Shown here: in pieces, positions 1 through 64,000 of the stretch
Layout: each line of letters starts with the position of its first letter
How positions within the stretch are numbered: the stretch's first letter is position 1
Origin: an uncultured Bacteroides sp.
GTDB taxonomy: Bacteria; Bacteroidota; Bacteroidia; Bacteroidales; Bacteroidaceae
Direction of reading: 5' to 3'
DNA: 64,000 bases
Assembly: GCA_944322345.1 (NCBI GenBank)
Contig: CALUOO010000005.1
Coordinates: forward strand, 114,156 to 178,155
Translations under genes and position numbers: made by a program
Notes under the pieces: model-generated
Databases searched by the model: none
What the model was told of the DNA's origin: nothing
The model's input: only the letters and a program-made list of their open reading frames with translations

Positions 1-527
1 AAAATAATACAATTACCGATGTGTTACAAGAATATGAAATACATTCCGGGGATGTTTTCTTTTTGCCGGCAGGGCGTGTTCATAGCATAGGAGCTGGGGC
101 TTTTATTGCAGAAATACAACAAACATCAAATATTACTTATCGAATTTACGATTTTAATAGAAAAGATGCAAATGGTAAAACGCGCGAACTGCATACAGAT
201 CTGGCTCGTGAAGCTATAGATTATGAAGTTTTGGATGATTATCGTACTAAGTATGAGTCTGTAAAGAATGAGCCTGTCGAATTGGTTGCATGCCCATATT
301 TTACAACCTCTTTGTATGATATGACTGAAGAAATTAGTTGTGATTATTCAGAACTAGATTCTTTTGTTATATTTATTTGTATGGAAGGTGGCTGTGAAAT
401 GGTAGATGATGAGGGTAATAAATTATCGTTGAATGCCGGTGAAACTGTATTGTTCCCAGCTACAGTTCAAAATGTTACAATAACCCCGATAAGTGGTAAG
501 GTTAAACTTCTGGAAACTTATGTGTAG
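1..527 (+). CDS. manA: Mannose-6-phosphate isomerase, class I (3' part only)
   Basis: The reading frame is already open at the left edge (codons from position 3), so the N-terminal half lies outside the window. The visible part reads ITDVLQEYEIHSGDVFFLPAGRVHSIGAG, the second half of the cupin metal site in class I phosphomannose isomerases (H in GRVHSIG), followed by the usual EIQQTSNITYRIYDF stretch. The enzyme is cytoplasmic and interconverts mannose-6-phosphate and fructose-6-phosphate, feeding GDP-mannose and GDP-fucose synthesis. The C-terminal beta domain is complete, ending at a TAG followed by a hairpin. The family assignment is secure; the true start cannot be seen. Confidence 0.9.
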   Translation, partial: NNTITDVLQEYEIHSGDVFFLPAGRVHSIGAGAFIAEIQQTSNITYRIYDFNRKDANGKTRELHTDLAREAIDYEVLDDYRTKYESVKNEPVELVACPYFTTSLYDMTEEISCDYSELDSFVIFICMEGGCEMVDDEGNKLSLNAGETVLFPATVQNVTITPISGKVKLLETYV

Positions 528-558
528 TCTCTTTGGGAGGATATAATTGATACGAATA

Positions 559-594
559 GAAAGAACGACTAGTTAAATTTAGCCGTTCTTTTCT
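559..594 (+). terminator. Probable terminator after manA
   Basis: Inverted repeat AAGAACG (561-567) / CGTTCTT (584-590), with an inner CTA/TAG pairing, runs into TTTTCT. It lies 31 bp after the manA stop and fits intrinsic termination; the stem is short. Confidence 0.55.
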
Positions 595-658
595 ATGTTG
601 ATTCCATGCTAACCTAAAAGATTCTTAATACTTTGAATGCCATTCTTATTCTAAATGT

Positions 659-735
659 AAAGCATTGCGTTGTTTTAATTAAAGCATCGTAATGTTTAGG
701 CCAAAGCATTATGATGTTTGTGGAGCATTGATGCT
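659..735. repeat. 22-bp tandem imperfect repeat (3 units plus remnant)
   Basis: Units start at 659, 681 and 703 with the pattern AAAGCAT-n4-(A)TGTTT followed by a 5-nt spacer, giving an exact 22-bp step; a shortened unit (AGCATTGATGCT) follows at 724-735. Each unit is weakly self-complementary (AAAGCAT versus ATGTTT). It fills most of the 309-bp gap between manA and the DMP19 gene, where I see no gene. Confidence 0.6.
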
Positions 736-836
736 GAATTAAAGTGTATGGCATATAAATTTTAGAATTGCTTGTTTGGAAATACTGTAGAAAAAATGTA
801 GTTTTGTCAATAAACAATAAAAACCGATTTGAAATA

Positions 837-1343
837 ATGACAACAATAGAGGTAACAGACATAGCGTTACAAACCGCGGCCAATAAAGGAATGGATGAAT
901 TTATCCAGGTATTTACAGATAAGTACAAAGAAGTGGTAGGTGGTGAGCTGACTGCTGAAACGATGCCTTTGTTAACAGGTGAACAACATTCGTTATTAGC
1001 GTATCGTATATTTTGTGAAGAAATAATGGTAGGTGGCTTTTGTCAGTTAATTCAAAATGGGTATGGAGGTTATATTTTTGATAATCCTTTTGCACGTGTT
1101 ATGAGACTTTGGGGGGCTAAAGAATTTTCCAAGCTAATTTATAAAGCAAAGAAAATATATGAGGATAATCGTGATGAGCTTGAACGCGAGCGGACAGATG
1201 ATGAGTTTATGGCAATGTATGAGCAATATGAGACTTTTGATGATTTGGAAGAGGAGTTTATGGATATGGAAGAACAAGTAACAGCAATAATAGCAAGATA
1301 TGTTGACGAGCATATAGAACTTTTTGCAAAAATAGTGAAGTAG
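837..1343 (+). CDS. DMP19 family protein (DUF4375)
   Basis: A 168-residue acidic, helical protein. The central block LLTGEQHSLLAYRIFCEEIM-GGFCQLIQNGYGGYIFDNPFA matches the DMP19/DUF4375 family, small bacterial proteins of unknown role with a DNA-mimic-like acidic character. The C-terminal third is strongly acidic (DDLEEEFMDMEEQ). I chose the ATG at 837 (MTTIEVTDIAL) over the in-frame upstream TTG at 768, because residues before it are not family-like and an AT-rich leader precedes it. There is no signal peptide, so it is probably cytoplasmic. It stands alone, preceded by a repeat tract and followed by a promoter for the next gene. Function is not known. Confidence 0.75.
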   Translation: MTTIEVTDIALQTAANKGMDEFIQVFTDKYKEVVGGELTAETMPLLTGEQHSLLAYRIFCEEIMVGGFCQLIQNGYGGYIFDNPFARVMRLWGAKEFSKLIYKAKKIYEDNRDELERERTDDEFMAMYEQYETFDDLEEEFMDMEEQVTAIIARYVDEHIELFAKIVK

Positions 1344-1393
1344 TTCATGCAGTATTTTTTTATTTGTTACATTTTTAATCAAAACTGAATTTA

Positions 1394-1401
1394 TATCTTT
1401 G
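1394..1401 (+). promoter_or_regulatory. -7 element for the NigD-like gene
   Basis: TATCTTTG matches the Bacteroides -7 consensus TAnnTTTG and lies 21 bp before the ATG at 1422. No TTTG is seen at the usual 19-21 bp upstream. Confidence 0.6.
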
Positions 1402-1421
1402 CACAATTAAAAAAAGAATTT

Positions 1422-2168
1422 ATGAAACTAATGAAATCTATTCTGTCGGCCATAATGGTTGTGGCGTTGAGCCTATCTGTTACTTCATGTTTGGATGATG
1501 AAAGCAATGCAGCGTGGGGAAGTGAATTTGTGAAAGTAAATACAGAAAATGTTCCCATAACTTTTACAAATTCATCAGGAGTGGAACTTATTCCTTCAAG
1601 TTCTATCCTTTCAGTAGATTCAGAATGTGATATGGCTATTGTTAATTATCAATATAATAAGGATAAAGCGAATGAGAATCCCTTGAATATTGTTATGATT
1701 AGTGAGCCATATTATTTCCCGTTAAGTAATATTGAGAATTTGTCCGTTGCTGAAGAAGCTAATGCTTCTATTATGACATTGTCTCCAGAATACTATGATG
1801 GAGTATATTATACTGGTCAATTCTTTGACAGAAAAACTTTAATATTACCAATTCAGTATAAATATAAAGAATATAGTTCTTCAACTGAACAAAAGAATGA
1901 AATGAATGCACACTCTTTTGTATTGGTCTATGATCCGGATAATTGCATAAGTGGAGGCACTTTGAATCTAGAATTAAGACATGTTATAGATGAATCATAT
2001 GATGATATTGAACGCACTTCAGATGCAATGAATTTTTTTGCATTTGATATCTCTGCTGCTTTAAATGGTTCAACGATTACTAAGGTAAGTATTTCGGCCA
2101 ATGAAAATGCTTCAAGTGATGATTTAGGCGTAACAAAGAGATATGATTATGACTATAACTTTAATTGA
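1422..2168 (+). CDS. NigD-like lipoprotein
   Basis: A 248-aa exported lipoprotein. The signal peptide ends in the lipobox SVTSC (Cys23), followed by the acidic DDES that commonly directs Bacteroides lipoproteins to the surface. The layout (a short beta domain after the lipobox, then a larger C-terminal beta sandwich ending in aspartate-rich YDYDYNFN) resembles NigD-like proteins, a large Bacteroidetes family named after a bacteriocin-associated lipoprotein of Prevotella nigrescens; the physiological role is not established. A -7 element lies 21 bp upstream. The next gene follows after only two codons and in the same reading frame, suggesting co-transcription. The family call rests on layout and recalled similarity, so moderate confidence. 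Confidence 0.6.
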   Translation: MKLMKSILSAIMVVALSLSVTSCLDDESNAAWGSEFVKVNTENVPITFTNSSGVELIPSSSILSVDSECDMAIVNYQYNKDKANENPLNIVMISEPYYFPLSNIENLSVAEEANASIMTLSPEYYDGVYYTGQFFDRKTLILPIQYKYKEYSSSTEQKNEMNAHSFVLVYDPDNCISGGTLNLELRHVIDESYDDIERTSDAMNFFAFDISAALNGSTITKVSISANENASSDDLGVTKRYDYDYNFN

Positions 2169-2174
2169 TTTGAT

Positions 2175-2750
2175 TTGAATTACAAAGAATTATTTAGTAT
2201 TGCTATACGATTGATTTCCTCTCCGGCTAAGGCTTGGGAGGAAATTTCTGTGGAAAAGGATAGGCGAAAAGTGTATATGGCTTTCGTCTATCCTATGATT
2301 GGTTTGTGCGGGTTATCAGTCTTTTTGGGTTCTTTGTTGACTAATGGTTGGGGAGGTCCCCAGAGTTTTCAAATTGCTATGACTAATTGCTGTGCTGTTG
2401 CTGTGTCTTTGTTTGGTGGCTATTTTTTTGCATCATATCTTATTAACGAGATGGGATGTCGTATGTTTGGATTACAATCTGATTTGGCTTTATCTCAGCA
2501 GTTTGCAGGATATGCTCTTGTCGTTCCTTTTCTGCTTCAAATGGTTACTGGTTTAATGCCTGATTTTAAAATAATCGCTTGGCTATTACAGTTTTATATT
2601 GTCTATGTAATATGGGAAGGAACTTCTGTGTTGATGAAAGTGGATGAACGGAAACGGTTACAGTATACTCTATTTTCTGCAATTTTATTATTGGTATGTC
2701 CTACAAGTATACATATAATATTCAATAAGCTAACTGCAATTTTAAATTGA
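2175..2750 (+). CDS. Yip1-family inner-membrane protein (TTG start)
   Basis: A 191-aa protein with about five hydrophobic segments (AFVYPMIGLCGLSVFLGSLL, MTNCCAVAVSLFGGYFFASYL, FAGYALVVPFLLQMV, IIAWLLQFYIVYVIWEG, LFSAILLLVCPTSIHIIF). The N-terminal ISSPAKAWEEIS motif is typical of bacterial Yip1/YIPF-type membrane proteins, whose function is unknown. Translation must begin at TTG 2175 if MNYKELFSIAIRLISSPAKAW is to be included; the first ATG would remove the conserved N terminus. It begins 6 bp after, and in the same frame as, the preceding lipoprotein stop, and is probably translated by coupling. Confidence 0.7.
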   Translation: MNYKELFSIAIRLISSPAKAWEEISVEKDRRKVYMAFVYPMIGLCGLSVFLGSLLTNGWGGPQSFQIAMTNCCAVAVSLFGGYFFASYLINEMGCRMFGLQSDLALSQQFAGYALVVPFLLQMVTGLMPDFKIIAWLLQFYIVYVIWEGTSVLMKVDERKRLQYTLFSAILLLVCPTSIHIIFNKLTAILN

Positions 2751-2805
2751 GAATTAGGGATTTATCCCTTTAGAATAATATTTGCTTCATAGTAATTATA
2801 GTAAA

Positions 2806-3258
2806 ATGAAACAACCTCCTGTAAATATTAAAAATAAACGTGCTACGTTTGATTATGAACTGATAGATACTTATACTGCAGGCATTGTGCTGACTGGTAC
2901 CGAAATAAAGTCTATTCGTCAGAATAGAGCTAGTTTGGTAGATACTTTTTGCTACTTTGTAAATGGCGAACTATGGGTAAAAAATATGCATATTGCGGAA
3001 TATTTCTATGGCTCGTACAATAATCATGCGGCACGTCGAGATCGTAAACTTTTACTAAACAAGAAAGAGTTAGACAAATTGCAGAGAGGAACGAAAGATC
3101 CAGGTTTTACTATTGTGCCCGTACGTTTGTTTATTAACGAAAAGGGGCTGGCGAAACTTGTGGTAGCTTTAGCAAAAGGAAAAAAGGAATTTGATAAGCG
3201 TGAATCGTTGAAAGAAAAAGATGATCGCAGGGAGATGGCAAGAATGTTTAAAAGATGA
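2806..3258 (+). CDS. smpB: SsrA-binding protein SmpB
   Basis: A 150-aa RNA-binding protein that escorts tmRNA to stalled ribosomes in trans-translation. It shows the SmpB hallmarks: [52 protein letters not shown] and the lysine/arginine-rich tail ([27 protein letters not shown]). The ATG at 2806 gives the canonical N terminus; the in-frame TTG at 2782 would add eight non-conserved residues. Its stop overlaps the metH start by 4 bp (ATGA), implying translational coupling. Confidence 0.95.
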
Positions 3259-6005
3259 GAATGAAAAATACTATTTCACAACTTGTGCTAGAGCGTATCC
3301 TAATTTTGGATGGAGCAATGGGCACAATGATTCAGCAATATAATTTAACCGAAAAGGATTTTCGTGGAGAGCGTTTTATGGACATTCCTGGACAGTTAAA
3401 GGGAAATAACGATTTGTTGTGCTTAACACGTCCTGATGTGATTCAGGATATTCACCGTAAGTATTTGGAAGCAGGAGCTGATATTATAGAAACCAATACG
3501 TTTAGTTCTACTGCTATTTCAATGGCAGATTATCACGTTGAGGATTATGTTCGTGAAATTAATTTGGCTGCTGCCCGAATAGCTCGTCAGCTTGCTGATG
3601 AATATACAGCGAAGAACCCTTCCAAGCCTCGTTTTGTCGCCGGTTCAGTAGGACCTACTAATAAGACTTGTTCTATGAGCCCAGATGTTAATAACCCTGC
3701 TTTTAGAACATTGACGTATGATGCGCTTTCATTAGCTTATCAGCAACAGATGGAGGCTTTGCTTGAGGGAGGGGTAGATGCTCTTCTGATAGAGACTATC
3801 TTTGATACCTTGAATGCTAAAGCTGCTCTTTTTGCAGCAGAAGAGGCGATGAAGACTGCTGGGAGGAGAGTTCCACTAATGCTTTCGGTTACAATATCAG
3901 ACATAGGAGGACGGACATTGTCAGGACAGACATTAGAGGCTTTTCTTGCATCCATACAGCATGCAGATGTCTTTTCTGTGGGATTGAATTGTTCATTTGG
4001 GGCTCGTCAGCTTAAACCATTCTTACAGCAATTAGCAACACGTGCTCCTTATTATATCAGCGCTTATCCAAATGCAGGATTACCTAATAGTCTTGGACAA
4101 TACGATCAGACACCTGAAGATATGGCCCGCGAAGTGAGAGAGTATGTTCATGAAGGTCTTGTAAATATTATCGGAGGATGTTGTGGTACGACTGATGCCT
4201 ATATTGCTTGTTATCAACAATTGGTTAAGGGGGCCGTTCCTCATCTTCCTGTAATGAAACCAGATTGTATGTGGCTTTCTGGATTGGAATTATTGGAGGT
4301 GAAACCCGAGAATAATTTTGTAACTATAGGAGAACGATGTAATGTCGCAGGGTCACGTAAGTTCCTTCGTTTGATTAATGAGAAGAAATATGATGAAGCG
4401 CTTTCTATTGCTCGTCAGCAAGTGGAGGATGGTGCTTTATTAATTGATGTAAACATGGATGATGGTTTGTTGGACACGAAGATGGAAATGATAAACTTCT
4501 TGAATTTGATTATGTCTGAACCGGACATAGCTCGTGTTCCAATAATGATTGATTCGTCCAAATGGGAAGTAATAGAGTCTGGTCTGAAGTGCTTGCAGGG
4601 TAAATCTGTAGTTAATTCTATCTCTTTGAAAGAAGGAGAGGAACTGTTTTTACAACATGCGAGGATGATTAAGCGTTATGGAGCAGCAGTAGTAGTAATG
4701 GCGTTTGATGAGAAAGGGCAAGCGGATACTGCAGCTCGAAAAATAGAGGTATGTGAGCGTGCTTATCATCTGTTGGTCGATAAAATTGGATTTAATCCTC
4801 ATGATATTATTTTCGATCCAAATGTGTTGGCGGTAGCCACTGGTATTGAAGAACATAATAATTATGCGGTAGATTTTATAGAGGCTACTGGATGGATTAG
4901 AAAAAATCTGCCTGGAGCACATGTTAGTGGAGGAGTGAGCAATCTCTCTTTTTCTTTCCGTGGTAATAATTATATTCGTGAGGCAATGCATGCTGTTTTC
5001 CTTTACTACGCTATTCAACAGGGTATGGATATGGGGATTGTTAATCCTACTGTCTCTGTACTTTATAATGACATTCCGAAAGATATATTAGAGAAGGTAG
5101 AGGATGTTGTTCTTAACCGACGTAAGGATGCAGCCGAACGATTGGTAGAAGTAGCTGAACAGATGAAGTCTACTTCATTGTCTATTGAACATTCTGTTCA
5201 TAAGCAGGAATCTTGGCGTGGATTGCCAGTTAAAGAGCGCTTGAAGTATGCTTTAATGAAAGGAAATAGTGACTATTTGGAAGAAGATTTGGCTGAAGCT
5301 TTACAACTTTATGAGAAAGCTGTAGATATTATCGAACAACCACTGATGGATGGTATGAATGATGTAGGGGAACTTTTTGGGGCTGGAAAAATGTTCTTGC
5401 CACAAGTCGTGAAGACTGCTCGTACAATGAAAAAGGCTGTGGCTATTCTTAAGCCTGTAATTGAATCGCAAATGATTGGTGGAGGGGCTTCGGCTGGAAA
5501 AGTATTATTGGCTACGGTGAAAGGAGATGTGCACGATATAGGGAAAAACATAGTTTCTGTTGTTATGGCCTGTAATGGATACGAAATTATTGATTTAGGA
5601 GTAATGGTTCCTGCTGAAACAATTATCAGGCGTGCTATAGAAGAGAAGGTGGATATGATTGGACTTAGTGGCCTGATAACTCCTTCTTTAGAAGAGATGG
5701 TTCATGTGGCTTCGGAGATGGAAAAAGCAGGCCTTGATATTCCTTTATTAATCGGAGGGGCTACTACATCAAAAATGCATACTGCCTTGAAAATTGCTCC
5801 TGTTTATCATGCTCCTGTGGTATATTTAAAGGATGCTTCCCAAAATGCAGGAGTTGCAACAAGGTTGATGAATCCCATGCAGAAGAAACTGCTAGTAGAC
5901 GAATTGGAAAATGAGTATAAGAATTTGTGTGAAAGAAATGTACAGTTATGTCGTGATACAGTTTCATTAGTGGAAGCACAAAATAAACGATTAAATTTAT
6001 TTTGA
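3255..6005 (+). CDS. metH: Cobalamin-dependent methionine synthase lacking the activation domain
   Basis: Transfers the methyl group of 5-methyl-THF to homocysteine through cob(I)alamin. Domains in order: homocysteine-binding barrel (about 1-330, zinc ligands in GLNCSFGA and GGCCGTT), pterin-binding barrel (about 345-610, [32 protein letters not shown]), B12 cap (about 640-735), and Rossmann B12 domain with the DxHxxG motif at [10 protein letters not shown] (cobalt-ligand H760). The protein ends at residue 916, just after the B12 domain, whereas E. coli MetH (1227 aa) continues with an AdoMet-binding reactivation domain. There is no frameshift and a normal stop, so this is the genuine domain architecture; a separate activation-domain protein should exist elsewhere. 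The start overlaps smpB. Confidence 0.95.
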
Positions 6006-6451
6006 TTACTTTGTTCTATATTGTGATTTAAAGAATAATGTAGCAAAGTAACAATGCTGGGTAATAAATATATGTTGATATAAGGTGTATGTTTTATTTT
6101 TATGAATAAATTAATACGGTGATGGAATATTTGATAATATTCTGGTTAAAGGACTGAACTGAAAGTCTTTATTTGAGTCCAGTTATTTCTTAAGAGAAAA
6201 CTATGTTATCGTATCTGAATGCATACAGTTTGATAATTGTAGGGTGATTATTGCAATAATTGATACAGATTTTTATTATATTTACAATGTGTGCTTATCT
6301 TGTTTATCTTCCGTATTTTAATATCTAGATTTTAGAAGTCTATGATATATTTTGATATCGAACTTTTACTGTTTATTTTTATAAGTTGTATTAGTGAACA
6401 TCCTCAGCATATATATGGTTACAGATGAGTTGGTAAGTTAGTAATCTTAGC
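6006..6451. other. Gene-free interval between metH and the MltF-like gene
   Basis: 446 bp of AT-rich sequence between convergent genes. I see no coding frame of interest; a weak GGACT/AGTCC hairpin around 6150-6180 is the only structure noticed. Confidence 0.5.
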
Positions 6452-7897
6452 TCATTCTTTTATCTTATCCTGATAAAGTTTGAATCGTGCCATTACTTCT
6501 CGAACAAAGCTATATGTCTCGTAACCACGAAAATATCCATTTTTACATACAGGATCGGCAAAATATTCTTCATTGCTTTTGAGTTGAATGAACTTTTCTA
6601 CATTATCTTTCCATATTAGCTTGTTCTTATTATATTTTTCGGCTAATGCCATAGCATCATATATATGTCCTATGCCAGCATTGTAGGCAGCAAGAACAAA
6701 AAGTTGTCGTTCTTGTTTATCTTTGATCATGTTAAAACTATGTTCTATATTTGATAAATATTTAGTTGCAGCCTTAATGCTTTCTTCCGGATCTTGTTCC
6801 TTGCCTTTAGGGACTCCCATTGCTTGTGCAGTGGAAGGCATAAGTTGCATTAATCCTTTTGCTCCTGACCATGATACAACTTCTGGATCAAAGTTAGATT
6901 CGCTATAGGCAAGCGATGCAATAAGTCTCCAATCCCATTCGATGGTTTGGGAGTATTTTTTAAATAGATTATCGTATGGAGATAGTTTCCCCTCTTCTAC
7001 AGAGAGAATCGGAACATGAATAATCATTTTACTTTGTTCGAAATAGCGTTTGCAACTAGCTTTATAAGCAGGTGAAGTTACATTGGCTTTGTACCATTGA
7101 TTCGCTGCTGCAGCTAATTCTTTACATTCTTTTCGTACTGCCCATGAAGATCGTTGATCAAAACTAATTGAAAGTTGAATGTCTAAATTGGGATAGTATG
7201 TTTGATTTAATTGTGCCAAGTCATAGTCCGCTACTGTATAAGAGATTTTTCCTTGAGCTACTTGAGTAATAAGATCTTCATTTGTAACGTCGTCATTGTC
7301 GATTTTATGGATAAGTATTCCGCCTCCTAATTCGTTGTTTAGATTTTGTAATCGATTATAGTGTTTACCCGATTTGACATATACATCTTTACCTATAAGT
7401 TCTGTGACGTTTTTTATTGTTTTTCTCTTTCCTCTTTCGCGTTGTACAATGACTTGATGAGTTATTGTTTCTTCTCCACAATATAAAAGGCTATCTTTCA
7501 ATTTTCTTGTAATGGGTACATTATACGCAATAATATCTCCTTGCCCTGATAATAATTTGTGTACAAGATCGTCTATACTATTTGCTACTTTGATTTTAAT
7601 ATCTACCCCTAAACTGTTAGCAAATTGCTTGCTTATTTCATACTGAAATCCCATTTCTTGTCCTCTATACATAAAATAGGAAGTAGATCCATATAATGTT
7701 AAAACGACTAATTCGCCGCTATCTTTTATTTGGGAAAGATCATATTCTTTTGAATGTTTATTGGGGTGTGTTTGGCAACTATATAGAGTATAAAACATAA
7801 AGAGACACAGTATAAACGTGAGTTTAATACTACAATTTATTCCTACTTGGATTGCTATTGGAGTATATCTTCTTTGTATAGCTTTGATAATTAACAT
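6452..7897 (-). CDS. MltF-like lytic murein transglycosylase lipoprotein
   Basis: Two-domain envelope protein of 481 aa. After a long N-terminal region and the lipobox TLYSC (Cys41) comes a family-3 solute-binding-like domain (about 60-290, SGELVVLTLYGSTSYFMYRGQEMGFQYEISKQFA). It is followed by a soluble lytic transglycosylase domain (about 310-470) with ASLAYSESNFDP, where E333 is the predicted catalytic acid, then GAKGLMQLMPSTAQAMG and FVLAAYNAGIGHI. This is the MltF architecture: non-hydrolytic cleavage of the MurNAc-GlcNAc bond, releasing 1,6-anhydro-muropeptides, from the inner face of the outer membrane. It stands alone, divergent from the Dabb-dsbD pair. The n-region before the hydrophobic core is unusually long (about 24 residues), so the start may be further in, though no nearer ATG is available. 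Confidence 0.85.
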   Translation of the reverse strand: MLIIKAIQRRYTPIAIQVGINCSIKLTFILCLFMFYTLYSCQTHPNKHSKEYDLSQIKDSGELVVLTLYGSTSYFMYRGQEMGFQYEISKQFANSLGVDIKIKVANSIDDLVHKLLSGQGDIIAYNVPITRKLKDSLLYCGEETITHQVIVQRERGKRKTIKNVTELIGKDVYVKSGKHYNRLQNLNNELGGGILIHKIDNDDVTNEDLITQVAQGKISYTVADYDLAQLNQTYYPNLDIQLSISFDQRSSWAVRKECKELAAAANQWYKANVTSPAYKASCKRYFEQSKMIIHVPILSVEEGKLSPYDNLFKKYSQTIEWDWRLIASLAYSESNFDPEVVSWSGAKGLMQLMPSTAQAMGVPKGKEQDPEESIKAATKYLSNIEHSFNMIKDKQERQLFVLAAYNAGIGHIYDAMALAEKYNKNKLIWKDNVEKFIQLKSNEEYFADPVCKNGYFRGYETYSFVREVMARFKLYQDKIKE

Positions 7898-7928
7898 CTC
7901 TTTATAGTAATATTTGAACTAAATAAAG

Positions 7929-7936
7929 TAATTTTG
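7929..7936 (+). promoter_or_regulatory. -7 element upstream of the Dabb-dsbD pair
   Basis: TAATTTTG fits TAnnTTTG and lies 62 bp before the ATG at 7999; no TTTG box is correctly spaced upstream. Confidence 0.45.
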
Positions 7937-7998
7937 CATTATTAATGTAATAAGATACATTAGCAAATATAGAAATAATTTATTTAAATTGCAACGTA

Positions 7999-8298
7999 AT
8001 GGTAAAACACATTGTATTATTCAAACTAAAAAACGATATTCCTGATGAAGAAAAGAATATCGTCATGAATAAATTTAAGGTGGCTATTGAAGCTCTTCCT
8101 ACTAAAATTTCTGTGATTCGTAAGATTGAAGTTGGGTTAAATACTAATCCGGATGAAGCTTGGAATATTGTCCTTTATAGCGAATTTGATACGTTGGAAG
8201 ATGTGAAACTTTACGCTTGTCATCCAGAGCATGTGGCAGCAGGAAAAATATTAGCGGATGTTAAAGAGAACCGTGCATGTGTAGATTATGAATTTTAA
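7999..8298 (+). CDS. Dabb (stress-responsive alpha/beta barrel) domain protein
   Basis: A 99-aa single-domain protein with the Dabb fold signature: MVKHIVLFKLKNDIPDEEKN at the start, the central IEVGLNTN and WNIVLYSEFDTLEDVKLYACHPEHVA, where the histidine-containing YxxHPEH is conserved. Such ferredoxin-like dimers are found in stress proteins and some cyclases and oxygenases; the substrate is unknown. It lies 16 bp before dsbD and is probably co-transcribed, but nothing shows a direct functional link. Confidence 0.85.
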   Translation: MVKHIVLFKLKNDIPDEEKNIVMNKFKVAIEALPTKISVIRKIEVGLNTNPDEAWNIVLYSEFDTLEDVKLYACHPEHVAAGKILADVKENRACVDYEF

Positions 8299-8314
8299 AT
8301 CTATTTAGTATAAA

Positions 8315-10366
8315 ATGAAAAGACTATTTTCTTTATTATTCCTATGTCTGACAATAGGAATGCTGCAGGCACAAATTCAAGAGCCTGTAAAATTCAAGAC
8401 TGAGTTGAAAAAAATATCTGATGTTGAAGCAGAAATAATTTTTACTGCAAGCATAGATGAAGGATGGCATGTGTATTCGACTGATTTAGGTGATGGTGGC
8501 CCGATTTCTGCTACATTTAATGTAGATAATAAATCTGGTGTTGAATTGGTCGGAAATTTAAAACCTGTGGGTAAGGAAGTTGCTGTTTTTGACAAGATGT
8601 TTGAAATGAATGTACGCTATTTTGAAAAAACAGCTCAATTCTCTCAGAAAATAAAGTTCACTGGTGGAGCGTATACTATTGAAGGTTATTTACAATTTGG
8701 AGCTTGTAATGATGAAAATTGCTTGCCGCCTACAGATGTTCCTTTTAAGTATTCTGGTGAAGTGACTGTTGCTGCAAAATCTTCAGAAAGTACAGAAGAA
8801 GTGAAAAAAAAAAGTGAGCCTGTAAGTGTTAGTTCTCCTGTAAAACAAGAATTGAAGGATACTGCTACTGTGGTGGCTTCCGATACTATTGGTGGTGCCG
8901 ATGCTTCTACAGATATAGTTGTTACTTCTGACTTGTGGAAACCAATGATTGATGAATTACAGGCTCTTGGTGAAGAGGGACATCAGAAAGATGCTTCATG
9001 GCTTTATATTTTTATTACAGGTTTTGTTGGTGGTCTGTTGGCTCTGTTTACCCCCTGTGTATGGCCAATTATTCCAATGACTGTCAGCTTTTTTTTGAAA
9101 CGCAGCAAAGATAAGAAAAAAGGTATTCGTGATGCATGGACATATGGCGCTTCCATTGTAGTGATATATGTTATATTGGGAGTTGCTATTACATTGATTT
9201 TTGGAGCTAATGCTTTGAATGCTCTATCAACGAATGCTATTTTTAATATTTTCTTTTTCTTGATGCTGGTAGTCTTTGCTGCCTCTTTCTTTGGCGCATT
9301 TGAAATCACATTGCCTTCTAAATGGAGTACAGCAGTAGATAGTAAAGCTGAGTCTACGACAGGACTTTTAAGCATCTTCTTGATGGCATTCACCTTGACT
9401 TTGGTGTCATTTTCTTGTACAGGTCCAATTATTGGATTCTTATTGGTAGAAGTTTCTACTACAGGTAGTGTTGTAGCTCCTACTATTGGTATGCTTGGTT
9501 TTGCCATAGCACTGGCGCTTCCGTTTACGTTATTTGCTTTATTCCCGTCTTGGCTTAAATCTATGCCGAAATCGGGAGGATGGATGAATGTTATAAAAGT
9601 AACGTTAGGATTTTTAGAATTGGCTTTTGCATTGAAGTTCTTGTCTGTTGCAGATTTGGCATATGGGTGGAGATTGTTAGATCGTGAAACATTCCTTGCT
9701 TTGTGGATTGTTATTTTTGCTTTGCTTGGTCTTTATTTGTTGGGTAAAATTAAGTTTCCTCATGACGATGATGATAATAAAGTAGGGGTAACCCGTTTCT
9801 TTTTAGCGTTGGCTTCGCTGGCTTTTGCTGTTTATATGATACCGGGATTATGGGGTGCACCTTTAAAAGCAGTCAGTGCTTTTGCGCCACCTATGTATAC
9901 ACAGGATTTTAATTTGTATGAAGATGAAGTACATCCTAAATTTAAAGACTATGAGTTAGGGATGGAGTATGCGCGTCAGCAAGGAAAGCCTGTTATGGTG
10001 GATTTTACTGGATATGGTTGTGTGAATTGTCGTAAAATGGAAGGAAAGGTATGGACAGACGCTAAAGTTAGAGATATAATTAACGATGACTATGTGCTGA
10101 TTTCATTATACGTAGATGAAAAGGAGCCATTGCCAGAACCGGTGAAAATTGTGGAAAATGGAAAAGAACGGACATTACGTACTGTGGGGGATAAGTGGAG
10201 CTATTTACAACGAGTGAAATTTGGAGCAAATGCTCAGCCTTTTTATGTTTTGTTAGATAATGAGGGGAAACCTTTGAATAAGTCATATGCTTATGATGAG
10301 GATATTGCCAAATATCTTGATTTTCTTAAGAAAGGGTTGGATAATTATAAGAAAGGGGATAAGTAA
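8315..10366 (+). CDS. dsbD: Thiol:disulfide interchange protein DsbD
   Basis: A 683-aa inner-membrane reductant conduit that passes electrons from cytoplasmic thioredoxin to periplasmic thiol proteins. Order: signal peptide (1-19), periplasmic DsbD-alpha immunoglobulin-like domain (about 20-150, LQFGACNDENCLPPTDVPF), a Ser/Thr-rich linker, an eight-helix CcdA-type core (about 225-530) with Cys in FTPCVWPIIPM and in SFSCTGPIIGF, and a C-terminal thioredoxin-like domain with CVNC at C569/C572 in GYGCVNCRKMEG. All three redox Cys pairs of DsbD can be seen. A strong terminator follows. Confidence 0.93.
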   Translation: MKRLFSLLFLCLTIGMLQAQIQEPVKFKTELKKISDVEAEIIFTASIDEGWHVYSTDLGDGGPISATFNVDNKSGVELVGNLKPVGKEVAVFDKMFEMNVRYFEKTAQFSQKIKFTGGAYTIEGYLQFGACNDENCLPPTDVPFKYSGEVTVAAKSSESTEEVKKKSEPVSVSSPVKQELKDTATVVASDTIGGADASTDIVVTSDLWKPMIDELQALGEEGHQKDASWLYIFITGFVGGLLALFTPCVWPIIPMTVSFFLKRSKDKKKGIRDAWTYGASIVVIYVILGVAITLIFGANALNALSTNAIFNIFFFLMLVVFAASFFGAFEITLPSKWSTAVDSKAESTTGLLSIFLMAFTLTLVSFSCTGPIIGFLLVEVSTTGSVVAPTIGMLGFAIALALPFTLFALFPSWLKSMPKSGGWMNVIKVTLGFLELAFALKFLSVADLAYGWRLLDRETFLALWIVIFALLGLYLLGKIKFPHDDDDNKVGVTRFFLALASLAFAVYMIPGLWGAPLKAVSAFAPPMYTQDFNLYEDEVHPKFKDYELGMEYARQQGKPVMVDFTGYGCVNCRKMEGKVWTDAKVRDIINDDYVLISLYVDEKEPLPEPVKIVENGKERTLRTVGDKWSYLQRVKFGANAQPFYVLLDNEGKPLNKSYAYDEDIAKYLDFLKKGLDNYKKGDK

Positions 10367-10398
10367 AACTCTTAATTGAGAGTGATAATAAATATTTG

Positions 10399-10439
10399 GC
10401 GGGCAAGCAGATGAAAAACCATCTATTTGCCCGCTTTTT
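10399..10439 (+). terminator. Rho-independent terminator after dsbD
   Basis: Stem GCGGGCAA / TTGCCCGC, extended by an inner AGATG/CATCT, followed by TTTTT at 10435-10439, 33 bp after the dsbD stop. The remaining 330 bp to pyrG is AT-rich with no gene. Confidence 0.85.
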
Positions 10440-10661
10440 GATTTAAAAAACAAAAGGATGCTTTTTTCATTATATCCAATTGTTTTTATCATTTTATAGC
10501 GATGCTTTTTTTGAAACATGAATCAAGTGTGAATAATTGGTTTGATTAGGATGTTGATGGAAATATTTTAAATAATAGGAGACGATTCTTAAAAAAAGGA
10601 AATTTGAAGAATGTCTTTTTATTTTGTACGGAGAGAAAGAGATAGATTCTTCTTTTTTTTA

Positions 10662-10669
10662 TAATTTTG
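10662..10669 (+). promoter_or_regulatory. -7 element for pyrG
   Basis: TAATTTTG (TAnnTTTG) about 100 bp before the pyrG GTG; no spaced TTTG box is visible. It implies an untranslated leader of roughly 90 nt. Confidence 0.5.
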
Positions 10670-10727
10670 CGCTTTTTAAGAGCTTATGAAGAATAGGAAT
10701 GTGGATGCTCTGTTTTTAGTTGAATAG

Positions 10728-12377
<1,650 letters not shown>

Positions 12378-12387
12378 TTTATAAGTG

Positions 12388-12417
12388 TGAGTTTTGAATC
12401 TTATAATTCAAAAACTC
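12388..12417 (+). terminator. Hairpin between pyrG and yidC
   Basis: TGAGTTTTGAAT / ATTCAAAAACTCA with a short loop just after the pyrG stop. There is no clear T-run, so it may be a weak terminator or an mRNA 3'-end stem. Confidence 0.4.
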
Positions 12418-12460
12418 ATAGCTTGATATATGCTCATTACATAAAACTTAATTTTCAAAA

Positions 12461-14320
12461 ATGGATAAAAATACCATCACAGGTCTTGTCTTAATAGGTA
12501 TATTATTAGTTGGATTCAGTATTTGGAGTACTCCTAGTGAAGAACAACGTGCTGCTCAGAAAAGATATTATGATTCTATAGCGCTTGTTCAGCAACAACA
12601 GGAAGAGTTGAGGGCAAAGACGGAAGCAGCACTAGCAAATGAAAAGAAGAATCAGCTATTAGACTCAGCTTCGTTATTTTTCAGAGCTACGCAAGGCGCA
12701 GATTCTCTTGTCACCATTCAAAATAATCTTCTTGAAGTCTCTCTTTCCACAAAGGGAGGAACTCCTTTTTCAGCTGTGCTTAAAGAGTATAAAGCACAAG
12801 ATCGTCAGACGCCATTATTGTTGTTTAATGGAGACGATGCCACTATGAATTTTAATTTCTATAATAAACAAGGAGCTATTCAGACGAAAGACTACTATTT
12901 CCAAGAGATTAACAAAACGGATAGTAGTGTAACCATGCGTCTCATTGCAGATGAGGCAAGTTATATTGATTTTATTTATCGGTTAAAAGCAGACTGTTAC
13001 CTGATGGATTTTGAAATCAGGGCCGTAGGAATGGAAAATAAATTGGCAAGTACGGACTATATTGACATTGATTGGTCGCAGCGCGCCCGCCAATTAGAGA
13101 AAGGGTATACATTTGAAAGCCGTTTGTCTGAACTGATGTATAAATTGAAAGGAGATGATGTTGATAATTTGTCGGCATCAGGCAACGACGAAAAGAAACT
13201 GGAAGATGCCGCTGTAGATTGGATTGCCTTTAAAAATCAGTTTTTCTCTTCTGTTCTGATAGCCGATCAGGATTTTAATAAGGTGACTGTTGCTTCGAAG
13301 ATGGAGCAGCAGGGCAGCGGATACATCAAAGACTATTCTGCGGAAATGAGTACAGCTTTTGATCCTACAGGAAAGCAAGAGACCTTGATGTATTTCTATT
13401 TCGGACCGAACCATTACAAGACATTGAAAGCATTGGATGAAGGACGTGATGAAAGCTGGGATTTGGATGAACTGGTCTATTTAGGGTGGCCATTGGTTCG
13501 GTGGATCAATCAATTTATTATTATAAATATATTTGATTGGTTGACAGGATGGGGATTAAGTATGGGAGTCGTACTGTTGATTCTGACAGTTTTGGTAAAG
13601 ATAATTGTATATCCAGCTACTTGGAAAACATATATGTCTTCTGCTAAAATGCGTGTATTGAAACCTAAAATTGATGTTATCAACCAAAAGTATCCTAAAC
13701 AGGAGGATGCGATGAAGAAGCAACAGGAGATTATGAGTCTGTACAGCCAATATGGAGTTAGTCCTATGGGAGGATGTTTGCCTATGTTGCTTCAGTTCCC
13801 TATTCTGATAGCATTGTTTATGTTTGTGCCGAGTGCTATTGAGTTGCGCCAACAAAGTTTCTTGTGGGCAGATGATTTGTCTACATATGATGCAATCATT
13901 ACGTTCCCCTTCCATATACCGTTCTTGGGTAGTCATATTAGTCTGTTCTGTCTGTTGATGACTGTAACCAACATTCTGAATACCAAATTTACAATGAAGA
14001 TGCAGGACAATGGTTCACAACCTCAGATGGCGGCAATGAAGTGGATGATGTATCTGATGCCTGTTATGTTTTTGTTTGTGCTGAATGATTATCCGTCCGG
14101 ACTGAATTATTACTATTTTATCTCTACTTTGATTAGTGTGGGTACAATGATTCTGCTCCGTAAAACAACGGATGAGGCCAAGCTGCTGGCAATTCTGGAA
14201 GCTAATAAGAAGGATCCGAAACAGATGAAAAAGACCGGATTTGCTGCAAGGCTTGAAGCGATGCAAAAACAACAGGAACTATTGCAACAGCAACAAAGGC
14301 AACGTCAGAATAAAAGATAG
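12461..14320 (+). CDS. yidC: Membrane protein insertase YidC
   Basis: A 619-aa inner-membrane insertase that places proteins in the membrane with or without SecYEG. It shows an N-terminal anchor ([18 protein letters not shown]), a large periplasmic beta domain (about 75-345) and the conserved five-helix OxaA core: [20 protein letters not shown], the cytoplasmic coiled hairpin ([20 protein letters not shown]), [20 protein letters not shown] and the late segments. The C terminus is a Lys/Gln-rich tail ([17 protein letters not shown]), as in other Bacteroidetes YidC. Length is normal for the phylum. Confidence 0.95.
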
Positions 14321-14348
14321 GACGAGAGATTGTTTCGATAGTATCTGA

Positions 14349-14398
14349 AACGCGGATGGCATGGTTCCTTTTTATCAGGGATACATGCTGTCCGCGTT
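14349..14398 (+). terminator. Hairpin between yidC and the MATE gene
   Basis: AACGCGGA (14349-14356) / TCCGCGTT (14391-14398) with an inner GCATG/CATGC stem, 29 bp after the yidC stop. There is no T-run; it could end yidC transcripts or sit in the leader of the exporter gene. Confidence 0.45.
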
Positions 14399-14416
14399 CA
14401 TTATGTCAGTAAATGA

Positions 14417-15760
14417 ATGGATATACTTATGGCTACTAAATACACATACAAGCAAATATGGACAATTGCCTGCCCTATCTTGATCAGTTTGTTGATGGAG
14501 CAGATGATTGGTATGACTGATACAGCCTTTCTGGGGCGTGTAGGTGAGGTGGAACTAGGCGCTTCAGCCATTGCGGGGGTATATTATCTCGCTATTTTTA
14601 TGATGGCGTTCGGCTTCAGTATCGGAGCACAGATCCTGATAGCCCGGCGGAACGGTGAGGGGGACTATAAAGCTATTGGACCTGTGTTTTATCAGGGTAT
14701 TTATTTTTTGCTTGGCATTGCGGTGATATTGTTTACACTGTCGAAGGTTTTCTCGCCTCATATACTGAAAAATATTATTTCGTCACCTCACGTCTACGAG
14801 GCGGCATACAGCTATATCAACTGGCGTATCTACGGCTTCTTCTTTTCTTTCGTGGTGGTGATGTTCCGTGCATTTTTTGTGGGAACTACTCAGACAAAGA
14901 CACTGACGTTGAATTCCATTGTGATGGTGCTTTCGAATGTTGTGTTCAACTATGTGCTGATCTTCGGAAAGTTTGGCTTCCCGCAGTTGGGCATCGCGGG
15001 GGCGGCTATCGGGTCGTCGCTCTCCGAACTGGTGTCGGTCGTCTTTTTCATCATCTATACGTGGCGGAGGATTGATTGTCGGAAGTATGCGCTCAATGTC
15101 TTGCCCCGGTTTCATGCCAGAACGTTGCGGCGCATCCTGAACGTATCGTTGTGGACAATGATTCAGAACTTTGTCTCCCTCTCTACATGGTTCATGTTCT
15201 TCCTTTTTGTAGAACATTTGGGTGAGCGGTCACTTGCCGTTGCCAACATTATCCGCAATGTGTCGGGTATCCCCTTCATGGTCGAAATGGCGTTTGCCAC
15301 CACCTGCGGTTCGCTGGTCAGCAACCTGATTGGAGCGGGCGAACAACGGTTTGTACGGGGGACAATCGCCCAGCATGTGCGCATCGGTTACGCCTTTGTC
15401 GTGCCGCTGCTTGTCTTCTTCTCGCTATTCCCTCAGCTGATTCTGAGCATCTATACCGACATGCCGGAGCTGAAAGCAGCCTCCGTCTCTTCGTTGTGGG
15501 TGTTGTGTAGCGCTTATCTGGTGTTGGTGCCGGCGAATGTATATTTTCAAGCCGTATCGGGGACAGGGAATACGCGTACGGCACTGGCGCTCGAAATGGC
15601 GGTGCTTGCCATCTACGTCGCCTATATCGCTTTCTTTATTCTCCACCTGCGGATGGACATTGCTTTCGCATGGACTTCGGAGACTGTCTACGGTATCTTT
15701 ATTTTCCTCTTTTGTTACCTTTATATGAAGAAGGGTAACTGGCAGGCGAAGAAAATCTAA
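14417..15760 (+). CDS. MATE family efflux transporter
   Basis: A 447-aa, 12-helix exporter of the multidrug and toxic compound extrusion family, normally a Na+ or H+ antiporter. Recognisable features are the N-terminal IWTIACPILISLLMEQMIGMTDTAFLGRVGEVELGA, the matching GIAGAAIGSSLSELVSVVFF of the first bundle and LAVANIIRNVSGIPFMVEMAFATTCGSLVSNLIGAGE of the second. The start may be 14417 or the ATG at 14429 (MATKYTYKQIW). Substrate is not predictable. Base composition rises visibly in the second half of the gene and stays high into the fimbrillin region. Confidence 0.9.
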   Translation: MDILMATKYTYKQIWTIACPILISLLMEQMIGMTDTAFLGRVGEVELGASAIAGVYYLAIFMMAFGFSIGAQILIARRNGEGDYKAIGPVFYQGIYFLLGIAVILFTLSKVFSPHILKNIISSPHVYEAAYSYINWRIYGFFFSFVVVMFRAFFVGTTQTKTLTLNSIVMVLSNVVFNYVLIFGKFGFPQLGIAGAAIGSSLSELVSVVFFIIYTWRRIDCRKYALNVLPRFHARTLRRILNVSLWTMIQNFVSLSTWFMFFLFVEHLGERSLAVANIIRNVSGIPFMVEMAFATTCGSLVSNLIGAGEQRFVRGTIAQHVRIGYAFVVPLLVFFSLFPQLILSIYTDMPELKAASVSSLWVLCSAYLVLVPANVYFQAVSGTGNTRTALALEMAVLAIYVAYIAFFILHLRMDIAFAWTSETVYGIFIFLFCYLYMKKGNWQAKKI

Positions 15761-15847
15761 GCCCAACGGTTTGTCTGTCATCCCTTCTTCGGTGGAAGAT
15801 ACGTCCCGGTGTTGCTTCGTGCGGCATCGGGGCGTGCTTTTTACAGA

Positions 15848-15985
15848 CATCCGTATGTCGTTGCTCATGACATCCGTATGTCGTTGCTCATGACATCCGT
15901 ATGTCGTTGCTCATGACTCCCGTATGTCGTTGCTCATGACATCCGTATGTCATTGCTCATGACTCCCGTATGTCATTGCTCGCGA
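15848..15985. repeat. 23-bp tandem repeat, six copies
   Basis: Six units in exact 23-bp register start at 15848, 15871, 15894, 15917, 15940 and 15963. The unit begins CATCCGTATGTCGTTG and ends CTCATGA; variants swap CATC for CTCC and TCGTTG for TCATTG. Across unit junctions the sequence GACAT-CCGT-ATGTC forms a small hairpin in the CATC units. It lies in the 339-bp gap between the MATE gene and the fimbrillin-like operon; the rest of the gap holds the operon promoter. Confidence 0.92.
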
Positions 15986-16053
15986 TCTTAAGAATGGTGT
16001 CCGACGGTTGCTGGCAGCGTGTAGAGAAAAATCAGCTTATGAACCATTATGAA

Positions 16054-16085
16054 CTTGATTCATGTTGTTGTAACCTATACCTTTG
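16054..16085 (+). promoter_or_regulatory. Promoter of the fimbrillin-like / M64 operon
   Basis: -33 box cTTG (16054-16057), 20-bp spacer, -7 box TACCTTTG (16078-16085), which fits the Bacteroides sigma-ABfr consensus. The ATG at 16100 or 16109 follows within 25 bp. Confidence 0.7.
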
Positions 16086-16099
16086 CGTCGTATTAATAA

Positions 16100-17017
16100 A
16101 TGTTATCTATGAAATACTGGAGTATCGCAATCAGCCTGATAGCACTCATCAGTGCTTGTTCCTCAGGGGAAGAGGGACCGGGCAAGGAGTATGAAAAGCC
16201 TGGCGAGGCAATCCCCATTACGTTGAGCTGTGGTATTGGGAGTGCGGGGAAGGCACGTGCCACAGACTATGGGTATGAGACAAACGACCGTATCGGTCTT
16301 TTTGTTGTCAACTACAATGGCGGTAAACCGGGTGCATTGCAGACGGCTGGGAATCACGTCGACAACATGCGCTTTACCTACGACGGTACATGGACGCCCG
16401 ACTCGCCCATCTACTGGCAGGACGATGAGACGAAAGCCGATTTCTACTGCTATTATCCTTATGCAGAGGTGACCGACGTCGCAGCTCATCCTTTCGCGGT
16501 CAAGGAAGACCAGTCTGCCGACGACGCTTACAAGGCAAGTGAGTTCTTGTATGGAAAGACCTCCGGTGTGTCGCCCACCACGAGCGCGGTCAGTATCACT
16601 ACCTATCACGTGATGAGCTGCGCCGTTATCGAAGTACATCCCGGAGCGGGTTTCACGCAGGAGAGCCTCGAAGCCTCGCAAGTCAGTGTGAAAATCAACA
16701 ATGCACGTACCCAAGCGACAGTCAATTTGAAGACAGGCGCTGTGACCGCCAGCGGAGAAGCGGCAAGCATCGTTCCTCTGAAGACAGACGGTAAGCTTAC
16801 TTATAAGGCACTGGTTGTGCCACAGACTATCACCGCCGACAATTTCATTACCGTTACTGTCGACGGACGGGAGTTTAAGTTGAAAAAGGAGGCAACCTTC
16901 GTAAGTGGCAAACGCTATACAATACCAGTGACAGTAAGCAAAACCAGCAACGGCATTAACGTCGGCGTCGGTGACTGGGAGGATGATGACATCGATTATG
17001 GTGGTGTAGCCGAATAA
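16100..17017 (+). CDS. Fimbrillin-like (Mfa-like) lipoprotein
   Basis: A 305-aa lipoprotein with lipobox LISAC (Cys20 from the first ATG; an ATG at 16109 gives the tighter signal MKYWSIAISL). The body follows the Mfa-like/fimbrillin-A family pattern: NDRIGLFVVNY, PIYWQDDETKADFYCYYPYAE, YKASEFLYG, a conserved hydrophobic TYHVMSCAVIEV strand and the C-terminal strand GKRYTIPVTVSKT ending GVGDWEDDD. Such proteins form or resemble subunits of type V pili assembled on the surface after lipoprotein processing. It is the first gene of an apparent operon with the M64 fusion and a second fimbrillin-like gene. No pilus anchor or accessory (FimB/Mfa2-type) gene can be assigned with certainty nearby. Confidence 0.78.
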   Translation: MLSMKYWSIAISLIALISACSSGEEGPGKEYEKPGEAIPITLSCGIGSAGKARATDYGYETNDRIGLFVVNYNGGKPGALQTAGNHVDNMRFTYDGTWTPDSPIYWQDDETKADFYCYYPYAEVTDVAAHPFAVKEDQSADDAYKASEFLYGKTSGVSPTTSAVSITTYHVMSCAVIEVHPGAGFTQESLEASQVSVKINNARTQATVNLKTGAVTASGEAASIVPLKTDGKLTYKALVVPQTITADNFITVTVDGREFKLKKEATFVSGKRYTIPVTVSKTSNGINVGVGDWEDDDIDYGGVAE

Positions 17018-17035
17018 AAAGAAAGGAGACAACAT

Positions 17036-20000
17036 ATGAGGAAATCAGCTTGCAACATCATAGCCGGCATGTCGCTGGCAGTATGCATTATGACCGCTTG
17101 TCAGGACGAAGAGGTGGTGAAAGGCTTCGACGCAGAAGGGCGTCATCCCATCTCCCTGTCTGGCGAAATAGACCAGCTTGCCACCACTCGTGTCAACGAC
17201 AACGGATTCTGCGACGGCGACGTCATGGGCGTCTACATCGTAGACTATATAGGCAGTACGCCCGGCACGTTGACCGCTAACGGCAACCGCGGCAACAACG
17301 TGCAGCATACCTTCGACGAAGCAGCCTATAAGTGGAATTCCGCTTATGACATTTATTGGAAAGATGACAAGACGCATATTGATATCTACGGCTATTACCC
17401 TTTCGGTTCGCCGTCGGACGTCAACGCGTATGCCTTTGAAGTACAGAAAGACCAGACAACCTCTGCCCGTGAGGGGAATCTGGGAGGTTACGAAGCCAGT
17501 GACTTCCTGTGGGGGAAGGCGGCGGATGTGGCTCCGACGGAGAAAGTCATCCGCCTGCCGCTTCGCCACCGCATGAGTAACGCCCGCATCACCCTGACCG
17601 AAGGCGACGGCTTTGCCGAAGGCACATGGGAGAAGCTGGAGAAAAGCGTGCTGGTGCTCAACACCAAGCGTAGCGCTGTGATAGATCTTGCCACCGGCAC
17701 AGTGACCGCCACCGGCGAGACCGCAAAGACGGGAACTATTCCCTTCTGTCACGAGAACGAGTGGCGCGCCATCGTCGTGCCGCAGAGCATCCCTGCTGAG
17801 ACGCCGCTGTTCAGTATCACCGTCGACGGGGTTCCTTACACTTTTAAGAAAAAGGAAGTATTCACCTATACAGCAGGTAAAATGCACAACTTTACCATCC
17901 GTGTAGATCGCAAAGAGGTGACAGGCCAGTACACCTTCACGCTGATAAGCGAGTCCATCACCGCATGGGAAAACGACCTTGCCTCGCACAATGCTACGGC
18001 GAAGGAGTATATCATCATCAATTCCACTCCGGGACATCTAAAGGATTCCATCACAGCTGCGAAGAAGGACTATCGGGAGGTGCAGAATCTGAAGATAACG
18101 GGAAAAATCAATGAACAGGACTTCTACTTTATGCGTGATTCTATGGACAGGTTGCAATCGTTAAACCTGAAGGAGGTCTTGGTAAGAGGCGCGTTTGGAT
18201 ATCAGGACTGGAACTTAACTCATGATAATGAAGTAAAGGACAATGTGATTCCTGCAAGTGCTTTCAATGAAAAGACTTCTCTTCTGCGTATTGTTTTACC
18301 TGACAAATTGGAAGCTATTGGAGAATTGGCTTTCAGGCAGTGCTCAAATTTGTCTGGGTCTATAAACATCCCGGAGGGGGTTACTCGCATCGGTGCAAGC
18401 GCTTTTTTATACTGTTCGTCTTTAACAGGTAGCCTTACATTGCCCAGTACACTGAAATATATAGGAGGCGGTGGAGCTGTAGACAGAGGAGGAGCTTTTA
18501 ATGGATGTAAGTTTACCTGTGAATTAAAACTGCCAAGTTCTCTTAAATATATAGGTCCCCAAGTGTTTTCTCAAAATAATGGATTTTATGGAAATCTGGT
18601 ATTACCTTCATCTATTGAGCGTATAGGAGATTCCGCTTTTGAAGGATGCAAGAATCTCACAGGAAGTCTTACTATCCCGCAAACTATGAGCCAAATCAAT
18701 TATCGTACTTTTGCATATACCGGATTGAATGGCACATTACAGTTGCACGATGGCATTACTGGTATTTTCGAGGGAGCTTTCTGTGGTTCACCGTTGAAAG
18801 GTGAGCTTACATTGCCTGCCAAGTTGGTGGCAATCGGAGTCGATGCGTTCAATGGATGTGACTTCTCGGGAGTATTGAAGTTGCCGGAAGACCTTACTGC
18901 CATTGGCGATAATGCTTTCAAGAACAACTGGCGTCTGATGGGCGTTCTTGAGTTCCCCGAAAATGTGCAAAGCATCGGTGCTGGTGCCTTTGCCAACTGC
19001 CGCAGTATCGAAGGACTGGTATTTCCTGAAGGCTTGGAGAACATCCGTTACGAGGCAACATTTGGTGATGAAGGGGGGGCATTTGCTAATTGCTACGGCA
19101 TAGGCAGTATCGTATGCAAAGGAACAATGCCTCCTTATGTACAAGTCGGAGCTTTCAACGGCGTTGCTAAAGACAACTTCACTCTCGAAGTCCCCGAATC
19201 CGCTGTCCAGCAATATCAGACGGCTGTAGGTTGGAGCGACTTCAAGCGTATCTCCGCACATCGTGAATTAGTCTGCCGTCCCGCCATTGCCAACGCCATC
19301 AATACCCAGTGTACTCGTAAGCTGATTTTGAATGCCGAAGGCGACTGGGAAGTTGAGAGCATGCCGTCGTGGTGTAGTCTGTCAGCTACAAGTGGCTCAA
19401 AGAAAACTGAACTGACATTGACCATTCAAAGCATGCCAAAAGGTAGCGAAACACGTACGGAAGATATTGTCTTTAAGCTGAAAGATAAAGATTATACTAC
19501 AAGGTGCACGGTGTCTCAATATGATTACGAATACGGTGAGGACGAAGTAATCACTTTGCAGAAGGCAACACGCGGCAACACCGGAGGAATTAACCTTGTC
19601 TTCTTGGGTGACGGATACAGCGCTGAAGACATCTCGAAAGGCGAGTATATGAAGGCGATGAAGGAGCAGGTAGAAAACTTCTTCGGCATCGAGCCTTATA
19701 AGACCTACCGCGACTATTTCAATGTATATACAGCCATTGCCGTTTCGCCCGAAAGTGGTATCGGAACTATCAACACCATCCGTTACGCCAAGTTCGAGAC
19801 TACCTTCACTGGAGGTGTAGGATTGCGTTGCGATTACGATGCTGTCTTCCAGTATGCATTGGATATGAAGACCACCGTAACCAAACAGAATCTGAACCAG
19901 AGTCTAATTATCATTACGCCGAATACTACGGACTATGGTGGCATCTGTCAGATGTGGGACGACGGCTCAGCAATTGCCTTCTGTCCGAGAAGTACTTATG

Positions 20001-20536
20001 GCTATCCGCTGGATACACGGGGAGTGATACAGCACGAGGCAGGCGGACATGGATTCGGAAAGCTGGGTGATGAATACATCTATCACAACGAATTTATCGA
20101 CTTCTGCACTTGTACTTGCTGCGGGCATGTGGATGCTTTCAATTATGCCAAAGCATTAGGTTGGTATGACAACCTATCGTTGACAGGCAAGACCAACGAA
20201 GTGCCTTGGAGCCACCTGATTTTCGACGACCGTTACAGCGATAAAGTAGACATCTTTGAAGGTGGATATATGCACAACCGTGGTGTATTCCGTTCGGAGC
20301 AGAATAGCTGTATGAACAACGACATTCCTTACTATAGCACTATCAGTCGTGAGTCTATAGTACGTCGTATCAAACGGTATGCGGGTGAAGAGTTCTCGTT
20401 CGAGGAGTTTGTGGCAAATGACAAGGATGCGGCAGCTGAAGCCAAGACCCGTGCGCTCGAAGCACCGTATGCAGGCAGCCGTGTACATTCGTACCAGTAT
20501 CCGCCGAAGATTCATAAAGGTAGTCCGTTGAAATAA
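17036..20536 (+). CDS. Fimbrillin-like / LRR / BACON / M64 peptidase fusion lipoprotein
   Basis: A 1166-aa surface lipoprotein (lipobox MTAC, Cys22). In order: fimbrillin-like domain (about 30-300, with DVMGVYIVDY, DIYWKDDKTHIDIYGYYPFG, YEASDFLWG); a linker with KITGKINEQDFYFMRDSM (about 340-395); BspA-type LRR_5 repeats (about 410-740, AIGELAFRQCSNLSGSINIPEG and similar); a BACON-like beta domain (about 760-830, PSWCSLSATSGS); and an M64-type metallopeptidase domain (about 835-1140) with the zinc motif HEAGGH at H1000, E1001, H1005 followed by GFGKLGDE. M64 peptidases are the family of the Clostridium ramosum IgA protease. The sequence is GC-rich in the fimbrillin part, strikingly AT-rich in the LRR part, then richer again, so the gene is a mosaic. 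It is probably a displayed protease; the substrate is unknown. Confidence 0.82.
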   Translation: MRKSACNIIAGMSLAVCIMTACQDEEVVKGFDAEGRHPISLSGEIDQLATTRVNDNGFCDGDVMGVYIVDYIGSTPGTLTANGNRGNNVQHTFDEAAYKWNSAYDIYWKDDKTHIDIYGYYPFGSPSDVNAYAFEVQKDQTTSAREGNLGGYEASDFLWGKAADVAPTEKVIRLPLRHRMSNARITLTEGDGFAEGTWEKLEKSVLVLNTKRSAVIDLATGTVTATGETAKTGTIPFCHENEWRAIVVPQSIPAETPLFSITVDGVPYTFKKKEVFTYTAGKMHNFTIRVDRKEVTGQYTFTLISESITAWENDLASHNATAKEYIIINSTPGHLKDSITAAKKDYREVQNLKITGKINEQDFYFMRDSMDRLQSLNLKEVLVRGAFGYQDWNLTHDNEVKDNVIPASAFNEKTSLLRIVLPDKLEAIGELAFRQCSNLSGSINIPEGVTRIGASAFLYCSSLTGSLTLPSTLKYIGGGGAVDRGGAFNGCKFTCELKLPSSLKYIGPQVFSQNNGFYGNLVLPSSIERIGDSAFEGCKNLTGSLTIPQTMSQINYRTFAYTGLNGTLQLHDGITGIFEGAFCGSPLKGELTLPAKLVAIGVDAFNGCDFSGVLKLPEDLTAIGDNAFKNNWRLMGVLEFPENVQSIGAGAFANCRSIEGLVFPEGLENIRYEATFGDEGGAFANCYGIGSIVCKGTMPPYVQVGAFNGVAKDNFTLEVPESAVQQYQTAVGWSDFKRISAHRELVCRPAIANAINTQCTRKLILNAEGDWEVESMPSWCSLSATSGSKKTELTLTIQSMPKGSETRTEDIVFKLKDKDYTTRCTVSQYDYEYGEDEVITLQKATRGNTGGINLVFLGDGYSAEDISKGEYMKAMKEQVENFFGIEPYKTYRDYFNVYTAIAVSPESGIGTINTIRYAKFETTFTGGVGLRCDYDAVFQYALDMKTTVTKQNLNQSLIIITPNTTDYGGICQMWDDGSAIAFCPRSTYGYPLDTRGVIQHEAGGHGFGKLGDEYIYHNEFIDFCTCTCCGHVDAFNYAKALGWYDNLSLTGKTNEVPWSHLIFDDRYSDKVDIFEGGYMHNRGVFRSEQNSCMNNDIPYYSTISRESIVRRIKRYAGEEFSFEEFVANDKDAAAEAKTRALEAPYAGSRVHSYQYPPKIHKGSPLK

Positions 20537-20567
20537 CTATAGTGAAATCAAAAATGTAGAAAATAAT

Positions 20568-21473
20568 ATGAAGCATATCTCTTATATAATGTGCATCGGA
20601 ATAGCGTGTTGGCTGACAGGGTGTAGTCAGGAAGAGGGAAGTCAGGAGACTCCTGAACCCGATAGCAACGTCATGCGGTTTCAGGTGATGCATCCTTCTC
20701 AGAAGCATGATCGTAATATACGTGCTACAGAGACAGCGTTTGAGGAGAATGATCGTGTTGGTCTGTTTATTACAGAAGAGAACGAACCTTTGCAGGTTTC
20801 CGGCAATTATGTCAATAATGCCTTGCTGACGTATAACGGAACGCAATGGATACCGGAACGTACTATTTATTGGAATGACGGGACATACGACATCTATGCT
20901 TATTATCCTCGTGTCTCTCCACTTTCGTCAGTAGACGAAGCACCATTCAGCGTATCACTGGATCAAAGTATTGTGCAGACAGATAGTGAGTTAGGAGGAT
21001 ATGAAGCGAGCGATTTTCTGTGGGCTTCTTCTAAACATCAAAAGGCAAGCAACACGGCAGTATCGCTACAGTTTAAGCACTGTATGAGTAAACTGTTCAT
21101 CCGTCTTATTAAAGGCGAGGACTACGAGGGTGAGCTCCCTGATGACGCCGAAGTATATGTTCATAATACAGTTCCTACGGCAACAATAGATGTCAGTGCT
21201 GGAATCGTGACCAAAGACATGTATGGAAAGGAGGCTACGTTGAAGGCAAAACCGGAAGGAAATCATAATTATGCAGCGATTATTGTGCCGCAACGTATCA
21301 GTAATCGTAAGCCACTTCTTGAAGTAGTAATGAAGGGAGTTTCTTATCTGGTTGAAAGCACTTTCCAGTTTAAACCGGGTATACAACACACTGTATCTAT
21401 TGTAATATCAAAAAATCCGGAACAAGTGAAGATAGATATTGGAGGTGAAATCGAAGATTGGGAACAGGAATAG
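20568..21473 (+). CDS. Fimbrillin-like (Mfa-like) lipoprotein, second copy
   Basis: A 301-aa lipoprotein (lipobox LTGC, Cys19) paralogous to the gene at 16100 and to the N-terminal domain of the M64 fusion: ENDRVGLFITEEN, TIYWNDGTYDIYAYYPRV, LGGYEASDFLWASS, FKHCMSKLFIRL and a C-terminal EDWEQE. It shares GGYEASDFLW with the fusion protein, so these two are the closer pair. It follows the peptidase gene by 31 bp and ends the operon; a terminator lies 40 bp downstream. Base composition is lower in GC than the first copy. Confidence 0.78.
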   Translation: MKHISYIMCIGIACWLTGCSQEEGSQETPEPDSNVMRFQVMHPSQKHDRNIRATETAFEENDRVGLFITEENEPLQVSGNYVNNALLTYNGTQWIPERTIYWNDGTYDIYAYYPRVSPLSSVDEAPFSVSLDQSIVQTDSELGGYEASDFLWASSKHQKASNTAVSLQFKHCMSKLFIRLIKGEDYEGELPDDAEVYVHNTVPTATIDVSAGIVTKDMYGKEATLKAKPEGNHNYAAIIVPQRISNRKPLLEVVMKGVSYLVESTFQFKPGIQHTVSIVISKNPEQVKIDIGGEIEDWEQE

Positions 21474-21514
21474 TAGGGGACTATTCTTATTGGTCAGGTT
21501 TTCCCGATTAAAAC

Positions 21515-21553
21515 AGGGGCATGAGCAGTGGATAACTGCTCCTGCCTCTTTTG
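21515..21553 (+). terminator. Terminator of the fimbrillin-like operon
   Basis: Stem AGGGGCA-GAGCAGT / ACTGCTC-TGCCTCT followed by TTTT, 40 bp after the stop at 21473. Confidence 0.7.
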
Positions 21554-21720
21554 AATTTGTAAGTTTCAGGTAATTCCTTATGGAAACTATATATAAACGA
21601 TTAATGTTGGTGATGCTTGCGCGAGCTGATGCTGGCAGATGTCTGAACTTTCCATGGGGATGGCTTTGATGATAGTTTGCCAGTTTCTGGCAGGAGGTTA
21701 ACGGATATGCACGACATGCT

Positions 21721-21789
21721 CATCTCATGCTGCGCGAGATGGGCATGTTGTACAGTACGAGATGTACATCTCATACAAGTGATGTCTCT
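21721..21789. repeat. 23-bp tandem repeat, three units, related to the one at 34142
   Basis: Units start at 21721, 21744 and 21767, each opening with CAT and (first two) ending in GAGATG plus two bases, so the junction reads GAGATGTACATCTC, a perfect palindrome. The 45 bp from 21736 differ at only 6 positions from 34157-34201. It sits in the 520-bp gap between the fimbrillin operon and the WG-repeat gene; no gene is seen in that gap. Confidence 0.85.
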
Positions 21790-21991
21790 TTCATGCCGTG
21801 ATTGGTAAAGCTGTAACCTGTCGGTTTTTCTGGTTTACTCTGTTTTTCCGCAAAGACGGAGGCTTGCATAGAATAGTAGAAAGCTGATGGGGCTTACGGA
21901 AGATGCTTAACTGTGCTTGTGATATGAAACCTGTTAAGTTTAGAGTAAACCTTAAGCTTAAAAACTGACCGATTTATAGTAACTTATTTTG

Positions 21992-21999
21992 TATTTTTG
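21992..21999 (+). promoter_or_regulatory. -7 element for the WG-repeat operon
   Basis: TATTTTTG (TAnnTTTG) lies 18 bp before the ATG at 22018. Its position overlaps the in-frame upstream TTG at 21997 and so supports the 22018 start. Confidence 0.6.
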
Positions 22000-22017
22000 T
22001 GCGGAAAAAGAAAGCTC

Positions 22018-23850
22018 ATGCGACATATTGATACATTTATATTGTTTGTGTTGTTGGCATTTCTGTTTCATGGATGTAGAAGAATGTCATCTGTTGGAAT
22101 AGAAGCATTGCCTTATCAGGCGATGAATAATGGAGGTTGGGGCTTGATAGCTACCGATGGAACTGTTCGTATTCCTGCAGGTACCTTCACAAGTCGTCCG
22201 TCAGCAGTGGTTAATGGGATGTTTACCCTTCCTGTATCTGATGATGAGTCTATGCTGTTCGATATTGCCCATCCAGAACAACCGGTCAGCCAACGCCGTT
22301 TCGCTCGTGTCGGCTATTTTGCCGATGAATCGGTGACTATTGCGCAAGAGACCACAGAGTCGCCTATATTAATAATCGATCGTAAAGGAAAAACGCTGAA
22401 TGATATAGGCATTGCCTTGCACTATGATATTGTATGTGTACATAATTTTCAAGAGGGCAGGGCACTGTTTATCACTCGTAAAGGAAAATATGGCTTTATG
22501 GATACAAAAGGGGAAATTGTAATTCCGCCGATTTACGATCAGGCATTTGATTTTCATGAGGGGAGAGCATTAGTGGGAAATGTCAACGGGCAAGGGGAAA
22601 TGAGCTATCAGTGTATCTCTCCCTCTGGAGGTGTAATTCTCCAGATTCAGGCATCTCCTTACCTGCTGGATAAGGCATTTAGTGATGAACTGTTGATGTA
22701 TAGCAATAGTATAACTGGAAGATATGGCTATATGGGATATGATGGAGAAACGGCTATCTATTTGCCAGACAGTATCCGAGTAGCTTATCCCTTCTGGAAT
22801 GGAGTTGCTACGGTGCAGACAGATCATGGTATGGGGTTGATGAATATGGAAGGTGAATGGCTGATTGAACCGGTATACGATAATCTTGTTATTTCTGGTA
22901 AGGATAGAGTTTCTGCTTGTATAAACGGTGAGTGGCAACTGCAAGACTTTAATGAAGAAAAGCTGGGAGATGCTTTTACTGCCGCGTTGTATTTTTATGA
23001 TTCAGGGCAAGCTGTTGCCCGTTGGGATGATCATACGTACGGATGGATAGACAGGGATGGAAGAGAAGTAGGCGGACAGAGGTATGCATGTATCTATGAG
23101 GATCCTTTTGCGGTCGGAAGCAACATACAGATGTTAGTCCGTCAGGAGCAGCCTACAAAACTGGAGATTTCTCAGGAAGAAAAGAAAGAGGAAGAGGTCT
23201 CATCTGAAACGCCTCTTGCCGGAAAGGTTGAGGCTGCAGAATCGGCATCGTCATCCACCATTCTTTCAGGAGAGGAATGGAAGAATATTGGCAAACAAAA
23301 TCCTTTCTATTCGGAAGCGAGCAAGATTCTTGCAGGCAAGTTGCCTGAAGAGGATGCGGAAAACAGAAGAATGATATTGAACTATGTGGAACATTTGCGG
23401 ACTTCGTATACAACGAAAGATATTGATTTTCTTACTCAACTCTTTAGTGAGAATGCTTTGATTATTGTAGGAAAGGTAATCCGGAATGCACCACAGATAG
23501 ATGGTCAGTTCCTGCCGAGAGAAAAGGTTGAATATAATATTAAGAGTAAACAGGCATACTTGGAACGGCTGAAGACACTTTTCCGCATGAATAAGAAAAT
23601 AGAACTGCAGTTCAGTGACTTTAAAATTATGAAACATCCTACTCAGAAGGGACTGTATGGAGTCAGTCTCAGACAGAAATATCATTCAGACCTGTACTCC
23701 GACGATGGATATCTGTTTCTGCTGTGGGATTTCAGAGACGAGACAATGCCGCTGATTCACATCCGTACGTGGCAACCTGCTATGCTCGACGACCGTACTC
23801 CACTGCCGGAACGGGAGATTTTCAGTATCAATAATTTTAATTTGCAATAA
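22018..23850 (+). CDS. WG-repeat lipoprotein with C-terminal NTF2-like domain
   Basis: A 610-aa lipoprotein (lipobox FHGC, Cys20). Residues about 40-360 hold WG (KWG) beta-hairpin repeats with the recurring KGKYGFMDTKGEIVIPPIYDQAFDFHEGRALV pattern (NGGWGLIATDGT, GRYGYMGYDGET, HGMGLMNMEGEWLIEPVYDNL, TYGWIDRDGREV). After a Glu/Ser-rich linker (about 385-425) a C-terminal domain (about 435-610) resembles SnoaL/NTF2-like folds (VEHLRTSYTTKDIDFLTQLFSENALIIVG). WG repeats are thought to serve protein binding; the role is unknown. It leads a three-gene run with 11-bp and 10-bp gaps to the genes after it. Confidence 0.75.
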   Translation: MRHIDTFILFVLLAFLFHGCRRMSSVGIEALPYQAMNNGGWGLIATDGTVRIPAGTFTSRPSAVVNGMFTLPVSDDESMLFDIAHPEQPVSQRRFARVGYFADESVTIAQETTESPILIIDRKGKTLNDIGIALHYDIVCVHNFQEGRALFITRKGKYGFMDTKGEIVIPPIYDQAFDFHEGRALVGNVNGQGEMSYQCISPSGGVILQIQASPYLLDKAFSDELLMYSNSITGRYGYMGYDGETAIYLPDSIRVAYPFWNGVATVQTDHGMGLMNMEGEWLIEPVYDNLVISGKDRVSACINGEWQLQDFNEEKLGDAFTAALYFYDSGQAVARWDDHTYGWIDRDGREVGGQRYACIYEDPFAVGSNIQMLVRQEQPTKLEISQEEKKEEEVSSETPLAGKVEAAESASSSTILSGEEWKNIGKQNPFYSEASKILAGKLPEEDAENRRMILNYVEHLRTSYTTKDIDFLTQLFSENALIIVGKVIRNAPQIDGQFLPREKVEYNIKSKQAYLERLKTLFRMNKKIELQFSDFKIMKHPTQKGLYGVSLRQKYHSDLYSDDGYLFLLWDFRDETMPLIHIRTWQPAMLDDRTPLPEREIFSINNFNLQ

Positions 23851-23861
23851 ACAGAACCTTT

Positions 23862-24842
23862 ATGTATCGCTCGTTTGGGAAATATTTGTTGATGGCAATG
23901 CTGCTTTTGTTTGTCCGACCGTTGTGTGCCCAGCGTTTTTCGGTTGAGAGGTTTCGGGTGCTTCCCAATGACATCAGTGCTTATATTCATCCGGAGAGAG
24001 ACCTGAATGGCGAGGCATGTGCATTGATAAAGGTGGTGGGAAGCCGTGATTTTGTCTTTTCCACTCCTTTGGGAATTGTGAAACGGAAGAATGATGTAGG
24101 AGAGATCTGGCTGTATGTTCCTAAGGGGACAGTACAGATTACTATCAAACATCCGGAGTGGGGAGTGTTGCGCGATTACCGGTTTTCCGAACCTTTGGAA
24201 TCCCGTCTGACTTATGAGCTGATATTGATTCCTCCTGTTGTCAATCGGATTGCATATCGGGCTATTCCTCCTATAGAACAGAATGCTGTATTTTGCTTGC
24301 CGTTGCTACGGGACTCATTGCCCCTTCCAGTGTCTGTGCCGGTGGAATGGAAACCACTCAGGGAGTTTAGCCGTTTCCTGCTGATGGCGGACGTTACGCT
24401 TGGGAATGAGGCTGTTTCCGCCGGAATCCGGTTAGGATGGATGAGAAGACACGGTGTTTATGTGCATCTGTCGAGTGATTTCCGTTCTACGCCTGATGTT
24501 GATGGCAGAGAATGTGATGCCGATGGCGAGGTGGAAGGCAGTGATGTTCCTCCTTATTATACGGGGAAGGTGCTTCGCTCACGTTCTGCGGTATTGTTGG
24601 GAGCTACCCATCGGATATGGAGAGGATTCTATGTTTACGAAGGGGCTGGATACGGCCAGCGCATTGTGGCATGGGAAACGACGGAAGGGGCGTTGCTGAG
24701 AAACAAAAGCTACTCGGCACAGGGAGTGGCACTTGAGGTCGGAGTGATGTGGAGTCCTCGAAAATGGGTGGTATCGGCTGGAGCTTCGGTGATTGAGGGC
24801 AAATACTGGGAGGCAAATTTCGGAATAGGAGTTCGTATCTAA
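23862..24842 (+). CDS. Exported protein of unknown function
   Basis: A 326-aa protein that I do not recognise. It has a signal peptide (LLMAMLLLFVRPLCAQ, cleavage after CAQ), an N-terminal beta-rich region (SAYIHPERDLNGEACALIKVVG, followed by a PEGA-like GTVQITIKHPEWGVLRDY), and a C-terminal half with alternating patterns like an outer-membrane barrel or glycine-rich repeat (GAGYGQRIVAW, GVALEVGVMWSPRKWVVSAGA). It is the middle gene of the WG-repeat / LRR operon, so a part in the same surface complex is plausible but only inferred. Confidence 0.6.
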   Translation: MYRSFGKYLLMAMLLLFVRPLCAQRFSVERFRVLPNDISAYIHPERDLNGEACALIKVVGSRDFVFSTPLGIVKRKNDVGEIWLYVPKGTVQITIKHPEWGVLRDYRFSEPLESRLTYELILIPPVVNRIAYRAIPPIEQNAVFCLPLLRDSLPLPVSVPVEWKPLREFSRFLLMADVTLGNEAVSAGIRLGWMRRHGVYVHLSSDFRSTPDVDGRECDADGEVEGSDVPPYYTGKVLRSRSAVLLGATHRIWRGFYVYEGAGYGQRIVAWETTEGALLRNKSYSAQGVALEVGVMWSPRKWVVSAGASVIEGKYWEANFGIGVRI

Positions 24843-24852
24843 TTGGTTTGGA

Positions 24853-26508
24853 ATGCAGATGGACAGATATAATTGGGGTTATCGGTTTCTGATTTTACAG
24901 CTTTGGGTAAGTTGCTTGTGGTTGGCGGGATGTGCCGACGAGAACTTGCCGGACAACTTTGAACCGGAGGTAATGTTGAGCGAAGCAACGGAGATTACCC
25001 GCACAAGTGCTCTGCTGACAGGACGGGTTATTGTCCCATCCGGCAGTCGCACGGATTTGTTTCATTTCCTTTATGGGACGTCGACTGACTTGGAGCAGAC
25101 TTCTCCGTCTTCATTGGGAGATGAAGGCGAGGTAAAGATGAGGCTTGAAGGGCTGACTCCGGGAACTACTTATTTTTATCGTCTCGATGCCGGGAATGTG
25201 AGCTATCGGGTGCAGAGCGAAGTGCGAAGCTTTACGACGCTGCCCAACAAGGTGCCTACGCTTCAACCAATAGTCGTTTTAGGGCAAGGACCTGTCAGCA
25301 TAATCCTTAGGTGTGACATCGTGGACGATGGGGGAGAAGGGGTTACGGCAAGGGGATTCCGGTATGAATCGGCAGGTGGCGATGTACACGAGGAGGAGGT
25401 CGCTCTCGATGATGAGACGCAGTGGCGTCTTCGTATTGACGGACTGAAAAGAAATACAGACTATACCATAAGGGCTTTTGCCGACAACAAGGTAGGAAGG
25501 GCATACAGCGAAACTTATTCGTTCCGTACCGGGGATGCGGTGGTGCTGACAGAGGCCGGAATGCTGCCGGAAATTATCGGAGACGGGAAGTACGAACATA
25601 CCCGTCTGAACATTGTAGGCATGTTGAACGGTACCGACTGGAGACTGCTCCGGGATATGGGAGGAAGAGGTGTTGATGGAAAGGAGACACCGGGAAGACT
25701 TGCCAGTCTGGATCTGACGGATGCTGCGATTGTGGAAGGTGGGTTGTCGTATGACGAATCTCGTTATACGAAAAACGATGTTGTAAGTTATGGTATGTTT
25801 GCCAATCTGACCGGGTTGTATGAACTTGCACTGCCGGCTGGCATAAAGTCCATCGAACAGGATGCTTTCATGAACTGTTCTTCGCTCGTGTCGCTTCAGA
25901 TTCCTGCGGGAGTGACAATGCTGACTCCTTCTGCCGGATGCAGCAAGTTGACGTCAGTCTCGGTGGCAGAGGGGAATAGTAGCTACATGAGTCTGGAGGG
26001 AATTGTCTATACAAAGAATGGCGAATCGCTGATCTGGTTTCCCGAAGGATTTGATCAGGAGGAAGTCCGCCTGTCGCCTACGTTGAAGAGTTTGGGCGAG
26101 TATGCTTTGCAGAAATGTCGGGCAAGTAAAATCGTCTTGCCTGCTTCGCTGACCGATATCGGACAACAGGCATTTCGTGAATCGGAATTTGAGACCATTG
26201 TCATTCCCGACGGTGTGGTGTCTGTTCCGTATGCCTTGTTCCAGCTATGCAGTAAGCTGACAACCGTTGTGCTGGGGAGCGGATGCGAATGGCTGTCCAA
26301 TTACTGTTTCGATGGCTGTCCGCTACAAAGCCTGTATGTGAATGCCCCCATTCCTCCGGTTTGCAGTCCGGATACCTTTACCGGTGCCGAAAGCCTGTTT
26401 AACGGATGTACTTTATACGTCCCTTCTGGAAGCAAGGCGTTGTATCGGAATCATCCGGTGTGGAAACAGTTCGTATATATCAAGGAAGCTGTTTACGATA
26501 AGGAATAA
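24853..26508 (+). CDS. FN3-like and BspA-type LRR surface lipoprotein
   Basis: A 551-aa lipoprotein (lipobox LAGC, Cys27). Two fibronectin-III-like modules (about 35-130 and 135-225; SALLTGRVI, GLTPGTTYFYRLDAGN, then GLKRNTDYTIRAFADN) precede a cap domain (HTRLNIVGMLNGTDWRLLRDMGG) and BspA-type LRR_5 repeats (about 300-540; YELALPAGIKSIEQDAFMNCSSLVSLQIPAG, SLGEYALQKCRASKIVLPASL). The cap resembles the one before the LRR of the M64 fusion protein. It is probably an adhesin-like cell-surface protein. It ends 30 bp before the 41-bp repeat array. An ATG at 24859 is an alternative start. Confidence 0.78.
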   Translation: MQMDRYNWGYRFLILQLWVSCLWLAGCADENLPDNFEPEVMLSEATEITRTSALLTGRVIVPSGSRTDLFHFLYGTSTDLEQTSPSSLGDEGEVKMRLEGLTPGTTYFYRLDAGNVSYRVQSEVRSFTTLPNKVPTLQPIVVLGQGPVSIILRCDIVDDGGEGVTARGFRYESAGGDVHEEEVALDDETQWRLRIDGLKRNTDYTIRAFADNKVGRAYSETYSFRTGDAVVLTEAGMLPEIIGDGKYEHTRLNIVGMLNGTDWRLLRDMGGRGVDGKETPGRLASLDLTDAAIVEGGLSYDESRYTKNDVVSYGMFANLTGLYELALPAGIKSIEQDAFMNCSSLVSLQIPAGVTMLTPSAGCSKLTSVSVAEGNSSYMSLEGIVYTKNGESLIWFPEGFDQEEVRLSPTLKSLGEYALQKCRASKIVLPASLTDIGQQAFRESEFETIVIPDGVVSVPYALFQLCSKLTTVVLGSGCEWLSNYCFDGCPLQSLYVNAPIPPVCSPDTFTGAESLFNGCTLYVPSGSKALYRNHPVWKQFVYIKEAVYDKE

Positions 26509-26538
26509 TTTTCACAATCTGTTTTCATCCTTTTTCCT

Positions 26539-26866
26539 TTGGCACTGGAAACGCCGTTTCTAGCTTCATCCGAGTTCCCTTGGCGCTAGAAACGCCGTTT
26601 CTAGCTTCATCCGAGTTCCCTTGGCGCTAGAAACACCGTTTCTAGCTTCATCCGGATTTCCTTGGCTCTGGAAACGCCGTTTCTAGCTTCATCCGGATTT
26701 CCTTGGCGCTAGAAACGCCGTTTCTAGCTTCATCCGGGTTCCCTTGGCGCTAGAAACGCCGTTTCTACCTTCATTCGGGTTTTCTTGGCTCTGGAAACGC
26801 CGTTTCTAGCTTCATCCGGATTTCCTTGGCGCTGGAAACGCCGTTTCTAGCTTCATCCGGGTTTTC
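26539..26866. repeat. 41-bp tandem hairpin repeat, eight copies
   Basis: Eight units in exact 41-bp register (starts 26539, 26580, 26621, 26662, 26703, 26744, 26785, 26826), then a broken ninth at 26867. Each unit opens TTGGCGCTAGAAACGCCG and continues TTTCTAGCTTCATCCG; the core GCTAGAAAC-GCC-GTTTCTAGC is a 9-bp-arm hairpin with a 3-nt loop. Substitutions (CTAG to CTGG, CGCC to CACC) are scattered among units. It fills the space between two convergent genes (ends at 26508 and 26920). Confidence 0.95.
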
Positions 26867-26919
26867 TTGGAGCAGAATTCATGCGAATCTTCCTTCTGCA
26901 GATTCGGGCGGGGCTGGAT

Positions 26920-28074
26920 TCATCTGTTTTTTGCAATAGAAATCAGCTGGTAGGTTTCAGCCAATCGGCGGTTGGCTTCCTGTTGAAGACTTTGCCATCG
27001 GTTACGGTAAGCAGCGGTTTGTTGCAAGTCGGGGAGAGGATACTCTTTGTCGAACATTTGTTTCAGTTCCGTCATGAGTCTTAGGCTGTCGGCATTCCAC
27101 GACTGCTTGTCGGTCAATGAATCTGCGTTGTTCAGAAGTTTCCGGCAAGTAACCTCCAGCAGATGCCGGCAATGTGTGTTGATCACCTGATTGCCATAGA
27201 CGGGATAGGACGTGTCGGAGAGGGGAATCTCTTTTTTCTGTTGCATGAGGAAGAAAAACGATGCAGCGACGACGGCAACCATGGCTACTGCCGCAATGGC
27301 ACGATAGGTTCTCCTGTGTGAGTGAGCCACAGCATTTGCTACGTCAAATGCCGATGCATATCGCTTTTCGCGCTTTTGTTGCGTACATTTTCTTGATACG
27401 GCGGCAAGGTGCTTGTCTTTTAGCAGCTTTGCCATCTCGGCAATAATCATTCCCAACGAGTAGATGTCGGCACGCAAGTCGAGCGTCACGTCTGTCCGGA
27501 GAGCTTCGGGAGCTATGTAGTAGCGTGTTCCTGCCGGAAGCTTCAGGATGCTGTAGTCGTCACAGTCCGACAGGCTGAAGTCTATCAGCTTGATGTTGTT
27601 TCCGTTGTGGGTAATCAGGATGTTGTCCGGTTTCAGGTCTCTGTGAATAATCTGTTTGCTGTGCAGATACTGCAGTGCGCTGCACATTTCTCTGATGAAC
27701 TTTGCGGCAAGGGGTTGTGTCAGTTTCCCTTGGTCGAGAAATTCGCGCAGTGTGATACCGTCGACGTACTCCAACAGGATGCAGTGTCCCAACGAAGGAA
27801 TCTGTTCCCATCCCAGCGTGCGACAGATATGAGGGTGCTCCAGCTGGAAACCGATATTGAATTCTTTCTTCAGCGCCTGTTCGTAGAAGGCGGTCCCCAT
27901 GTACTGGGGCAGCAATGCTTTCAGTATATGCGTTTTCCCGTATCTCTGGCATCGGTACAAGCGGTTGTATCCCGACCGTGATGAATAAATCTCCTGAATG
28001 TCAGAAAATACGTTAGTCTCTTCCGGCATGCCGCTTTCGATGAATCCGGAAGTGAACGAAGATGAATTGTCCAT
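26920..28074 (-). CDS. Membrane-anchored Ser/Thr protein kinase
   Basis: A 384-aa Hanks-type kinase: ATP-anchoring K52 (HILKAL), catalytic loop HRDLKPDN (D146, K148, N151), Mg-binding DFS in place of DFG (D165-F166-S167), APE (A188-E190), and RADIYSLG with D203. The glycine-rich loop is poorly matched (SSRSGYNRLYRC). A transmembrane helix (about 259-277) separates the cytoplasmic kinase from a roughly 105-residue helical outer domain without PASTA or other known modules. Its gene begins 1 bp after the stop of the upstream gene, so the two form a tight operon. The target is unknown; the partner is the first candidate. Probably active, despite the DFS. Confidence 0.85.
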   Translation of the reverse strand: MDNSSSFTSGFIESGMPEETNVFSDIQEIYSSRSGYNRLYRCQRYGKTHILKALLPQYMGTAFYEQALKKEFNIGFQLEHPHICRTLGWEQIPSLGHCILLEYVDGITLREFLDQGKLTQPLAAKFIREMCSALQYLHSKQIIHRDLKPDNILITHNGNNIKLIDFSLSDCDDYSILKLPAGTRYYIAPEALRTDVTLDLRADIYSLGMIIAEMAKLLKDKHLAAVSRKCTQQKREKRYASAFDVANAVAHSHRRTYRAIAAVAMVAVVAASFFFLMQQKKEIPLSDTSYPVYGNQVINTHCRHLLEVTCRKLLNNADSLTDKQSWNADSLRLMTELKQMFDKEYPLPDLQQTAAYRNRWQSLQQEANRRLAETYQLISIAKNR

Positions 28075-28075
28075 G

Positions 28076-28645
28076 TTATATTCGGTTCAATAGAGTCAGT
28101 CCGCCGTTCCGTCCGGCAATGAATGGGGGAGTGCGCATTCCGTCGCGCAGGATATACGAAAGGTAAAGTGGTTGCCCTTTCAGGAAGGAAGTGGTCTCGA
28201 AGCAGTCCCCTTCTTTCAGCTTCGACTGTTTCACCTCTTTTACCTCAAACATGCAGTTACCTTGATACAATAGGCGTATGTAGCGGTTGGGCGACCATCC
28301 GATTTCTATCTGCTCACCCGGCGATAGCTCTTTGGATATAATCTGACTGGTGGAAAAGAACGATGAATTGTAGGCCGTACTGCTTTTCAGATAATCGCAG
28401 AAGATGCTGAAACAGCTGAACCCGATGAAACGTGCCAGTATGTCCAGCGTCTGGATGCGTGGTTTGTGCAGATCGTTTACATATCCCCACAAACGCTTCA
28501 GCGTAGAGGTTGAGGGTGAAGGCAACAGGATTTTCTTCAGATGAAGTGAGAATTCGTCGAAATCAGTTGTCGTGCGCAATGGCTTTCCGTATTCTTTTTC
28601 TACGAGTAATAATAGTTCTGTAATTTCTGGCTTGTATATGTTCAT
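28076..28645 (-). CDS. Kinase-associated protein of unknown function
   Basis: A 189-aa soluble protein from the ATG at 28645 (MNIYKPEITELLLL); an upstream in-frame start at 28693 overlaps the promoter. The N-terminal 90 residues are helical and include STLKRLWGYVND-KPRIQTLDILARFIGFSCFSIFCDYL, a pattern seen at the front of other Bacteroidetes regulatory proteins and possibly HTH-like. The C-terminal half is beta-rich (ISKELSPGEQIEIGWSPNRYIRLLYQGNCMFEVKE). It is translated just ahead of the Ser/Thr kinase, so it may be its substrate or a regulator of it; no family name can be given. Confidence 0.65.
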   Translation of the reverse strand: MNIYKPEITELLLLVEKEYGKPLRTTTDFDEFSLHLKKILLPSPSTSTLKRLWGYVNDLHKPRIQTLDILARFIGFSCFSIFCDYLKSSTAYNSSFFSTSQIISKELSPGEQIEIGWSPNRYIRLLYQGNCMFEVKEVKQSKLKEGDCFETTSFLKGQPLYLSYILRDGMRTPPFIAGRNGGLTLLNRI

Positions 28646-28673
28646 TGTTCTTACCACCTGTTTTATAGTGCAA

Positions 28674-28681
28674 CAAAGATA
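28674..28681 (-). promoter_or_regulatory. -7 element for the kinase operon
   Basis: On the minus strand this reads TATCTTTG, 29 bp before the ATG at 28645; it is divergent from the promoter at 28704. Confidence 0.6.
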
Positions 28682-28703
28682 TTTAAAAATCATTTTATTG
28701 TCG

Positions 28704-28711
28704 TATTTTTG
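28704..28711 (+). promoter_or_regulatory. -7 element for the S9 peptidase gene
   Basis: TATTTTTG (TAnnTTTG), 39 bp before the ATG at 28751. It also shows that the upstream in-frame start at 28709 lies in the promoter. Confidence 0.6.
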
Positions 28712-28750
28712 TCCGGAATTTCTATCAGATATTTATCAATTTATACATTT

Positions 28751-30841
28751 ATGAGGCAAATTAATTTATTTATGATGTCAGCAGCAATGTTGTTAGCCTC
28801 TTGTGGAGGCACTAAAGAGGCTGGACAGGCAGAACAGACGCTTATCGGAAAATCGGACATCCGGATAGACGGTAAGAGGTTGACTCCCGAAGCACTTTGG
28901 GCAATGGGACGTATCGGTGAGTTTGCCGTTTCGCCCGATGGAAAACAGATTGTGTATACTGTGGCATACTACAGTGTGCCAGAAAACAAAAGCAATCGTG
29001 AGGTCTATGTGATGAACGCCGACGGTAGCAATAATCGTCAGATTACTCACACTCCTTATCAGGAGAACGGACTGGCGTGGATTAAGGGAGGTACTAAACT
29101 TGCTTTTCTGAGCAATGACAGTGGAAGCAGCCAGCTTTACGAAATGAATCCCGACGGAACCGGACGCAGGCAACTGACGAACTATGATAAGGACATTGAG
29201 GGCTTCGCATTCTCGCCAGACGAGAAGAAATTGCTCTTCATTTCCCAAGTCAAGACCAAACAGAGTACAGCAGACAAGTATCCCGACCTTCCGAAAGCTA
29301 CAGGAATAATTGTCAACGACCTGATGTATAAACATTGGGATGAGTGGGTGACAACTGCTCCACATCCGTTTGTTGCCGATTTTGATGGAAACGGCATTTC
29401 TAATGTAACAGATATTCTGGAGGGAGAACCTTACGAAAGTCCGATGAAGCCTTGGGGAGGCATCGAACAGCTTGCTTGGAACACTACCTCAGATAAAGTG
29501 GCATATACCTGTCGTAAGAAAACCGGATTGGAATATGCTCTTTCGACCAATTCGGATATTTATATCTACGATCTCCACACCAAAGAGACAACCAACATGA
29601 CGGAAGAAAACAAGGGGTATGACACCAATCCGCAATACTCGCCCGATGGAAAATACATTGCATGGTTAAGTATGGAGAGAGATGGTTATGAATCTGATCA
29701 GAATCGTCTGTTTGTGATGAACCTGGAGAGCGGAAAGAAACTTTTCCTTAGTAGAGATGTACCTTCGAATGTAGATGCTTTTGTCTGGAGTGCCGATGCA
29801 AAGAAAATCTTCTTCACAAGCGTATGGCACGGTGAGATACATATACACTCGATTGCATTGGAGAATGGTGAGCTTGATGTTCTTACCGAGGGAATGTACG
29901 ACTACGAGGGCGTGGCACTATTGGGTGACCAACTGATAGCTAAACGTCACTCTATGAGTAACGGCGACGAGCTGTATGCAATTACGTTGGACAAAAAAGT
30001 GACACAGCTGACGCATGAGAACCAGCATATCTACGATCAGATAGAGTTTGGAAAGGTAGAAGCCCGTTGGATGAAAACAACTGATGGAAAAGATATGTTG
30101 ACATGGGTAATCTATCCGCCCCAGTTTGATCCAAACAAAAAATATCCGACACTATTGTTCTGTGAAGGAGGACCTCAGAGCCCGGTCAGCCAGTTCTGGA
30201 GCTATCGTTGGAATATGCAGATTATGGCAGCACATGACTACATTGTCGTAGCTCCCAACCGTCGCGGATTACCCGGATTTGGTTTGGAATGGAACGAACA
30301 GATCAGTGGAGACTATGGCGGTCAGTGTATGAAGGACTATTTTACTGCTATTGATGAAATGGCAAAAGAACCCTATGTAGATAAAGACAGATTGGGATGC
30401 GTAGGTGCCAGCTTCGGAGGTTTCTCTGTTTATTGGTTGGCTGGACACCATGATAAACGCTTCAAGGCATTCATAGCTCACGACGGTATTTTCAATATGG
30501 AGATGCAGTATTTGGAGACAGAGGAGAAGTGGTTTGCCAACTGGGATATGGGAGGTGCCTACTGGGAAAAGCAGAACGAAACGGCACAACGCACTTTTGC
30601 CAATTCTCCGCATCTCTTTGTTGACAAATGGGATACTCCGATTCTTTGTATTCACGGAGAAAAGGACTACCGTATTCTTGCCAATCAAGCAATGGCTGCC
30701 TTTGATGCTGCCATCATGCGTGGTGTTCCTGCCGAACTCCTGATTTATCCTGATGAGAATCACTGGGTGTTGAAGCCACAAAACGGTGTTCTGTGGCAAC
30801 GCATTTTCTTTGAATGGCTGGATAAGTGGTTGAAGAAATAA
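28751..30841 (+). CDS. S9 family peptidase (prolyl oligopeptidase / DPP5-like) lipoprotein
   Basis: A 696-aa exported serine peptidase (lipobox LLASC, Cys18). A beta-propeller of TolB-like blades (about 45-420; FAVSPDGKQIVYTV, VYVMNADGSNNRQIT, GFAFSPDEKKLLFIS, PQYSPDGKYIAWLS) gates an alpha/beta-hydrolase domain with GASFGG (S554), a late Asp in HGEKDYRI and His in ENHWVL. The layout is that of S9 dipeptidyl and oligopeptidyl peptidases; the closest match I recall is the DPP5 type of Porphyromonas gingivalis, which removes dipeptides from peptide N termini in the periplasm. Subtype is less certain than family. It is a single gene between divergent and convergent neighbours. Confidence 0.88.
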   Translation: MRQINLFMMSAAMLLASCGGTKEAGQAEQTLIGKSDIRIDGKRLTPEALWAMGRIGEFAVSPDGKQIVYTVAYYSVPENKSNREVYVMNADGSNNRQITHTPYQENGLAWIKGGTKLAFLSNDSGSSQLYEMNPDGTGRRQLTNYDKDIEGFAFSPDEKKLLFISQVKTKQSTADKYPDLPKATGIIVNDLMYKHWDEWVTTAPHPFVADFDGNGISNVTDILEGEPYESPMKPWGGIEQLAWNTTSDKVAYTCRKKTGLEYALSTNSDIYIYDLHTKETTNMTEENKGYDTNPQYSPDGKYIAWLSMERDGYESDQNRLFVMNLESGKKLFLSRDVPSNVDAFVWSADAKKIFFTSVWHGEIHIHSIALENGELDVLTEGMYDYEGVALLGDQLIAKRHSMSNGDELYAITLDKKVTQLTHENQHIYDQIEFGKVEARWMKTTDGKDMLTWVIYPPQFDPNKKYPTLLFCEGGPQSPVSQFWSYRWNMQIMAAHDYIVVAPNRRGLPGFGLEWNEQISGDYGGQCMKDYFTAIDEMAKEPYVDKDRLGCVGASFGGFSVYWLAGHHDKRFKAFIAHDGIFNMEMQYLETEEKWFANWDMGGAYWEKQNETAQRTFANSPHLFVDKWDTPILCIHGEKDYRILANQAMAAFDAAIMRGVPAELLIYPDENHWVLKPQNGVLWQRIFFEWLDKWLKK

Positions 30842-30895
30842 ATTCTTCCCGAAAATCTTTGCTTACAGAGCTCTGACTATACGAGATAATCGGTA

Positions 30896-30950
30896 AATAA
30901 AAATCCATAGTATCTTCGCACATGTTGAAGAGATACTATGGATTTACTTT
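30896..30950. terminator. Bidirectional terminator between convergent genes
   Basis: AAATCCATAGTATC-TTC / GAAG-AGATACTATGGATTT with a short loop and a 2-nt bulge. The stem is flanked by A-rich sequence on the left and T-rich on the right, so it can end both the S9 peptidase and the GH2 transcripts. Confidence 0.8.
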
Positions 30951-30978
30951 ATGATATAAGGCTTATTCTTGTAAAGGC

Positions 30979-32784
30979 TTATTTGCCGTCCCAGCGACTG
31001 GGAATCTTTTCAAAGATAGCTTTGATACGTTTCATGTCAAATTTAGGAGTACGATTATAGTAATATACACCGTTCTTTTCTTGCTCCACATCTGTCAGCT
31101 GTGTATAGCAGAACCCCCATACATGAGGAGAGGCTAACAATGCATCAATCTGTCCTTCCAACCGTTTGTAGAATTCCTCTTCATTTGCGGGCATTCCACC
31201 GTATCCCCATGAGTCTTTACGGTCTTTTTCTGCCATCCAGCCTATACCTCCAAATTCGTCCAGCATGTAGGGCTGTCCTTCATATATGGCGAGATGTCTT
31301 TGGTCACGGCTGTTGCGGTAAGGCTCTTTCCCTTCCTCAAACTTCAGTTGCTCAGCCAGTTTCTTACCATCTTGTTCGTAGTTGTGTACACTCCAGATGT
31401 CGGTGATTACATGATTGTCTCCACTGGCATCGTTTATTGGTCGGGTAGGATCGAATCCTTTTGTCATATGATATACATCTGTCACCAGACGGATATAAGC
31501 ATAGTCTCCGCCGCCCCATGTTTCGTTGAAAGGAGTCCACGTCACTAATGAGGGATGATTACGGTCGCGTAGCACTATTTCAGACCACTCTCCAATGAAA
31601 TTGCGTGCAGCCAGTTCATCGTTTACATCCAGTCCCCAGCTTGCCGATTCTCCCCAAGTGATATATCCTAATTTGTCTGCCCAATAGTAATATCTTTCTT
31701 CGAATACTTTCTGATGTAGACGTGCACCATTAAAACCAGCTTCTTTCCCTAACACAATATCGTTTTTCAACGCTTCATCGCTTGGCGCAGTCCAGATTCC
31801 GTCCGGATAATATCCCTGATCCAGCACCAGACGTTGGTAATATGGTTCGTTGTTGAGGTAGAAGATTCCGTTGGCGATGTGTACTTTACGCATTCCTATA
31901 TAAGATTTTACTTCATCAATCACATTCCCGTCTGAATCCTTTACACGGTAGATTACATCGTACAGATTTGGAGTTTCCGGAGTCCACAATTTCATATTTT
32001 TTATTGGTAGTACGATGACGGAACCGTTGCAGCTGCTGACCTCTTTCTTTGCTACTGTTTTCTTACCGTCCAATACGGTGACTTCCAGTGTTCCTTCATT
32101 TGATTCTTTATAGAATTCCGGCATCACTACTAGCTGTTTTTGGTCAATGTCGGGACGTGTAAATACGCTCTTCAGCCCATTGGGGGATACAGCTTCCATC
32201 CATACTGTTTGCCAGATACCTGTTACACGAGTATATGAACATCCTCCTGAGTAGAAGTTAGTACACTGTTTTCCACCTGTCTGTTTTCCAGAACGGAGAT
32301 CGTCTTTGACGAAAACTACCAGATTGTGTGTATTTCCCGGTTTTACATAGCGAGTCAGATCGATTGAAAAAGATGAACTACCTCCGAAATGGCGTGCTAT
32401 AAAGTTACCGTCGATAAAGATCTCGGCACAATAATCCACAGCCCCGAAGTTCAGTAAAATCTTTTTGCCTTTCCATTCCGTGGGAATAGATAAAGAACGC
32501 TGATACCACATCTGGTTGATAAAGTCTGTGTGGGCCACTCCAGACAGTTTACTTTCAGGACAGAAAGGTACAATGATGTTGTTTGCAAACTTCTCCGTTT
32601 TTTGCAGATTTTTGTCTTTACCGGAGTTTCCAAAGTCGAATTCATACGTCCATGTTCCATTCAGATTGATCCATTCGGAACGTTCAAACTGTGGTCTCGG
32701 ATATTCCGGGCGTGGAATATTTTCCGAAGACGCATTCCATACATTCATCAAGGCTACTAGAGCCGCTGCAATGATTTTTTTCAT
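30979..32784 (-). CDS. Glycoside hydrolase family 2 enzyme (exported)
   Basis: A 601-aa GH2 protein with a signal peptide (AAALVALMNVWNASS). Order: sugar-binding jelly roll (about 25-200, SEWINLNGTWTYEFDFGN, QMWYQRSLSIP), immunoglobulin-like domain (about 205-305), then the TIM barrel with acid/base E421 in TPFNETWGG and nucleophile E510 in LDEFGGIGW. The GH2 clan includes beta-galactosidase, beta-glucuronidase, beta-mannosidase and arabinopyranosidase; the barrel lacks a clear signature for one of them, so the substrate is open. The protein is short for GH2, with no extra C-terminal modules. It stands alone. Confidence 0.87.
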   Translation of the reverse strand: MKKIIAAALVALMNVWNASSENIPRPEYPRPQFERSEWINLNGTWTYEFDFGNSGKDKNLQKTEKFANNIIVPFCPESKLSGVAHTDFINQMWYQRSLSIPTEWKGKKILLNFGAVDYCAEIFIDGNFIARHFGGSSSFSIDLTRYVKPGNTHNLVVFVKDDLRSGKQTGGKQCTNFYSGGCSYTRVTGIWQTVWMEAVSPNGLKSVFTRPDIDQKQLVVMPEFYKESNEGTLEVTVLDGKKTVAKKEVSSCNGSVIVLPIKNMKLWTPETPNLYDVIYRVKDSDGNVIDEVKSYIGMRKVHIANGIFYLNNEPYYQRLVLDQGYYPDGIWTAPSDEALKNDIVLGKEAGFNGARLHQKVFEERYYYWADKLGYITWGESASWGLDVNDELAARNFIGEWSEIVLRDRNHPSLVTWTPFNETWGGGDYAYIRLVTDVYHMTKGFDPTRPINDASGDNHVITDIWSVHNYEQDGKKLAEQLKFEEGKEPYRNSRDQRHLAIYEGQPYMLDEFGGIGWMAEKDRKDSWGYGGMPANEEEFYKRLEGQIDALLASPHVWGFCYTQLTDVEQEKNGVYYYNRTPKFDMKRIKAIFEKIPSRWDGK

Positions 32785-32878
32785 GTTTTGTGTTTATTAA
32801 AGATTAGTATATTGCTGTTCACTTTATCAGTGAATAGGTTTGTTTGCTTTACATATTTAGCTCTTTTATTTTTTGTCA

Positions 32879-33868
32879 TTAGATTCTTACTATTTCTCCT
32901 AAAGCAGGAATTTTCACCCGTATATTTCTTTTTCTTGCTTCTGCTTCAAATACGGTAGGGGGATCATGTAGTGGCTCATCCGACAAATCAAATGTCCCGT
33001 AGTGCATTGGGATGGTAATGCCGGCTTTCATTTCTGCAGCTGCTGTTAGCGACTCATAAGGTGATATATGGTTGGGGCGCATAAACCATCGTGGCTTGTA
33101 AGCTCCAATTCCCAATAATGCGTAATCAGGTGCTCCAAATAGTTCAGGGATCTCTTGAAAATGGTTGGCATATCCTGTATCTCCGCTATAATAAACTGAT
33201 ATTCCATTCCCTTGTAGCATAAATGCACCCCATAAGCGTTGTCCACCATCCCGCACGGAACGTTTGCTCCAATGCTGAGCTGGGAGAAAGGTTATTTTCA
33301 GTTGCCCGTCCAAGAATTGCTGATACCATCCGGCTTCAATGATCTTCATTTTGGGAAACCATTTACCGATCAGTTCGCCGGTCCCTAGCCCACAGAAAAG
33401 TGTCATATTGGGATTATTCCTGAACAAGCGTCCTACGCTGGGCTTGTCCAAATGATCAAAATGATCGTGGCTAATAAGCAGATAATCAATGCTTGTAAAA
33501 ATATCGGGATTGGCAGGAAAAGTGCTTTGCCTTTTCACAAAAGGAATATTACCAAAGACAGGATCGAACATAATACGTTTTCCTGCCAACTGTAGGAAAA
33601 AGGAATTATGTCCAAGCCAAATCAGGCAGTTGCCTGTTGCTATTCCATCCAGCGAACGGAGAAAGTGTACAGTTGGATCCCATTTGATCGTTTTTTTCTC
33701 TTTTCGTTGCGGGTTGGGGGAGAGACGCCATTTCAGAACGCTTCCCATTCCGGGACGGAAACGATGCTGGCGGTTGAAAAAACGACCGCGTACAGTCGGG
33801 TTCCCCCTCCAGTAAGGATTAATTGTTGTCAGACGTTCGTTTCTCCTGAAACATATATGTTCACCCAT
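32879..33868 (-). CDS. MBL-fold metallo-hydrolase (NAPE-PLD / UlaG-like)
   Basis: A 329-aa metallo-beta-lactamase-fold protein with the dinuclear zinc motif SHDHFDHLD, upstream NCLIWLGHNSFFLQLAGKRIMFDPVF, the bridging Asp in YSGDTGY and the late His in PMHYGTF. The layout matches the bacterial group related to NAPE-PLD and UlaG lactonases; the substrate cannot be inferred. I take the ATG at 33868 (MGEHICFRRN), because a TATCTTTG -7 element overlaps the upstream ATG at 33889. There is no signal peptide. The hydrophilic N-terminal 60 residues (NPYWRGNPTVRGRFFNRQ) are typical of this subgroup. Confidence 0.83.
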   Translation of the reverse strand: MGEHICFRRNERLTTINPYWRGNPTVRGRFFNRQHRFRPGMGSVLKWRLSPNPQRKEKKTIKWDPTVHFLRSLDGIATGNCLIWLGHNSFFLQLAGKRIMFDPVFGNIPFVKRQSTFPANPDIFTSIDYLLISHDHFDHLDKPSVGRLFRNNPNMTLFCGLGTGELIGKWFPKMKIIEAGWYQQFLDGQLKITFLPAQHWSKRSVRDGGQRLWGAFMLQGNGISVYYSGDTGYANHFQEIPELFGAPDYALLGIGAYKPRWFMRPNHISPYESLTAAAEMKAGITIPMHYGTFDLSDEPLHDPPTVFEAEARKRNIRVKIPALGEIVRI

Positions 33869-33886
33869 TTTCCATATTATTTTCGG

Positions 33887-33894
33887 CAAAGATA
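33887..33894 (-). promoter_or_regulatory. -7 element for the MBL-fold hydrolase gene
   Basis: Minus-strand TATCTTTG, 18 bp before the chosen ATG at 33868. Confidence 0.55.
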
Positions 33895-34141
33895 GCGATT
33901 TGATTTAACAAAAGAAAAACCTATTTGCATTAAGAGTTTCTTCTTGGGGGCAATCGCTTATTTATAGATATCTTGACATTGTTGTACTTTTTTCGTAGGC
34001 AGTTGCTTGAGTTTAATCGCACTTGAATGGAGAAACTTGCTTTGAGGTGTCATCTGTCGATTTCTAGGCATCCTACTCGCGCAAAGTTACTATTAGCTTA
34101 CCGGCTTTTGATGAAAGGTTGCCTAATGTGTATGACATGCC

Positions 34142-34210
34142 CATGTCATACAGTTCGAGATGGGCATGTCATACAGCATGAGATGTACATCTCGTACATG
34201 TATTGTTGGG
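34142..34210. repeat. 23-bp tandem repeat, three units, related to the one at 21721
   Basis: Units start at 34142, 34165 and 34188, each opening with CAT; the first two share CATGTCATACAG. The junction between units two and three is the perfect palindrome GAGATGTACATCTC, as at 21757-21770. Just upstream ATGACATG-CC-CATGTCAT is a further perfect palindrome. It lies in the 618-bp gap between the MBL gene and the DUF2461 gene; I accept no gene in that gap. Confidence 0.85.
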
Positions 34211-34454
34211 CTTATGCAGAAATGGCTGGAGGTGTTATTTGCTCAATCTCCAGATTTCTTATGTTCTCAGGAAAAGGATGAAATATCCTTGGTCAAGAAA
34301 CTGTAAATTCAGCTTGTAGTTTCTGACATTCTAGACTTGCCGTGAGAGAATTCCGAACGAAAGATGACTGTTTTTTATTGCTTATGGATCCTATAAGTTT
34401 GGAATTAGCTGCAAAATTATATGGCAATTTTATTTATTAATAAAATAAAGTTTG

Positions 34455-34462
34455 TATGTTTG
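34455..34462 (+). promoter_or_regulatory. -7 element for the DUF2461-YhcH pair
   Basis: TATGTTTG (TAnnTTTG), 24 bp before the ATG at 34487. Confidence 0.5.
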
Positions 34463-34486
34463 TAAGTCAATATAGAACTTCCCGAG

Positions 34487-35152
34487 ATGGATTTATCTGT
34501 TATTTTTCAATTTTTAAGAGACATTGCGGTTAATAATAATCGTGAATGGTTTGAGGAACATCGGGGCGAGTATGATAATGCTCGTCGGCAATTTGAAAAT
34601 TTTTTATCAGCAGTAATTGGGCGTATTTCTCTGTTTGATGAAACAGTTAAAGATCTTCAACCTAAAGACTGCACATATAGAATATATCGAGATATCCGTT
34701 TTTCAAGCGATAAAACGCCTTATAAGATACATTTGGGCGGATATATTAATTCCAAAGGGAAAAAATCGAATCATTGTGGCTATTATGTACACCTCCAACC
34801 TGGCGAATGTATGCTTGCCGGGGGAAGTTTGTCTTTGCCTCCAGAAGTATTGAAAGCAGTACGACTGTCAATTTATGATAACATAGAAGAGTTTGTGGCA
34901 ATTGTTGAAGACCCTGAATTCAAACAATATTTTCCTTTGGTAGGAGATGACTTCTTAAAATCGGCACCTAAAGGATTTCCTAAAGATTTTCCCTATATTC
35001 AATACTTGAAGTGTCGGCAATATACTTGTACGTGTCCTGTCCCCGACGATTTTTTCTTTCAACAGGATGTATTGGAGCAAATAGAGATAAGATTTCGACA
35101 ATTTAAGCGTTTTGCTGATTTTATCAATTATACAATAGATGATTTCGAATAA
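34487..35152 (+). CDS. DUF2461 domain protein
   Basis: A 221-aa cytoplasmic protein that is all one DUF2461 domain: FLRDIAVNNNREWFEEHRGEYDNARRQFENFL at the start, then the diagnostic YRIYRDIRFSSDKTPYKIHLGGYI and YYVHLQPGECMLAGGSLSLPPEVLKAVR. The family is widespread, with unknown biochemistry. The YhcH gene follows after 21 bp. Confidence 0.88.
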   Translation: MDLSVIFQFLRDIAVNNNREWFEEHRGEYDNARRQFENFLSAVIGRISLFDETVKDLQPKDCTYRIYRDIRFSSDKTPYKIHLGGYINSKGKKSNHCGYYVHLQPGECMLAGGSLSLPPEVLKAVRLSIYDNIEEFVAIVEDPEFKQYFPLVGDDFLKSAPKGFPKDFPYIQYLKCRQYTCTCPVPDDFFFQQDVLEQIEIRFRQFKRFADFINYTIDDFE

Positions 35153-35173
35153 TTGTTTTTTAATTAGTTTCTT

Positions 35174-35620
35174 ATGATAATAGATACGTTAGAGAATTTT
35201 AATAAGTATATATCTTTACATCCTCTTTTTAAGAAGGTGGCTGTTTTTTTGTCTTCTCATAATCTTAGTGAACTGGAGTATGGTAATATAGAACTGGAAG
35301 GCAAAGAACTTTTTGTAAAGGTTGCACAGACTAAGCCCAAAAGTAAAGAAGATGGAAGATTGGAATCGCATAAATTATTTATTGATATCCAAATACCATT
35401 GTCGGATAAAGAGATAATGGGGCATACCATGACAAAGGATTGTCAGTCTGTCCTTGTTCCGTATGATGACAGTAAAGACGTGATGTTCTTTGACGGCTTG
35501 GCAGAAAACTATGTTACTATTCATCCCGGAATGTTCGTAATATTCTTCCCTCAAGATGCGCATGCTCCGGAAATCAGTATGAACGGAATAAAGAAGATGG
35601 TTATAAAAGTTAGGAAATAA
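35174..35620 (+). CDS. YhcH/YjgK/YiaL family protein
   Basis: A 148-aa cupin-like protein of the YhcH/EbgC family: MIIDTLENFNKYISLHPLFKKVAVFL, ESHKLFIDIQIPLSDKEIMG, FFDGLAENYVTIHPGMFVIFFPQDAHAPEI, where the His/Glu residues of HxxFID and PxDxHxPxI form the presumed metal site. Relatives lie in sialic acid and beta-galactoside operons and are thought to be sugar anomerases or isomerases. Here the gene sits with DUF2461, not with a sugar operon, so the substrate is unclear. Confidence 0.88.
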   Translation: MIIDTLENFNKYISLHPLFKKVAVFLSSHNLSELEYGNIELEGKELFVKVAQTKPKSKEDGRLESHKLFIDIQIPLSDKEIMGHTMTKDCQSVLVPYDDSKDVMFFDGLAENYVTIHPGMFVIFFPQDAHAPEISMNGIKKMVIKVRK

Positions 35621-35707
35621 GCTACTGATAACTCTCTTCAATGCTCTCATGATTCATTTAAATGACTGTATAAAAATAATACTTCTATTCACTAATAAGA
35701 TTTGAGT

Positions 35708-37714
35708 ATGGGAAAGACATTAAAACTCATCGAAAATGATCCTTGGTTAAAGCCATATACAGATGCCATTACAGGTCGCCATCAGCATGCGATATGTAAA
35801 GAAGCTGAATTGACAGATAATGGTAAACAAAGTCTTTCTGATTTTGCATCAGGATATCTCTATTTCGGATTACATAAGACACAAGATAGCTGGATCCTCC
35901 GTGAATGGGCTCCTAATGCAACTCATATTTATTTGATAGGGACTTTTAATGGTTGGAAGGAAGAAATACAGTATGAATTAAAGAAATTGGAGAATGGAAT
36001 CTGGAAAATAAACCTTCCATCAGATGCTATTCAGCATAACGATTTGTATAAGTTGAGTATATATTGGGATGGAGGACATGGAGAACGTATTCCGGCATGG
36101 GCAACACGCGTGGTACAGGATAAGAATACGAATATATTCAGTGCTCAGGTGTGGAACCCTGATAAACCGTATCAATTTAAAAAGAAAAAATTTACTCCTA
36201 ATACCGATCCTTTATTGATTTATGAGTGTCATATTGGTATGGCACAGGAGGAGGAAAAAATTGGTACATATAATGAGTTCCGTGAGAAAGTGTTGCCTCG
36301 TATTGTTCGAGAAGGATATAATTGCATTCAGATTATGGCTATACAGGAGCATCCTTATTATGGAAGCTTTGGTTATCATGTATCTAGTTTTTTTGCAGCT
36401 TCATCTCGTTTCGGAACTCCCGATGATTTAAAGAAGCTGATAGACGAAGCTCATCAACACGGAATTGCAGTGATAATGGATATAGTTCATTCACATGCTG
36501 TAAAAAATGAGATTGAAGGTATTGGAAATTTCGCGGGTGATCCTAATCAGTATTTCTATCCAGGTGGACGTCGTGAACATCCTGCATGGGACTCACTGTG
36601 TTTTGATTATGGAAAGAATGAAGTCCTTCATTTTTTATTGTCGAATTGTAAGTTCTGGCTAGAGGAATATAAGTTTGATGGCTTTCGTTTTGATGGAGTC
36701 ACTTCGATGTTGTATTATAGTCATGGATTAGGTGAAGACTTTTGTAATTATGGAGATTATTATAATGGACATCAAGATGATAATGCTATTTGTTATTTGA
36801 CTTTGGCTAATAAACTGATTCATGAGGTGAATCCTCGGGCTGTAACTATAGCAGAGGAAGTTTCTGGAATGCCGGGTTTAGCTGCCAAATTTGAAGATGG
36901 TGGATATGGCTTTGATTATCGTATGGCGATGAATATTCCTGATTATTGGATTAAGATGATAAAGGAAAAAGTTGATGAAGACTGGAAGCCTTCCAATCTG
37001 TTTTGGGAAATCACCAATCGCCGTCAGGATGAAAAGACAATTTCTTATGTAGAAAGTCATGATCAGGCACTGGTAGGGGATAAGACGATAATTTTTCGTT
37101 TAATTGATGCTGATATGTATTGGCATATGCAGAAAGGAGATGAAAATTATGTTGTCAATAGAGGTATTGCTTTGCATAAAATGATTCGTTTGTTAACAGC
37201 TTCTACTATTAATGGCGGATACTTAAACTTTATGGGTAATGAGTTTGGGCATCCCGAATGGATTGATTTTCCTCGTGAGGGGAACGGGTGGTCTTGCAAA
37301 TACGCACGACGTCAATGGAATTTGGTAGATAATAAGAACTTGCTGTATCATTATTTGGGAGATTTTGATAGGGAAATGTTGAAGGTTGTTAAAAGTTTAA
37401 AGCATTTTCAGGCAACTTCTATTCAAGAAATCTGGCATAATGATGAAGATCAAATATTAGTATATTCTCGAGAGACATTACTCTTTGTTTTCAATTTTAA
37501 TCCCAAACAATCATTTACAGATTATGGAATTTTAGTTTCTCCTGGAGCTTATGAGGTGATATTGAATACAGATGATATTATATTTGGAGGAAATGGATTT
37601 ACAGATGATTCTGTAATTCATTTCACTATTCCCGATCCGTTATATTCTAATAAGGAGTGGTTGAAATTATATATCCCTGCACGTACAGCATTTGTTTTAA
37701 AGCGGAAAGAATAA
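35708..37714 (+). CDS. glgB: 1,4-alpha-glucan branching enzyme (eukaryote-like GH13)
   Basis: A 668-aa enzyme that introduces alpha-1,6 branches into glycogen. CBM48-like N-terminal domain (about 50-150, DSWILREWAPNATHIYLIGTFNGW), GH13 barrel with nucleophile D329 in GFRFDGVTSM, acid E383 in IAEEVSGMPG and the transition-state residues in SHDQAL, then the C-terminal beta domain. The sequence resembles the plant/animal branching-enzyme type (GIRLDGFEFW-like spacing, MGNEFGHPEWIDFPREGNGWS) more than the E. coli type, as usual in Bacteroidetes. I use the ATG at 35708; the in-frame TTG at 35702 adds two residues. Confidence 0.94.
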   Translation: MGKTLKLIENDPWLKPYTDAITGRHQHAICKEAELTDNGKQSLSDFASGYLYFGLHKTQDSWILREWAPNATHIYLIGTFNGWKEEIQYELKKLENGIWKINLPSDAIQHNDLYKLSIYWDGGHGERIPAWATRVVQDKNTNIFSAQVWNPDKPYQFKKKKFTPNTDPLLIYECHIGMAQEEEKIGTYNEFREKVLPRIVREGYNCIQIMAIQEHPYYGSFGYHVSSFFAASSRFGTPDDLKKLIDEAHQHGIAVIMDIVHSHAVKNEIEGIGNFAGDPNQYFYPGGRREHPAWDSLCFDYGKNEVLHFLLSNCKFWLEEYKFDGFRFDGVTSMLYYSHGLGEDFCNYGDYYNGHQDDNAICYLTLANKLIHEVNPRAVTIAEEVSGMPGLAAKFEDGGYGFDYRMAMNIPDYWIKMIKEKVDEDWKPSNLFWEITNRRQDEKTISYVESHDQALVGDKTIIFRLIDADMYWHMQKGDENYVVNRGIALHKMIRLLTASTINGGYLNFMGNEFGHPEWIDFPREGNGWSCKYARRQWNLVDNKNLLYHYLGDFDREMLKVVKSLKHFQATSIQEIWHNDEDQILVYSRETLLFVFNFNPKQSFTDYGILVSPGAYEVILNTDDIIFGGNGFTDDSVIHFTIPDPLYSNKEWLKLYIPARTAFVLKRKE

Positions 37715-37782
37715 GTTAGATGGTCGTTCTTGAACTTTTTTAAGGCTATGTATATAGTTAACATGAGCTCGATATGAAACAA

Positions 37783-38621
37783 GAATAGAAAATTGCCCGT
37801 CATTGACAAACTTTACATCAATGGCGGGGCTCTTTTCAAAAAGGAAGTATTATGCTGCGATAGTCGACAAAGAGTTGGCTATAAAGTTACTGAATGAACG
37901 ATGCTGGAGTATTCTATCTGTGTAATATTATTCAGCTCGTCATTGACTGTTGCGATTAAGGCTCTTTTTCTGAGCAAAATCTTGTCAGCAATACTCATTA
38001 GTGAGTTCTTCATATTGTTTTAACTTTAGCGACAAGCTGTATACCATTAAGGGAAAGGTTCTCAAACAGAGTAATATATCCTCCTTGTCTGCACATAGTT
38101 TTCTTTTGATGATCTTCAGAAACTTACCTTGTTTCAACGGTTCCCAATCATTCACGTTTTCTTGGTGAAACATGAAATCTAGGATTTCACCCTTATTATC
38201 ATTGATTATCAGATGTAACTTGAATCCGAAGAATTAGCCCATGGAGCATTTTTACGTTCGATAAGTACTTCAAATGTCTTAAGAATCAGGATTCTTTGGG
38301 TACGACATACACGTAATGGAATGGAGTCGATGAAAGAGATTCCTGACAGGAATTTTCTAATAAAAATAGTCAAGGGAAGCAGTAATTCCTTCTCAAGTTC
38401 AATGAAACGGTTATAGGATACCAAACGTGGAAGAAGGTGATTCAGATGTTTGCACACATACTCCTTGTAGCAATGTTTAAAGCAATAGAAACCGCCGGAG
38501 TGGAACAGGGTAAGTTCAGCATCACTCATTCGATTGGGCTTGTTGCAATGCTTCTGTTTCTTGTCTTCTACTATATATTTTTCTGCTACAACGCAAACTC
38601 CTTGCAAAAATCATTAGTCAT
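37783..38621 (-). pseudogene. Decayed IS982-family transposase
   Basis: Reading the minus strand and allowing frameshifts recovers an almost full transposase. ATG at 38621 (MTNDFCKEFAL, then TAG/frameshift), KHCNKPNRMSDAELTLFHSGGFYCFKHCYKEYVCKHLNHLLPRLVSYNRFIELE, GISFIDSIPLRVCRTQRI, then an in-frame stop before FFGFKLHLIINDNKGEILDF, ADK, and a last shifted part ending KSPAIDVKFVNDGQ. The SDAE-LFHSGGF, SFIDSTPLRVC and FGFKLHL blocks are IS982 family hallmarks. There are several stops and frameshifts, so it is inactive. No clean terminal inverted repeats are seen; the region from 37715 to the start of the relic holds nothing else. Confidence 0.8.
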
Positions 38622-38759
38622 ACATAAATCTGTGAATCTTTAGCCTCTGAGGGCATAGCGGTAATCGTTTAAATGTCAATTATGCACTATAATTTTAATG
38701 TTTATAGCTATGTTGTTAGTTATTAGTAGATTATATTTGATTTTATATTGAATTCATGT

Positions 38760-39411
38760 TAAATACTTTAATGGGTAAATCCACTTCCCGAATATTGGGA
38801 GCTGAGATAGAGTAATTCAAAAATGGATGAACATCGTACTTGACAAGTTGCTGCTTCACCCTTTTATTTATGATGGTTCATGTCCTTGACATCATCATTC
38901 CGGGTGTGTGTCACCGGCTCTCTTCTTGACCTTAAGGAATCTAGAATATCCATCAATGAGAACAGGTATTATGTCTGAAAGCAGATGTCCCTTTTGGTGA
39001 ACTCTGTAAAGTACCGGTTGTTTCTTTCCAGAAGGGTAGCGTAACTATTTCTACCCTCTTCTTCAAGTTCGGAGATATATTTTCGACACACTGCTTGAAA
39101 AGTCGCTTCTTCTTTAGCCGTTGTTGAATTTAAGAGCAATTGCCTTAACTGTTTGCAGTCATAAATGGAAATGTTCTCTATTTTATCAAGAAAAACTTGA
39201 TAAAATAGAGAACATTTCTCAGTTTAGTATTGAGAACAGCGGCATCTGGCCTTTTTACGACTTGACCGTTCTTGAATTGGGATATGGAGTCAATTTTGAT
39301 GTTCGTTACAATGTAGCGCGTTATACTCTTATGGCCAATGGCTATACGTATTTTATGACTTCCGTCTTTTGCAGCTTTTTCTGGAGTGATGGTTAATTTT
39401 AGAGTTGCCAT
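38760..39411 (-). pseudogene. Decayed tyrosine recombinase (integrase), N-terminal part
   Basis: The minus strand from ATG 39411 reads MATLKLTITPEKAAKDGSHKIRIAIGHK, KIDSISQFKNGQVVKRPDAAVLNTKLRN, an arm-type DNA-binding domain of Bacteroides tyrosine recombinases. After a palindromic disruption the frame resumes with LDKIENISIYDCKQLRQLLLNST, KEEATFQAVCRKYISELEEEGRNSYATLLERNNRYFTEFTK, then frameshifts through SRFLKVKKRAGDTH. The catalytic C-terminal domain (R..HxxR..Y) is absent. It lies 163 bp from tRNA-Arg, a classic integration target, and is probably a remnant of an excised or decayed element. Confidence 0.75.
39168..39218. repeat. Perfect 23-bp-arm palindrome inside the recombinase relic
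   Basis: Left arm 39168-39190 and right arm 39196-39218 are exact reverse complements around AAAAA. Read in the coding direction (minus), the left arm is the expected LDKIENIS coding sequence; the right arm is an inverted copy that replaces the expected segment between NTKLRN and LDKIEN. Confidence 0.95.
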
Positions 39412-39574
39412 AATGAATTAAAAATAAAGGGTTCGTTTTTGGTTCGTTTTTTCGCTCAAAAGTGAGGCTGAACCCCCTTTTTTAATTCTTGTAGCAGGAT
39501 AATTAGAAGGGTAAAAACAAAAAAAGAAAGTGTATTTAATTGAAAATCAATAAATAAACTTCCTTCCTTTTCTG

Positions 39575-39648
<74 letters not shown>

Positions 39649-39666
39649 ATCCTTATTTTTGCGTTG

Positions 39667-39697
39667 CAAAAGTAATATATTTTTGTATATTTGCAAA
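39667..39697 (-). promoter_or_regulatory. Promoter of tRNA-Arg
   Basis: On the minus strand: TTTG (39697-39694), 19-bp spacer, TACTTTTG (39674-39667). It is the same arrangement as the other two tRNA promoters here. Confidence 0.8.
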
Positions 39698-39740
39698 ATA
39701 AAAAATAATCTTTTTATATGTTTTGTCGTAATATATAGTT

Positions 39741-41195
39741 CTATAAGCCGACAGGGAGTCTTAGTGAGAGCCAAATAATAAATAGAAGTATCCAAATAGT
39801 CAAGATAATTAAGGAATATTTCCATGTATATTTTAGCAAGAATATATAGGTTATATTTTTATCATATTGACGCATATATGTTAGAACTAAAGGCATATAA
39901 AATAAAAAAGGGGTAATAGCATTTGTCGAACTATCTCCGATGCGAAAGGCACACTGTACTATATCTGGTTCTATCCCTTGTTCATAAAATATAGGAATAA
40001 AAATATATGATATAATTGCCCATTTTGAAGTAGCAGATACCATTATTAAATTAATAATAGAAATTAAAAGGATGAAAACAATGAGATTCATAAATGGATC
40101 ATTAATCGTAAATGAGTAAGCCTTAGAAGTTATGACAAGTAAATATTTGTCAAGAGAGGAGTATTCAAAACAAGCAAACATTTGAGCTGCAAAAAAAACA
40201 ATCACAAAGTATTCTCCTAGCGATCTTGTTAAGTTCATTATTCCAACAACGATATCGCCATCGGATCTATATTTTCCTGAAACAATTCCGTATATTAATC
40301 CTGATATTCCAATTCCTAAAGATATTATAAATAAAATACCGGCGATAAAGGGAGAATGCATTAGGCCTCCATTGACTCCTCTTAAAATACCATATGGGGA
40401 AAAAGTTAGCCATAAAATAAAAGTCATATAAATGGCAAAAGAGGTAATGGCATAAATTAGCGCTCGGCGTTCTTTTCGTGATAAAGAACGATGCTCTTCT
40501 ACTAATACTTCATTTTGGGATTTACTTAATGCAGGGATTAATATGTAGACAGTTATCCAATAAATAACAAATGCAATAACTATAGTAGAAATTGCCATAA
40601 AAAAATAATTGCACAAGGGCTCTGTATTTCCTTGATATCCGATTGTTTCTAATGCTGCTTCTTGAGTTATGTGAGCTAGCAATGGATCCATTGTACTTAA
40701 TACAATATTTGCACTATATCCACAAGCAACTGAAATATAGGATGTTATGATTCCTGTGATGGGAGGAAGCCCTACTTGTTTAAATAATATGGCAGCAATA
40801 GGTAATAGAATAATATATCCACCGTCTCCTATTGCATTTGATAATAATCCTAAAGCAATGATCCATCCAATGACTTTTTGTTTCTTTTGAAGTCCTCCAA
40901 CTTTTAAGCGTATACAAGCTTTAACAAAACCAGAATGTAAGGCTATACCAACTCCAAACATTGCAATAATTGCCATACCTAATGGAGCAAATTCTGTAAA
41001 ATTATTAATTACATTGCGTAACCACCAACGGATTCCTTCTGAACTTAATAAACTTTGTACACGAATATTCTCTCCTGTTGAGGGAATGTTGACTGATAGC
41101 CCATAAATATCACATATCCATGAAACCAAAATAATGATTAGGGTCAATATGATAAACAACGTAGCTGGGTGGTAACTTTTCCATTTATTCTTCAT
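39741..41195 (-). CDS. AbgT family transporter
   Basis: A 484-aa multi-pass membrane protein of the AbgT (p-aminobenzoyl-glutamate / MtrF) family. Diagnostic stretches are NNFTEFAPLGMAIIAMFGVGIALHSGFVKACIR, NAIGDGGYIILLPIAAILFKQVGLPPITGI, the re-entrant-like SVACGYSANIVLSTMDPLLAHITQEAA and the C-terminal QCAFRIGDSSTNAITPFLFYMPLV. E. coli AbgT imports p-aminobenzoyl-glutamate, and Alcanivorax/Neisseria homologues export sulfonamides; the substrate here is unknown. The first 11 bp overlap the end of the response-regulator gene, so it is translated with it and is the likely output or cargo of that signalling system. Confidence 0.88.
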   Translation of the reverse strand: MKNKWKSYHPATLFIILTLIIILVSWICDIYGLSVNIPSTGENIRVQSLLSSEGIRWWLRNVINNFTEFAPLGMAIIAMFGVGIALHSGFVKACIRLKVGGLQKKQKVIGWIIALGLLSNAIGDGGYIILLPIAAILFKQVGLPPITGIITSYISVACGYSANIVLSTMDPLLAHITQEAALETIGYQGNTEPLCNYFFMAISTIVIAFVIYWITVYILIPALSKSQNEVLVEEHRSLSRKERRALIYAITSFAIYMTFILWLTFSPYGILRGVNGGLMHSPFIAGILFIISLGIGISGLIYGIVSGKYRSDGDIVVGIMNLTRSLGEYFVIVFFAAQMFACFEYSSLDKYLLVITSKAYSFTINDPFMNLIVFILLISIINLIMVSATSKWAIISYIFIPIFYEQGIEPDIVQCAFRIGDSSTNAITPFLFYMPLVLTYMRQYDKNITYIFLLKYTWKYSLIILTIWILLFIIWLSLRLPVGL

Positions 41196-41913
41196 CTGCT
41201 TCTAATTTATCGACATCAAGAATGCGAAGTTCTAATGCACGAACTACTAATCTGGTTGCATTGACTCCTATTCGCTCATTACTTGCAAATAATCGTCCAA
41301 TAAGATCATTCTGACGTTTTTCCAATGATTTCACACCAAAAGGCATTCCTTTTAAATTAGCAATCATCTCTTTTGTATATCCCAGTGCTAAATGACGTAG
41401 AAATCGTTCATCATATTCATCAATATCATACCCAATTATAGCTTCCTGACGTTTTATGTCATTTAATACAGTCGCTTTAAAGCGTTCAACAATCTTTTCA
41501 AGAATTGGATAATTAAAAACAAGTTTCTTGCCATCCATAACTGCTTGTACGTCTGTTTTGGTCAATAATTCTCCTGTCTTTAAGATTATTCCGTCTGCAC
41601 CTGCATTCAATACATCTACCCATAGTTTCTCGTTCAATACCTCACCTGTAAAAATTAATACATGGACCCCTTCATATTGTTTCGATATATTTCGGCAAAT
41701 TTCTACTCCTATGGTTGTTGAACCTCCTAACCCCAAATCTAAAAGGACTAAATCGGGTAGATCTATTTTCATTAATTCCCAAAATTCTTTCTCTGTCATA
41801 GCAGTACCTATAATTTCTGCATTCGGAATTTCATGACGGAAAATTTCCTCAGTTCCTTTTAATTCCAATTTTACATCTTCAACAATAATAACTTTAAATT
41901 TCTGTTTTTCCAT
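41185..41913 (-). CDS. Response regulator with LuxR-like C-terminal domain
   Basis: A 242-aa two-component regulator. The receiver domain (about 5-125) has the acidic pair E12-D13, phospho-acceptor D59 in LPDLVLLDLGLGG, the Thr in LIFTGE and Lys in GIILKTGE. The C-terminal region (about 165-235; DERFLRHLALGYTKEMIANLKGMPFGVKSLEKRQNDLIGRLF) resembles a LuxR/GerE helix-turn-helix with a slightly longer turn. It lies 19 bp after the sensor kinase and overlaps the transporter gene, so the three are one operon and partner specificity is likely. Confidence 0.85.
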   Translation of the reverse strand: MEKQKFKVIIVEDVKLELKGTEEIFRHEIPNAEIIGTAMTEKEFWELMKIDLPDLVLLDLGLGGSTTIGVEICRNISKQYEGVHVLIFTGEVLNEKLWVDVLNAGADGIILKTGELLTKTDVQAVMDGKKLVFNYPILEKIVERFKATVLNDIKRQEAIIGYDIDEYDERFLRHLALGYTKEMIANLKGMPFGVKSLEKRQNDLIGRLFASNERIGVNATRLVVRALELRILDVDKLEADEE

Positions 41914-41932
41914 TGTTTCTTATATTTTGTAT

Positions 41933-44900
41933 TTATTTGCATGGAAGAGTAAAATATATAACATATCCTCCGTCTATAACTTTTTCTGCATTTATACGGC
42001 ATCCACGTCTGCCTGCAAATTCATCATGATCCCGAATAATTTGTTTACATAATAAATATTCAGTTCCATGTAATTGCCCATTTTCTCCTATTGTCATATG
42101 GCTTAAATTAGGAGAAAATAGGTTATTTAACTCTTCCTGGTTTCTTTCTCTACGTGTATCAATAAATAGAATACGGATTATATCATGTTCTTTAAAGGCT
42201 TTTAAGTGCAATGTTCCAGATTTATCACATGTTAGTGCTTCATCTATCAAATTCTCAAATAGAAAATTAAGTTGATTTATGTCACCAATTATTTTTTCTT
42301 CTATTGATTCTATTATAAATTTAATTTTTTTATTTTGTTTACTCTTTTTTCTAAAATATTTCTCAGCTGTATCAAAAAGGTTTTTTATAGGGATAAAAGT
42401 TCTCCTGAAGGTTATTTCTTCTAATTGCCTAGAAGCACAAGAACTAAGTATGGAAAAGATTCCTTTATAATATTCTATGAGCTCCAATATTGTATTCATC
42501 GCTTCTAGTTCTTCTTCTCTCGATAAATGTTGTACACTTAAATTGGTGATAATTTGTTTAATCTTATTGGGATAATAAACTGTTTCATGTTTAATCGTAG
42601 AAAGGCAATTATCAAGTACCATATTCTGTACATGTAGCATACCGTCTTCCCATGATGCACGATACGTATCTTCGTTTGCAGATTCAATATCACGAAACTT
42701 GGTAAGTAGTTTAACTATTACATTAAATACTACAATTGCTACATATCGAGCTATTAATTCAAATAGTAATAAATCTGTTTCTTGTTCTGTACCCTCACGT
42801 TGCTCTAGGTATAATGTTCCTACACAAAACTGTTTACCGTGCGTCTCAATAAATAAGGGAATAGCACGGAAGTTGTTAGAGAAAAAAGGCGTTTCAGAAT
42901 CAAAACTTTGTTGTACAATTATAGGCATTTTCTTGCCTGATTTAGAAGCGTATTCTAAACGATTGTTGACTTCGTTGTAAACGGCAATTCCCATATCTTG
43001 TATTGCAAATAATTCGTTAACAGATAAGAAGGATTCGTTTATAATTCGTTGTAATGTATCATTTACAATGTCTTTTTCATTCCGAATGACTTCTTCCTTT
43101 TCGAAAAGATGAAGTGTGGAAGCCATAAATACTTTTTTATTAATTTCAAGAACTTGCTCCAAATTTAATCGGTTTTGTAATCGCTTTCTTATATATAAGA
43201 AATAATAGCAGATTAGTGAAATTATTAATAGCAAGATGCATAAAATAATTCCGATTGTTTTGTTGATATTTGAACGTTCTAATTGTCGGCAATATTCTTC
43301 TAATGTATCATCTTCACCTAGCAATTTGTATAAATTAGTAAAAGCTAGATTGTTATAATCATATGCTTTCAGTTCTTTTAAAGCAAGAAAAGCCACTGCT
43401 GCTTCATTTCTTATATCTAAGATTACGTGATAATCAGATTCAAAAGCTTCATTCCACCATTGAATCTCTGCTGGCATATCATTATCTATTAATTTCATTA
43501 AGTGATTAGAAGTGGCAGGAAATGTATACTTCTTATAATGTTCATTTAATAAGATCATCGCCGAATCTATATATTCTAGTGCCATTGCATATTGACCGTC
43601 CACGTTAGAAAAATAAGCTTCATTAGCAAAATCTGCAGCCTTATTTAATAACTCATTATATATAGTATCTGAATTAAAATCATTTTGTATAGTAGACGGC
43701 ATTGAAGAGAATGTATCAGAACAAGACGCAACAGTAATAGAAAATAAAAATCCAATTATTATATTCAATATTTTTCGTACTCCTAATGGTAAACGAAAGA
43801 AAAAACGACTTCCTACACCTATTTTACTTTCAATGCCAAACGTACATACTTGGAATAAGTCATTGGTTTTCCTATATTTTTCTATGATACCTTTGCAGTT
43901 CATTAGTCCAAATCCACTTCCTTTGTTCTTCATTAAGTATTCAGGATCTTTAGCATCTTTTATTCCAATAATTTTTGAATCATATACTTTTTCACCGATG
44001 ATGCGGGTTATATCTTCTTCAGAAAGTCCTCTTCCAGTGTCTTCAATAGAGATTTCTACATATTGAGAAGTTAATGTTGCATAGATTTTAATCATTCCTC
44101 CGTTTGGGGTATACTTACGTGCATTCTCTGCTAAAGTATTAATCATGAATAAGGTCAATGCACGATCTGCTTTAACTAATGCAGAAGTAGGCTCAATTAT
44201 TAATGTTTGTTCCCGCATTTCAAAGGCTTTCTTCCCTTTTTTTACCAAATTAAATAAATCATTTAATGGAAAAATTTCAAGTGCAAGATTTAAACTTCCT
44301 TGCTTCATTTTAATCCATAGAGTGAGTATGTCGTTATAATCATTGATGGTTGTAACAAGTTCATTTATATACTGTAATTTCTCCTTTTTTATTATCTCAT
44401 TTTCTATATATTTTTTATCTATTAATTTATGAACTTCATTTAGAATGCGATCAATATACGGATTAATTCCATTAACAATGGCTAGACATGCTTTTTTCTC
44501 CAAATTCTCTCTCTTATTTTTAGCTATGTGTTGTTCATAAATAAAACGTCTTTTTTCTAATTGAACCCGTTCATCATTTAATTCTTCCATGATGTGTTCA
44601 TTATCAGTGGCCCAATCAACATAAGGTTCTAATACATGTATCCACGCTTTTTCATCTCTATTTAAATGGCATAAAGGGAATAACTTTGTGTCCGTTGCTG
44701 TTGGAGTTTTCAATACAACTTTTCCTTTCCCAAATAAACGATCAATACCTTGTTGTATTAAAGTTATATTCATAGGTATTGAGGAGGTAATATCTCGGCA
44801 AAGTGCTAAAAGTTGTTGCAAGTTCTCTAGATCTATTTGATATTTGATTTTTGATCGTTTGCTCAGAAAACACCAAAAAATTGTGACAAGTACTAATCCT

Positions 44901-46294
44901 GCAATAACCAATACAAGAATTATAGTAGTCTGTTTAGAATCAGCTTCTAATGATAAATAGCGCCCTTCCAATTCTTTGTCTTGACGTGTGTAATTTAATA
45001 TATCTAGATATGCGTTTCTATTATAGTTTGAAGCATACATCAGTCCAAGTCCTGCGTAGGATACACTCAATTGTTCACGGATCTGTGCAATCCATTCTGG
45101 AACAGTTCTTACTTTTTCTTTAATCATCCAGGGAATTCCCGTATAAGTTGTATCATTCTCTACATACGGAAGTAATTTGTCAATTGTATCAGTTGCACTA
45201 TGATATCGCTGTATATGGTGTTTATTTACACAGTCTAAAGCTTTTAATAATGTATCTAATGCTTCTTGATAACGACCATGTGCATTCAAATATTTACCTA
45301 TAGTAACATATGACCCTACTATTTGATATAAGTCATCGTAACGATGGAAGTATCTCAGTGCTTTTTGAGATAGTCGAAGAGGTAATAAGGAATCTACTGG
45401 CAGAGCAAATTTTTCTAAAGAATGTTTTCTTTGTGTGTAAAAAAAAATAAAATCGTCATGATAGCACATCATATTAGCGATTCCTAGCATTCCACTTCCT
45501 TTAAAAAAAGGAAAATTATGTTGGGAGGACAACTTCCAAACTGTATATAATTCATCAAAGGTGTTTAATTCCCTTTCTTCTGGGGTATCTCCTTCTACTA
45601 AAGAAGTTGTGCCTTTAAGATAATGATAATGAATTAATTGGTTGATGTCTTTGGCTAAATCCTCCGCCGGTATTTTATCTAGAGAAGTTCTCGCGTCTTT
45701 TTTTTGCTGGAAATTATAATAGTAAGTAGCAGAAATCATAAAGAATTCTGAAAAGGCATAGCGGAGACGAAGGGTTTCATGACGATCTATGAAAAGATCA
45801 CGATCCTCTAGGATACGTTTCATCCGGTGAAGAGCACTATTACGATAATCATAATAATCTTTGCTCATTGCAGTTCTTTGATAAATCTTCATCAATCCAA
45901 TATCTGCAATCAATAATTCTAACTCATTTAGTGTTGTTTTGTAAACCTCTTTATAATATTCTTCAGATTTTTCATAATCCATCCACATAAATAGACAAAA
46001 GCTCAGGTTATTGAAAGCTTCTGCTTTCCCCGATTTATATAGTTTAACATGTCGCAGAGCTAGATTTGCATATTGAAAAGATGAATCAAGATTTCGGTAG
46101 CGATAGTCATAGGCCTTTCTATTTAAAGAATCTACAAGACGTATTTCTTTAGTAGGGACGATGTCACTACATGAAAAGCAACAAAGCAATAACATAATTA
46201 ATATGGGGAAAAGAATTTTCTTTTGAATATTAGCTTGCCTTGTTATATTTGCTATTATATCTATACTATTTTTGTTCATATTGGCTCGATACAC
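41933..46294 (-). CDS. Double sensor histidine-kinase-like protein
   Basis: A 1453-aa two-in-one sensor. First half: lipobox-like CFSC (Cys42), helical TPR-like periplasmic domain (about 50-445), TM (about 455-477), and an ATPase with intact boxes (NTLAENARKYTPNGG near 725, EDTGRGLSEED near 751, GSGFGLMNCKG near 793) but no His at the H-box position (ACLAIVNGINPYIDR). Second half: a new signal-like segment (843-858, VASC at Cys858), a shorter helical domain, TM (about 1011-1036), a GAF-like domain (about 1080-1195, VGTLYLEQREGTEQETDLL), an H-box-like TIKHETVYYPNKI (H1236), and an ATPase lacking the second Asn and the DxGxG box. The architecture matches the large DUF5112/DUF5113-type Bacteroides proteins as I remember them. 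The start may be the ATG at 46279 (MNKNSID). Confidence 0.8.
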   Translation of the reverse strand: MYRANMNKNSIDIIANITRQANIQKKILFPILIMLLLCCFSCSDIVPTKEIRLVDSLNRKAYDYRYRNLDSSFQYANLALRHVKLYKSGKAEAFNNLSFCLFMWMDYEKSEEYYKEVYKTTLNELELLIADIGLMKIYQRTAMSKDYYDYRNSALHRMKRILEDRDLFIDRHETLRLRYAFSEFFMISATYYYNFQQKKDARTSLDKIPAEDLAKDINQLIHYHYLKGTTSLVEGDTPEERELNTFDELYTVWKLSSQHNFPFFKGSGMLGIANMMCYHDDFIFFYTQRKHSLEKFALPVDSLLPLRLSQKALRYFHRYDDLYQIVGSYVTIGKYLNAHGRYQEALDTLLKALDCVNKHHIQRYHSATDTIDKLLPYVENDTTYTGIPWMIKEKVRTVPEWIAQIREQLSVSYAGLGLMYASNYNRNAYLDILNYTRQDKELEGRYLSLEADSKQTTIILVLVIAGLVLVTIFWCFLSKRSKIKYQIDLENLQQLLALCRDITSSIPMNITLIQQGIDRLFGKGKVVLKTPTATDTKLFPLCHLNRDEKAWIHVLEPYVDWATDNEHIMEELNDERVQLEKRRFIYEQHIAKNKRENLEKKACLAIVNGINPYIDRILNEVHKLIDKKYIENEIIKKEKLQYINELVTTINDYNDILTLWIKMKQGSLNLALEIFPLNDLFNLVKKGKKAFEMREQTLIIEPTSALVKADRALTLFMINTLAENARKYTPNGGMIKIYATLTSQYVEISIEDTGRGLSEEDITRIIGEKVYDSKIIGIKDAKDPEYLMKNKGSGFGLMNCKGIIEKYRKTNDLFQVCTFGIESKIGVGSRFFFRLPLGVRKILNIIIGFLFSITVASCSDTFSSMPSTIQNDFNSDTIYNELLNKAADFANEAYFSNVDGQYAMALEYIDSAMILLNEHYKKYTFPATSNHLMKLIDNDMPAEIQWWNEAFESDYHVILDIRNEAAVAFLALKELKAYDYNNLAFTNLYKLLGEDDTLEEYCRQLERSNINKTIGIILCILLLIISLICYYFLYIRKRLQNRLNLEQVLEINKKVFMASTLHLFEKEEVIRNEKDIVNDTLQRIINESFLSVNELFAIQDMGIAVYNEVNNRLEYASKSGKKMPIIVQQSFDSETPFFSNNFRAIPLFIETHGKQFCVGTLYLEQREGTEQETDLLLFELIARYVAIVVFNVIVKLLTKFRDIESANEDTYRASWEDGMLHVQNMVLDNCLSTIKHETVYYPNKIKQIITNLSVQHLSREEELEAMNTILELIEYYKGIFSILSSCASRQLEEITFRRTFIPIKNLFDTAEKYFRKKSKQNKKIKFIIESIEEKIIGDINQLNFLFENLIDEALTCDKSGTLHLKAFKEHDIIRILFIDTRRERNQEELNNLFSPNLSHMTIGENGQLHGTEYLLCKQIIRDHDEFAGRRGCRINAEKVIDGGYVIYFTLPCK

Positions 46295-46352
46295 CTATTT
46301 TTATCGCAACATCTCAATGCTTATTAAAATCTGACTTACTTATTTTATAAAG

Positions 46353-46360
46353 CAAATCTA
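46353..46360 (-). promoter_or_regulatory. -7 element for the sensor-regulator-AbgT operon
   Basis: Minus-strand TAGATTTG (TAnnTTTG), 58 bp before ATG 46294, with no spaced TTTG upstream. Confidence 0.4.
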
Positions 46361-46410
46361 CAAATATTTCCAATAAGTCAGTCAGAAAATGATTTTTTCT
46401 AATCTAAGTC

Positions 46411-46442
46411 TTTCTATATGATAATATAAATTCCTACCTTTG
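46411..46442 (+). promoter_or_regulatory. Promoter of prs
   Basis: TTTC (46411-46414), 20-bp spacer, TACCTTTG (46435-46442); near-consensus. The ATG is 38 bp downstream. Confidence 0.6.
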
Positions 46443-46479
46443 CAACAAATTAACAAATAGGTAATAACTATTACACACA

Positions 46480-47418
46480 ATGAGCGAAAAAGCACCTTTT
46501 ATGGTATTCTCGGGGACAAACTCGAGATATCTTGCAGAAAAAATCTGCACAAGTCTAAATTGTCCATTAGGAAATATGAACATTACTCATTTTGCTGATG
46601 GTGAATTTGCAGTTTCTTATGAAGAATCTATTCGTGGGGCACATGTATTTTTGGTTCAGTCTACTTTTCCAAACTCAGACAATCTGATGGAATTACTCCT
46701 AATGATTGATGCAGCCAAACGTGCATCTGCCAAAAGTATTGTAGCAGTAATTCCTTATTTTGGATGGGCTCGTCAAGATAGAAAGGATAAACCAAGAGTC
46801 TCTATCGGAGCAAAATTAGTAGCAGATTTGCTTTCTGTTGCTGGTATTGACCGATTGATTACTATGGACTTGCATGCAGACCAGATCCAAGGTTTCTTTA
46901 ATATCCCAGTAGATCATTTATATGCTTCAGCAGTATTTCTTCCTTATATTCAATCTTTAAATTTGGAAGAACTTGTTATTGCCACTCCTGATGTTGGTGG
47001 ATCTAAACGAGCTAGCACTTTTTCAAAATATTTAGGAGTTCCTTTGGTTCTTTGCAATAAATCTCGCGAAAAAGCTAATGAAGTAGCTTCAATGCAAATT
47101 ATTGGTGATGTGAAGGGAAAAAATGTTGTTCTTGTTGATGACATTGTCGATACGGCTGGTACTATCACTAAAGCTGCTAATATTATGCTAGAAGCGGGGG
47201 CTAAATCTGTGCGTGCTATTGCTAGTCACTGTGTAATGTCAGATCCTGCCTCTTTCCGTATACAAGAATCTGGATTGACAGAGATGGTATTTACAGATAG
47301 TATCCCATATTCTAAGAAATGTGATAAGGTAAAACAGCTAAGTATTGCTGAGATGTTTGCTGAAACAATCAAGCGAGTAGTCAATAATGAATCTATTAGT
47401 TCGCAATATATTATTTAA
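46480..47418 (+). CDS. prs: Ribose-phosphate pyrophosphokinase
   Basis: A 312-aa PRPP synthetase joining ribose-5-phosphate and ATP for nucleotide, His and Trp synthesis. Conserved blocks: FSGTNSRYLAEKICTSLNCPLG, DGEFAVSYEESIRGAHVFLVQST, the flexible-loop PYFGWARQDRKDKPR, MDLHADQIQGFF and the PRPP-binding loop VLVDDIVDTAGT. Length is normal. It is transcribed alone and ends in a strong terminator. Confidence 0.95.
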   Translation: MSEKAPFMVFSGTNSRYLAEKICTSLNCPLGNMNITHFADGEFAVSYEESIRGAHVFLVQSTFPNSDNLMELLLMIDAAKRASAKSIVAVIPYFGWARQDRKDKPRVSIGAKLVADLLSVAGIDRLITMDLHADQIQGFFNIPVDHLYASAVFLPYIQSLNLEELVIATPDVGGSKRASTFSKYLGVPLVLCNKSREKANEVASMQIIGDVKGKNVVLVDDIVDTAGTITKAANIMLEAGAKSVRAIASHCVMSDPASFRIQESGLTEMVFTDSIPYSKKCDKVKQLSIAEMFAETIKRVVNNESISSQYII

Positions 47419-47438
47419 GCAGTACAATAAATAAATAC

Positions 47439-47479
47439 TAATAAAGCTACCTCAGAACTATCTGAAGGTAGCTTTATTA
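47439..47479 (+). terminator. Terminator after prs
   Basis: TAATAAAGCTACCTCAGA / TCTGAAGGTAGCTTTATTA, an almost perfect 18-bp stem with one bulged A. It is flanked by A/T runs on both sides and may also act on transcripts from the other strand. Confidence 0.8.
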
Positions 47480-47688
47480 ATATTATAATGTTTAGGCTAT
47501 ATATTCTTATTTTTATGAAAGATCTATTGTAGATCCCATTGTTGGAATTAATCAGTAATTATGTATATTTCTGAAATTCAATTGACTATATTTTAATGCT
47601 AGAATCTAATGATCACCACTAATATCGAATAATTTTTGATTATTGGTCCCTTGACCTAATATATTAAGATTTGTTTTAAGTAGTGAGA

Positions 47689-49764
47689 TTATTGTACTAT
47701 GATTTCGTCTGTAAATATCCAGCCTCTATGTTGTTTTGTTGCACATGCTTGATAACGTATATAACGTGCGGAAGCACTTCCTTTCCATTTTATTGTTTTT
47801 AGACGAATCGGTTGTTGTAAATCAACTTCATAGTCTTTTCTCATTAGTTCTGTAAAAATGTTTCCATCAGATGAAATGGAAATAACAACAGATGCTGGTA
47901 AGTAAATTTCAGCCCCAGTGACTTGCATAAAGTCAGCTGTAATAGTTTGTATATTCATTTCTGTTTCCATGTCAATGGTTATGTCTAAACGTTTTGGAGA
48001 GATAAATCCTTGCCATGCACCATCTGTATATGTCCAATCACCGCGTATACCATCAGTTAAAGTAATATCGCCTTTTGCTGGATAAGCGTTATGATAAGGC
48101 GCATGATAAATTACTTTTTTGTCTAATGCTAAGTGGCTTATTGGATGAGTCGCTTCAGGACGGCTTCCAATTTCCTTTTTAAGATCAAAAGGATGATACC
48201 CTCTTGATTTTAAATTGTCTACAGCTTGTAAAGCACGCTGATAAAAATCATTCCATGATTTGCGTTCTGGTTGAGACCATGCTACTTCTGCTAATGCTAA
48301 TAAACGAGGATATATCATATATTCTACATGGCTGGGCTCTGAAACATATTCTGTCCATAAATTTGCTTGTACACCTCTTATTAGGTTAGCTTGTTTAGCT
48401 GATAAAGAATCAGGTATGGGATTATAATCATAAACTTTTTTTAACGGTAAATATCCGCCAATTGCTTCTGGCTGTGTATGAGGTGCATCTTGATAGGCGT
48501 CAAAATAACAGTATTTCCCAGGTGTCATAATCGCTTGGTGTCCTGATTGTACAGCTGAAATTCCCCCTTGTTCGCCACGCCACGACATCACAGTTGCGTT
48601 GGGCGCGAGACCTCCTTGTAAAATCTCATCCCATCCTAATAATTTACGACCATGGGCATTTAAGAATAGTTCAATTCTGTGAATTAGATAGCTTTGTAAC
48701 TCATCGACATTGGTAAGTTGTTCTTCTTTCATGCGTCGTAAACATTTTGGGCATTCTTTCCATGCAGCTTTTCCTGCTTCGTCACCACCAATATGAATAT
48801 ATTCAGAGGGGAATAATTCCATTATTTCGGTCAATACTCCTTCTAAAAACTCAAAAGTTTCCTCATTGCCAATGCAAAAATCTGCATTTTTATATGGTTC
48901 TCCAACACATGATAATTGAGGATATGCTGCTAATACTTCTTCCGAATGAGCAGGCATTTCTATTTCGGGAATTACGGTAATATAATGCTCTCGTGCATAA
49001 TCGACAATTTCTCGAATATCATCTTGAGTATAATATCCTCCAGCAGCTTTAGGATCATTAAAATAAAGATATTTACGATCTCCATTCCACCACTTTTTCC
49101 ACTTGCCCTCAGTGCGCCATGCTGCGAAATCAGTCAATAAAGGATATTTTTTTATTTCAACTCTCCAACCTGCTGCATCTGTCAAATGAAGATGCAAACG
49201 ATTAATTTTATAGAATGCTAATGCATCTATTTGTTTTTTTACAAATTCTTTTGAAAAAAAATGTCGGGAAACATCAAGCATAAACCCACGATAAGCAAAA
49301 CGTGGTTCATCTTCTATTTCAGTAGATGCTATTGAAAATCCATTAGCCAATGGTTGTGCTAATTGGCAAAGTGTTTGTATACCATAGAAAAGGCCAGCTC
49401 CTGAAGTCGCTTGTATTAAAACTGTTTGAGGAGTGACAGAAAGAGTATATCTTTCTGGAGATATTTTATGCTTTTTATTATTTTTGGTTACTGATAAAAT
49501 AATTGTATTTTTTGTATCACGTTTCTTGCCTTTTTGCATCCTAAAGAAATATTGCTCTAAGCAATTTCTAAGGATACATTCTTCTTCTCCTTTCAAATCT
49601 ATATAAAGTTTTGTTTTTTCTGATAACATAAATGCTCCATCGTTTTGCTTTATTTTAGCTGGAACTGGTATAATATTTTGAATATTAAGAGGATATGCGT
49701 TTACGCATATCCCCCAAAAATATAAGAAAAAACAAAATAGAATATTTTTATTTTTTATATTCAT
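47689..49764 (-). CDS. GH20 beta-N-acetylhexosaminidase (with discoidin-like domain)
   Basis: A 691-aa exported exo-enzyme that removes terminal GlcNAc or GalNAc by substrate-assisted catalysis. Signal peptide (FCFFLYFWGICVNA), GH20b domain (about 25-150), catalytic barrel (about 150-500) with the Asp-Glu pair D328-E329 in IHIGGDEAGKAAW and FMLDVSRHFF at its start, then a C-terminal F5/8 type C (CBM32-like) domain (about 570-691). It is the last gene of the sialidase / mannosidase / hexosaminidase run, 9 bp from the preceding GH20 gene. There is no lipobox, unlike its neighbour, so the two may act in different places. Confidence 0.92.
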   Translation of the reverse strand: MNIKNKNILFCFFLYFWGICVNAYPLNIQNIIPVPAKIKQNDGAFMLSEKTKLYIDLKGEEECILRNCLEQYFFRMQKGKKRDTKNTIILSVTKNNKKHKISPERYTLSVTPQTVLIQATSGAGLFYGIQTLCQLAQPLANGFSIASTEIEDEPRFAYRGFMLDVSRHFFSKEFVKKQIDALAFYKINRLHLHLTDAAGWRVEIKKYPLLTDFAAWRTEGKWKKWWNGDRKYLYFNDPKAAGGYYTQDDIREIVDYAREHYITVIPEIEMPAHSEEVLAAYPQLSCVGEPYKNADFCIGNEETFEFLEGVLTEIMELFPSEYIHIGGDEAGKAAWKECPKCLRRMKEEQLTNVDELQSYLIHRIELFLNAHGRKLLGWDEILQGGLAPNATVMSWRGEQGGISAVQSGHQAIMTPGKYCYFDAYQDAPHTQPEAIGGYLPLKKVYDYNPIPDSLSAKQANLIRGVQANLWTEYVSEPSHVEYMIYPRLLALAEVAWSQPERKSWNDFYQRALQAVDNLKSRGYHPFDLKKEIGSRPEATHPISHLALDKKVIYHAPYHNAYPAKGDITLTDGIRGDWTYTDGAWQGFISPKRLDITIDMETEMNIQTITADFMQVTGAEIYLPASVVISISSDGNIFTELMRKDYEVDLQQPIRLKTIKWKGSASARYIRYQACATKQHRGWIFTDEIIVQ

Positions 49765-49773
49765 TTGCTATAG

Positions 49774-52098
49774 TCAATCTATTGTTATTTCATCAACAAA
49801 TAAAAAACCAGGATTTCCTTTTCCATTATGCCAATCTGGAATTTGATCTTCAGATAATGCTATTATTCTTACATAACGGGCTATAACAGATTTAAAAGTC
49901 AATTTATGATTGTATATGCCGTTTCTATCAGTTTCTTTCATTACAGGATAATCTTCAGATGCTACTTTAGTAAAATTTTTTCCATCTTCTGATACTTCTA
50001 CTGAAAGCCCTTTTGTATCAAATATCCAATCTCCTTTCTCTACGCATGTAGAAATTGCCACATTAGATATTTCTATCGGTTGTTTTAAATCAATAGTTAC
50101 ATCCATATCATTTTTATAGAAAGCAATCCAGCGTCCAGTTTTATAATTACGATTTCCTTTTAAACCATCGATCAATGTAGTAATACCTTTGTACATATAT
50201 TGTTGGTTTACAGGTTGGTTTGCTACTATTGGTTTCATACTTGATTTGCTAAAACTGATTTTCTCTGTAACAGTTTGGCTATTGCCTGTAGGACGAATTG
50301 CCAATGCGGTTAAAGTTGCATTCTCTTTTATTTTTAATAATCCTTCATATATTGATGAGGAGGCTGTTGGTTCACTACCGTCTAGTGTATAATAAATCGT
50401 TGCATTATCAATGGTAGACAATGTAACATCAAGTGTCCCTTCTGTTGTGTTTGGCGTGAAATCTGTGGTTACATCAAAAACATGTTTTGCATAATTATAC
50501 CCTTCTGCGTCATACCATCGAATTAATTGAGGAAGGCGAGTAAGAAAGTCTTTGTAATTTTTCTTTTCTGGCATGGTCCATTGAACTTCGCACAAAGCAG
50601 CCCAGCGAGGCAGTACCATGTACTGGGCATGAGAGAATGTTGGAATATATTCTGTCCATAGATTTCCTTGTACTCCAATAATGTGCTTTTGTTCATCAGT
50701 TGTAAGTGAGGAGGGCATTGGTTCATAACTATATACTCTCTCAATTGGAAGAAATCCACCAATAGCCAAGGGCTCATTTTCTGTATCTTTACTCTGATAA
50801 TAGTCTAAGTATAAATATGTATTAGGAGTCATAATAACATCATGTCTTTGCTTGGCTGCTTCAATGCCGCCAGATTCACCACGCCAAGACATTACAGTTG
50901 CATTGGGGGCTAGTCCACCTTCTAAAATTTCATCCCATCCGATAATCTGCCGTCCATGTTCGTTTAGGAACTTTTCAGCATGATTGATAATAAAACTTTG
51001 TAAACGTTCTTCTTTTGTATGTTTGTTGTCAGATTGTAATTTCAATTCTTTGATTCGGGCTTGACATTTGGGACATTTTTCCCATTGCGTTTTTGGACAT
51101 TCATCACCTCCTACATGAATGTATTCAGAAGGGAAGATATCCATGATTTCTGTTAGTACATCATCAATGAATTGTAATGTTTTGTCGTTACCAGCACATA
51201 ATACATTGTCGGATACTCCCCATTGTCTCCAAACTTCATATGGGCCTCCGGTACATCCCAATTCTGGATAAGCAGCAAGAGCAGCCTGCATATGTCCAGG
51301 CAAATCTATTTCTGGAATAACGGTTATGTAACGTTCTGCTGCATATTCAACAATTTCTTTTGCTTGTTCTTGGGTGTAAAAACCTCCATATGGTTTTCCA
51401 TCATATTTACCAGAATTACGCCCAATTACAGTTTCTGTTCTTTTGGATCCTACTTCAGTTAATTTAGGATATTTCTTAATTTCAATACGCCATCCTTGAT
51501 CTTCTGTGAGGTGCCAATGTAAACGATTCATATTATGTAAAGCCATCATATCAATATAGGTTTTCATTTCATCTATAGTGAAAAAATGACGGCCTACATC
51601 AAAATGTGCTCCGCGATATCCAAAACGAGGGTAATCATTTATTTCTACTGCTGGTAATGAGATATCAGTTCCTATTGAAATCGGTAATGATTTACGTAAA
51701 GATTGAATTCCATAGAATATTCCTGCTTCAGTAGGAGCAGTAATAGTAATATTTTTATCTGAAATTTTTATGCGATAAGACTCTTGATTTTTTGTATCAA
51801 GTCCTAATGATAATATGATAGCATTTTCTCCTTCTTTACCTTCTTCAATAGCTAATTCTTTTCCTATTGCAGTCTTAAAATATTCTACTAAAAATTCAGC
51901 ATTACGCTTCATTTTTTCATTCCCTTCTGGATAAAGTATTTTTACTCTTGAATTTAGGATAAAAGGGTCCCCTTGTTCAGTCACAATTTCTTGTGGTAAA
52001 GGAATAATTTGATAATTTGCTTCTTGCTGTATTGACTGACAAGAAGCAAAAAGCCCAACAATAGCTGCGCATTTAACTGTATTAAAAAAGCATTTCAT
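49774..52098 (-). CDS. GH20 beta-N-acetylhexosaminidase lipoprotein
   Basis: A 774-aa lipoprotein (lipobox LFASC, Cys20). GH20b domain (about 30-150), barrel (about 155-520) with D332-E333 in IHVGGDECPKTQW, then a chitobiase-type/FN3-like domain (about 555-625, TIYYTLDGSEPTASSSIYEG) and a C-terminal F5/8 type C domain (about 640-774). It is paralogous to the next gene downstream but has the additional chitobiase-like domain. It is part of a contiguous glycan-degrading operon on the minus strand, 35 bp after the mannosidase gene. Confidence 0.92.
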   Translation of the reverse strand: MKCFFNTVKCAAIVGLFASCQSIQQEANYQIIPLPQEIVTEQGDPFILNSRVKILYPEGNEKMKRNAEFLVEYFKTAIGKELAIEEGKEGENAIILSLGLDTKNQESYRIKISDKNITITAPTEAGIFYGIQSLRKSLPISIGTDISLPAVEINDYPRFGYRGAHFDVGRHFFTIDEMKTYIDMMALHNMNRLHWHLTEDQGWRIEIKKYPKLTEVGSKRTETVIGRNSGKYDGKPYGGFYTQEQAKEIVEYAAERYITVIPEIDLPGHMQAALAAYPELGCTGGPYEVWRQWGVSDNVLCAGNDKTLQFIDDVLTEIMDIFPSEYIHVGGDECPKTQWEKCPKCQARIKELKLQSDNKHTKEERLQSFIINHAEKFLNEHGRQIIGWDEILEGGLAPNATVMSWRGESGGIEAAKQRHDVIMTPNTYLYLDYYQSKDTENEPLAIGGFLPIERVYSYEPMPSSLTTDEQKHIIGVQGNLWTEYIPTFSHAQYMVLPRWAALCEVQWTMPEKKNYKDFLTRLPQLIRWYDAEGYNYAKHVFDVTTDFTPNTTEGTLDVTLSTIDNATIYYTLDGSEPTASSSIYEGLLKIKENATLTALAIRPTGNSQTVTEKISFSKSSMKPIVANQPVNQQYMYKGITTLIDGLKGNRNYKTGRWIAFYKNDMDVTIDLKQPIEISNVAISTCVEKGDWIFDTKGLSVEVSEDGKNFTKVASEDYPVMKETDRNGIYNHKLTFKSVIARYVRIIALSEDQIPDWHNGKGNPGFLFVDEITID

Positions 52099-52133
52099 AA
52101 AAACATATATTAGTTAATAAATTAATTTCACTC

Positions 52134-54728
52134 TCAAGGGTAAATATTTCTTAGGTGTTTAATTGATAATATAGGCTTTTCTCCTTTTTTTATCAATGGT
52201 GATTCTATGATGATTTTTTTTTGTTTTCCAGGTAAGAGGTCAAAGAAATTATCACTGAAATGTGCTCCTTGTAAAGGTATCTCGATAAAGACATCTTTGG
52301 CTAATTTGGGAGAAGATAAAATAAGCTCGTATTTCCCATCTAAAACCTTTATTTTAGATGAAATCTTAGTCTGTGGTAGAGCTAAGTCTTTAGGCTTTCT
52401 GAAAAAATGGATAGTTTCTGCTAATATTTTCGCTTTTTGACTTTTAAGAGTTAGTTGCAAAAAACTATATTCTGAATATTCTTGTGATATTAATTGGGAT
52501 ATATTCGTTGTATAAATACATTGAGAAGTATTAGATCGGATATTTAAAGGATATAAGGTCTTTTTTTTACCTAATTGCTTCCCCTCAAAGTTAATTATTT
52601 TTATTTCTAGGCTTGCTTGATTTAGATTAGTTAGCAAATCTGAAATCAAATAAATATGTAGACTGTCTTTTTTTTGGATAGGATTTATTAATACGGGCTC
52701 AAAAGCACGTTGTACTTCATAATGTAATGCTTTCCAATTCCCATAATAATCAATACTTGACCATGATACTACTGGCCAACTATCATTCAGTTGCCAATAC
52801 ATGGTTCCCATGCAATATGGACGATTGCGCCGATGAGCTTCCAATCCGTGTCGTATTCCTTTACCTTGCAAGAGAAGTCCTACATATATAAAATCTTCAA
52901 ACTTTTTAGGAACAATATAGTCTCGTTCCATATAAGTGCGAATTAATGAATTACCTATGCTACTTTTTTGATGAGCGGTCATCACTTCCGATTCTATCTG
53001 ATAATCTTTAGGAGAAGCAAAAGTAGAAATCGTTTTCATTTCAGGAAATGATTGAAATCCAAATTCACTCATAAAGCGAGGAATATCTTCATCGGAAGAT
53101 TCAAAAGGTTTTTTCCCATACCAAATTCCCCAATTATGGCTGTCTCCAATACTCCATGAATCAGGTTGTCCCCAGTTTGCAAAATATGGAGAACTATGTA
53201 AATAAAAACGATTAGAATCTAATTCTTTCACTTTTGATGGCAATAATTGATGAAATAAGCGTTCGTAACTTTGTAATAGCTCTTGATAGATTTCAGGCGT
53301 AAATTTTTTTTGATATCCCCAATATTTTAAAGCTTCTAAGATTTCATTGTTTCCACACCACATTGCTAAAGATGCATGATTACGAAGTCTTTTTATATTA
53401 TAATCTGCTTCAACTTCCACACGTTTCATAAAAGTAGGATCTGAAGGATAGGGGGTGCAAGCAAACATAAAATCTTGCCAAATCAGAATACCATTTTCAT
53501 CAGCTAAGTCATAAAAATAATCATCTTCGTAAATTCCTCCTCCCCACACACGTATGATATTCATGTTCGCTTTATGAATATCGTTGAATAAATTGCGATA
53601 ACGTTCCTTTGTAACTGAAGGTAACATGGGATCTTGTGGAATATAGTTAGCTCCTTTGGCAAACATTGGGATGCCATTTACCTCGAAATAGAAAGATTCA
53701 CCATCCTTGTCTTTATTATTAACTACGCGTATGGTTCGTAATCCGATGCGGTGAGATTTATTAGATACAATTTGACCATTACAAATTATTTGTGCTGTGA
53801 AGTTATATAAGGTTGGTTCTCCCCATCCATTTGGCATCCATCGAATAGGGTGATTTATTTCAATAGGCAAATTTATAGTATTATTTCCAGGTGATAATAG
53901 GACATTTTTTTCTGTTTCTGCTATCAAACTATCTTTTAAATGTACATAAATCTTTATTTTTACTGGTACTTTCTTGTTGGCATTTTCAATTGTTAGCTCA
54001 TTGTAAATGTGAGCTATATTATCAGTTAATTGAGTCTGTCTGATATAATAATCGGATATAGTAGCCACATTGTAAAAATATAATGAAATAGGTCTCCAAA
54101 TGCCACTAGTTACCATACGGATGCCCCAATCCCATCCATAGCTATATGGAGCTTTGCGTGTAAAAACACTCAGGTGCTTATCATGATGATCATTGTCGGC
54201 TGGATAATTGAATCCATTTGAATTATACTGGGGCAGAGTTTGTTTTATCGGGGAATGGAAGTATACATGTAAACGATTAATACCCTTCTTTAAAACTGAT
54301 TTTATAGGAACTTTATAGCCTATAAACATGTTATCTGCTTTTAACAATAAAGATCCATTTAAATAAACATCTGCATAAGTATCAAGCCCATTACATAAAA
54401 GCAAAATATTATCGTATTTTAATTGTTCTTCGGTAATAATAAAAGATGTACGATATTCCCAATCTTCATTCTCTACCCATTGAATTTTAGATTCATTTGT
54501 CCCATAAAAAGGATCTGGTAATAATTTGTGGGAAATAAGGTCTTGATGAACTGTCCCAGGAACAATTGCTGATAGCCATTCATTTGTCCCTGCTTTAGAA
54601 AATTCCCATCCTTCATTTAAAGATAATGTTTTAGAAGTATCCCTATTTTGAGTCCAAGCGACTGTCGTACAGTAAAATAGAAAGTAAAATATGGCTTTGA
54701 TTATTTTTCTGTTTAAAATATAACTCAT
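52134..54728 (-). CDS. GH2 beta-mannosidase
   Basis: An 864-aa exported beta-mannosidase (signal peptide AIFYFLFYCTTVAWT). Sugar-binding domain (about 30-205), Ig-like domain, barrel with acid/base E462 in WCGNNE and nucleophile E555 in MSEFGFQSFPE, and two C-terminal beta domains. These are the same two residue numbers that I recall for the characterised B. thetaiotaomicron BtMan2A, so this is almost certainly its orthologue. It removes non-reducing beta-mannose, for instance the core Man-beta-1,4-GlcNAc of N-glycans, consistent with the GH20 and GH33 neighbours. Confidence 0.92.
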   Translation of the reverse strand: MSYILNRKIIKAIFYFLFYCTTVAWTQNRDTSKTLSLNEGWEFSKAGTNEWLSAIVPGTVHQDLISHKLLPDPFYGTNESKIQWVENEDWEYRTSFIITEEQLKYDNILLLCNGLDTYADVYLNGSLLLKADNMFIGYKVPIKSVLKKGINRLHVYFHSPIKQTLPQYNSNGFNYPADNDHHDKHLSVFTRKAPYSYGWDWGIRMVTSGIWRPISLYFYNVATISDYYIRQTQLTDNIAHIYNELTIENANKKVPVKIKIYVHLKDSLIAETEKNVLLSPGNNTINLPIEINHPIRWMPNGWGEPTLYNFTAQIICNGQIVSNKSHRIGLRTIRVVNNKDKDGESFYFEVNGIPMFAKGANYIPQDPMLPSVTKERYRNLFNDIHKANMNIIRVWGGGIYEDDYFYDLADENGILIWQDFMFACTPYPSDPTFMKRVEVEADYNIKRLRNHASLAMWCGNNEILEALKYWGYQKKFTPEIYQELLQSYERLFHQLLPSKVKELDSNRFYLHSSPYFANWGQPDSWSIGDSHNWGIWYGKKPFESSDEDIPRFMSEFGFQSFPEMKTISTFASPKDYQIESEVMTAHQKSSIGNSLIRTYMERDYIVPKKFEDFIYVGLLLQGKGIRHGLEAHRRNRPYCMGTMYWQLNDSWPVVSWSSIDYYGNWKALHYEVQRAFEPVLINPIQKKDSLHIYLISDLLTNLNQASLEIKIINFEGKQLGKKKTLYPLNIRSNTSQCIYTTNISQLISQEYSEYSFLQLTLKSQKAKILAETIHFFRKPKDLALPQTKISSKIKVLDGKYELILSSPKLAKDVFIEIPLQGAHFSDNFFDLLPGKQKKIIIESPLIKKGEKPILSIKHLRNIYP

Positions 54729-54755
54729 AATAAATGCAGGAATAAGGATGTCAAA

Positions 54756-56387
54756 TTATCTATTTAATAAATCTGTAAGTTTTATTGTCTGAAAGGTAAT
54801 ATGAGCAACGCTACTTTCATATAAAATGCCAACAGTCTCTTTATCAATCATTGTCAAGCAACTATATCCCCATCCTTCTGCTTCATCTAACATTAGTTGA
54901 TATTCAGAAGGCCACGTCATTCCTCCATCAAGACTCAGCTTAATTGTCATATGATTTCTTCCTTTTTTAGTATTGGGATTAGAGAATAGAAGAAGATCTT
55001 TATTCAGTATATTGTCTTTTGCATTCACATGAATTAAACTAGCCATACATACTGGCTCTTGTAATGCATTTCTAGAAGATGGGTGTTCAGTCCATGTTTT
55101 ACCAAGGTCTTTTGTTAAAGAAACGGCTCTACTTCCTCCTCGATTATCGCGCATATTTAGCATTAATACTCCAGGAGCCACCTCTGCTACTTGAGATTCT
55201 GTCGTATTGGTTCTTGCAAATTCGTGTATATTCCATGTTTCACCTCTATCTTTGCTATACATAATACCTGCATTAGGAATACGGTTAGCATCTATGAATT
55301 GTATAGGAAAGACTAGAGTACCATCTTCCATTGTAATTCCCCTTCCTGGCCCTTGAAGCAAAAAATACCAAGAGGAATCTTTGACTTGTTCTGTTATATT
55401 TATAGGCTTCGACCACGTTTTACCATCATCTGTACTTTTGGTCATGATTAATTGGGCTGTTTGATTTTTTTTTATTCCCGGATAAGAACTCCACCAAGCA
55501 CGTTGATTCCCCATTCCATGTGTCCAAGCTGCCACAATCCATATTGTATTTGTCTTTGTGTCAACTAAAATGGAAGGATCACCAACTCCATTTTGTGCGG
55601 CAGGTAGGCCACCACTTTCTCCTAGTGAAAGTGGAAGTCTCATCTTTTCCCACGTTTTTCCCCCATCACTGCTACGACTTAACCCGATGTCTATATGTTC
55701 TTGCAAATCAACGCTACTATTATAACGAACATCGTAAACTCCTAATAATGTTCCTTTATTAGTTGTTACTAATCCAGGAATACGAAATGCTGCAGAACCA
55801 TCATCTCCTGCATGGCGGACCCCTATTCCCATCCGGTGAACAATATTGGGAACTGATTCGAATTTATAAGGAATTTCTTTGCCATCAATTTTTATAGTCT
55901 GTATATATGAACGAATCTTTGTTTGTAAAGAAGTCTTTTTTTTCATTTGTAAGCTTATCCAAAAAAAGTTAGTTCCAGGGAATAAATTATAGTTCCCTCG
56001 TAATACGACTAATTCAGAAGGGCTCTTTACTTCAGCACATTTTATAGAATAAGAGGGGTTTGCGAATAATGTTTTCCCTGGTAAATTATTAGATATATAT
56101 GCTACTGGCGCAAATTTTAACTTATTCTTTTCTTGGATAGCATCTGTCCCTCCATAATATAACTTAACTGATCTTATATTAGAAGTTTCATTGTTTTCGC
56201 TTAAGCGTAGGACAATTTCATCAAGTTTTTTATTAGTACTATCCGCATTAAAACGTATATAAAATAATATATTGTCTTCGCGCTCTATTAAAATAGGAAT
56301 TTGCGTTTCATGTATGTGAATAGTATCTATAGCCTTTAGATCTATAAAGCACAAGAAAAACAATAAAAAGAAAAAGATTTTTTTCAT
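54756..56387 (-). CDS. GH33 exo-alpha-sialidase
   Basis: A 543-aa exported neuraminidase, first gene of the operon. Signal peptide (FFFLLFFLCFIDLKA), N-terminal beta domain (about 20-190), then a six-bladed propeller with the arginine of AAFRIPGLVTT (near residue 205) and five Asp-box repeats (SRSSDGGKTWE, TKSTDDGKTWSK, YSKDRGETWN, TKDLGKTWTE, LSLDGGMTWPS). It cleaves terminal sialic acid, exposing galactose/GlcNAc for the enzymes encoded downstream. No sialic acid catabolism or transport genes are in the window, so the released sugar is either left to others or handled elsewhere. Confidence 0.94.
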   Translation of the reverse strand: MKKIFFFLLFFLCFIDLKAIDTIHIHETQIPILIEREDNILFYIRFNADSTNKKLDEIVLRLSENNETSNIRSVKLYYGGTDAIQEKNKLKFAPVAYISNNLPGKTLFANPSYSIKCAEVKSPSELVVLRGNYNLFPGTNFFWISLQMKKKTSLQTKIRSYIQTIKIDGKEIPYKFESVPNIVHRMGIGVRHAGDDGSAAFRIPGLVTTNKGTLLGVYDVRYNSSVDLQEHIDIGLSRSSDGGKTWEKMRLPLSLGESGGLPAAQNGVGDPSILVDTKTNTIWIVAAWTHGMGNQRAWWSSYPGIKKNQTAQLIMTKSTDDGKTWSKPINITEQVKDSSWYFLLQGPGRGITMEDGTLVFPIQFIDANRIPNAGIMYSKDRGETWNIHEFARTNTTESQVAEVAPGVLMLNMRDNRGGSRAVSLTKDLGKTWTEHPSSRNALQEPVCMASLIHVNAKDNILNKDLLLFSNPNTKKGRNHMTIKLSLDGGMTWPSEYQLMLDEAEGWGYSCLTMIDKETVGILYESSVAHITFQTIKLTDLLNR

Positions 56388-56606
56388 GATTGGGGGTAAT
56401 TGATTGGTTTAACGGGGCTAAAGATAGCCATTTTTATTTAATCCAGCTTATGTCTATTTAAGAATTGCGATATAATATTTCAAATATATCAATAAATCTA
56501 CCTAATCAATCAATTTGATTACATTATAATATGGTTGCAATTTAAAATGATATATAAATAGAGTGCATTAATGTTTTGCTGTATTTTTAATAAAAGAACT
56601 ATTTTC

Positions 56607-56637
56607 TTTGCTTTTTCAAAATAAAGGTGTACTTTTG
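56607..56637 (+). promoter_or_regulatory. Promoter of tRNA-Thr
   Basis: TTTG (56607-56610), 19-bp spacer, TACTTTTG (56630-56637), 17 bp before the tRNA. This is a perfect Bacteroides consensus. Confidence 0.85.
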
Positions 56638-56653
56638 CATCCCGAAAATATAC

Positions 56654-56726
<73 letters not shown>

Positions 56727-57075
56727 CTTCTTACTTTATTTTTTACATAATAGTATAATCTTCTCTTTTCTTTATTCTGATTTCTTTGTTTAGGCTAATC
56801 AAATTAGATTGTAAGTAATTTGATGCCTTTAGGTGGTTAGATATTGTGTTCTTATGTGGAATATTGTTGTTGGATAGTATGTTTATGATATGTTGTGGAA
56901 ACGTGTAGATATATTATGTTTACTTTATAAAACTTTTTCTAATAAAAGAATATTCTCTTGTTTTAGGGGGTAAAATGTACCGTATAATATAATTTCATGT
57001 TTCTTTAAATGAAAATGCTATATAGAAATCATGAAATTTTATTTATAAATGTCGTTGAAGTTAAGTTTTACAAAG
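56727..57075. other. Gene-free interval between tRNA-Thr and the tRNA-Lys cluster
   Basis: 349 bp, very AT-rich. I see no coding frame, hairpin or promoter worth calling. Confidence 0.5.
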
Positions 57076-57148
57076 TACACCCTCAGGGATTCGAACCCTG
57101 GACCCACTGATTAAGAGTCAGTTGCTCTACCAACTGAGCTAAGAGTGC
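57076..57148 (-). tRNA. tRNA-Lys (anticodon CTT), copy 3 in transcription order
   Basis: The minus strand reads acceptor GCACTCT, D arm GCTCAGTTGGTAGAGC, anticodon stem ACTGA/TCAGT around CTCTTAA (CTT), T arm CAGGGTTCGAATCCCTG. It is the last of three identical genes. Confidence 0.95.
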
Positions 57149-57165
57149 GTTAATTGTAGAAAAAG

Positions 57166-57238
57166 TACACCCTCAGGGATTCGAACCCTGGACCCACTGA
57201 TTAAGAGTCAGTTGCTCTACCAACTGAGCTAAGAGTGC
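57166..57238 (-). tRNA. tRNA-Lys (anticodon CTT), copy 2
   Basis: Identical in sequence to the flanking copies, as are the 17-nt spacers on both sides. Confidence 0.95.
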
Positions 57239-57255
57239 GTTAATTGTAGAAAAAG

Positions 57256-57328
57256 TACACCCTCAGGGATTCGAACCCTGGACCCACTGATTAAGAGTCA
57301 GTTGCTCTACCAACTGAGCTAAGAGTGC
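57256..57328 (-). tRNA. tRNA-Lys (anticodon CTT), copy 1
   Basis: First in transcription order, immediately behind a consensus promoter; identical to the two copies that follow. Confidence 0.95.
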
Positions 57329-57350
57329 GTTAGTTTTTGATTTGCGGTTG

Positions 57351-57382
57351 CAAAAGTAGATCTTTTATTTTATTTCACCAAA
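57351..57382 (-). promoter_or_regulatory. Promoter of the tRNA-Lys cluster
   Basis: On the minus strand: TTTG (57382-57379), 20-bp spacer, TACTTTTG (57358-57351). Confidence 0.85.
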
Positions 57383-57534
57383 GAATAATGCTTTTTTTTC
57401 TTGTTTTGTCACGTACTTCATTGACTATTGTTCGCTATATAAGGTCTCTCTATAGCGTAGAATTTTGATATTTTCATGGATAGAGTATCGATTTTAATGA
57501 TTGATATTCTTTAATGCTTGTGTAAGTTTGGTTT

Positions 57535-57590
57535 TAAAAAGAATCTCGATATCTATCATTAAATGAATAATTTTCGAGATTCTCTTTATT
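57535..57590 (-). terminator. Terminator of uxaC
   Basis: AGAATCTCGA (57540-57549) / TCGAGATTCT (57574-57583). In the minus-strand direction the stem is followed by TTTTT, a standard terminator 18 bp after the uxaC stop. Confidence 0.8.
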
Positions 57591-57607
57591 ATTCTATGTT
57601 TTAAAAA

Positions 57608-59014
57608 CTAAAAATTAAAATAGTTTTTGGCATTATTATAGCTAATATCTTCAATCATTTGGCTAATACGTTCTATTTCGGCAATAGGAAGTTCTCCGTT
57701 TTCTACATCACGTCCTATGAGGTTGCATAATGTACGGCGGAAGTACTCATGTCGTGGATATGACAGGAAAGAACGCGAGTCAGTTAACATGCCGACAAAA
57801 CGGCTTAGAAGTCCGAGTACAGACAAGGTATTTAGCTGTTTCTCCATTCCGTCTTTCTGATCTAAAAACCACCAGCCTGAACCATATTGAATTTTTCCAG
57901 GGATAGAACCATCTTGGAAATTTCCAATCATTGTGGCAATCATTTCATTAGAAGCAGGATTGATGTTATACAAAATAGTTTTTGTTAATTTATTTCTTGT
58001 ATTTAGTCGATCTAGAAATTTTGCTAATGCTTTTGCTGTTGTGTATTCTCCGATAGAATCAAATCCTGTATCTGCTCCGATTAAATTGAACATCTTAGTA
58101 TTGTTGTTTCGGATTACACCGTAGTGATATTGTTGTGTCCATCCTTTTTCCCAGTCCATTTCTCCCAATATGACAAGCATAGCGGATTTGAACTTTCGGA
58201 TTTCTTCTATCGTTAATTTGTTTCCACCATATACTTTGTTGAAGATATTGTTGATTTCAATATCAGTGTAATCTTCTGCGTAGAATTCTTCTAGCCCATG
58301 GTCGGATAAACGACAACCTTGTTCTGCAAAAAAATTGTGACGCTTGCGAAGAGCATCTAGCATATCATTGAAAGTGGATATGGTAGTATTACTTACATTT
58401 GACAACTGCTCTATATATTTGCGGAAACAAATAGGATCTTCTACTGCCATTATTTTGTCAGGTCTCCATGTAGGTAGCATTTTTATTTCAAATCCACTTT
58501 CTCGAGTTTTAATATGGTATTCTAACGAGTCGATAGGGTCATCGGTGGTACATACAACTTCTACATTATAACGTCTCATCATACCACGAGCAGAATATTC
58601 TGGTAATGATAATTTTTCATTGCATTCTTCGTATATTTCGCTTGCAGTTTGAGGATTCAACAGTTTTGTAATTCCAAAGGCTGTTTTTAATTCTAAATGA
58701 GTCCAATGATATAGAGGATTACGGAAAGTATAAGGGATGGTCTCTGCCCATTTCTCAAATTTCTCCCAATCTGATGTATCTGTTCCTGTACAATAACATT
58801 CGGGTATCCCATTAGTTCTCATTGCGCGCCATTTATAGTGATCACCCCCTAGCCATATTTCTGTTATTGATTTAAAATGGTAATCTTCAGCTACCATTTG
58901 AGGGTTTAAATGACAATGGTAGTCTATAATTGGCATTTTGGCTGCATGATTGTGATATAATTCCTGTGCAGTTTGAGTTTGCAACAGGAAATTTTCATCC
59001 ATAAAGTTTTTCAT
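57608..59014 (-). CDS. uxaC: Glucuronate isomerase
   Basis: A 468-aa enzyme of the amidohydrolase-like UxaC family, which isomerises D-glucuronate to D-fructuronate and D-galacturonate to D-tagaturonate. Recognisable parts are MPIIDYHCHLNPQMVAEDY (metal His-x-His), FKSITEIWLGGDHYKWRAMR, VEVVCTTDDPIDSL, GADTGFDSIGEY, and SRSFLSYPRHEYFRR. Length is normal for the family. It is monocistronic with its own terminator; no uxaA, uxaB, uxuA or uxuB is in view, so the rest of the uronate pathway must be elsewhere. Confidence 0.95.
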   Translation of the reverse strand: MKNFMDENFLLQTQTAQELYHNHAAKMPIIDYHCHLNPQMVAEDYHFKSITEIWLGGDHYKWRAMRTNGIPECYCTGTDTSDWEKFEKWAETIPYTFRNPLYHWTHLELKTAFGITKLLNPQTASEIYEECNEKLSLPEYSARGMMRRYNVEVVCTTDDPIDSLEYHIKTRESGFEIKMLPTWRPDKIMAVEDPICFRKYIEQLSNVSNTTISTFNDMLDALRKRHNFFAEQGCRLSDHGLEEFYAEDYTDIEINNIFNKVYGGNKLTIEEIRKFKSAMLVILGEMDWEKGWTQQYHYGVIRNNNTKMFNLIGADTGFDSIGEYTTAKALAKFLDRLNTRNKLTKTILYNINPASNEMIATMIGNFQDGSIPGKIQYGSGWWFLDQKDGMEKQLNTLSVLGLLSRFVGMLTDSRSFLSYPRHEYFRRTLCNLIGRDVENGELPIAEIERISQMIEDISYNNAKNYFNF

Positions 59015-59100
59015 TCTTAAATTCTTTAATAATGAGGTTAGATTTATGTTTTATATATAAAGTGATTTTTAGTCTTATTATGTTAGACCGTTATCGAACA

Positions 59101-59108
59101 CAAATATA
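59101..59108 (-). promoter_or_regulatory. -7 element for uxaC
   Basis: Minus-strand TATATTTG (TAnnTTTG), about 87 bp before the ATG, leaving a leader of about 80 nt. The gap (59015-59276) has no gene. Confidence 0.45.
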
Positions 59109-59276
59109 ATATTTTTATTGAATGCGATGAAATATCCTACGGGAATTTGCAATATTTATGTTTTGTACTGGCAGAAAATATTGAGAAGATAATTAGTGAA
59201 AAGAATCTGATGATAGAGGAAGAATTAAGAATTTATTATGATATAACACTATTTATGTGGTAAAAAATATTAGGAA

Positions 59277-59801
59277 TTATACTGTTGTATGTAAGATAAA
59301 AGTTGTGGCTCCAATAGTAATGATAGCTCCTTCTTCAATAGGTATGCGGTCTTTACTGTTCAATAAAGTATTCATTAAAAAGGTACCGGTAAGACTAGCG
59401 GCATCTCGCAAAGTGTATGTTATTTTGCCTTGCTCATTATATTTTACATTGATAATACAATGGCGGCGGTCCATACTCATATCGTTGCTTTCGATAGGTG
59501 TGTTAATGACTGTTCCTACACAACGCCGTCCTATAATATTATCTCCTTCATAAAGAGGAAGCACCTGTTTAAAACAGAATATATTTTCAATTACGGTGAT
59601 ATGGCCCAATTCTTTTTTTTGATTTGTTATATTATGCCTAGGTTTATCATCTTTATTAATACTACTACTGTCTTTACCGAGACGAATCTTGAACTGTTTT
59701 CCACAATGTTCACATACAAATACTAAAGATTGACCTGCGGTGTATCTTGTTTCGTCAAATCGCAAGTAGTTTTCACATTTAGGGCAACGTATTCGTTTCA
59801 T
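59277..59801 (-). CDS. Zinc-ribbon / FHA domain protein
   Basis: A 174-aa cytoplasmic protein. The N-terminal zinc ribbon has CPKC (C6, C9) and CEHC (C30, C33); after a Lys/Ser linker, the FHA domain (about 79-172) contains GRRCVGTVINTPIESNDMSMDRRHCII and the conserved TLRDAASLTGTFLMN. FHA domains bind phosphothreonine peptides, implying a link to Ser/Thr kinase signalling. I use the ATG at 59801 (MKRIRCPKCENYL); an upstream in-frame start would overlap the preceding gene. It lies 5 bp after the HU/SPOR gene and is co-transcribed with it. Confidence 0.85.
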   Translation of the reverse strand: MKRIRCPKCENYLRFDETRYTAGQSLVFVCEHCGKQFKIRLGKDSSSINKDDKPRHNITNQKKELGHITVIENIFCFKQVLPLYEGDNIIGRRCVGTVINTPIESNDMSMDRRHCIINVKYNEQGKITYTLRDAASLTGTFLMNTLLNSKDRIPIEEGAIITIGATTFILHTTV

Positions 59802-59806
59802 TGCTT

Positions 59807-60859
59807 TTATTTTTGCGGTGTCAGTAACCAAGCGGTTTGGTAGGATTGGTTCTTTCTTAGTTCAATTAATTCTTTTATTGCACTAGCGTGATTGTCAAAT
59901 GAATGAATGCTTACGCGTATTTTGCCATTATTGTTCAATACGGTTGCTTCACCAAACCCCTTTTCTTTTAAGTCATTTACCATATTTTCAGCATCCTTTT
60001 TGCTAATTCCTCCAGCTACAATGATGTGAAAAAGTGTATCCTTATTTGTTTTATTAAAAGTTGCAGTTGTATTATTTTGCTTTCCTATATCAATAGGCTC
60101 TTTAGCTAAAGATTCATTAACTGCTATCTTATTTTCTTTCTGAGATAAAATATCTATAGTTTTTGATTGTTGTAGAACATTGTGGGGGCGTGATATTTTC
60201 TGTGGAGTTATAATAGTTTTCTCTTCTATTTGCTCAAATAATTCTTTGGGCAATAGTTGGGCATAATTATTAGATATATCTGTATTTTTAATAGGAATCG
60301 AAAAAGCAAAAAATAGAATGAAAATAGCTGCTATTGCTACGGCATTCCGTAAAAAAATATGTTCTATATTATGTACTGTTTTTTTCTTTGTAATGGATGA
60401 ATTTTCGCTGAGTGCAATTCTTTTCCCTTTGTCTATACTGTTGAGCTTTTCTATTTCAAATGGTGCTAAACCATAGAAAGCAATGGGAACAGTCGTATTA
60501 TTGTTCGGAGTGAATTCGTACTGTCCATTTATTGTATAATGTATTTCTCCGATGTTGTTCAATGTGATTTTTCCCTCTTTGTGAAGGATTGTAACCAGTT
60601 TAGCTAATTCATTATTAACTATTTGTGTCGCATCAGAGAAACTAATATTATAGGCAGACATATATGATTGTATCAATAATCCATCATTTATTCGTAATTG
60701 TGGATTAAATCCAATGATGCGCGCAGGAGGTAAAAATAAATGTTCCTTTTCTGCATAAGATGCTGATGTGTAATGAACTATGAATCCTCCAAAGTTAGGA
60801 ATTATTACACAATCATTTTCAGATAAAAGCTTCTCTATATGTTGTATTAATTCAATCAT
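59807..60859 (-). CDS. HU-CCDC81 and SPOR domain membrane protein
   Basis: A 350-aa protein with two tandem prokaryotic CCDC81-type HU domains (about 1-60, MIELIQHIEKLLSENDCVIIPNFGGFIVHY; and about 65-130, INDGLLIQSYMSAYNISFSDATQIVNNEL), a TM helix (about 168-188), a Ser/Asn-rich linker, and a C-terminal SPOR domain (about 273-345, LFHIIVAGGISKKDAENMVNDL). SPOR domains bind denuded septal peptidoglycan; the HU-like part lies on the cytoplasmic side. This suggests a division-site protein linking nucleoid or partner proteins to the septum; the role is inferred. Its -7 element sits only 6 bp upstream of the ATG. Confidence 0.85.
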   Translation of the reverse strand: MIELIQHIEKLLSENDCVIIPNFGGFIVHYTSASYAEKEHLFLPPARIIGFNPQLRINDGLLIQSYMSAYNISFSDATQIVNNELAKLVTILHKEGKITLNNIGEIHYTINGQYEFTPNNNTTVPIAFYGLAPFEIEKLNSIDKGKRIALSENSSITKKKTVHNIEHIFLRNAVAIAAIFILFFAFSIPIKNTDISNNYAQLLPKELFEQIEEKTIITPQKISRPHNVLQQSKTIDILSQKENKIAVNESLAKEPIDIGKQNNTTATFNKTNKDTLFHIIVAGGISKKDAENMVNDLKEKGFGEATVLNNNGKIRVSIHSFDNHASAIKELIELRKNQSYQTAWLLTPQK

Positions 60860-60864
60860 GTCTG

Positions 60865-60872
60865 CAAAAGTA
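60865..60872 (-). promoter_or_regulatory. -7 element for the HU/SPOR-FHA operon
   Basis: Minus-strand TACTTTTG ending 6 bp before ATG 60859, so transcription would begin at or next to the start codon. Confidence 0.55.
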
Positions 60873-60917
60873 CGAGATAATTTGAATATATCCCAGAAAA
60901 AGCTGCGAAAAAAACAC

Positions 60918-60925
60918 TACTTTTG
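60918..60925 (+). promoter_or_regulatory. -7 element for rfbC
   Basis: TACTTTTG (TAnnTTTG), 31 bp before the ATG at 60956; divergent from the promoter at 60865. Confidence 0.6.
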
Positions 60926-60955
60926 CAGTGTTAAAATAAAAACTCATTCGTAATT

Positions 60956-61504
60956 ATGAATTATATACAGACGGAAATAGAAGGAGTATGGTTAATAGAG
61001 CCTAAAGTGTTTATTGATGAAAGAGGATATTTCATGGAAGCATTTAAACAAGAGGAATTTAAGGCTAATATAGGAAATATTAATTTCATACAAGATAATG
61101 AATCAAAATCTTCGTTTGGAGTTTTGCGTGGATTGCATTATCAGAAAAATGAATTTAGTCAGGCAAAATTAGTTCGTGTGATAAAAGGAGAGGTTTTTGA
61201 TGTCGCTGTAGATTTAAGGCAATCTTCTCCTACATTTGGAAAATATGTGGGTGTATTGTTAAGTGAAGACAATAAGAGGCAGTTTTTTATCCCACGAGGC
61301 TTTGCTCATGGTTTTGTCGTATTAAGTAAGGAGGCTATTTTTACATATAAAGTTGATAATACATATGCTCCTCAGGCAGAAGCCTCTATTATGTATAATG
61401 ATAAAACCTTGAATATTGATTGGCCGTTGGCTGAATCAGAAATGATTTTATCTCAGAAAGACCGTCAAGGAGTAGCATTTAAAGATGCTGTGTATTTTAA
61501 ATAA
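60956..61504 (+). CDS. rfbC: dTDP-4-dehydrorhamnose 3,5-epimerase
   Basis: A 182-aa cupin enzyme, third step of dTDP-L-rhamnose synthesis. Motifs: FIDERGYFMEAF, QDNESKSSFGVLRGLHYQ (active-site His in GLHYQ), VRVIKGEVFDVAVDLRQSSPTFGKYVGV and FIPRGFAHGFVVLS. The start follows a -7 element. No rfbA, B or D is in the window; it pairs with ugd (22 bp downstream) as precursor genes at the likely start of a polysaccharide locus. Confidence 0.93.
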   Translation: MNYIQTEIEGVWLIEPKVFIDERGYFMEAFKQEEFKANIGNINFIQDNESKSSFGVLRGLHYQKNEFSQAKLVRVIKGEVFDVAVDLRQSSPTFGKYVGVLLSEDNKRQFFIPRGFAHGFVVLSKEAIFTYKVDNTYAPQAEASIMYNDKTLNIDWPLAESEMILSQKDRQGVAFKDAVYFK

Positions 61505-61526
61505 AGATGATGTCAATATAACGGAT

Positions 61527-62840
61527 ATGAGGATTGCAATTGTTGGAACTGGATATGTCGGACTGGTTACAGGAACATGTTTTGCCGAAATAGGTGTAGA
61601 TGTTACTTGTGTAGACACTAATGAGCAGAAAATAGAAATGCTCAAGAGGGGAATTATTCCAATATATGAGAATGGGTTGGAGGAAATGGTCCTTCGGAAT
61701 ATGAAAGCTAAGCGATTAAACTTCACGACATCTTTGGAAAGTTGTTTGGATGATGTTGAAGTGGTTTTTAGTGCAGTTGGGACGCCACCGGATGAGGATG
61801 GTAGTGCAGACTTAAGTTATGTGCTTGAAGTTGCTCGTACAATTGGGCGAAACATGAAGCAATATAAATTGGTCGTGACAAAGAGTACTGTTCCTGTTGG
61901 CACTGCTCGTAAGGTCCGTGCGGTTATTCAGGAGGAACTGGATAGAAGAGGGGTTCATATAGAATTTGATGTAGCTTCTAATCCGGAATTTTTAAAAGAA
62001 GGGAATGCAATTAATGATTTCATGAGTCCCGATCGTGTGGTCGTAGGAGTTGAATCAGAACGGGCAGAGAAATTAATGACTAAGTTATATAAGCCTTTTT
62101 TATTAAATAATTTTCGTGTCCTTTTCATGGATATTCCATCCGCTGAGATGACTAAATATGCAGCTAATTCGATGTTGGCAACCCGTATTAGTTTTATGAA
62201 TGATATTGCTAATCTTTGTGAACTGGTAGGTGCTGATGTAAATATGGTTCGTAGCGGAATAGGATCAGATACTCGTATTGGAAGAAAATTTCTATATCCT
62301 GGTATTGGATATGGTGGTTCATGTTTCCCAAAAGATGTAAAGGCATTGATAAAAACTGCAGAACAAAATGGATATGTGATGCGTGTACTTCAGGCTGTAG
62401 AAGAAGTAAATGAGTCACAGAAAGGTGCTTTATTTGATAAATTGTATAAACTGTTTAATGGAAACTTGAAAGGTACTAAAATAGCGTTGTGGGGATTGGC
62501 ATTTAAGCCTGAGACAGATGACATGCGTGAAGCTCCATCTTTAATATTGATTGATAAGTTATTGAAAGCAGGCTGTCATATTAGGGCTTATGATCCTGCT
62601 GCTATGGAGGAATGTAAACGCAGGATAGGGGATGTGATTTATTATGCTCGTGATATGTATGATGCTCTTCTTGATGTTGATGCACTAATGCTGGTTACAG
62701 AGTGGAAAGAGTTCCGTTTGCCTTCGTGGGCAGTAATAAAGAAAACGATGGCACGTCCAATCGTACTAGATGGACGCAATATATATGATAAGAAGGAGAT
62801 GGAGGATCTTGGCTTTGTTTATTCATGTATAGGACGTTAA
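61527..62840 (+). CDS. ugd: UDP-glucose 6-dehydrogenase
   Basis: A 437-aa NAD-dependent enzyme making UDP-glucuronate from UDP-glucose. It starts MRIAIVGTGYVGLVTGTCFAE (Rossmann GxGYVG) at ATG 61527; an in-frame ATG at 61485 would overlap rfbC and add 14 non-conserved residues. Other parts: SAVGTPPDEDGSADLSYV, TKSTVPVGTARKV, and catalytic C266 in GYGGSCFPKDVKAL. UDP-GlcA feeds capsule or exopolysaccharide. It is followed by a hairpin and an IS element. Confidence 0.95.
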   Translation: MRIAIVGTGYVGLVTGTCFAEIGVDVTCVDTNEQKIEMLKRGIIPIYENGLEEMVLRNMKAKRLNFTTSLESCLDDVEVVFSAVGTPPDEDGSADLSYVLEVARTIGRNMKQYKLVVTKSTVPVGTARKVRAVIQEELDRRGVHIEFDVASNPEFLKEGNAINDFMSPDRVVVGVESERAEKLMTKLYKPFLLNNFRVLFMDIPSAEMTKYAANSMLATRISFMNDIANLCELVGADVNMVRSGIGSDTRIGRKFLYPGIGYGGSCFPKDVKALIKTAEQNGYVMRVLQAVEEVNESQKGALFDKLYKLFNGNLKGTKIALWGLAFKPETDDMREAPSLILIDKLLKAGCHIRAYDPAAMEECKRRIGDVIYYARDMYDALLDVDALMLVTEWKEFRLPSWAVIKKTMARPIVLDGRNIYDKKEMEDLGFVYSCIGR

Positions 62841-62927
62841 TTCTTAGCCTCACTCTCTATTGTGAGTAAAAAACATTCCAATGATTGGCAGGTCTAATCA
62901 GGGACACTCAGTAAATAGTATAAAATT

Positions 62928-62974
62928 AGCCAACTAATTCATACACAATGTATTGTGAGTTAGTTGGCTTTTTT
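62928..62974 (+). terminator. Terminator-like hairpin after ugd / left of the IS
   Basis: AGCCAACTAA (62928-62937) / TTAGTTGGCT (62960-62969) followed by TTTTTT. It is either the ugd terminator or a part of the IS left end that shields the transposase from outside transcription. Confidence 0.7.
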
Positions 62975-62987
62975 GTATCTTTAGGTA

Positions 62988-63026
62988 TTCCCCCGAAAAT
63001 AAGGTTTGGCAGCCAAAACGGGGGAA
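62988..63026 (+). promoter_or_regulatory. Compact double hairpin before the transposase start
   Basis: TTCCCCCG (62988-62995) / CGGGGGAA (63019-63026) enclosing TTTGGC-A-GCCAAA, 18 bp before the transposase ATG. It could hide the start from read-through mRNA, as in other IS elements. Confidence 0.5.
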
Positions 63027-63044
63027 ATATCCCAACAAAAAGAT

Positions 63045-64000
63045 ATGGCTAAGATACAAAATATTTCAGAAATTCACCCTACTTTGGGCTTTACAGAATT
63101 TGATGTTCTGGAAAAATATCGCAAGAGTTTTAATGAGAGTGAGCTTGGCAGGCTTCACTCGGTGTTTCCGTTTGAACGTATGGCAAAAGCCGCAGGCCTA
63201 TCGGAACATCGTCTTGGGCGCAGGAATATCTTCAGCCCTGCGGCGAAGATTGCCCTCATGGTCCTAAAGGCGTATACCGGATTCTCCGACAGACAGCTGG
63301 TGGAACATCTGAACGGCAACATACACTATCAGATATTCTGCGGAATCATGATAGCCCCGTCCTTTCCTATAACCAACTACAAGATAGTCAGTGCTATCCG
63401 TAATGAGATGGCATCCCGTCTTGACATTGAATCCCTCCATGGAGTGCTGGCCTCACACTGGAAACCTTATCTTGAGAACCTTCACGTGTGCATGACTGAT
63501 GCCACATGCTATGAAAGCCACATGCGTTTTCCGACAGATATGAAACTCCTCTGGGAAAGCCTCGAATGGCTCTACAGGCATATCTGCAGGCATTGCTGGG
63601 AACTCGGCATAAGACGTCCCCGCAACAAATACAGGAATGTGGCGGAGTCCTATCTTTCCTATTGCAAGAAAAGAAAAAGGAAGGCTTCAAGAACACGGAT
63701 GCTCAAGCGTCGTATGATCAGACTTCTTGAAAAACTCCTCATACAGAGGGATGAAATTCACCGGGAGTACGGAGCCTCACTCCGGTATACCCGGGATTAC
63801 CGGAAGCGTCTTTCCATCATCAGAAAGATTCTTGTACAGGAGAAGGAAATGTTTGAAGGACGGAAAGTCAGTGACCGCATCGTCAGCATTGACCGTCATT
63901 ATGTACGTCCAATAGTAAGAGGAAAGGAAACAAAATCCGTTGAATTCGGTGCAAAGGTTAACAACATACAGATAGACGGTATATCGTTTATCGAACACCT
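63045..64000 (+). mobile_element. IS5/IS1182-type transposase (runs off the right edge)
   Basis: An open frame of 318 codons without a stop to the window end, starting ATG GCT AAG (MAKIQNISEIHPTLGFTEFDVLEKYRKSF at 63045). The N-terminal DUF772-like part (SPAAKIALMVLKAYTGFSDRQLVEHLNGNIHYQIFCGI) precedes the start of the DDE domain (NLHVCMTDATCYESHMRFP, first Asp) and a charged insert (KKRKRKASRTRMLKRRM). It matches a common Bacteroides transposase group annotated as IS5 family. The frame is intact, so the copy may be active. GC content is visibly above that of the adjacent ugd gene. The right half and the right inverted repeat are outside the window. Confidence 0.85.

Follow-up and report, generated by a model that had tools for sequence, protein, structure and literature searches.

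How can a sensor kinase operate when neither of its two transmitter modules is complete? This question is raised by a gene (41933..46294) on the reverse strand of the 64,000-nucleotide stretch of Bacteroides DNA that we analysed as a whole (the window). Its open reading frame encodes 1453 amino acids when read from a GTG codon; this start is approximate, and the true one may lie slightly downstream. Histidine kinases normally act as symmetric homodimers, and it is therefore hard to ask in them whether one active site would suffice and which of the two directions matters. The gene was compared with a set of 108 distinct full-length homologous sequences, from which seven duplicates in our first homologue set were left out, as were the six of 80 named loci that have no full-length frame (L135, L141, L144, L151, L164, L174). 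The other 74 named loci carry the full-length fused frame, and three of the six exceptions are interrupted by the end of a contig. Among the matches listed, all kinase entries have frames open over at least 1000 amino acids, except that of G066 (652 amino acids).

The kinase belongs to the DUF5112/DUF5113 family, since it exceeds the Pfam cut-offs both for DUF5112 (PF17139; 273.7 bits, cut-off 29.4) and, in two stretches, for DUF5113 (PF17140; 323.3 bits, cut-off 27.1). Its first half (all kinase features lie on the reverse strand) begins with a lipoprotein-like signal seen in the sequence (residues about 26-42; 46169..46219), for which a loose lipobox pattern is present in 94 of the 108 homologues. 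It is followed by a presumably periplasmic DUF5112 domain (residues 54-316; 45347..46135; Pfam) and by a first DUF5113 match from the profile search (residues 319-480; 44855..45340) that contains the transmembrane segment TM1 (about 455-478). Weak Pfam matches to TPR repeats were seen near DUF5112. The cytoplasmic part of this half consists of DHp1 (residues 590-690; 44225..44527), delimited from alignments and AF2 helices, and CA1 (residues 700-840; 43775..44197). The second half opens at a signal-peptide-like junction, TM2 (residues 841-865; 43700..43774), with a lipobox-like pattern in 64/108 homologues, and continues with the second DUF5113 domain, again presumably periplasmic (residues 879-1036; 43187..43660; Pfam and profile search), TM3 (residues about 1040-1062; 43109..43177; sequence and AF2 helix), a GAF-like domain (residues about 1073-1169; 42788..43078), DHp2 (residues 1208-1295; 42410..42673) and CA2 (residues 1300-1453; 41936..42397). 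The initial annotation had assigned a pair of transmembrane segments to each half; this has to be modified, given that the first half combines its lipoprotein-like signal with a single transmembrane segment and that the second starts with the signal-peptide-like TM2. It had also proposed a cytoplasmic GAF signal: the predicted order of structural elements (AF2) fits a GAF domain, but the Pfam GAF match (E 0.14; 13.1 bits) stays below the cut-off of 22.4 bits, and in 10 of the 108 homologues the GAF-like domain is missing, the region being shorter than 80 residues.

The first H-box of the window's kinase reads CLAIVNGINPYIDRI and contains no His, and the ATPase that follows it is intact (N719 and N724, D752-G754-G756, G794-F-G796). 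The second half carries KHETVYYP with H1236 (codon 42587..42589), the proposed phospho-acceptor, and then ENLIDEAL and DTRRER in its degenerate ATPase. In Pfam, HATPase_c reaches 73.6 bits on the entire kinase with its best stretch at residues 717-837, and 26.3 bits against a cut-off of 26.4 on the core of the second half alone. For HisKA, neither the complete chain (E up to 1) nor either of the two cores (E up to 10) gave a match in searches whose HMMER filters discard most weak matches. No Response_reg match lies inside the kinase (Pfam, E up to 1); the receiver is encoded by the next gene, so that this is not a hybrid kinase. The CA (Bergerat) fold of a canonical homodimeric histidine kinase is present, yet neither half unites a His and working ATPase boxes in one transmitter unit. 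The ATPase and the acceptor His are segregated on two modules, as in split kinases, but these modules are encoded by one open frame rather than by separate proteins.

Across the family, the pattern is uniform. The ATP boxes of CA1 are complete in 108/108 homologues; K1235, H1236, E1237, Y1241 and P1242 are each conserved in all 108; and the second Asn, DxGxG or GxG of CA2 are present in none of them. The homologues were searched for a His conserved in half 1, which would speak against complementary halves, and none was found: residue 608, the H-box position, is a residue other than His in 105 of the 108 sequences, and the three exceptions (L039, L047, L062) all lack the adjacent acidic residue. 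The complementary loss is thus a fixed trait of the family, far beyond chance, and the two complementary broken halves that the initial annotation had read from this single chain are upheld in every quoted motif. An isolated artefact, due to sequencing or to a pseudogene, is an alternative cause of the degeneration for which nothing in the window's gene speaks (a few draft relatives contain frameshifts or runs of N); it is refuted by the identical pattern in the full-length open frames of 108 distinct homologues, and we regard its probability as negligible.

Next to the kinase, on the same strand, lies a gene for a response regulator (41185..41913) that is composed of a receiver and a DUF5932 domain (Pfam) and is present in 116 of 120 loci. 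Its phospho-acceptor D59 is found in 116/116 aligned regulators (the window and 115 loci). The invariance of this residue, together with that of the KHE motif within a predicted DHp helix (AF2; 108/108), argues against H1236 being no phospho-acceptor and the protein being a pseudo-kinase scaffold or a phosphatase of its regulator. Such a role would fit the unusual H-box, HETxYYP, with neither Thr nor Asn at the usual phosphatase position, and the lack of a Pfam HisKA match; we nevertheless judge it very improbable. The end of the regulator gene is overlapped by 11 bases by a gene for an AbgT-family transporter on the same strand (39741..41195; NCBIfam TIGR00819, 318.9 bits, below the model's cut-off), which is possibly part of the same operon; a transporter match, frequently partial, was obtained in 19 of 40 loci.

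Aligned with each other, the two halves proved homologous lengthwise (hhalign probability 99.9, E 2.5e-31, 492 columns), which rules out that the internal duplication is a mere resemblance. A relative with a single transmitter unit is encoded in genome G250 (L197:5730-7862), which belongs to a different family within the order. In contrast to the fused kinase, this one unit combines an intact His with intact ATP boxes, and a DUF5932-like regulator adjoins it; it aligns with half 1 full length (E 7.9e-31 over 634 columns), and its His falls on residue 608. With this kinase as query, 15 of 295 genomes of the order gave matches (E up to 1e-20), of which only those in G250 and G433, whose kinase is 94% identical, were full length, the other 13 covering the kinase core only; the single-unit relative is found in one genus only, in two of the 295 genomes. 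Half 1, half 2 and the single-unit kinases are each confined to one side of a branch in a tree of 95 cores, which comprised 25 cores of either half from the 108 homologues, the two single-unit kinases and 43 other kinases; the long branches of half 2 and the single-unit kinases meet with unsettled bootstrap values, and the branching order was therefore not drawn from this tree.

Since the halves are homologous and an intact single-unit relative stands beside a similar regulator, one intact kinase was probably duplicated and fused and then lost complementary parts. The ancestor would have been a one-unit kinase that had a DUF5932 regulator as its neighbour and consisted of a lipoprotein signal, a sensor, a transmembrane segment, a His-bearing DHp and a CA domain. 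After its tandem duplication and fusion, copy 1 would have lost the phospho-acceptor His and retained its ATPase, and copy 2 would have retained the His and lost its ATPase; this is the order of events that we infer.

Two genomes, and only these (G831, G850), encode each half in a gene of its own, on different contigs and with the same complementary motifs; half 1 adjoins prs, and half 2 adjoins the regulator. The covalent link thus seems non-essential there, and this would be in line with CA1 of one chain phosphorylating H1236 of another, be it as full chains or as separate halves, with the fusion serving only to equalise their amounts. In-frame ATG, GTG or TTG codons at the junction, present in 104/108 homologues, would moreover permit the production of a free half 2 through internal initiation. 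However, these codons are situated in a leucine-rich stretch, residue 839 of the window's kinase is encoded by GTA, which is not a start codon, and the fused frame is the rule (74/80 named loci), so that we consider action between chains possible but rather unlikely.

It could also be that another cellular kinase phosphorylates H1236, with half 1 binding ATP as an allosteric sensor that gates this residue: the His of this half is lost, and its ATPase could serve regulation. DivL has an altered acceptor residue. This Caulobacter protein is a known pseudo-histidine kinase (PMC12189002, accessible text); its structure (4q20) was matched by both of our structural models and is the best match to CA1 in one of them, that of homologue L066. 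DivL resembles the fused kinase in that it has a kinase ATPase fold and is related to histidine kinases without still functioning as such an enzyme; it differs in being a separate protein that acts on CckA and has no fused complementary half. A purely allosteric half 1 is nonetheless distinctly unlikely, given that every CA1 ATP box is kept in 108/108 homologues and that both halves are retained even where the gene is split.

The AF2 model of residues 480-1453 (pLDDT 83.1, pTM 0.59) hints at packing across the halves. Ten of its best 50 PDB matches begin in DHp1 (model residues 103-121) and finish where CA2 ends (971-974), these spans being defined by the first and last aligned residues only; the clearest spanning match is CckA (5idj; 219/242 residues, rmsd 3.0). 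The second AlphaFold model, which spans 699 amino acids and represents the homologue L066 without a GAF-like domain, reached good confidence (pLDDT 89.0, pTM 0.63); in the second structure alignment, one of the 108 rows was omitted because it contained X. This second model hardly shows such packing: one of the best 50 matches spans both halves (6qrj, 25..529, rmsd 8.4), and CckA aligns with half 1 alone (rmsd 9.7). Covariation between DHp1 and DHp2 failed its control as evidence for a pseudo-dimer: the best of 118 registers was the homologous one (offset 626), its value of 2.42 lay below the null obtained by near-neighbour swaps, whose mean was 3.01, and covariation between CA1 and CA2 likewise peaks near its own homologous register.

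The evidence at the sequence level consists of the homology between the halves, the way in which their losses complement each other, the regular pairing with the regulator, the intact single-unit relative and the two genomes with split genes. The two halves must very probably work together, and the complementary conservation in 108/108 homologues, the intact relative beside a similar regulator and the split-gene genomes support the main reading of the initial annotation, in which the ATPase of half 1 acts on H1236 in half 2. DHp1 and DHp2 would pack as an intrachain pseudo-dimer, across which CA1 would phosphorylate H1236 in one direction only; the phosphate would then be handed to D59 of the adjacent regulator, and CA2 would persist as a nucleotide-free structural or regulatory domain. 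The initial annotation had offered an allosteric pseudo-kinase as the alternative to this transfer; for CA2, such a role may hold alongside it. The two periplasmic domains, plausibly separate inputs, would feed their signals into a single kinase core. Taken as a whole, a subfunctionalised single-chain histidine kinase with complementary halves that relays phosphate to the DUF5932 regulator is, in our judgement, quite probable. We also lean, with less assurance, towards seeing in it a natural single-chain kinase heterodimer of locked asymmetry, with one ATPase, one His and one transfer direction per chain, two inputs and a fossil ATPase as regulator, which was re-split into a trans-acting pair in some lineages. 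Evolution has apparently left one active part of each kind per chain, and the single-unit and split-gene relatives provide natural controls.

Split kinases as such are already known. In the accessible text on CheA3/CheA4 of Rhodobacter sphaeroides (PMC3591291), neither protein autophosphorylates alone, and the CheA4 kinase domain phosphorylates the His domain of CheA3; as in the fused kinase, ATPase and His are divided between partners, but these are separate CheA-type chemotaxis proteins in which whole domains are missing rather than degenerate. Hik36/Hik43 of Synechocystis, termed a split histidine kinase in the part of the article at hand (PMC7656254), likewise place His (HPt) and ATPase on different proteins, though of the CheA type and encoded by separate, distant genes. 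FasB/FasC of group A Streptococcus also form a heterodimer of two kinase-like proteins with one regulator, here as two separate proteins of a different organism; in the authors' model, as given in the available excerpt, FasB is the ATPase and FasC a proposed pseudo-kinase with phospho-acceptor H246, and H284 of FasB is left open as a possible phospho-acceptor (PMC12675982). A 2010 survey, in its available part, lists two transmitter domains in only 2 of 15704 non-hybrid kinases (PMC3018481). Among the matches listed from the open-licence literature, there was no single-chain subfunctionalised kinase, an absence that is no proof of novelty; DUF5112, DUF5113 and DUF5932 are named in no paper of the open-licence literature searched, and a term search of the accessible part of a bile-fitness paper (PMC10197588) returned nothing on kinases. 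The complementary split may itself explain why the kinase evades ordinary annotation, because a complete transmitter is recognisable in neither half.

DUF5113 was detected in 10 of 295 genomes of the order, four of them within the family and six with weak matches (E 8.6e-5 to 9.3e-4), and in 6 of 395 genomes of the phylum, five of them within the family. The weak match in G269 was rejected as a kinase, its reading frame encoding a TPR-repeat protein. A DHp2-CA2 profile matched 180 of 198 genomes of the order, with scores, among the matches listed, of 331 to 353 bits inside the family versus at most 68 bits outside it; most of the outside matches, of which G250 alone was inspected individually, do not cover roughly the first 38 positions of the profile. 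Within the family, the kinase is present in 120 of 151 sampled genomes and the regulator in 121, each in 25 of 30 genera. Named species with the kinase gene include the common gut bacteria Bacteroides fragilis and Phocaeicola vulgatus.

The kinase gene (41933-46294, minus strand) encodes a protein of 1453 residues that starts with a lipoprotein-like signal and DUF5112 (residues 54-316), followed by a first DUF5113 match that includes TM1 (residues 319-480), a poorly conserved linker, and the helical (DHp1) and ATPase (CA1) domains of half 1. A signal-peptide-like segment, TM2, separates CA1 from a second DUF5113 (residues 879-1036), behind which lie TM3, a GAF-like domain and, at the C-terminus, DHp2 and CA2 of half 2. 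Downstream, the gene adjoins that of a response regulator composed of a receiver and DUF5932 (41185-41913, minus strand), which in turn overlaps an AbgT-type transporter gene (39741-41195, minus strand). Divergent from the kinase gene runs an ORF (46480-47418) that we take to be prs, coding for a ribose-phosphate pyrophosphokinase-like protein; a prs match is present in five of 40 loci.

Comparison with relatives showed that the two halves are conserved in a complementary manner, have a common origin and possess a steady regulator partner. Homologues were drawn from genomes of the family (40) and from 80 named loci, including those of Bacteroides fragilis and Phocaeicola vulgatus; with six loci lacking a full frame and seven duplicates left out, the set comprised 108 distinct full-length proteins, the window's included. 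The motifs claimed in the initial annotation are all present in the window protein as described, and the pattern holds throughout the set. The ATP boxes of the first ATPase, which had been called good, are complete in 108/108 proteins (N724, D752, G754, G756, G794 and G796), and N719 is kept in 107/108. Each residue of the H-box-like motif of half 2 (K1235, H1236, E1237, Y1241 and P1242) is likewise found in 108/108. The reported loss of the second Asn of the N-box and of the DxGxG motif from CA2 is general (0/108 each), as is that of GxG (0/108); the first Asn of this N-box, N1348, is retained in 81/108.

The H-box His said to be missing from half 1 is indeed absent: residue 608, which aligns with the His of an intact single-unit relative, is Asn in 38 and Thr in 35 homologues, with other residues in the rest, and is not His in 105/108; homologues with a conserved His were sought in the set and none was found. 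In the three proteins with His at 608 (L039, L047, L062), the following residue is Asn or Ser, not acidic, and this His may reflect chance or a partial reversion. Position 611, which is variable and adjoins a Pro, is His in 16/108, and position 615 in 1/108. Half 1 thus has no conserved acceptor.

A profile alignment of half 1 with half 2 extends over 492 columns (probability 99.9, E 2.5e-31); the sensor regions of the halves also align when compared separately (probability 98.8, E 8.8e-17). A single-unit kinase of 710 amino acids with CLSIFRHDMSPYI and intact ATP boxes is present in a genome from another family of the order Bacteroidales (G250). Half 1 matches it almost from end to end (634 columns, E 7.9e-31), and half 2 matches it through the CA domain (E 6e-15). 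The end of its gene overlaps the start of a DUF5932-like regulator gene, whose product aligns with window-type regulators (E 2.1e-9); its DUF5932 match scores 26.2 bits, above the cut-off of 23.7, and its receiver match 21.3 bits, under the receiver cut-off of 30.2. Among 295 genomes of the order, full-length matches to this kinase were confined to G250 itself and G433, a genome of the same genus (94% identity). These alignments fit an intact ancestor that would have undergone duplication, fusion and complementary loss; the kinase tree did not settle the branching order. A lipobox-like pattern occurs at TM2 in 64/108 proteins and, by the same loose pattern, at the true N-terminus in 94/108; such a remnant is expected if TM2 derives from the signal peptide of what was then a separate, second copy of the gene.

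The halves also occur as separate genes. Locus L164 contained the second half alone, and in its genome (G831) half 1 is encoded by a gene of its own (737 amino acids) next to prs on a separate contig; in the window, prs is the neighbour of the start of the fused gene. Half 2 of G831 (591 amino acids) has as neighbours the regulator gene and a transporter-like ORF of reduced length. In a second genome, G850, half 1 (720 amino acids) lies beside prs, followed by a 389-amino-acid gene resembling that after half 1 in G831, and half 2 (600 amino acids) is next to the regulator on a different contig; the surroundings upstream of half 2 differ between the two genomes. That half 1 has the same surroundings in two genomes argues against misassembly, although G831 is recorded as a MAG and G850 is represented here by short contigs (9.7 and 9.2 kb). 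In both genomes the His is missing from half 1 and the ATP boxes are intact, and half 2 retains KHETVYYP with a degenerate CA2. In G884 (L235:2461-6764), the frame is broken at the half junction within one contig, giving overlapping ORFs of 892 and 594 amino acids, which may represent a draft error or a real fission.

DUF5113 was detected in 120/151 genomes of the family, and the DUF5932 regulator in 121/151, namely all of these 120 plus G100. Of 120 loci compared, including seven whose kinase sequence duplicates that of another locus, 116 contain a regulator gene, and the proposed phospho-acceptor D59 is kept in 116/116 aligned regulators. In G134 and G072 (L058, L060; one genus) the regulator is on a different contig from the kinase; the other two loci in which no regulator was found, L128 and L133, are short or cut.

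An AlphaFold2 model of residues 480-1453 (mean pLDDT 83.1, pTM 0.59), compared with PDB structures, gave CA1 and CA2 each a kinase ATPase fold. Ten of the 50 matches listed span DHp1 to the end of CA2, as judged by their first and last aligned residues alone. The length of the clearest, CckA (5idj; model residues 112 to 974, 219/242 residues, rmsd 3.0), fits the DHp1 helices plus CA2, and thus hints at a predicted intrachain DHp1:DHp2 pseudo-dimer. In a model of the homologue L066 (pLDDT 89.0, pTM 0.63), one of the 50 matches listed spans both halves and CckA matches half 1 alone (rmsd 9.7). The strongest DHp1-DHp2 covariation fell at the homologous register, but this signal did not pass a stricter null.

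CA1 would phosphorylate H1236 across the DHp1:DHp2 bundle, the phosphate would then pass to D59 of the regulator, and CA2 has probably lost ATP binding. For the Escherichia coli CpxA homodimer, trans phosphorylation, asymmetric catalytic domains and a possible predominance of hemiphosphorylated forms have been reported (PMC3904827); the window's kinase family would fix such an asymmetry in sequence. Split kinases have been described for CheA3/CheA4 (PMC3591291) and Hik36/Hik43 (PMC7656254), and a heterodimer model for FasB/FasC (PMC12675982); a genome survey reported two transmitter domains in only 2 of 15704 non-hybrid kinases (PMC3018481). In its mode of action the window's kinase would resemble a split kinase; we do not class it as one because both modules reside on one chain, whereas the members of these three pairs are separate proteins. 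Searches of the open-licence literature turned up no mention of DUF5112, DUF5113 or DUF5932 and, among the matches listed, no paper on a single-chain complementary kinase.

Elsewhere in the window, 47689-52098 holds a pair of large neighbouring ORFs on one strand, presumably beta-N-acetylhexosaminidase-like, and 57075-57328 a tandem of three tRNA-Lys genes, all with the anticodon ctt.
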